From positions 1-22,925 of IMG/VR virus record IMGVR_UViG_3300020437_000803: a stretch of 22,925 bases of DNA. One strand, written 5' to 3'. Origin of the DNA: a virus. The stretch's first letter is position 1, and every line of letters starts with the position of its first letter. The position numbers and the translations under genes were made by a program. This document shows positions 1 to 22,925 of the stretch, piece after piece. A model generated the notes under the pieces. The model searched no databases. It was not told the DNA's origin and was given only the letters and a program-made list of their open reading frames with translations.

Positions 1-887
1 CCATCATAGAAGGTCTTGCGGATGATATCTGCCCAGTCAGCAAGGCGTTTGCAGAAGTTCACATCACCACACAATTTATTGAGGATCTTGGTTTCAATTG
101 CAACAGTGGGATATTCTTGCTCGAAGGTCACAGGAAAACGCTCCAGGAACGCTTCATTGAGAACGTTGGTACCAATAAACCGACCATCGTCAGATCCCTT
201 ACCTTTTGTGTTGGCCGTGGCAATAACTTGGAATCCAGCAGCGGGTTTAACCCACTTACCGATCTTTTTGAGGAAGACTCCCTTACCTTCTAGAATGGAC
301 TGAAGACAGAGGATTTTGTTGGATGCCAGGTCGATCTCGTCCAGAAGGAGAACTGCTCCGCGTTCGAGTGCTTCAATAACGGGACCATTGTGCCATGCAG
401 TATTCCCATCGACAAGCCTAAAACCACCCACCAAGTCATCTTCATCCGTCTCAATTGTAATATTTACCCGAATAAGTTCACGACCCAGTTGGGCGCACGC
501 CTGTTCGACAGAGAACGTTTTACCGTTACCCGAAAGGCCCGTAATGAACGTCGGATAAAATGAACGGGAAGAAATAATCTTTTTAATATCACCAAAGTTA
601 CCAAACTTGACGAAGGAATCATCTTTCTCAGGGATAAGGTTTTGTTCCACAGAGGGAATAGCAGAAGGAGAATTGTAAGATACTTCCAGGTCTTTGACTG
701 TCTCTTTTGTTACTTCAAGATTGTAAGTTCCTCGACCAGACTTATACTGCTTGAGTTTTTTAGCGATAGTCTGGTAGGAAAGGGAAACACCACTATCTAC
801 CATCCATGCTTCGATATTCGCCTTTGTGATGGCGTTTCCATAAGTAGAGTGAAGACCGTCGCGGATGTGTTCTGTGGAGTAGGTCAT
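1..887 (-). CDS. cobS: CobS/MoxR-type AAA+ ATPase (3' end outside window)
   Basis: This is the first 295 codons of an AAA+ ATPase. It matches the protein annotated as CobS in cyanophages, named after the ATPase subunit of aerobic cobaltochelatase. The ATG is at 887. Visible motifs are Walker A GLSGNGKTF near residues 117-125, Walker B LLLDEIDL near residues 183-190, and the sensor-1 stretch ATANT. About 90 residues precede the ATPase core, including a KKLKQYKSG segment. The reading frame runs off the window at position 1, so the C-terminus is not visible. No strong ribosome binding site precedes the ATG. Base composition is clearly richer in G+C than in gp46 (about 50% against about 25% in single sampled lines). 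The family assignment is firm. A role in cobalamin synthesis is doubtful, because no CobN is visible and a VWA-domain partner lies nearby, as in MoxR-VWA systems. Confidence 0.9.
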   Translation of the reverse strand, partial: MTYSTEHIRDGLHSTYGNAITKANIEAWMVDSGVSLSYQTIAKKLKQYKSGRGTYNLEVTKETVKDLEVSYNSPSAIPSVEQNLIPEKDDSFVKFGNFGDIKKIISSRSFYPTFITGLSGNGKTFSVEQACAQLGRELIRVNITIETDEDDLVGGFRLVDGNTAWHNGPVIEALERGAVLLLDEIDLASNKILCLQSILEGKGVFLKKIGKWVKPAAGFQVIATANTKGKGSDDGRFIGTNVLNEAFLERFPVTFEQEYPTVAIETKILNKLCGDVNFCKRLADWADIIRKTFYD

Positions 888-944
888 GTCTTTGTTTGAA
901 CTGATCTAAGTATAGTCCATATAGACCGACTCTCAGAGGACCTT

Positions 945-976
945 GTGACAGTTCTTATTGTGATTTCAGAAGTTCT
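945..976 (-). repeat. Shared leader element, copy 1 (upstream of cobS)
   Basis: Read on the minus strand, this stretch contains AGAACTTCTG, then ACAATA, then GAACTGTCAC. It is closely related to 3906-3943. The exact 10-mer GAACTGTCAC is at 945-954, 58 nt before the cobS ATG. It spans the 3' end and stop of the 60-aa gene. Confidence 0.55.
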
Positions 977-1137
977 TGGAAGTAGTCTTCCGAAGCAATC
1001 TTACCAGTATATCCAGGAAAGTGTTGCTTCATCATTGCGGGAACTCCCATAGCAGTGATACTGCTATCGGTTCGAATCCACACTTCTTTCTTCTCTTCAA
1101 TGACGATGTGTCGCAGGGGAAACTTACTTTTCTTCAT
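955..1137 (-). CDS. Hypothetical 60-aa protein
   Basis: A short reading frame of 60 residues that starts inside the end of the basic 186-aa gene (14 nt overlap) and ends 67 nt before cobS. The N-terminal half is basic (MKKSKFPLRH) and the C-terminal half holds FPGYTG and ends ELLKSQ. I recognise no domain, signal peptide or membrane segment. The overlap, the shared strand and the position between VWA and cobS genes support a real gene in one transcript. Function is unknown. Confidence 0.6.
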   Translation of the reverse strand: MKKSKFPLRHIVIEEKKEVWIRTDSSITAMGVPAMMKQHFPGYTGKIASEDYFQELLKSQ

Positions 1138-1684
1138 AGGTAAATGTTTTGTTTTTCACTTTAGTGTCGAATTCACCAGTCCTACCTGGTCTCATTTTTC
1201 CAACCTTTGCATTCTTTCCTTTACCAGGCCAAGATTGCTTGGATGTTCCTTTGAGTGTAGCAGATCCTTTTGGTTTGCGTTGAATCAGAACTGAATCCTG
1301 ATCATCTTTAGATGATCCGGGTTTTGTATTCTTCTTGTGTTTGAGTCCACGTTCTGTTCCCAACTTTTCGATGGTTTTTTTGAACTTGCGTTTACCCATT
1401 TTACCAGAAGAAACTACATGAGACTTCTCCCCAACTTTCTTTTCTTGAGGTGTTCCTGGGTTCTCTGTATATCTTCCAGATACTTTTGTAGGGCCTGGAA
1501 GACCAGCACCACGAATTCGTCTTTCAGTTCTCTTACTTCTCTCTTTATTCTCTTTGGAGGACTTGTCTCCTCTTTGCCCAGAAAGGATGGCCATGCCACC
1601 CTTCTGTGATTTGGAGCGAATTCTATTCAGAGAAGTTTCCTGAATAGAATTACATTCTACCATAAATTGCTGAAATGTCTTCAT
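1124..1684 (-). CDS. Basic lysine-rich hypothetical protein, 186 aa
   Basis: The protein is strongly basic, rich in Lys, Arg, Gly and Ser, and likely largely disordered. The first eight residues (MKTFQQFM) form a short hydrophobic opening of a kind I recall at the start of several cyanophage proteins. That resemblance is from memory, not from a search. The body contains repeated Lys-rich stretches such as GKMGKRKFKKT and PGKGKNAKVGK. The start overlaps the stop of the VWA-peptidase gene by 4 nt (ATGA), so translation is probably coupled. The composition would fit a nucleic-acid-binding or packaged protein, but nothing in the sequence proves it. Confidence 0.7.
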   Translation of the reverse strand: MKTFQQFMVECNSIQETSLNRIRSKSQKGGMAILSGQRGDKSSKENKERSKRTERRIRGAGLPGPTKVSGRYTENPGTPQEKKVGEKSHVVSSGKMGKRKFKKTIEKLGTERGLKHKKNTKPGSSKDDQDSVLIQRKPKGSATLKGTSKQSWPGKGKNAKVGKMRPGRTGEFDTKVKNKTFTYEEK

Positions 1685-3846
1685 ACCACCAAAGAAATAA
1701 ATTCTCCTAATACTTTTTTATTTAGTTTTTTGGTCTTCAAAGACTTAGCAAATGCAGATTTGATCTTTGCTTTGGTTGCACCGTCATCAACATCAAACTC
1801 AGATTCTTGAGAAAGAGTTGCGGAGGACATTCCAAAGTAAGCATCATATCCAGAAGATTTGATATTAAAACTCCGAGACTTCTTCCACTCTTTCTGAATA
1901 CGATCAAACTCATCATCACCAAAGTCACAGTAACTACGAATGAATGAGTTTGCATCGCGAGGAGAAAGAACACGAATTCCGATGAAGTTTGCGTTAGGAA
2001 AGTTGTCCTTCAGGTTGCGAAGCATAACATCAGTGAAGCATCGATAGTGACCCTGTATTGCGTAGGTTGTTCCGAGTTTGCGATCACGGATATAGGACTC
2101 TCCCGGATAAAGATGACGAGTTCCAAGATATGGTTCTGGTTCCCAAGGTCTCTTCACCGTAACATGATATGAAAGACTGTTTGCTTCGCCATCAGTAAGA
2201 ACAATACACTGAACTTTCTGAAGTTTATTTGTCTTCTGAAAGTCTGGAAGAATTGTGTGAAGAGAAGCTAATGCTTCATTTAGAGGAGTTCCAGACAAAC
2301 TAATACGCTCGGGAACAGAATATCGAGAACCATATACATTGCCATAGTAACAAGCAATTCTCCAAATATTGATCATCTGTTTTTCAATTTCCTTTGCAGG
2401 AACTTGACTGGTGAAAATATTCATCATAGAAAATGAATCGTCAATGGACAAGAAACCTTCTTTCTTTTCATATGAAGGAGTCAGATCGGCATCAACATAC
2501 TTTTCCAATTTATGACTGTAATGAGCTCTTTTCCACTCATTAGTGAATGCATAAACCTCAAAAGGAATCGACACTTTCTTGCAGAACCAGATCAAGTTGA
2601 ATAGTTGCTTGCAGGTATCCCGAAGGACGTTGGACATTGATCCAGACCAATCAAGAACAAAGATCAACCCGTGATTCTTACCGTCCGGAAGGACTGTAAC
2701 TTTTTTAAAGAGATCTTCATTATACCTATAAGTATGAAGTTTAGTGGTATCAAGAACACCAGTGCGAGAAGTAGAAGCACGAGCATAGGAATCTGCAGAT
2801 TTCTTGCATTCAAACTCCTTTACCAAATAGTTGACTTCCTTCTGAGCAGACTTCTTGAAGTCATAAAAAAGTTGATCAACAACATGGTAGAGATCAATCT
2901 CATCCATTCCATGAGATTTTGATCTTTGATTAGACGTTCTTTGAACAAGAGTGAACCACTCGTTAATTACATCATGAACCTCAGAGTTTTTAGCGATGAG
3001 GTTTTGAGAATCCAGTTTGGGGATTTCAGCATAGACATTGTCACCAGACCTTTGGTCAACCAGATCCTTGAGTTTTTCTTCAAGATTGTTCGCTGTTGTA
3101 ACTTCCAATTCATCATTATCTCCAGCATTAGTTCCGGGAGTAACATTAGAATTGTTCTCAACAGAATCTTGAGGTTCATCCTCACCATCTCCACTCTCAG
3201 AATCTTGAGAATCTAAATTCTCAGAACTCTGTTGAGGAGATCCAGACTCAGAGATCTCCTGAGGGGGAATAGGAGCATCTGGTCTGTCATCATTATCAAT
3301 CTCATTTTTACAGTACCTATAGAGAGATTCTGCAGCAGTTAAAACATCTTCAAAAGTCTCACACTCTGTAATCATACGGACGAGAGTTCCTTCTTTTTCA
3401 GAATCAAATTTAATATCTACAAAGTTTCCTACTTTGAAGTATAGGTTAACTCGATCAGCGAGATTCATGGAGGAAATATCTTCACCAGATATCTCAAAGA
3501 AGTCTTTTTCACTCATTTCCTTATATCCACCAAAGAAAGTTTTCGCAAGTCCTGGATACTTACGTTTCATCAACTTCTCAATACGAGCGTCTTCTACAAC
3601 ATTCACAAACTGTGGAGGAATATCATACTCTAAGAACCAATCGTCGTCTGGAGTAAACAGAGCGTGGCCAACTTCATGACCAACGAGCATATCATATACA
3701 ACATTACTTGTATCCCACACTGGAAGAGTCAGGACGCGAGTGTGAACATTGAATTGTGCGGTCTCGATCTGACGGTGTTCAACGACCAGGTCTTCGGTCG
3801 CAAGAAGTTTTGCCAGTTGTGACTTGATTTCGTGGGAGACGTACAT
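1681..3846 (-). CDS. HEXXH metallopeptidase fused to a VWA (MIDAS) domain, CobT-like
   Basis: The protein has 721 residues in three regions. The N-terminal region carries the zinc-peptidase signature HEVGH at residues 57-61, with a nearby acidic segment VEDARIE (84-90) that could supply the third zinc ligand as in gluzincins. Residues about 185-250 form an acidic Ser/Asp/Glu linker. The C-terminal region is a von Willebrand factor A domain with a complete-looking MIDAS: DWSGS at 399-403, Thr520 in SGTPLNEA, and Asp552 in LTDGEA. This layout resembles CobT, the VWA partner of CobS, but canonical CobT has no HEXXH peptidase that I know of. The CobS-like ATPase lies two small genes downstream. 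The likely role is an ATP-driven, metal-dependent protein-remodelling or proteolytic complex in the host cytoplasm. Substrate is unknown. The ribosome binding site before ATG 3846 is weak. Confidence 0.85.
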   Translation of the reverse strand: MYVSHEIKSQLAKLLATEDLVVEHRQIETAQFNVHTRVLTLPVWDTSNVVYDMLVGHEVGHALFTPDDDWFLEYDIPPQFVNVVEDARIEKLMKRKYPGLAKTFFGGYKEMSEKDFFEISGEDISSMNLADRVNLYFKVGNFVDIKFDSEKEGTLVRMITECETFEDVLTAAESLYRYCKNEIDNDDRPDAPIPPQEISESGSPQQSSENLDSQDSESGDGEDEPQDSVENNSNVTPGTNAGDNDELEVTTANNLEEKLKDLVDQRSGDNVYAEIPKLDSQNLIAKNSEVHDVINEWFTLVQRTSNQRSKSHGMDEIDLYHVVDQLFYDFKKSAQKEVNYLVKEFECKKSADSYARASTSRTGVLDTTKLHTYRYNEDLFKKVTVLPDGKNHGLIFVLDWSGSMSNVLRDTCKQLFNLIWFCKKVSIPFEVYAFTNEWKRAHYSHKLEKYVDADLTPSYEKKEGFLSIDDSFSMMNIFTSQVPAKEIEKQMINIWRIACYYGNVYGSRYSVPERISLSGTPLNEALASLHTILPDFQKTNKLQKVQCIVLTDGEANSLSYHVTVKRPWEPEPYLGTRHLYPGESYIRDRKLGTTYAIQGHYRCFTDVMLRNLKDNFPNANFIGIRVLSPRDANSFIRSYCDFGDDEFDRIQKEWKKSRSFNIKSSGYDAYFGMSSATLSQESEFDVDDGATKAKIKSAFAKSLKTKKLNKKVLGEFISLVV

Positions 3847-3879
3847 GTGGTTCGTTTCTTATGTGGCCATAATACTAAA

Positions 3880-3899
3880 CCCCCACCTTTCGGTGAGGG
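3880..3899 (-). terminator. GC-rich hairpin with GAAA loop, possible terminator or processing site
   Basis: In minus-strand RNA an 8-bp stem closes a GAAA tetraloop. One pair is G-U, which would be a C-A mismatch in plus-strand RNA, so the structure favours minus-strand transcription. The downstream bases are UUUAGUAUU, a poor U-tract. It lies between the 58-aa gene and the VWA-peptidase gene, 33 nt before the latter's ATG. It could be a leaky terminator or an RNA processing element. Confidence 0.55.
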
Positions 3900-3905
3900 C
3901 CCTCA

Positions 3906-3943
3906 GTGACAGTTCCTCTATTGTCCTATACTACAAAAGTTCT
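3906..3943 (-). repeat. Shared leader element, copy 2 (upstream of VWA-peptidase)
   Basis: On the minus strand this contains AGAACTTTTG, then ACAATA, then GAACTGTCAC, matching 945-976 with small gaps. The exact 10-mer GAACTGTCAC is at 3906-3915, 60 nt before the VWA-peptidase ATG. It covers the 3' end of the 58-aa gene. Confidence 0.55.
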
Positions 3944-4107
3944 CTACAGATACGTTTACAAATATGCTGACTCTCGTCGCATTCGATCAAGCAGTTATAA
4001 TAATCATTAAGGGTGTCAACATCATCTATTTTTTGATCTATAATAGAAAGTTTTCCTATACTTTGTTTCCAACCCGCCAATTGATTGTAAGAAATGAGAT
4101 TGTGCAT
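3931..4107 (-). CDS. 58-aa protein with twin CX3C motif
   Basis: A short gene starting with ATG at 4107 and preceded by a textbook Shine-Dalgarno (CGGAGG at 4112-4117, five bases before the ATG). The protein opens MHNLISYNQLAGWKQ and is mostly Leu/Ile/Asp-rich, suggesting alpha-helix. The C-terminal third carries four cysteines, C39, C43, C50 and C54, spaced CX3C-X6-CX3C in a helix-prone, charged context. That spacing would fit a helical hairpin held by disulfides or a zinc ion. I believe similar short proteins occur in other cyanophages but could not search. No signal peptide is visible. Function is unknown. Confidence 0.8.
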   Translation of the reverse strand: MHNLISYNQLAGWKQSIGKLSIIDQKIDDVDTLNDYYNCLIECDESQHICKRICRELL

Positions 4108-4173
4108 TATACCTCCGAATGATCAACTTAACATAATAAATGTATCATGTCATACAAATTACCTCAATTCTAT

Positions 4174-4179
4174 ATTATA
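4174..4179 (-). promoter_or_regulatory. Possible -10 box in the 4108-4230 spacer
   Basis: A perfect TATAAT is present on the minus strand in the 123-nt spacer between the epimerase and the 58-aa gene. No good -35 box lies 16-18 nt upstream; the nearest match is ATTAAG-like. The rest of the spacer is AT-rich and holds no gene that I can support. It may be a weak promoter for the 58-aa and VWA-peptidase genes. Confidence 0.3.
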
Positions 4180-4230
4180 TAGTCATGGTTTCCTAACTTA
4201 ATGACTTTTCCTTCATACTTAATAAGTTTT

Positions 4231-4965
4231 TTATGAAACTAAATTTTTCTTCACGGTATCCATGACATTGACTGTAGGAAACCACCCAATACTAGTCAAA
4301 ACAGTAGTATCTGCGGCATTATCAACTCTCTCTCCTGGAGTATCTTCCTTCAAGGGTAAATGTCCCATACCCATTTTTTCTGCAAGTTCTTTTACTGAGA
4401 CAGAATTTCCAGTTCCAATAGATACTGGACCAGTAATATTTGCGTGAGCAAGATATCGAATTGCACGACAGACATCTCTTACATGAATCCAGTCTCTTCG
4501 ATGATTAGTAACGTATTTTGCAGTTTTGTCTTCTAACATACGATACATCATGTCCTCGCGACTGTCTGGACCATAAACTGTAGTGAATCTTAATCCAACA
4601 GAATTTGGTGGGGCCATCATTTCGTTCACCCACTTTGTCATTGCATATGGATTTTCCCAATACTCCTCTTCCACAGCACTAGATGAAGCATAAAGAAGAC
4701 GAGTGTTTGTATCTCGGCACCAATCAAATAATGGTTTTGCCATCAATACATTATTGACATAGAACTTTTCAGGATCTTCTAGACTCTCTCGAATGTTTGC
4801 ATAAGCAGCAAGATGAATTACCAAATCATAATCACCACCATCAAACTGACCTATATTGTCTGGAAAATCAATTCCATCCACATTTACATATCCTAGTTGT
4901 TCTTGCCAATCTAGATATACGTTCCTACCGATAAAACCTTTATGGCCTGTAACTAAAACTCTCAT
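4231..4965 (-). CDS. NAD(P)-dependent nucleotide-sugar epimerase/dehydratase (extended SDR)
   Basis: A Rossmann-fold short-chain dehydrogenase of the extended type. The cofactor loop is VTGHKGFIG at residues 5-13, HLAAYA at 51-56 is the usual strand-4 motif, SSS at 94-96 supplies the catalytic Ser region, and YAMTK at 107-111 is the YxxxK catalytic pair. RFTTVYGP at 126-133 is typical of UDP- or GDP-sugar epimerases. At 244 residues it is shorter than the usual 300-340, with a reduced substrate-binding C-terminal part, but no motif is lost. It overlaps the gp46 stop by 4 nt (ATGA), placing it last in the gp55-gp47-gp46 operon. It may modify host surface or virion sugars, or another nucleotide-sugar. 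The substrate cannot be read from the sequence. Confidence 0.88.
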   Translation of the reverse strand: MRVLVTGHKGFIGRNVYLDWQEQLGYVNVDGIDFPDNIGQFDGGDYDLVIHLAAYANIRESLEDPEKFYVNNVLMAKPLFDWCRDTNTRLLYASSSAVEEEYWENPYAMTKWVNEMMAPPNSVGLRFTTVYGPDSREDMMYRMLEDKTAKYVTNHRRDWIHVRDVCRAIRYLAHANITGPVSIGTGNSVSVKELAEKMGMGHLPLKEDTPGERVDNAADTTVLTSIGWFPTVNVMDTVKKNLVS

Positions 4966-6674
4966 GACAACATTCTGCTAAAACCTTTTACTTTTTCAAA
5001 CTTTATCACATTCTCAAATTTATCGTGAAGAGATTCCTTATGAGAAATAATAAAGACATTTGCATCCTTGATTACATATCGAATAATTTTTAAAAACTCC
5101 TCAGTACCAAATCCATCAAGAGAACTATCAAATACTTCATCCATAATTAACAGATTGGTATTAACAGAGTTTTTCATTCTAGCAACTTCTCTCCAAGTAA
5201 ACAGAAGAGCCAAATCAATTCTCATTTTCTCACCTTCACTAAAAGAAGAATATGAAAAGTCTTCGTGAATTGGAGACCGAATCGTTTCGTTAAACTCCTC
5301 ATCTAACGTAAAGTTGATATAAAAATCCATCATCTGAAGGTATCTATTTACCTGATTGTTTATTAGAGGTAGATACTTTTTGATGATCTTTGTTTTTACT
5401 CCACCATCTTTAAGTAGAGAATATGAAAAATCATAGTAATTAATTTTTTCTCTATTCTCAGAAAGTTCGTTCAGTATTTTTTTTAATTTTTTCTTGAAGG
5501 AATCTAACTTCTCATGTTCAGAATTTTTATTTGCAAGTTGACTGGCAAGTTTTTGAATTTCTGATTCCAAACACTTGATTTGTTTCCGAATCTCAGAAAC
5601 CGTAACATTGTTTGTAGATATGCCATGCGTGAGGTTAGTTATCTCCCGAGTGATAGAGTTAAGTTGACGCTCTCGCTCTTCCTCCTCTTTAATTGCCTCT
5701 TCAAGTTCAAGAAAACCTGATTGCAACTCCTTTGACTTATTTTGAGCGTCTGTAATTTTATTTATTCTAAAGTCCTCTTCAATGGATTGTGTACAGGTAG
5801 GACAGACCGTATTTCCAGTAAAGAACTTATGTTCCTTAACAACAGAATCGATTCTATGTGAGATCTTACCTTTGAGTTCATTGAGTTTTTTTAGTTTATT
5901 TTTATCACCGGACCAATCATCAAATTCAAGTTGTTTTTCAACAATTTCATCATTATATCTTTCAATTTTCTGAAGATGATCTGACATCTCAGATTCTAAA
6001 CTACTAATACGATTCTGTTTTGCATCAATCATAAATTCAGAATCTCTTTCAACCTTTTGAATAAATTCTTTCTGCATCGATACTTTATCATTTACAGAAT
6101 CTTTCTTCAGTTCTAAAACTTTTATATTCTCTCTTATTTCTCTAATCTTTTCTTTGATTACCGCATTCATATTAGAAAATATACGAATATCTAAAAGATC
6201 TTCAATCACTTCACGACGATTGGAAGAGGTCAACTGCATGAAGGGCACAAATGTACTGCTTCCAAGAATTACAATCTGTGTGAAAGATTTAAAGTTCATT
6301 TTTAGAACATTCTGTTCAAACCACTTCTGTTGATCAACGACAGAAGAAGCCTGATCCATTAAAGATCCATTTTTCCAAATTTCGAAAATTGCAGGTTTGA
6401 TTCCCCTTATAACTTTCCACTGAATTCCAGAAAGAGTAAATTCTATTTCAACTCTACAATCCTTTTCATTTGTCGAATTGATTAGTTGTGGTTTATTAAT
6501 TTTGCGAAAAGGTTTTCCGAACAAAGAGAAACACAAAGCATCAAGAATAGTGCTCTTACCAGCACCATTCGTTCCAATAATTAAACTCGTTGAATTATCA
6601 CAAAGACTCACCTCTGTGAATTGATTACCAGTGCTCAAAAAGTTTTTCCACCGGATCTTCTCAAATAAAATCAT
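4962..6674 (-). CDS. 46: Recombination endonuclease subunit gp46 (SbcC/Rad50-like)
   Basis: This is the ATPase subunit of the gp46-gp47 complex, which resects DNA ends for recombination-dependent replication and host DNA breakdown. Its 570 residues compare with about 560 in T4. Walker A GTNGAGKST is at residues 34-42. Long coiled-coil arms flank a zinc-hook CPTC at 291-294. The ABC signature FSEGEK is at 478-483 and Walker B LLIMDE at 508-513, with VFDSSLD following. The start overlaps the end of the DUF3110-like gene by 14 nt, and its ribosome binding site is weak, so coupling is likely. It is more AT-rich than the capsid and cobS genes. Confidence 0.96.
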   Translation of the reverse strand: MILFEKIRWKNFLSTGNQFTEVSLCDNSTSLIIGTNGAGKSTILDALCFSLFGKPFRKINKPQLINSTNEKDCRVEIEFTLSGIQWKVIRGIKPAIFEIWKNGSLMDQASSVVDQQKWFEQNVLKMNFKSFTQIVILGSSTFVPFMQLTSSNRREVIEDLLDIRIFSNMNAVIKEKIREIRENIKVLELKKDSVNDKVSMQKEFIQKVERDSEFMIDAKQNRISSLESEMSDHLQKIERYNDEIVEKQLEFDDWSGDKNKLKKLNELKGKISHRIDSVVKEHKFFTGNTVCPTCTQSIEEDFRINKITDAQNKSKELQSGFLELEEAIKEEEERERQLNSITREITNLTHGISTNNVTVSEIRKQIKCLESEIQKLASQLANKNSEHEKLDSFKKKLKKILNELSENREKINYYDFSYSLLKDGGVKTKIIKKYLPLINNQVNRYLQMMDFYINFTLDEEFNETIRSPIHEDFSYSSFSEGEKMRIDLALLFTWREVARMKNSVNTNLLIMDEVFDSSLDGFGTEEFLKIIRYVIKDANVFIISHKESLHDKFENVIKFEKVKGFSRMLS

Positions 6675-6933
6675 TTCTGCCTTTTGGAGGAATTACAAAA
6701 TCGTTTTTGGTAATAATAGCGTACCCACACCCAGATAGTTCGCAACTTTCAACTATTGCTTGACTATCAACTTCTATAATATGAATTTCAGGACTTCCAT
6801 TTTCTTCCAACATCATAGCAAATCTAGTTGCATCATCCTCTTCTTCGAAGATGTATAGGATTTCATTCTGTTCTTCATCTAGGGCATAGTATGCTCCCTC
6901 CCTCTCTCTACCACGTAAAGTCAAAATAAACAT
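6661..6933 (-). CDS. DUF3110-like small protein between gp47 and gp46
   Basis: A 90-residue acidic protein. The pattern of an N-terminal beta strand (MFILTLRG), then GAYYALDEEQNEILYIFEEE and DDATRFAMMLEE matches my memory of the DUF3110 family, found mainly in cyanobacteria and plastid-bearing organisms. It starts one base after the gp47 stop and overlaps gp46 by 14 nt, so it is made together with both nuclease subunits. The function of the family is unknown to me. A cyanobacterial origin and a role as a regulator or accessory of gp46-gp47 are inferences from position only. Confidence 0.75.
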   Translation of the reverse strand: MFILTLRGREREGAYYALDEEQNEILYIFEEEDDATRFAMMLEENGSPEIHIIEVDSQAIVESCELSGCGYAIITKNDFVIPPKGRNDFI

Positions 6934-6934
6934 A

Positions 6935-7975
6935 CTAAATCATCTCACACGCTTCTTGGTAGGTTTGTCTCATTATACACTGAATCTTTGATTTGTCCAA
7001 GTCAATTTCAGACTCTTCGATATAGCGATTGAGAATAGAGAGAGTATCTTCAGTCTCAAATGCTTCAAACTCTTCGTTTTCATTGATACCAAAGTTTTCT
7101 ATGATCTTAAGATCTGCAACGCCAGCAGAATATAACTTATCAATTACCTTTTCAAATTCCTTGGGTCTTGGTTTATTACGAACAATTACCTTGACAATTT
7201 TATCTTTATATGGTCTTGAATCAAGAAGAGATGCTGATTCATCATTATAGTATAACTTATAAAATAATCTATATGGATTGTCAATCGTCGTAAGTTCAAG
7301 AGTATCTGTATCAAAGATATGAAACCCCCTAGTATCTTCTACATCGTTCCAGAACATTTCATAAGGATTGCCCAGATATGTGATTTTTCCATCTGTTGAT
7401 CGAGTGTGATAGTGACCGCTAAAAACTTTCTCAAACTTGTCAAATAATTTGCGATCATAACCGTGGTCCATGACAACTTGCTTATTAGCTGCAAATCCTG
7501 CAAGTTCAAGATGGCCCATTGATATTTTACAATCTGTATCTTCAATAAGTTTAAGAGTTTTTGATTCATTTTCTGCATTGATCCAAGGCACAAATAAAAT
7601 CTTAAGTTTGTCTACTAATATCTCTGTCGTTTCCGAATATACATTTACATTGTCATATTCGCGAAGGAGAAGGTCAACTGCATTCACATCATTCGTATTT
7701 TTATAATATGAATCATGATTTCCAACAATCAGATGGACATTAATTCCACGTTCTTTAATCGGATCAAAAATATTATTCTTTGCCCAAGAAAGTGCTGCAA
7801 AGTTGATTCCAGTACGATTGTCAAAGGCATCTCCAAGATGCAAAATCGTATTGATACCCTCTTTATCTATTGTGGGAAAGAAAATATTATTATAAAATTT
7901 TAGAAAATAATCATGAAATAATTTAGAATTTTTACGAGCACCATAGTGTGTGTCCGTAATGATTGCAACTTTCAT
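6935..7975 (-). CDS. 47: Recombination endonuclease subunit gp47 (SbcD/Mre11-like)
   Basis: This is the calcineurin-like metallophosphoesterase that forms the nuclease with gp46. The metal-binding motifs are in order: DTH at residues 8-10, LGDAFDNR at 47-54, GNHDSY at 85-90, then MGHLEL and SGHYHTR. The length is 346 residues against 339 in T4. I chose the ATG at 7975, whose A is shared with the gp55 TGA stop. The codon just upstream (7978) is TTG and would only add one residue. The C-terminal part has the usual capping domain. Confidence 0.95.
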   Translation of the reverse strand: MKVAIITDTHYGARKNSKLFHDYFLKFYNNIFFPTIDKEGINTILHLGDAFDNRTGINFAALSWAKNNIFDPIKERGINVHLIVGNHDSYYKNTNDVNAVDLLLREYDNVNVYSETTEILVDKLKILFVPWINAENESKTLKLIEDTDCKISMGHLELAGFAANKQVVMDHGYDRKLFDKFEKVFSGHYHTRSTDGKITYLGNPYEMFWNDVEDTRGFHIFDTDTLELTTIDNPYRLFYKLYYNDESASLLDSRPYKDKIVKVIVRNKPRPKEFEKVIDKLYSAGVADLKIIENFGINENEEFEAFETEDTLSILNRYIEESEIDLDKSKIQCIMRQTYQEACEMI

Positions 7976-8496
7976 CAATAACGGAGTTTTGAGTGGACAT
8001 TATCCTTGATCTGATTGTAGTCGGAATAGTTGGATCCGTCAAGGGTATTGCTGTCATCAAAAACTTCGCTATAACCAGACTTCTCGATAATTTTATTTTT
8101 GATATCTAACTGACGTTTCTCTCTCTGAATCCTACGGAGAAAGGCGTAATGGATAATTTGAGTGAAGTATGCAAAGGGATTCTGAGACTTTGCTGGATCA
8201 AAATTATGAATGTACTGAACACAGTTTTCAATCCCATCAGAAATCATGTCCTCTTTGAACATGTAATTCACAAAATTTGGTTTGAATGAAAGATGATTTG
8301 CAATCTTCAAAAAACACTCTCCAATATATCTTGGAATTGGTGGTTTAGTGTCCCAGCGTGTCGCTCTATCAGCCTTTTCAGGTTCTCTTCCATACTTTTG
8401 AATGAAAGTCCTCTCAACCTCTGCTCGATACTCTGTAAGTGCTGCAAGGAACTCTTTATTGTTTACATAATGTTCAGACCTTTTCCTCTTGGCCAT
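7975..8496 (-). CDS. 55: Late sigma factor gp55
   Basis: A T4 gp55-type sigma factor that directs host RNA polymerase to ATAAATA-type late promoters. It has 173 residues (T4: 185). The recognisable core is PPIPRYIGECFLKIANHLS, NYMFKEDMISDGIENCVQYI and FDPAKSQNPFAYFTQIIHYA, corresponding to sigma region 2, followed by the basic FLRRIQREKRQ. I prefer the ATG at 8496 to the in-frame ATG at 8511, because AGGA lies six bases upstream of it. It is the first gene after a strong sigma-70-like promoter, so it would be made before the late genes it controls. Confidence 0.93.
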   Translation of the reverse strand: MAKRKRSEHYVNNKEFLAALTEYRAEVERTFIQKYGREPEKADRATRWDTKPPIPRYIGECFLKIANHLSFKPNFVNYMFKEDMISDGIENCVQYIHNFDPAKSQNPFAYFTQIIHYAFLRRIQREKRQLDIKNKIIEKSGYSEVFDDSNTLDGSNYSDYNQIKDNVHSKLRY

Positions 8497-8536
8497 TGTT
8501 TTTCCTATCATAAGTTATATTCATAATTATGTAGTA

Positions 8537-8565
8537 ATTATACCATTGTACTAATTGCTTGACAA
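8537..8565 (-). promoter_or_regulatory. Near-consensus sigma-70 promoter for the gp55 operon
   Basis: On the minus strand, TTGTCA (8560-8565) is separated by exactly 17 nt from TATAAT (8537-8542). This is five of six and six of six matches to the bacterial consensus. It sits in the 113-nt spacer before the chosen gp55 start and gives a leader of about 35 nt. Confidence 0.8.
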
Positions 8566-8609
8566 GTTTCTAAAAACAAGTAGAATTACCTTTGTGAAGG
8601 TTGATAAGA

Positions 8610-9017
8610 CTATTCAGGCTTATATTTGAGATTAAAGAGCTTCTCTAGTAACTCTTTTGCATCATTAATATTAGAAACATATCCCATCTTTTTACTTATC
8701 TTTGAAGAATTGCCTTTTTGTGGTTGTTTAGCATGGTGTATAAATTCTTGATACATCATAATCATTTCAATGTCGGATGACTCTGACATAGTTAGAACAT
8801 CATCTAAGTTAATAAAGAACATATCGTCCTTTGTTGTTTTTAACCACGGTTCTATTTTATATCCAACCATATTTGATTGTACTTTAATTTCACCAATGAC
8901 AACAGGATTTGAAACAATTAACATTGTTCTTTCATCTTCTTCTGAAGCTGCGACTTTAGCAAAAATCTCTTCACCGCTCTTTAGTTTGATTGTTGCGTAA
9001 AAATCGTCTTCTATCAT
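8610..9017 (-). CDS. Hypothetical 135-aa protein with possible Sm-like N-terminus
   Basis: I do not recognise a named family with certainty. Residues about 5-45 show a beta pattern, YATIKLKSGEEIFAKV then TMLIVSNPVVIGEI, which recalls the Sm/LSm layout of a strand, a turn with Gly and a second strand. The middle is acidic and the C-terminal 35 residues are mixed charge and probably helical (DAKELLEKLF). The ATG overlaps the uvsW stop by 4 nt, so translation is likely coupled to uvsW. T4 has a small gene, uvsW.1, in the same position, but that is a positional analogy only. Confidence 0.8.
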   Translation of the reverse strand: MIEDDFYATIKLKSGEEIFAKVAASEEDERTMLIVSNPVVIGEIKVQSNMVGYKIEPWLKTTKDDMFFINLDDVLTMSESSDIEMIMMYQEFIHHAKQPQKGNSSKISKKMGYVSNINDAKELLEKLFNLKYKPE

Positions 9018-10492
9018 TTGTTTTTAAGTTGTATGGTGATTATGTCATAATTAAATTTTTCTTCATTGTATATCTTAATTCTTTCTATTAGATGATTGAG
9101 AGTATAATTGTTTCTAGATCCTTTCCTAATATCATCACCAATATCATAGAGAATTGCTTTCGTTTTGTTACTTCCTTTTCTGAGTACTCTACCAATTGAT
9201 TGTAGATTTCTAATTCTTGATTTTGATGGAGAAGCAAATATTACATTATGCAAGTTCTTTATGTTAATACCAGTTGAGAATGTTCCATAAGAAGCTACAA
9301 TAATTGCATGATCTTCTTTTTCGGTAATCTCACGAATTAATTCTCTTTCTTCAGTATCCACTCCACCATGTACAAAAAATACTTTATGGTCATCTCGCTT
9401 GTAGTTATTTATCTTTTCATAGAGTATTGCTCCATGGCTTTCGACTCTTTGAAAAAGAACAAGTGTATTGCCTTTAAGATCAAGTGCTAAGTTTTTTATA
9501 AAATTATTTCTTTGATCGTGGGAGATAAGATATTGTATCTCATCTTCATAGGTCTCAAAGTTTTTACCTTGATGTTTTAGTACTAGACATTGTATATCAA
9601 GTTGAGATAAATGTCCTTGACGCATTAACTCTTCAGTTTTAGTAACTTTATATGATGGTCCAAATAATCCTTCTAAAACCCACTTATGAGTTTGTGTACC
9701 ATCTAATGTTCCTGTAAAACCAAATCGATATTTTGCATGATGTAATTTTGTCATGATTTGTATAAGTGATTTGCTCTTGAATAAATGCGCTTCATCACCT
9801 ATAATACAACCATAGTCTTCAAAGAAAGATCTCTCTAACTTATATACGGATTGCCAAGTTGTAATTGTGACTGGTAAGTCTGTTCTCTTCTCCCTACCTG
9901 CGTATATCTTGTGACAATATGACCCAGAATCCCAACCATAGTCTTCGAAATCTTTATACATCTGTTCTACTAGACTTGTCGTCGGAAGAACTAAAAGAAT
10001 TTTTTCTCCTTGAGCATGATAGTATCTCACAATCGAGTAAATCATCAACGATTTACCGGAAGCAGTGGGACTTATCAGTAACTTTCTGTTATGTTTTAAT
10101 GCGTCATACACACCTTCAATTTGATACTTTCTGGGAGCAAATGATGTGATAGAATTGATGTAGTCTTTCACCCCTTCATATGAAACGTGATGGTTCTCCT
10201 CATACGGAGTTCCATAAAACTTATTGTCTTCAAATTTATAAGTATACCCATAGTTGTCACAAAATTGGACGATTTTATCTAGTAGTCCAACGTAAATTGT
10301 TTTAGATCTCATATCAAATAAATGTATTTCTCCATTCCAATTCTTACCACGGTATTGTGGCATAAATTTCGCATTTGGAACTTCGAAAGTAAAATGATCT
10401 CTTAGTTCATATTCAATATGAGGTTCTGTTTTAACTTTTAAAAATACTTCGTTTGATTTTGAAATAATAACATTTGCTGTACTATCAATCAC
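9014..10492 (-). CDS. uvsW: RNA-DNA and DNA helicase UvsW
   Basis: A superfamily 2 helicase of 492 residues (T4 UvsW is about 503) that unwinds R-loops and branched DNA, switching origin replication to recombination-dependent replication. The first 100 residues form the UvsW N-terminal domain (ELRDHFTFEV, GKNWNGEIHLF). Walker A SPTASGKS is at 141-148, DEAH at 233-236, FTGT at 259-262, SYGTFSTGINI at 401-411 and motif VI QSIGRVLRKG at 431-440. The start codon is GTG at 10492; an in-frame TAA lies just upstream, so no earlier ATG exists. A late-promoter-like box lies about 22 nt upstream, fitting the late expression known for T4 UvsW. Confidence 0.95.
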   Translation of the reverse strand: MIDSTANVIISKSNEVFLKVKTEPHIEYELRDHFTFEVPNAKFMPQYRGKNWNGEIHLFDMRSKTIYVGLLDKIVQFCDNYGYTYKFEDNKFYGTPYEENHHVSYEGVKDYINSITSFAPRKYQIEGVYDALKHNRKLLISPTASGKSLMIYSIVRYYHAQGEKILLVLPTTSLVEQMYKDFEDYGWDSGSYCHKIYAGREKRTDLPVTITTWQSVYKLERSFFEDYGCIIGDEAHLFKSKSLIQIMTKLHHAKYRFGFTGTLDGTQTHKWVLEGLFGPSYKVTKTEELMRQGHLSQLDIQCLVLKHQGKNFETYEDEIQYLISHDQRNNFIKNLALDLKGNTLVLFQRVESHGAILYEKINNYKRDDHKVFFVHGGVDTEERELIREITEKEDHAIIVASYGTFSTGINIKNLHNVIFASPSKSRIRNLQSIGRVLRKGSNKTKAILYDIGDDIRKGSRNNYTLNHLIERIKIYNEEKFNYDIITIQLKNK

Positions 10493-10513
10493 GATGTCTT
10501 AAGCATCTATTAT

Positions 10514-10520
10514 TATTTAT
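10514..10520 (-). promoter_or_regulatory. Late-promoter-like box before uvsW
   Basis: ATAAATA on the minus strand, overlapping the TAA stop of the 81-aa gene and 22 nt before the uvsW GTG. The leader would be short. T4 UvsW is known to be expressed from a late promoter, which supports it. Confidence 0.45.
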
Positions 10521-10762
10521 TCTGGTCTGTCAGTATCCATATAATGAAATTTGTGATCTAAAATGCATCTATAAAGATTATCTCTTAACTCCCGAAGGTG
10601 TTCCTGTTCTTCTACAGGACGAGCAGGGGCCCCAGGCCAGTTTTTGATAGTTTCTTGAACGCAATGGTACATTAGATAAACATCATCAATTCCCACATTG
10701 AGTTGATAAAATCCATCATCAGGAATTTCTTCTTCAAATTGATCTTCCGGAAATTCGTTCAT
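10517..10762 (-). CDS. Hypothetical 81-aa protein between uvsY and uvsW
   Basis: A small acidic protein whose first 16 residues are rich in Glu and Asp (NEFPEDQFEEEIPDDG). The rest looks helical, with QETIKNWPGAPARPVEEQEH and LRELRDNLYRCILDHKFHYMD. Its ATG overlaps the UvsY stop by one base (TAATG). No domain is recognised. The conserved position between two recombination genes suggests a link to them, without proof. Confidence 0.78.
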   Translation of the reverse strand: MNEFPEDQFEEEIPDDGFYQLNVGIDDVYLMYHCVQETIKNWPGAPARPVEEQEHLRELRDNLYRCILDHKFHYMDTDRPE

Positions 10763-11196
10763 TATCCTAACCCTGCATTAAATCTCATAAACTCTATTGC
10801 GTTTTTAATTTGATAAGTTCTGTTGGTTATTTGTTTGAGTATACTCTCAATGTATACTAACATGGTATCGTAATAATCTATCTTCAAACATATTGTAGAG
10901 AGTTTTTCGTCTGCGTCAAGATATTTCTGCATTGTGTCTTTATCTCTAATTTTTTTAGGAAAGGGATTTTTAATATAGACATCTGGATCTGCCTTTCCAC
11001 TAAAATATTCATATCGTTCATGTCTTATATTTTTTCTCTGTTGTTCCGCTTTTTTTCTCAATAAAAACAGGGTATTGTATAAATCAAAATATTTTGCATG
11101 GAGAGTAGGGATAGATGTTGATTCTGTATGAAGATTATCCATATCAATTTTAGAATCTTTCTCCCACATTTCTTGAAGTCTGTCAAGATCAATCAT
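10762..11196 (-). CDS. uvsY: Recombination mediator UvsY
   Basis: UvsY helps load the UvsX recombinase on single-stranded DNA covered by gp32. The 144 residues compare with 137 in T4. Typical segments are MIDLDRLQEMWEKDSKID at the start, LHAKYFDLYN near residue 33, the basic QQRKNIRHERYEYFSG that fits DNA binding, and a helical C-terminus (LVYIESILKQITNRTYQIKN) that forms the oligomerisation part in T4. The ATG overlaps the stop of the gp3-like gene by 4 nt. Confidence 0.92.
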   Translation of the reverse strand: MIDLDRLQEMWEKDSKIDMDNLHTESTSIPTLHAKYFDLYNTLFLLRKKAEQQRKNIRHERYEYFSGKADPDVYIKNPFPKKIRDKDTMQKYLDADEKLSTICLKIDYYDTMLVYIESILKQITNRTYQIKNAIEFMRFNAGLG

Positions 11197-11747
11197 AGAG
11201 GATTTCCTTCTAAATCAGTAATATTGTACATAGTATACTTGAAACTTACATCAGCTGTAAAGTACTCAATATCCGTATCAGTAGCGTCAAATGTGAGAGT
11301 AGATAAATTATAAGGAAATAAATCAGTAAAAGATATTTGAAACCTTGGAACCAAATTACTACTTAATACCTGTAATGTTCCGTCAGAGTAAACATTTTCT
11401 CTATCCTTTCCATATCTACCAAAGACTTTTGCTTGCGATTCCAATCTATCGTATTGACTTAAGTTTTCTGGGAACCCCAATCCCCTCATCCAATTTTGAA
11501 TTTCCATATAGTTCTCAAGATTCTCATCAACAAGAAATCTTAAGTTTAAATCAGAAAACTGAATGATTTCTCCCGGAATAGGAATGGGTCTTAAGTAGTT
11601 TGGTTGATCTGTTACCCCCAAATTTATATCTGGTATGTTTGCTTGATTGCAAAAAAATGCAGCCCCAGGACTCCTATCGAGAACAAATTTAAATCCTGTA
11701 GGGGATAGATAGTTTCTATTTTCAAGTTGTCTTGATAGGTTTGCCAT
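11193..11747 (-). CDS. 3: Tail completion protein gp3-like, with tail-tube-like fold
   Basis: A 184-residue virion-type protein in the place where cyanophages carry gp3, the tail completion and sheath stabiliser protein. Residues about 31-93 can be aligned by eye with gp19 in this window: FFCNQANIPDINLG against FLCKASNIPASNVG, then a shared Asp, Pro, Arg and Gly, then VDENLENYMEIQNW against NDENFDIRTAFETW, with one gap. This points to the tail-tube fold. The gp3 name rests on gene order and size. A different tube-like baseplate protein remains possible. It starts just after the 60-aa gene stop and overlaps uvsY. Confidence 0.7.
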   Translation of the reverse strand: MANLSRQLENRNYLSPTGFKFVLDRSPGAAFFCNQANIPDINLGVTDQPNYLRPIPIPGEIIQFSDLNLRFLVDENLENYMEIQNWMRGLGFPENLSQYDRLESQAKVFGRYGKDRENVYSDGTLQVLSSNLVPRFQISFTDLFPYNLSTLTFDATDTDIEYFTADVSFKYTMYNITDLEGNPL

Positions 11748-11748
11748 T

Positions 11749-11931
11749 TTAGTACTTCTCTATTTCAGCACGTTTCCAATCTTCTTCAGAATTTTTCATT
11801 AATTCGGTTGCACTTTTTTTGGTTCTGAATTTCTTTCTATCACTATACTCTTCAGTCCATCTATTGGATTCATAATAATATACATATTTGTCCTGTTGGA
11901 ACAACTTTCTCCTTTTAATATGATATGGCAT
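11749..11931 (-). CDS. Hypothetical 60-aa protein after gp23
   Basis: A small basic protein, rich in Lys, Arg and Tyr (MPYHIKRRKLF, then YVYYYESNRWTEEYSDRKKF). It ends with a helical, charged tail (SATELMKNSEEDWKRAEIEKY). It follows the gp23 terminator and a late-promoter-like box at 11950-11957, and it stops one base before the gp3-like start. A weak AT hairpin (11932-11947) precedes its ATG and no Shine-Dalgarno is visible. Function is unknown. Confidence 0.72.
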   Translation of the reverse strand: MPYHIKRRKLFQQDKYVYYYESNRWTEEYSDRKKFRTKKSATELMKNSEEDWKRAEIEKY

Positions 11932-11949
11932 AATAAATGTGTTTATTGA

Positions 11950-11957
11950 CTATTTAG
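11950..11957 (-). promoter_or_regulatory. Late-promoter-like box after the gp23 terminator
   Basis: CTAAATAG on the minus strand, directly following the U-tract of the gp23 terminator and 19 nt before the 60-aa gene. The wider context TAAATAGTCAAT is identical to that of the site at 15820-15829. Confidence 0.5.
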
Positions 11958-11959
11958 AT

Positions 11960-11988
11960 AAAAAAAAGAGGGTCTCGAAAGACCCTCT
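11960..11988 (-). terminator. Strong intrinsic terminator after gp23
   Basis: In minus-strand RNA a perfect 9-bp stem (AGAGGGUCU with its complement) closes a UUCG tetraloop and is followed by an unbroken U-tract. The stem occupies 11967-11988 and the tract extends to 11960. It begins 22 nt after the gp23 stop and is the clearest terminator in the window. Confidence 0.93.
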
Positions 11989-12009
11989 GATGAAATATGT
12001 AAACCAGAA

Positions 12010-13428
12010 TCACATGAGGTTCTTGACTTGAACTCTTCTGTAGTAACGGTTTGCATTGATTTGCAGTCTTCCAAGACCCTGATTGAGTCCTTCTGCGAAT
12101 GGGTTGGCAACCAGACCATAACGGGTCTTGAAGCCAATTTTTGGTTGGAAGGAGTTCTCACCAACTGCACGTACCATCTGAAGAGGTACATATGGGCAGT
12201 AGAAGAGACCAGCGTCATAAGGTGATGAACCTTTATAACCAACAACGTAGTACTGACCACCGTTTGCACCGGGGTTAGAACCACCTGAATAAGGATCGAT
12301 GTATACGCGATACTTACCTTGCAGAGTACCTGCGAAGGTGCTACCGGTGTCATCAACGTTCAGGTTTGCGTTCAGTGCAGGTGTGTAGTCGAGTACACCA
12401 GCCATGGTCAGCGCAGAAGCAACGTCTGCGGAGCACATGATGATGTTACCCTTACCACGACGTGTGCGGGTTGCGATTGCGTTTGCATCACGCTCGATTT
12501 GGAACAGGAGACCCTTGAACTTCTCAACAGACCAGCGACCGTTGGAGTCGATGTCCAGGTCGAAGATACCCTGAGTTGCGGTGTTATGTACAGCACCTTG
12601 CTCAGCGACCTTATAGATGGTTCTGATGACTTCACGGTTGATTTCTGAGAGGATCTCAGTTGACAGGATGTTTGCCAACTCAGCCTCAGCATTCAGACCG
12701 TGGATTGCCTTGAGGTCTTGTGCCAGTTCCAGTGAGTATTCTGCTTTCAGAGCTCTGCTCTTAGCAGTTACAGTGACTTTCTCGATTGAGAATGCCATCT
12801 GGTTGAAGGCGTTATCTCCAGAGTCAAGTGCTTCTGACTCTTCTGTTCCCATGCCCTGACCAACGCTGTATGCTGCGTTGTCTGCAGAACCTGTTGGGTT
12901 GAGGAGACTTGGGTTTGAACCTGATTGTGCAGTTGTACCCATTCCAACTGCGGCATCTGTCATTCTGCTTGTCAGATCGAAACCTGCGTTCTGACCAGAG
13001 AATCCTGAATCGACTTCGTCGAAGAATGCTTCGTCGCCACTCTGATTTTCGTAGCGTGAACGCATTGCGAAGATGAGTCCGGTAGGACCGTTCATTGGTT
13101 GGACACCTGCGAGGTCATAAGCGACCAGGTTAGGCATAGAGCGTCTGATCAGTGAGATCAGAACGGGGTCGAAACCTGCAACAGGACCTGCATCAGCAGC
13201 TGAACCGGAGAATCCAGCAGCACTTGCTGATGAACCTGTGTTCATGTTGGGGGTTTCTGTGAGCATTGAAGTACCACTTTCGAATGCGGATTGCTCACGA
13301 AGGAATTTTTCTTGGTTTTCGAGCAGGACAGCGGTTACAGCTCTTCTGTGTGAATCTTTGATTTGATCAAGACCCTCGTGGTTGAGGAGAGGTGCCCACT
13401 TTTCCTGCAACTGTTCGGAATGGAACAT
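12010..13428 (-). CDS. 23: Major capsid protein gp23
   Basis: The main shell protein of the head, 472 residues (T4: 521, cyanophage gp23 usually about 470). Family landmarks include DPVLISLIRRSMPNLVAYDL, GVQPMNGPTGLIFAMRSRY, KAEYSLELAQDLKAIHGL, EILSEINREVIR, and the C-terminal NPFAEGLNQGLG. The N-terminal about 58 residues are a prohead-targeting segment ending in LTE (56-58), a match to the gp21 cleavage rule (L/I)xE. Codons are G+C-richer than in the replication genes (about 52% in one sampled line), as expected for a very highly expressed gene. A moderate ribosome binding site (AAAGG) precedes ATG 13428. Confidence 0.97.
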   Translation of the reverse strand: MFHSEQLQEKWAPLLNHEGLDQIKDSHRRAVTAVLLENQEKFLREQSAFESGTSMLTETPNMNTGSSASAAGFSGSAADAGPVAGFDPVLISLIRRSMPNLVAYDLAGVQPMNGPTGLIFAMRSRYENQSGDEAFFDEVDSGFSGQNAGFDLTSRMTDAAVGMGTTAQSGSNPSLLNPTGSADNAAYSVGQGMGTEESEALDSGDNAFNQMAFSIEKVTVTAKSRALKAEYSLELAQDLKAIHGLNAEAELANILSTEILSEINREVIRTIYKVAEQGAVHNTATQGIFDLDIDSNGRWSVEKFKGLLFQIERDANAIATRTRRGKGNIIMCSADVASALTMAGVLDYTPALNANLNVDDTGSTFAGTLQGKYRVYIDPYSGGSNPGANGGQYYVVGYKGSSPYDAGLFYCPYVPLQMVRAVGENSFQPKIGFKTRYGLVANPFAEGLNQGLGRLQINANRYYRRVQVKNLM

Positions 13429-13475
13429 TTGCTAGTACCTTTGTTAGTTTGTGTTTGAGTAATAATTGATTTCAG

Positions 13476-14618
13476 TTATTTGACTGTGCTTCCCAGCGCT
13501 CTGACATATGCACTCATCGAACCAGAATATTGCTGGTGGTCGTTGCTTACACCTTCAGAAAGGGTTTCAGTCTTTACAGATGAAGATTGTTTCTTAGGAG
13601 CAAAATATGACTCCTTCAGTGTCTCCAACTTTTCACGATATTCTTCTTCACTTTCAAACTCAACACTTTCGGCAAGTGAAGCGAGCTTCTCTTTCTGTGT
13701 CTGTGCAAGACCATCAGAGACTTGATCTAAGATTCCGTCAGCAACCGACTCTGCGAGGCGCTTGTTGAGGGAAACATTTTTCTCAATCTGCTCGTTGAGT
13801 TTTGTTTCCATGTCATCAAGTTTGTCTACCATGTTATGGACAACATCATATTTATCTTCAGGGATTTCTACATAATGTGCTTCAAAAAGGTCCTTCATAC
13901 CCGAGAGGAAACTCTCGGTCATTTCAGTTTTCAGACCTTGGTCGATGACGAGTGCATTCTCTTGGAACCACTCATCAGCGACGTACTCAAGGTAAGAATC
14001 AACTCTTTCTGAGAGTTCTCCCTTGAATGTTTCAACTTCTTCTGCAAATACAGAAGAATACTTCTCTTCGAGTTCTACTTGAATTTGCGAAACTTTTGCA
14101 TTAATAGCAGTCTCGAAGATTACTTTTGCTTTCTCTTGGAACTCTTCGGAAAGTTCTTCACCAGCAAGAAGTGCATTGACATCTTCTTCGATGTCATATT
14201 CGATTACTTCTTCCTCTTCTTTCTGATGTTCGACTACATTACCATCTTCATCTGTTGTATGATGTTCAGCAACCGATTCTTCTTCTGCAGTTTCTTCTTC
14301 TGCGACAACTTCATCTTCAACTTCTTCTTCTTCCTTAACAGGACTTGCCATTTTAGGCATTGAGTCTGCAGGTTTTGCTCCCTTATTTACAACATCTTTG
14401 ACTTGTTTCAGTGTTGCACCGGGTTCTTTCAGTTTTGCTGAATCATCATCAGGCTTATAGTTTTCTGGTGTAGGTCCACCCAGATCTTCTACAGAACCGA
14501 GTTGGGTTCCGGGATCTGCCATTGTTGGCATAGGATCTGCTGGCTTAGCGCCAGAGTTTACAGCAGTTTTGGATTGCTTAGTGCCTACTTCCATTTCTTG
14601 TAAATCTCCACTGGACAT
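13476..14618 (-). CDS. 22: Prohead scaffold (core) protein gp22
   Basis: The main scaffold protein of the head, removed by gp21 during maturation. The 380 residues are more than in T4 (269). The protein is very acidic, with a Glu run at about 96-135 and a long central helical, coiled-coil-like part. The first 95 residues hold two copies of a 23-residue repeat with the core GAKPADxMPxMA. The ribosome binding site GGAG lies seven bases before ATG 14618. A late-promoter-like box is upstream, at 14651-14662. Confidence 0.92.
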   Translation of the reverse strand: MSSGDLQEMEVGTKQSKTAVNSGAKPADPMPTMADPGTQLGSVEDLGGPTPENYKPDDDSAKLKEPGATLKQVKDVVNKGAKPADSMPKMASPVKEEEEVEDEVVAEEETAEEESVAEHHTTDEDGNVVEHQKEEEEVIEYDIEEDVNALLAGEELSEEFQEKAKVIFETAINAKVSQIQVELEEKYSSVFAEEVETFKGELSERVDSYLEYVADEWFQENALVIDQGLKTEMTESFLSGMKDLFEAHYVEIPEDKYDVVHNMVDKLDDMETKLNEQIEKNVSLNKRLAESVADGILDQVSDGLAQTQKEKLASLAESVEFESEEEYREKLETLKESYFAPKKQSSSVKTETLSEGVSNDHQQYSGSMSAYVRALGSTVK

Positions 14619-14650
14619 GTGAACTCTCCGATTTAACCTTTGTATAATCT

Positions 14651-14662
14651 ATATTTATTTAG
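14651..14662 (-). promoter_or_regulatory. Late-promoter-like box before gp22
   Basis: CTAAATAAATAT on the minus strand, in the spacer between gp21 and gp22 and 33 nt before the gp22 ATG. It matches the T4/cyanophage late-promoter box. Confidence 0.65.
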
Positions 14663-14666
14663 TATA

Positions 14667-15317
14667 TTAAAGTTTTGAGATGAATTCATCAAAAAGACTT
14701 AACTTATACTCTTCTAATAACTTTTGATCAACTAATGTGTTGATTTTTTTCTTTGTATTTTCTGCGAGTCTTTCGCGAAGAATACCTCCTTCCCAGACCC
14801 ATTCTTTTCCTTCCATAATACCTTCAACAAAAGCATCAGGAGCAGAAGGATCTGCTACAATATCTGCAGCAGTTGCCAACATAAAATCTTCACCAACTTC
14901 AGAATATCCTTCTTTGGTTGGTTTTAATGAACCTATACCACGAGAAGAAACACCAAGAGTTACACCCTCTTTAAGTAAAGATTCTGCAATTTTTCCCATT
15001 GGTGTGGAAAGAATTTGTGCTTTTCCGATAAAATTGTTACCTTCTTGACGAAGACCTACAATTTTATGTGAAACACGATCGAGATTGATTGATGGGCCAT
15101 CAGGATGTCCCAGTTCTCCCAGAGCACGGCCTTTATTGATATACGAATCTGTATATCTGCCAACTTCGCGTTCCATTACAGATCTGCGATATACTCTTCC
15201 ATTTCGGTTCTTAGTTTCAGTTTGTAAAAATGGACCCTGAATGAACAGAGTTTTTTTACCATTTACTGACTCGGTAAGAACTTCAATGTTCTCGATTTCT
15301 TCTCGGATAAGTTTCAT
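14667..15317 (-). CDS. 21: Prohead core protease gp21
   Basis: The serine protease that cleaves gp23, gp22 and other prohead proteins. The length is 216 residues (T4: 212). The herpesvirus-like protease fold is shown by GPFLQTETKNRNGRVYRRSV near residue 28, the catalytic His71 in ELGHPDGP, and the Ser124/Ser125 pair in LGVSSRGIG. It starts four bases after the stop of the 87-aa gene and lacks a strong Shine-Dalgarno, so translation may be coupled. Confidence 0.95.
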   Translation of the reverse strand: MKLIREEIENIEVLTESVNGKKTLFIQGPFLQTETKNRNGRVYRRSVMEREVGRYTDSYINKGRALGELGHPDGPSINLDRVSHKIVGLRQEGNNFIGKAQILSTPMGKIAESLLKEGVTLGVSSRGIGSLKPTKEGYSEVGEDFMLATAADIVADPSAPDAFVEGIMEGKEWVWEGGILRERLAENTKKKINTLVDQKLLEEYKLSLFDEFISKL

Positions 15318-15321
15318 GTGA

Positions 15322-15585
15322 TTAGTCTGTAAATCCTACTTGAGATCCTTTTAATGATCCTGAACAGAAAATAACCTGATAAGATTTCTTTTCTATCATT
15401 TCAACAGTCTTCGATAGAATCGTAACTGTAATTGGAGTCGCTCCAACTTCATCAGCTAAACTTAGGGTTGCTGCAGAAGTAGAAGAATTTACAACTCTAA
15501 CAACAGTTGCTCCATTCAGAGTTGTTGCTGCAGAAGCATCAGTTGGGAGTGAAATCTCGTCCCCAATAAGTAATGTTCTAGACAT
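15322..15585 (-). CDS. Beta-rich hypothetical 87-aa protein in the head module
   Basis: A small Ala/Ser/Thr/Val-rich protein with alternating polar and hydrophobic residues (ATVVRVVNSSTSAATLSLAD, then PITVTILSKTVEMIEK), as in a compact beta-sandwich. There is no signal peptide or membrane segment. It lies between the gp67-like gene and gp21 behind a late-promoter-like box, so it is probably a virion or prohead component, for example a small decoration protein. That is inference from position and composition. Confidence 0.75.
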   Translation of the reverse strand: MSRTLLIGDEISLPTDASAATTLNGATVVRVVNSSTSAATLSLADEVGATPITVTILSKTVEMIEKKSYQVIFCSGSLKGSQVGFTD

Positions 15586-15607
15586 ATTAAATATAGATTA
15601 ATATACT

Positions 15608-15616
15608 TTATTTATC
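15608..15616 (-). promoter_or_regulatory. Late-promoter-like box containing the gp67-like stop
   Basis: GATAAATAA on the minus strand. The TGA stop of the gp67-like gene is the start of TGATAAATA. It is 23 nt before the 87-aa gene ATG. Confidence 0.6.
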
Positions 15617-15794
15617 ACTCAGACTCTTCATCTGAAATTTGTTCCTCAGCATCAAATCCAAAAGCATTTTGTGCAGCAGTTGGTCTGAAAGCATCGACTT
15701 TTTCTGAACTCTTTGCAAAGAGTAAATCTTTGATTTTATCGCTGATTGATGATGGTGATTCATCATCAATAATCATATTTAGAAGGTCGTCCAT
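15615..15794 (-). CDS. 67: gp67-like prohead core protein, 59 aa
   Basis: A short gene with ATG at 15794 and TGA at 15615. The protein is very acidic (about 16 Asp/Glu of 59), beginning MDDLLNMIIDDESPSS, with a central basic-helical part (DKIKDLLFAKSSEKV) and an acidic tail. In T4 the small acidic prohead core protein gp67 lies at the same point between gp20 and gp21. Size, charge and position fit, but sequence similarity cannot be shown by eye. A late-promoter-like box lies 26 nt upstream. Confidence 0.72.
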   Translation of the reverse strand: MDDLLNMIIDDESPSSISDKIKDLLFAKSSEKVDAFRPTAAQNAFGFDAEEQISDEESE

Positions 15795-15819
15795 AGTTTA
15801 AATGTATTAAGTATATTGA

Positions 15820-15829
15820 CTATTTATAT
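15820..15829 (-). promoter_or_regulatory. Late-promoter-like box before the gp67-like gene
   Basis: ATATAAATAG on the minus strand, the best match in the window to the T4 TATAAATA box. Its last bases are the TAG stop of the 56-aa gene. It lies 26 nt before the gp67-like ATG. Confidence 0.7.
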
Positions 15830-15990
15830 TTTTGGTGATTAGGAACTTCACTAAAGTAAAGGGGATGAATATTTTTATATGGATATAGGTGTGGATGACT
15901 ATTTTGAATATTTAAACCACCAGAATGTGGATGTTTCCATTGATTTTCAATCATATACTTTATAATATATTTTTTTAAATCCGTATCCAT
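15820..15990 (-). CDS. Hypothetical 56-aa protein after the portal gene
   Basis: A short frame starting at ATG 15990, seven bases after the gp20 stop. An in-frame ATG at 16011 inside gp20 would add seven residues, but the spacing makes 15990 more likely. The protein opens with a helical MDTDLKKYIIKYMIENQWK, then a His/Pro/Asn-rich stretch (HPHSGGLNIQNSHPHLYPY). The His residues could bind a metal, but no known motif is formed. No clear Shine-Dalgarno is present. Position suggests a head-module gene of unknown function. Confidence 0.58.
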   Translation of the reverse strand: MDTDLKKYIIKYMIENQWKHPHSGGLNIQNSHPHLYPYKNIHPLYFSEVPNHQKYK

Positions 15991-15997
15991 TTTATTT

Positions 15998-17677
15998 CTA
16001 TATCTCCCCACCCTTGGGCATTTCTGGGGCCTTAGTAATCTCTCCTTGTGATTCTAAATCTGGTTCCGTCATTGGAGTACCAAGATCTCCTCCCGCTGCA
16101 TTTGGATCTTGAAATGGCATTCCAGTTGTAGGATCAATTGTTGCAGGATCAGGGATAACACCATCTTTAATTTCTTGTTTGATTAATTTGTCTTGTTCGA
16201 TAATTTCCTCATCAGTTTGACGAAGAATCTTACGTCTTACATAATCTTGAGAATAATATTTACCGACATATGGTTGCGCTGTTTCTACCAAACCAAGCCT
16301 TTCTTGCATTAACTCAGATTCTTTCAGTTCTGAGAAGTGATTATCATATAAGAAGTCATATTGAATATGCTCACTCATTATCTCCCAATCTTCTGGAGTG
16401 ACAATATTCTTCAGAATCAACTGAGTTCTCAACATATCATTAAACATATTTGAGAATCTCTTCCTCAAACGTGCGACAAACTTTGTGAATTTGAGTTCAT
16501 CTCTCAGGATCTCAGAAGATCTCCCCAAGTTAAATCCGCCTTCTCCATCCATTCTTGAGGGGGGGACATTAAGCGCACGGTAGAGTTTCTTTTTAAAATA
16601 TTCAATATCCGTGATTTCTCCCAGGTTTTGTCCGCCAGGCAGTGTGGTGATTTCGGTTCCTCTTCCGCCCTCACGCCTGGGAAGCCAGAAGTCTTCAAGC
16701 ATTGACATGAATTTTTTGTCATCTCTAATTTCTCCGGTAGATGCATCATATACTAATTTATTGCGATATCTCATCATAACATCGCGCAGATATTGCTCTG
16801 CTTTTACTTTAGGAAGATTGCCGACATCAATATAAAAAATACGACGTTCTGGAGCTCTTGATAATCTGTAAATCACAAGACTATCCTCAATCATTCTAAG
16901 TTGATTGAGAGCTTTGATTGACTTATGAAGATATGAAAGCGTTGTTCCTTTGTTTCTGTCTACCAGACCAGAAGTGCAATATGTGATAGCATCTTTTGCG
17001 ATCTTAATTCCACGAGTTGCATTGGTTTGCATTGGGTTTCCAGTGCCCGTGGATTTTGGATTATAGATGAAATATTCTTCCAATTCTGGGAAATCATAAT
17101 CCATTGGATTTTGATCTCTCAGATTCTTAGACATTACTCTGTCATATTCTGACTTTTCTTTCTTTTTCTGTTGACGAATGTATCTCATTTTCATTGCGTC
17201 AATATAACGCAACTCCTGAATACCCTCTTGTGGGTTTTTTAGATCGATAATTTTATGATAATACAAACGACCATCAATGTACCAGTTACGGTAAATTTCG
17301 TGTGACTTCTTATCAAAATCCAATAAGTCTAAAATATACTTAAACTCTTCTCTGATTTTTTTCTTAATTCCATCGCTAGCATTAAGATTTGAAAGTTCGA
17401 TCTCAATAGGACTATCGTTTGTATCTGAAACAATTGCTTCATTTACGATATCTTCAATTGCAGTATCACATTCTGGATGAAGAGCCATCTCTCGATATCT
17501 CTTAATCAAATCAAATTCAGTTTTGTATACTCCCTCAATATCGACATATGAACCAAAAAATCCACTACTCATATAGTGGTCAACCCCGTCCTCATTATTA
17601 GGAGGAACGGGGGAAACCGCAGAGGGACTTAGTTTATCGTCGCTATCATCAATTGAAAAACCAAATAGTTTCGCCAT
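15998..17677 (-). CDS. 20: Portal vertex protein gp20
   Basis: The dodecameric portal through which DNA enters the head and to which the tail neck attaches. The length is 559 residues (T4: 524). Typical segments are YREMALHPECDTAIEDIVNEAI near residue 65, VDRNKGTTLSYLHKSIKALNQLRMIEDSLVIYRLSRAPERRIFYIDVGNLP in the middle, and NVPPSRMDGEGGFNLGRSSEI. These match the markers used for cyanophage g20 surveys. The C-terminal about 60 residues are Pro/Gly-rich and acidic. A late-promoter-like box lies about 20 nt upstream. Confidence 0.97.
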   Translation of the reverse strand: MAKLFGFSIDDSDDKLSPSAVSPVPPNNEDGVDHYMSSGFFGSYVDIEGVYKTEFDLIKRYREMALHPECDTAIEDIVNEAIVSDTNDSPIEIELSNLNASDGIKKKIREEFKYILDLLDFDKKSHEIYRNWYIDGRLYYHKIIDLKNPQEGIQELRYIDAMKMRYIRQQKKKEKSEYDRVMSKNLRDQNPMDYDFPELEEYFIYNPKSTGTGNPMQTNATRGIKIAKDAITYCTSGLVDRNKGTTLSYLHKSIKALNQLRMIEDSLVIYRLSRAPERRIFYIDVGNLPKVKAEQYLRDVMMRYRNKLVYDASTGEIRDDKKFMSMLEDFWLPRREGGRGTEITTLPGGQNLGEITDIEYFKKKLYRALNVPPSRMDGEGGFNLGRSSEILRDELKFTKFVARLRKRFSNMFNDMLRTQLILKNIVTPEDWEIMSEHIQYDFLYDNHFSELKESELMQERLGLVETAQPYVGKYYSQDYVRRKILRQTDEEIIEQDKLIKQEIKDGVIPDPATIDPTTGMPFQDPNAAGGDLGTPMTEPDLESQGEITKAPEMPKGGEI

Positions 17678-17695
17678 TATTAATATTATTTTCTA

Positions 17696-17704
17696 CTATT
17701 TATC
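17696..17704 (-). promoter_or_regulatory. Late-promoter-like box containing the gp19 stop
   Basis: GATAAATAG on the minus strand, overlapping the TGA of gp19 (TGATAAATA) and 19 nt before the gp20 ATG. Confidence 0.6.
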
Positions 17705-18332
17705 ACTTAACGATAGTTTTGTTTTGATCCTTATTCGATCCAATTACAATATTTTGAACAGCAAACTCTACAGTAAACTCTTCAATGGTGTCTCCAGTGT
17801 CATATGAAAGTGCAATGTCACTAACTGAAACTGGCCAAATGTCAATGAATTTATAAGTTCTTAATGGACTTACGTCATCACCATTTGATCCTTTCGCATC
17901 ATTTTTCTTGCTTTCTGCCTTGGAACCATAACCTCTACCGAGTTGATAGACTTTTGCATCCACCATATACTCTGTTGGATTTGTTGCTCCACTGTTATTA
18001 TCCAGTTTTGCAATGTGATTATGCCAAGTTTCGAAAGCAGTTCTGATGTCGAAGTTTTCATCATTGATAACTGTGATTGACCAGTTATCAATAGTTCTGT
18101 CTCCAGCGACTTTAAAGATTCTTCCTCTAAATGGAACATCAATTGAACCTACATTTGATGCAGGAATATTTGATGCCTTGCATAAGAACTTGAATTCCTT
18201 TCTCAGTTCATTACCCCAAACACTTGCAATGCTGTCAGGGAAACTATCAATAGAAACTTCGAATAGATTGGGTCTTGCTCCTCCACCTGCAAGTGCAGAT
18301 TTAAATCCGGAAATTGTACGTAAAGTTGACAT
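17703..18332 (-). CDS. 19: Tail tube protein gp19
   Basis: The subunit of the inner tail tube, 209 residues (T4: 163, cyanophages about 205-210). Landmarks are PNLFEVSIDSFPDS at the start, FLCKASNIPASNVGSIDVPF, then GRIFKVAGDRTIDNWSITV and NDENFDIRTAFETWHNHI, and a C-terminal TFRFIDIWP-like strand (RTYKFIDIWPVSVSDIALSY). The Shine-Dalgarno GGAGG lies nine bases before ATG 18332. It follows gp18 by 34 nt and is likely co-transcribed with it. Confidence 0.95.
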   Translation of the reverse strand: MSTLRTISGFKSALAGGGARPNLFEVSIDSFPDSIASVWGNELRKEFKFLCKASNIPASNVGSIDVPFRGRIFKVAGDRTIDNWSITVINDENFDIRTAFETWHNHIAKLDNNSGATNPTEYMVDAKVYQLGRGYGSKAESKKNDAKGSNGDDVSPLRTYKFIDIWPVSVSDIALSYDTGDTIEEFTVEFAVQNIVIGSNKDQNKTIVK

Positions 18333-18366
18333 TTTTGAAATCCTCCGTTTTTTTAATTAATAATGA

Positions 18367-20577
18367 TCAAACTCTACCAGCTACTTCTTCAAAGCTGACT
18401 CCTGTTCGAGTCGCAACGAAGGTAAGAGTAACGTAGTTGATGGATTTTGCAGGTTTCAGGAAAATATCTGCCCTGAACTCATTGTTGTCAATTACATCTG
18501 GTGTGTTATTTGTCGTATCACAAATAACTAAGAAGCCGTACAGACCTCTCTTAGCCTCAACATCACGAAGATATGGCTCAACAATGTTGACAAAGTTTGC
18601 TCTCGTCAAATCATCGTTCAGTTCAAACAATTGAGCCTGAGCAGCTCTTTCAAGTGCTTGCTCAACTGTAAGGAAGAGACGACGAACGTTAATGCGGTCG
18701 AAAGCGGACTGATATCCTAGAGCAGTCTTATCACCAAACAGAATAGTTCCTAATCCAGGTGTAGTAATAAAGGAGTTAATTCTCTGTGGATAGAGACGGT
18801 CTCTCTGTGCTTTATTTGGGTTATACGCAAGTTTCACAGAATTGTTGATAACACCTCTCTGTTGACCAGCGGGTGAGAACCAAGGATATGCCTGTAAACT
18901 TGTTCTTACCATGAGTCCAGCAACATCCGGATTACATGGAATGTATCTGAACATATTATTGAATCTATCGTATGTATACTTATATCCACTATCAAATACT
19001 GCATACGATGAGGAGGCAAGAGGACTGAAGTAGTTGATCAGATTCTCAGTTTGAGTTTCTGGATTTGTGACATTTACAACATTTCCTCTGTGAGGACCAA
19101 TAACAGCAACGCAATCTTTTCTCGCTCCTGCCAGTGAAATCAGGTAATTTGCCTTTGCTTGTGAATCAGATTCGCTCATGCATCCTGGGCCCATAATGAT
19201 ATAATCTGTTTCAATCTCATCTCTGTTTGAGAACAGTGAGTATGATGTTATCATATCAGAAAGTTCTGCTTTCATTCCTCCAGAAGCAGAATAATCTACA
19301 CCACCACTTAAGGTATAAGTTGCATTACCGATTGCAGAGAATGTAACTCCTTGAGCACCCATTCCCCATAGACCATCACCTGTTGAAATTGGCTCAAAAC
19401 CACTAGAGTATGATGGATCAAATCCTGTCGCAACAGGTGTTGTTCCATGATAGGCATCTGCAGCTTGAGATGGGTTAGCACCAGCATAGATATTTTCTGA
19501 GAAATCTGCAAGGTACTGTTTATAGTAAATTTTCTGCGGAGAATTTACGCTTGAGATAGCATCCTTTGCTTTTGAAATACCAACATGTTTCTCAAGAATA
19601 TTTCCTTGAATTCCAGTTACCAGTCCCAAATCATCAACAACTGCTACGTGCATACCATCATTCTTTCCGTTTCTCTCTAAAACGAAATTACTTGATAATG
19701 GTTTCGGTGCAATAGTCTTCCAGTAAATCTTGGAGTTTGTAAGACCAAGCGTTTGTTGATCGTACCAATCCATAAGATCTGTTGGAACAGTTCCGGTGGA
19801 TCCAAGAGTTCCTGTATTAGAACCAGTTTCATCGACGAAGAAAACAGAATCTGTTGACTTGAATGACGAAGATCTATCTCCCTCAGCATAGTCGATCATG
19901 GTCTCTTCTCCAGAAGAAGAAACTCTAGATACTACCTTTATAGTAATGAGACTCTTATCAGCAACTGTATCTTCAATAACTTCTGTGATGATTCCTTTTA
20001 GATACCCATTAAATGTTGATACTGAACCAGCACCAGCAAGAGTAATGTTTGAGAGTGCTGCAGTAACTCCGTATCCAACCACCGCACCTGCAGTAGCAGC
20101 ATCACCCGAACCTATCTCTAAGATCTGATCGCCAAAATTATCGATAACACATACTTTCAGAGAATCTGCCCAAGTTCCTGGGTTCTTAGCAGCGTATGCA
20201 AATGAAGTATCATCGTAATGATTACTCTGATAATCATCGTAATTGTAAATTTTAAGATCACTAACAGATGAACTTCCAACACCAGCGTTTGCATTATTGA
20301 GTGAATCTCCAGCAGTTCTAACTACCTTCATTACACCACCATATGAAAGATATGATGATGCGCTCATCCAATACTCATACTGACCATCCTTTGAGCTAGG
20401 CTTACCAAAAACGTTGATTAAATCCGTCTCAGTAGCAATATTAATTGGTTCATCAACTGGACCTATAGAAAATGGTCCCGCAAAGGCACCAATATTATCC
20501 AGAACATTATCAGCTCTTCCTACTGTTAAATCAACCTCTCTAGTAAGTACACCGGGAGATAATTGAGGAGTTGCCAT
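18367..20577 (-). CDS. 18: Contractile tail sheath protein gp18
   Basis: The sheath subunit, 736 residues against 659 in T4, with the extra length in the variable outer domains (roughly 90-480). The N-terminus SPGVLTREVDLTVG and the DNIGAFAGPFSIGPVDEP segment are typical of sheath proteins. The conserved C-terminal domain includes RDRLYPQRINSFITTPG, LGYQSAFDRINVRRLFLTVE and FLKPAKSINYVTLTFVATRT. The Shine-Dalgarno GGAG lies before ATG 20577, with a late-promoter-like box at 20611-20620. Confidence 0.96.
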   Translation of the reverse strand: MATPQLSPGVLTREVDLTVGRADNVLDNIGAFAGPFSIGPVDEPINIATETDLINVFGKPSSKDGQYEYWMSASSYLSYGGVMKVVRTAGDSLNNANAGVGSSSVSDLKIYNYDDYQSNHYDDTSFAYAAKNPGTWADSLKVCVIDNFGDQILEIGSGDAATAGAVVGYGVTAALSNITLAGAGSVSTFNGYLKGIITEVIEDTVADKSLITIKVVSRVSSSGEETMIDYAEGDRSSSFKSTDSVFFVDETGSNTGTLGSTGTVPTDLMDWYDQQTLGLTNSKIYWKTIAPKPLSSNFVLERNGKNDGMHVAVVDDLGLVTGIQGNILEKHVGISKAKDAISSVNSPQKIYYKQYLADFSENIYAGANPSQAADAYHGTTPVATGFDPSYSSGFEPISTGDGLWGMGAQGVTFSAIGNATYTLSGGVDYSASGGMKAELSDMITSYSLFSNRDEIETDYIIMGPGCMSESDSQAKANYLISLAGARKDCVAVIGPHRGNVVNVTNPETQTENLINYFSPLASSSYAVFDSGYKYTYDRFNNMFRYIPCNPDVAGLMVRTSLQAYPWFSPAGQQRGVINNSVKLAYNPNKAQRDRLYPQRINSFITTPGLGTILFGDKTALGYQSAFDRINVRRLFLTVEQALERAAQAQLFELNDDLTRANFVNIVEPYLRDVEAKRGLYGFLVICDTTNNTPDVIDNNEFRADIFLKPAKSINYVTLTFVATRTGVSFEEVAGRV

Positions 20578-20610
20578 GTTTTTCTCCGTAAACTTCAGTT
20601 TAACTAAAAA

Positions 20611-20620
20611 TTATTTATGA
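20611..20620 (-). promoter_or_regulatory. Late-promoter-like box before gp18
   Basis: TCATAAATAA on the minus strand in the 78-nt spacer between the zinc-ribbon gene and gp18, 34 nt before the gp18 ATG. Confidence 0.6.
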
Positions 20621-20655
20621 AAACCTTGATTTTCAGAGGGGAAACTGGGAGTGAA

Positions 20656-20901
20656 CTACCAATCTGGATATATATCTAACTCTTTATCCACAAAATTATA
20701 TTCTTTTCTTCTTTTCATAATCCTTTTTTTGGTACACTCTTTACATTCGTATGAGTATGAAGACGCTACTGGACCTCTATTTTTTCTTGTCCTGTAGAAT
20801 CCATCCACTAAATTTTTTACCTCACCACATTTTTTACATCTCCTGTCTGTTAGTAGAAAATGTCCTAGTTTTATTTGACTATCGTCAAATCCTTCTATCA
20901 T
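20656..20901 (-). CDS. Small zinc-ribbon protein, 81 aa
   Basis: A protein with four cysteines in two CxxC pairs, C22/C25 (CKKC) and C53/C56 (CKEC), spaced as in a zinc ribbon. Between them is GFYRTRKNRG and after them a basic stretch KKRIMKRRKE. This resembles the zinc-binding front part of many phage HNH endonucleases, but no HNH catalytic segment follows. A DNA- or RNA-binding accessory role is more likely. I chose ATG 20901, which overlaps the gp17 stop by 4 nt (ATGA). An in-frame GTG 15 nt upstream would add five residues. It may be coupled to terminase translation. Confidence 0.8.
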   Translation of the reverse strand: MIEGFDDSQIKLGHFLLTDRRCKKCGEVKNLVDGFYRTRKNRGPVASSYSYECKECTKKRIMKRRKEYNFVDKELDIYPDW

Positions 20902-22544
20902 GACAGATAGTCCCACATATATGCTCGATCACCATATTCATCAGTAAACCATCTATCTCCATCTTTATCAACAAAACTTTCAGAATCTAATCCATCAGAT
21001 ACAAATCCAAAAGGAGCCATGTCCTGTTCTATCTGATTTTTTTGTTCTTCATATAATCTTTTCCGTACATCTTGATCTGTTAATTCCTTAAAGTATTCTT
21101 GTGCAACTAACCACGCATAAATCACTAAACACATCGCTAAATCATCATTACATCCATCTTCTGCTTCAAACGAATCTTTTCTTGACACAAAAGTAGTCAG
21201 TTCTGATATAATTTCATAGTCCTTAAATAAAACTTTATTTTCTTCTACCATTGTCTTCAGATTTAAAGATCCCACTTTTTTAACAGTTTTAGACATCTTG
21301 ACTCCTAGTTGAGTCTTTTTACCAGAAAATCCCTGACCAACAATTTGACCAGCACGACCTCTCATTGAACACATTAATAAGTTTTGATATTCTAAATCAT
21401 ATTGAATAATTGATGCTACCTGATCTCCAACGTCATTCACTTCACAAAGTACAAAAGCGTTATTATAACTTTTTGCCAGTTGATATATTATGTTAGGGAA
21501 CATCATTGGTTTAATATCATTATTCCTATACTTTGCGACCACTCTATGGGGAAACTCTGTAATGTCAATAACAACAAATGCCGAGTAGTCTTCTCCTACA
21601 CCCCTGGCGACATCAACTGTAATTACATAATCATGATTTTCTTGCGGTGCTTCGTATACATCCATACCGGCATTTGATGTTACTGGATTTTCATATACCA
21701 AACTTTTCAATTTGCTTGGAGCAATCAAGGTATCAATTGATCCTAAGAACTCACACTCAAACTCAACCTGGAACTGTTGTTTGGATGTGTTGGCAATAGT
21801 TTGTTCTTTCCACTTAGAATCTCTACCTGGAACTTCGCTCCAATGAACTTCTGTCGTTATATACTCATTTCTACTTCTTTCTGCATCATGCCACATGCGG
21901 TAGAAATGATTCATACCGTGTGGAGTAGAAACTATAATAACTTTTGTTTTTTGACCAGAAGTAATAGTAGGATAAACAGATGCAAAGAACGAGTCAGCAA
22001 CGTGATTTGGGACGAACGCGAATTCGTCGAGAAAGAGGATGTTAAATGACATACCTCGGACAGCACTTGCAGACGTAGAAGCTGCCAATATCTTACTGCC
22101 ATTTTCCAACTCCATCGACCCTTTGTTCCATGCAATAATACCCTGTTGCATCCACTTAGGCAAATTCTCATATGCAGTTTGTAATCTTCCAAGTAGTTCT
22201 CTTGCAGTCTGCGCCTTGTTTGCAAGAATACCAATATTTACACTAGCATTAAAAACTGCATAATGTAATAGATACGATACTACGGTAGTAGACTTACCAG
22301 TCTGTCGTGGCATCTTGCATATGTTAAATCTATTATTATGAAAATTGTTAATCAGTTTTTCTTGGAAGTCATATGGGTTAAATTGAGTTAGACCTTCATC
22401 AAGAGAAACAATTTTTACATAGTTTTTTGCAAAATATACAGGGTCACCAGCACATTTATAGAATTCTACAACTTGTTCTTTTGTAAATTCTTGTTGAGTA
22501 TTTGCTTTTTTTAATAGAGGATTACCAAGATATTGTTCACTCAT
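20898..22544 (-). CDS. 17: Terminase large subunit gp17
   Basis: The ATP-driven DNA packaging motor with a nuclease domain, 548 residues (T4: 610). The ATPase part shows PRQTGKST (79-86) as Walker A and ILFLDE (169-174) as Walker B with catalytic Glu174, then VSTPHG. The nuclease part has VDVARGVGEDYS with a metal-binding Asp, LCEVNDVGDQ, and CNDDLAM near the end, matching the acidic triad of the gp17 nuclease. The start at ATG 22544 is supported by GGAGGA (22552-22557). An in-frame TTG at 22559 overlaps that ribosome binding site and is unlikely. Confidence 0.96.
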   Translation of the reverse strand: MSEQYLGNPLLKKANTQQEFTKEQVVEFYKCAGDPVYFAKNYVKIVSLDEGLTQFNPYDFQEKLINNFHNNRFNICKMPRQTGKSTTVVSYLLHYAVFNASVNIGILANKAQTARELLGRLQTAYENLPKWMQQGIIAWNKGSMELENGSKILAASTSASAVRGMSFNILFLDEFAFVPNHVADSFFASVYPTITSGQKTKVIIVSTPHGMNHFYRMWHDAERSRNEYITTEVHWSEVPGRDSKWKEQTIANTSKQQFQVEFECEFLGSIDTLIAPSKLKSLVYENPVTSNAGMDVYEAPQENHDYVITVDVARGVGEDYSAFVVIDITEFPHRVVAKYRNNDIKPMMFPNIIYQLAKSYNNAFVLCEVNDVGDQVASIIQYDLEYQNLLMCSMRGRAGQIVGQGFSGKKTQLGVKMSKTVKKVGSLNLKTMVEENKVLFKDYEIISELTTFVSRKDSFEAEDGCNDDLAMCLVIYAWLVAQEYFKELTDQDVRKRLYEEQKNQIEQDMAPFGFVSDGLDSESFVDKDGDRWFTDEYGDRAYMWDYLS

Positions 22545-22551
22545 AAATTTT

Positions 22552-22557
22552 TCCTCC
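22552..22557 (-). promoter_or_regulatory. Shine-Dalgarno that fixes the gp17 start
   Basis: GGAGGA on the minus strand, seven bases before ATG 22544. It rules out the longer frame from TTG 22559, which would run through it. Confidence 0.8.
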
Positions 22558-22565
22558 AAAAATCA

Positions 22566-22925
22566 TCAGCAATTCCATTTACGCAGAGACTTATTGATTC
22601 TTGAATCTGGATCTCTTGCAGTCTTAGCAGAAGTTAGTTTTGCCTTCATACCTTTCATTCTGGAACAGAAAGACTTTCTTCTATTAGAAGCCTTAGATCC
22701 TTTCTTTAACTTGGATGGTTTAGTTGTGACTGCTGTTTTGAGTTTAGATCCGGGATTTGCCGCACGATATGATGCAACACCTTTTGCATTAAGTCCTCCA
22801 GATTCACTCTTTCCTTCCTTTCTCTGCCATGCTGGGGATCCCTCTTCAAGTTCAGTTTCTTCGGTATGTAGGAATTGTTCTCCAGGTTTAATTTCGGAGA
22901 TTTTATATGACTGAACTTTTGATCC
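22566..22925 (-). CDS. DUF6321-like basic protein (5' end outside window)
   Basis: The last 119 codons of a gene that begins beyond the window, ending with TGA at 22566. The visible part has KPGEQFLHTEETELEEGSPA, then GGLNAKGVASYRAANPGSKL, and ends with KKGSKASNRRKSFCSRMKGM and INKSLRKWNC. I recall this Lys/Arg-rich ending with RRKSFCxRM and LRKWNC as the DUF6321 family found in phages. The domain function is unknown to me. It lies directly before gp17 (21 nt), so a packaging or DNA-binding role is possible but unproven. Confidence 0.78.
   Translation of the reverse strand, partial: GSKVQSYKISEIKPGEQFLHTEETELEEGSPAWQRKEGKSESGGLNAKGVASYRAANPGSKLKTAVTTKPSKLKKGSKASNRRKSFCSRMKGMKAKLTSAKTARDPDSRINKSLRKWNC

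Follow-up and report, generated by a model that had tools for sequence, protein, structure and literature searches.

The locus analyzed here raises the question of what a phage would do with a protein that joins a HExxH peptidase motif and a VWA/MIDAS domain in a single chain. The window, that is, the whole 22.9-kb stretch of virus DNA under study, has a gene content that reads as that of a T4-like cyanophage. On its minus strand lie, in this order, gp17 terminase, tail sheath, tail tube, portal, gp21 protease, gp23 capsid, UvsY, UvsW, gp55, gp47, gp46, an epimerase, the 721-aa gene, a 186-aa gene and a CobS-like ATPase, the structural genes being named from their translated sequences and from the gene order. 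The strand of the 721-aa gene, which is minus, was not given in the original prediction. The features are as follows.

1681..3846, minus strand: metallopeptidase-VWA protein, 721 aa (PHROG_459 'peptidase'; residues 3-720 match the profile, E 1.5e-263)
3286..3846, minus strand: zincin-like N-terminal domain, residues 1-187, with three strands, the HExxH helix (48-64) and a second helix (78-96), from models
3664..3678, minus strand: HEVGH, residues 57-61, invariant in 42 sequences
3583..3603, minus strand: N82-x-x-E85-D86-x-R88, from which the third metal ligand probably comes (D86 favored), from the alignment
3097..3285, minus strand: acidic disordered linker, residues 188-250, from composition and model
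1867..2679, minus strand: VWA domain, residues ~390-660, from the model and structure comparison
2638..2652, minus strand: MIDAS motif DWSGS, residues 399-403, conserved in alignments
2287..2289, minus strand: MIDAS T520, invariant
2191..2193, minus strand: MIDAS D552, invariant
1124..1684, minus strand: 186-aa basic protein, with a 4-base overlap with the stop of the VWA gene, from sequence
3..887, minus strand: CobS-like MoxR AAA+ ATPase, N-terminal 295 aa, cut by the window end, 75% identical to S-SM2 CobS

The T4-type late promoter TATAAATA was absent upstream of the 721-aa gene, which says nothing on timing. A terminator-like hairpin, CCCTCACC-GAAA-GGTGGGGG followed by TTT (window 3879-3900, minus strand), was spotted by eye just upstream of the start of the VWA gene and was not called by the terminator scan. 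Elsewhere in the window, the PHROGs label 'methylamine utilization' (phrog_471, E 3.8e-38) was attached to the gene at 8610-9017 (minus strand) and seems implausible, given the position of this gene between gp55 and uvsW.

Conserved motifs and modelled domains

The original prediction placed HEVGH (57-61), a MIDAS set (D399, S401, S403, T520 and D552) and an acidic linker in one 721-aa chain, and all were found there, both motifs being invariant in 42 sequences. The number of HExxH motifs expected by chance in a protein of this composition was 0.027. In alignments of nine phage proteins, down to 21% identity, and of 42 sequences, down to 29%, the residues H57, E58, H61, N82, E85, D86 and R88 of the N-terminal part and D399, S401, G402, S403, M404, T520, P521, T551, D552 and G553 of the VWA part were invariant; the MIDAS was complete, and a chance origin of the motifs was excluded by this conservation. 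Furthermore, HExxH and the downstream N..ED..R were kept, wherever the N-terminus was complete, at the 245 viral loci with a homologue, and those apparent exceptions that were inspected were truncations at contig ends or, at two loci, an NLVED that the regular expression had missed.

The arrangement is that expected of a zincin: HExxH with its catalytic Glu and, at the place where an acidic residue had been predicted (84-90), the candidate third ligand E85/D86, all invariant. The pattern of loss, although drawn from few independent events, favors D86 as the probable third metal ligand, since it was lost together with HExxH in 3/3 degenerate lineages, where E, S or Q stands in its place and E85 is retained, and since the protein of ICP2 keeps D86 with V at position 85. 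In the other aligned lineages HExxH and D86 were kept together. Homologues lacking HExxH, named beforehand as evidence against a peptidase, did not occur inside PHROG_459 and were seen only among distant CobT-like relatives (the Acinetobacter phage-plasmid, the Pseudomonas phage nickie and cellular CobT). The three lineages that persist without the site indicate that the fold can serve without catalysis, as would be the case if HExxH formed a structural or sensory metal site with no peptidase. Nevertheless, a purely structural site needs no E58, and this general base was invariant in addition to the ligands H57 and H61; we consider such a role improbable.

The full-length model (pLDDT 78.7) comprised the N-domain, the disordered acidic linker, helices and the VWA domain. 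Three strands were modelled in the N-domain, together with helix 48-64, bearing HEVGH, and helix 78-96, bearing N82, E85, D86 and R88; when residues 1-187 were modelled alone, the pLDDT was 88. The PDB matches of this domain, taken from the best Foldseek matches and the VIA-align list, were almost all zincins but individually weak: ArdC was the best (Z 7.0), and the others included ZMPSTE24 (6.5), abylysin (5.8), jannalysin, BlaR1, selecase, IrrE/PprI, BepA, Wss1 and M1 aminopeptidases. Z scores of this size are also reached by commonplace fold arrangements, and the Foldseek E was no better than 0.028. The N-domain had no direct Pfam match, and only a single chance match was obtained when solved structures were searched by sequence with the phage profile. 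A resemblance to zincins is therefore suggested by a list of matches that is consistent, though low in score, together with the HExxH found independently from sequence.

The best matches of the VWA model were MDN1/Rea1 (Z 14-17) and NorD bound to its MoxR ATPase NorQ (Z 12-15), and NorQD was also the top Foldseek match of this part. The best score of each exceeded those of generic VWA domains (Z 12.2 or less), and the matches extended into the helices preceding the VWA domain. As the VWA domains of MDN1/Rea1 and NorD work with AAA+ motors, these comparisons support the assignment of the modelled domain to the AAA+-linked type. Together, the models and the invariance of the motifs speak for a single chain with two genuine domains, a zincin-like one and a VWA domain of the AAA-linked type.

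Between them, the linker (188-250) was, as predicted, acidic, with 27% D+E and 1.6% K+R, and disordered in the model. A long disordered linker would suit a zincin domain that cuts its own chain there and frees the VWA arm, in the way that CLCA-type metalloproteases cut themselves, and in Pseudoalteromonas phage XG4 (L085:3869-6111) the zincin-like and VWA halves are indeed two separate ORFs, in reversed order, which retain HEVSH and DFSWS and have a CobS-like gene beside them. However, the sequence of the linker was not conserved among the nine phage proteins, so no cleavage site is visible, and we regard self-processing as the most doubtful of the alternatives.

Distribution of the family and its CobS-like partner

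A homologue was present in 463 phage records, at least 80% of the length being covered in 457 of them. PHROG_459 belongs to the core gene set of T4-like cyanophages and has been annotated 'peptidase' for years. As T4-GC 146, it occupies the same place, between gp46 and cobS, and no difference from it was seen in the full-length match; nothing sets the window protein apart within this known family. HExxH-VWA proteins with an N..ED..IE-like helix and an adjacent AAA+ gene were also found in haloviruses (HVTV-1, with HECGH and WNAAEDGAIER), SSU5-type Salmonella and Klebsiella phage-plasmids (HEVAH/HEVGH), Rhizobium phages, a cobavirus, ICP2, Gordonia and Tsukamurella phages, and the Roseobacter phage CRP-810 (HEAGH). 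The site was lost in three lineages, the Acinetobacter phage-plasmid (QEVAK), the Pseudomonas phage nickie (SEISK) and the cellular CobT of Alphaproteobacteria. Viral-contig searches with the Stenotrophomonas and Ochrobactrum proteins returned no relatives. The fusion has, moreover, been published for other phages, and the description of the protein as an unusual phage tool was not borne out.

The CobT-like genes were retrieved with an approximate query, the VWA part of cellular CobT, and the conclusions rest on the sequences retrieved. A CobT-like VWA gene was carried by 957 PLSDB records, mostly enterobacterial and Acinetobacter elements of ~110 kb (e.g., L172 and L173), which look like SSU5-type phage-plasmids and in which it is annotated as a porphyrin or cobalamin gene.

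A partnership with a MoxR-class ATPase had been proposed, and a gene of this class does lie close by in the window (3-887). In 212 of the 216 viral-contig loci with room, the strand of the homologue also bore a CobS-like ORF, downstream in 211 and upstream in one. The CobS-like AAA+ gene was next or next but one in S-SM2, P-HM1, S-RIM14, S-CRM01, HTVC008M, Mosig, DLP6 and vB_OspM_OC, and the pair stayed adjacent where it had been relocated within the genome. The S-SM2 CobS contains AAA_5 and CbbQ_C-like domains.

Relation to cellular CobT

The cyanophage protein has been called CobT and considered 'mistakenly annotated as a peptidase' (Liu 2021). Like the CobT of the aerobic cobaltochelatase, it has an N-domain, an acidic linker, a VWA domain and an adjacent CobS gene. 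However, the window protein matched neither PF06213, the Pfam CobT N-domain, nor PF11775 at E up to 1, and did not match TIGR01651, for which the equivalog threshold is 759 bits and Sinorhizobium CobT scores 1167. The direct profile comparison of PHROG_459 with cellular CobT was non-significant (E 0.062 for the N-domain and 0.018 at full length). As the window protein also failed every CobT model, we refrain from naming it CobT.

A link between the two runs, instead, through the SSU5/Rhizobium-type proteins. In profile comparisons, PHROG_459 matched these with a probability of 97.6% (E 3e-12) over the N-domain and 98.7% (2.6e-16) over the full length. They in turn matched cellular CobT with an E of 5e-37 over the whole protein, mostly from the VWA domain, and with 3e-4, at a probability of only 39%, over the N-domain. 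Additionally, phage proteins with an intact motif matched PF06213 above the curated cut-off, namely those of the Salmonella pHCM2 (HEVAH, 7e-33), cobavirus (HEAGH, 8.5e-11) and RHEph10 (HEVAH, 6.5e-6). The same register was obtained with hhalign and with unguided MAFFT, RGFLD-HEVAH being aligned with RGLGD-SMALR and NALEDVFIER with DAVEQARVEA. Hence, unlike the window protein, cellular CobT has SMALR at the place of HExxH and Q at D86. A pattern search for [SA][MI]AL[RK] picked up 67 of 80 cellular CobT loci and gave no match in 13.

From these alignments, cellular CobT looks like a pseudo-peptidase branch of one family that includes the phage HExxH-VWA proteins. The original prediction, which held that CobT has no such peptidase motif, was correct for cellular CobT, whose N-domain nevertheless seems to be that of the phage proteins, minus the motif. 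The phage label 'peptidase' and the view that the protein is CobT can thus be reconciled, both being partly right, because PF06213 takes in phage proteins whose HExxH is intact, while cellular CobT has lost the motif. On balance, we lean slightly toward placing CobT, as a member that has lost its activity, in a widespread viral family of zincin-VWA proteases coupled to AAA+ motors, the phage 'cobS/cobT' pair being a proteolytic remodelling machine and no auxiliary B12 pathway, and the cobaltochelatase motor sharing ancestry with such a machine or descending from it. In the open-access literature no paper linking CobT to a zincin was found, and the relation of the CobT N-terminal domain to zincins, with a lost active site, appears to be unpublished there.

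The opposite view is that the pair represents cobaltochelatase motor subunits which, with a host CobN, raise cobalamin during infection, the label 'peptidase' being a mistake (Liu 2021). The wider family does combine a CobT-like VWA domain with a CobS-like ATPase, but cellular CobT has lost exactly the residues that are invariant in phages, and the window protein reaches none of the three CobT models. Cyanobacteria make cobamides, and PF02514 (CobN/ChlH) is present in Synechococcus elongatus, so that the B12 reading may hold for cyanophages alone, PF02514 including ChlH. Elsewhere, E. coli lacks PF02514, yet its SSU5-type phage-plasmids bear the pair, and no PF02514 (CobN) protein was found in 10 pair-bearing virus records. 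Since B12 synthesis needs CobN, a B12 role is argued against in these cases, and overall we judge it unlikely. In Caulobacter vibrioides, a control genome, a PF06213 (CobT) match was obtained without a PF02514 (CobN) match; this species may keep CobT without CobN.

A proposed remodelling machine and related systems

The two modelled domains, the invariant catalytic-type and MIDAS residues and the near-constant pairing with a CobS-like gene were apparent from sequences and models. The invariance of E58, the AAA-linked type of the VWA domain and the constant CobS pairing point to ATP-driven remodelling with proteolysis. Our main reading, to which we give a probability of roughly two in three, is that of a two-gene MoxR-VWA-metallopeptidase machine whose client would be cleaved by the zincin domain. 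The CobS-like MoxR hexamer, encoded just downstream, would provide the ATP-driven force; the C-terminal VWA/MIDAS arm would dock on the ring and/or grip the client by an acidic residue bridged to the metal, in the manner of Rea1/midasin and NorQD; and the N-terminal zincin domain, on its flexible acidic linker, would cut the remodelled client. Metal binding, proteolysis, the hexamer, the complex and the client are what we infer.

The same machine with a different client was proposed for group 2.2 jumbo phages, in which a MoxR and metallopeptidase-vWA pair was assigned to virion assembly (Iyer et al., 2021, PMC7824862); the domain order and the MoxR partner agree with ours, as compared by text description, and the main text of that paper places P-SSM2-type cyanophages in group 2.1. 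There, the MoxR-VWA pair would build parts of the tail or head, a structural protein being trimmed by the zincin, and an Acidianus virus MoxR-VWA pair is cited as needed for tail assembly. The status of core cyanophage gene also fits an assembly role. Nevertheless, in most lineages seen the gene lies outside the structural block and is surrounded by genes for replication or recombination (gp46/47 and gp45/44 in cyanophages; dnaE, ligase and primase elsewhere), and T4-like phages already have the gp21 prohead protease, which sequence and gene order place at 14667-15317 in the window. A virion client is thus possible though clearly less probable, and this neighborhood, as read from the gene order, weakly favors a client of the replication phase or of host takeover for the proposed machine. 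A reading as a defense system was rejected, with no PADLOC match.

Other known systems resemble the window protein in part. NorD/NorQ and Rea1/MDN1 have the closest VWA folds, but no zincin is fused to the VWA constructs that make up the matched chains. DUF2201_N/DUF2201 (PF13203), described as a putative metallopeptidase whose partner domain is VWA-like, is represented by a locus (L263) with HEILH, NLACD and a C-terminal VWA-like stretch; the window protein gave no PF13203 match. CLCA metalloproteases carry a VWA fusion, and we know of no MoxR partner for them. CLCA is a HExxH zincin family, and the title of PMC3650047 states that some of its members have substituted catalytic sites.

Ocean surveys put cobS at about one copy per myo-cyanophage, and the gene is classed with the auxiliary metabolic genes, for B12. 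If its partner is an active protease-VWA protein, a viral gene that ranks among the commonest 'metabolic' ones of the sea is mislabelled, and the CobT of cobaltochelatase would gain an evolutionary origin, a dead peptidase.

The 186-aa gene between the VWA and CobS-like genes is probably outside the conserved CobS/VWA module. Residues 33-106 of its product matched the Pfam family S-AdoMet_lyase (PF23780, E 1e-7, above the cut-off). Its start, MKTFQQFMVE, is similar to the N-terminus that targets T4 internal proteins to the capsid, and by this analogy the protein might be packaged in the virion. A relative with a similar start (MKTFNEF...) was observed at another locus (L079).
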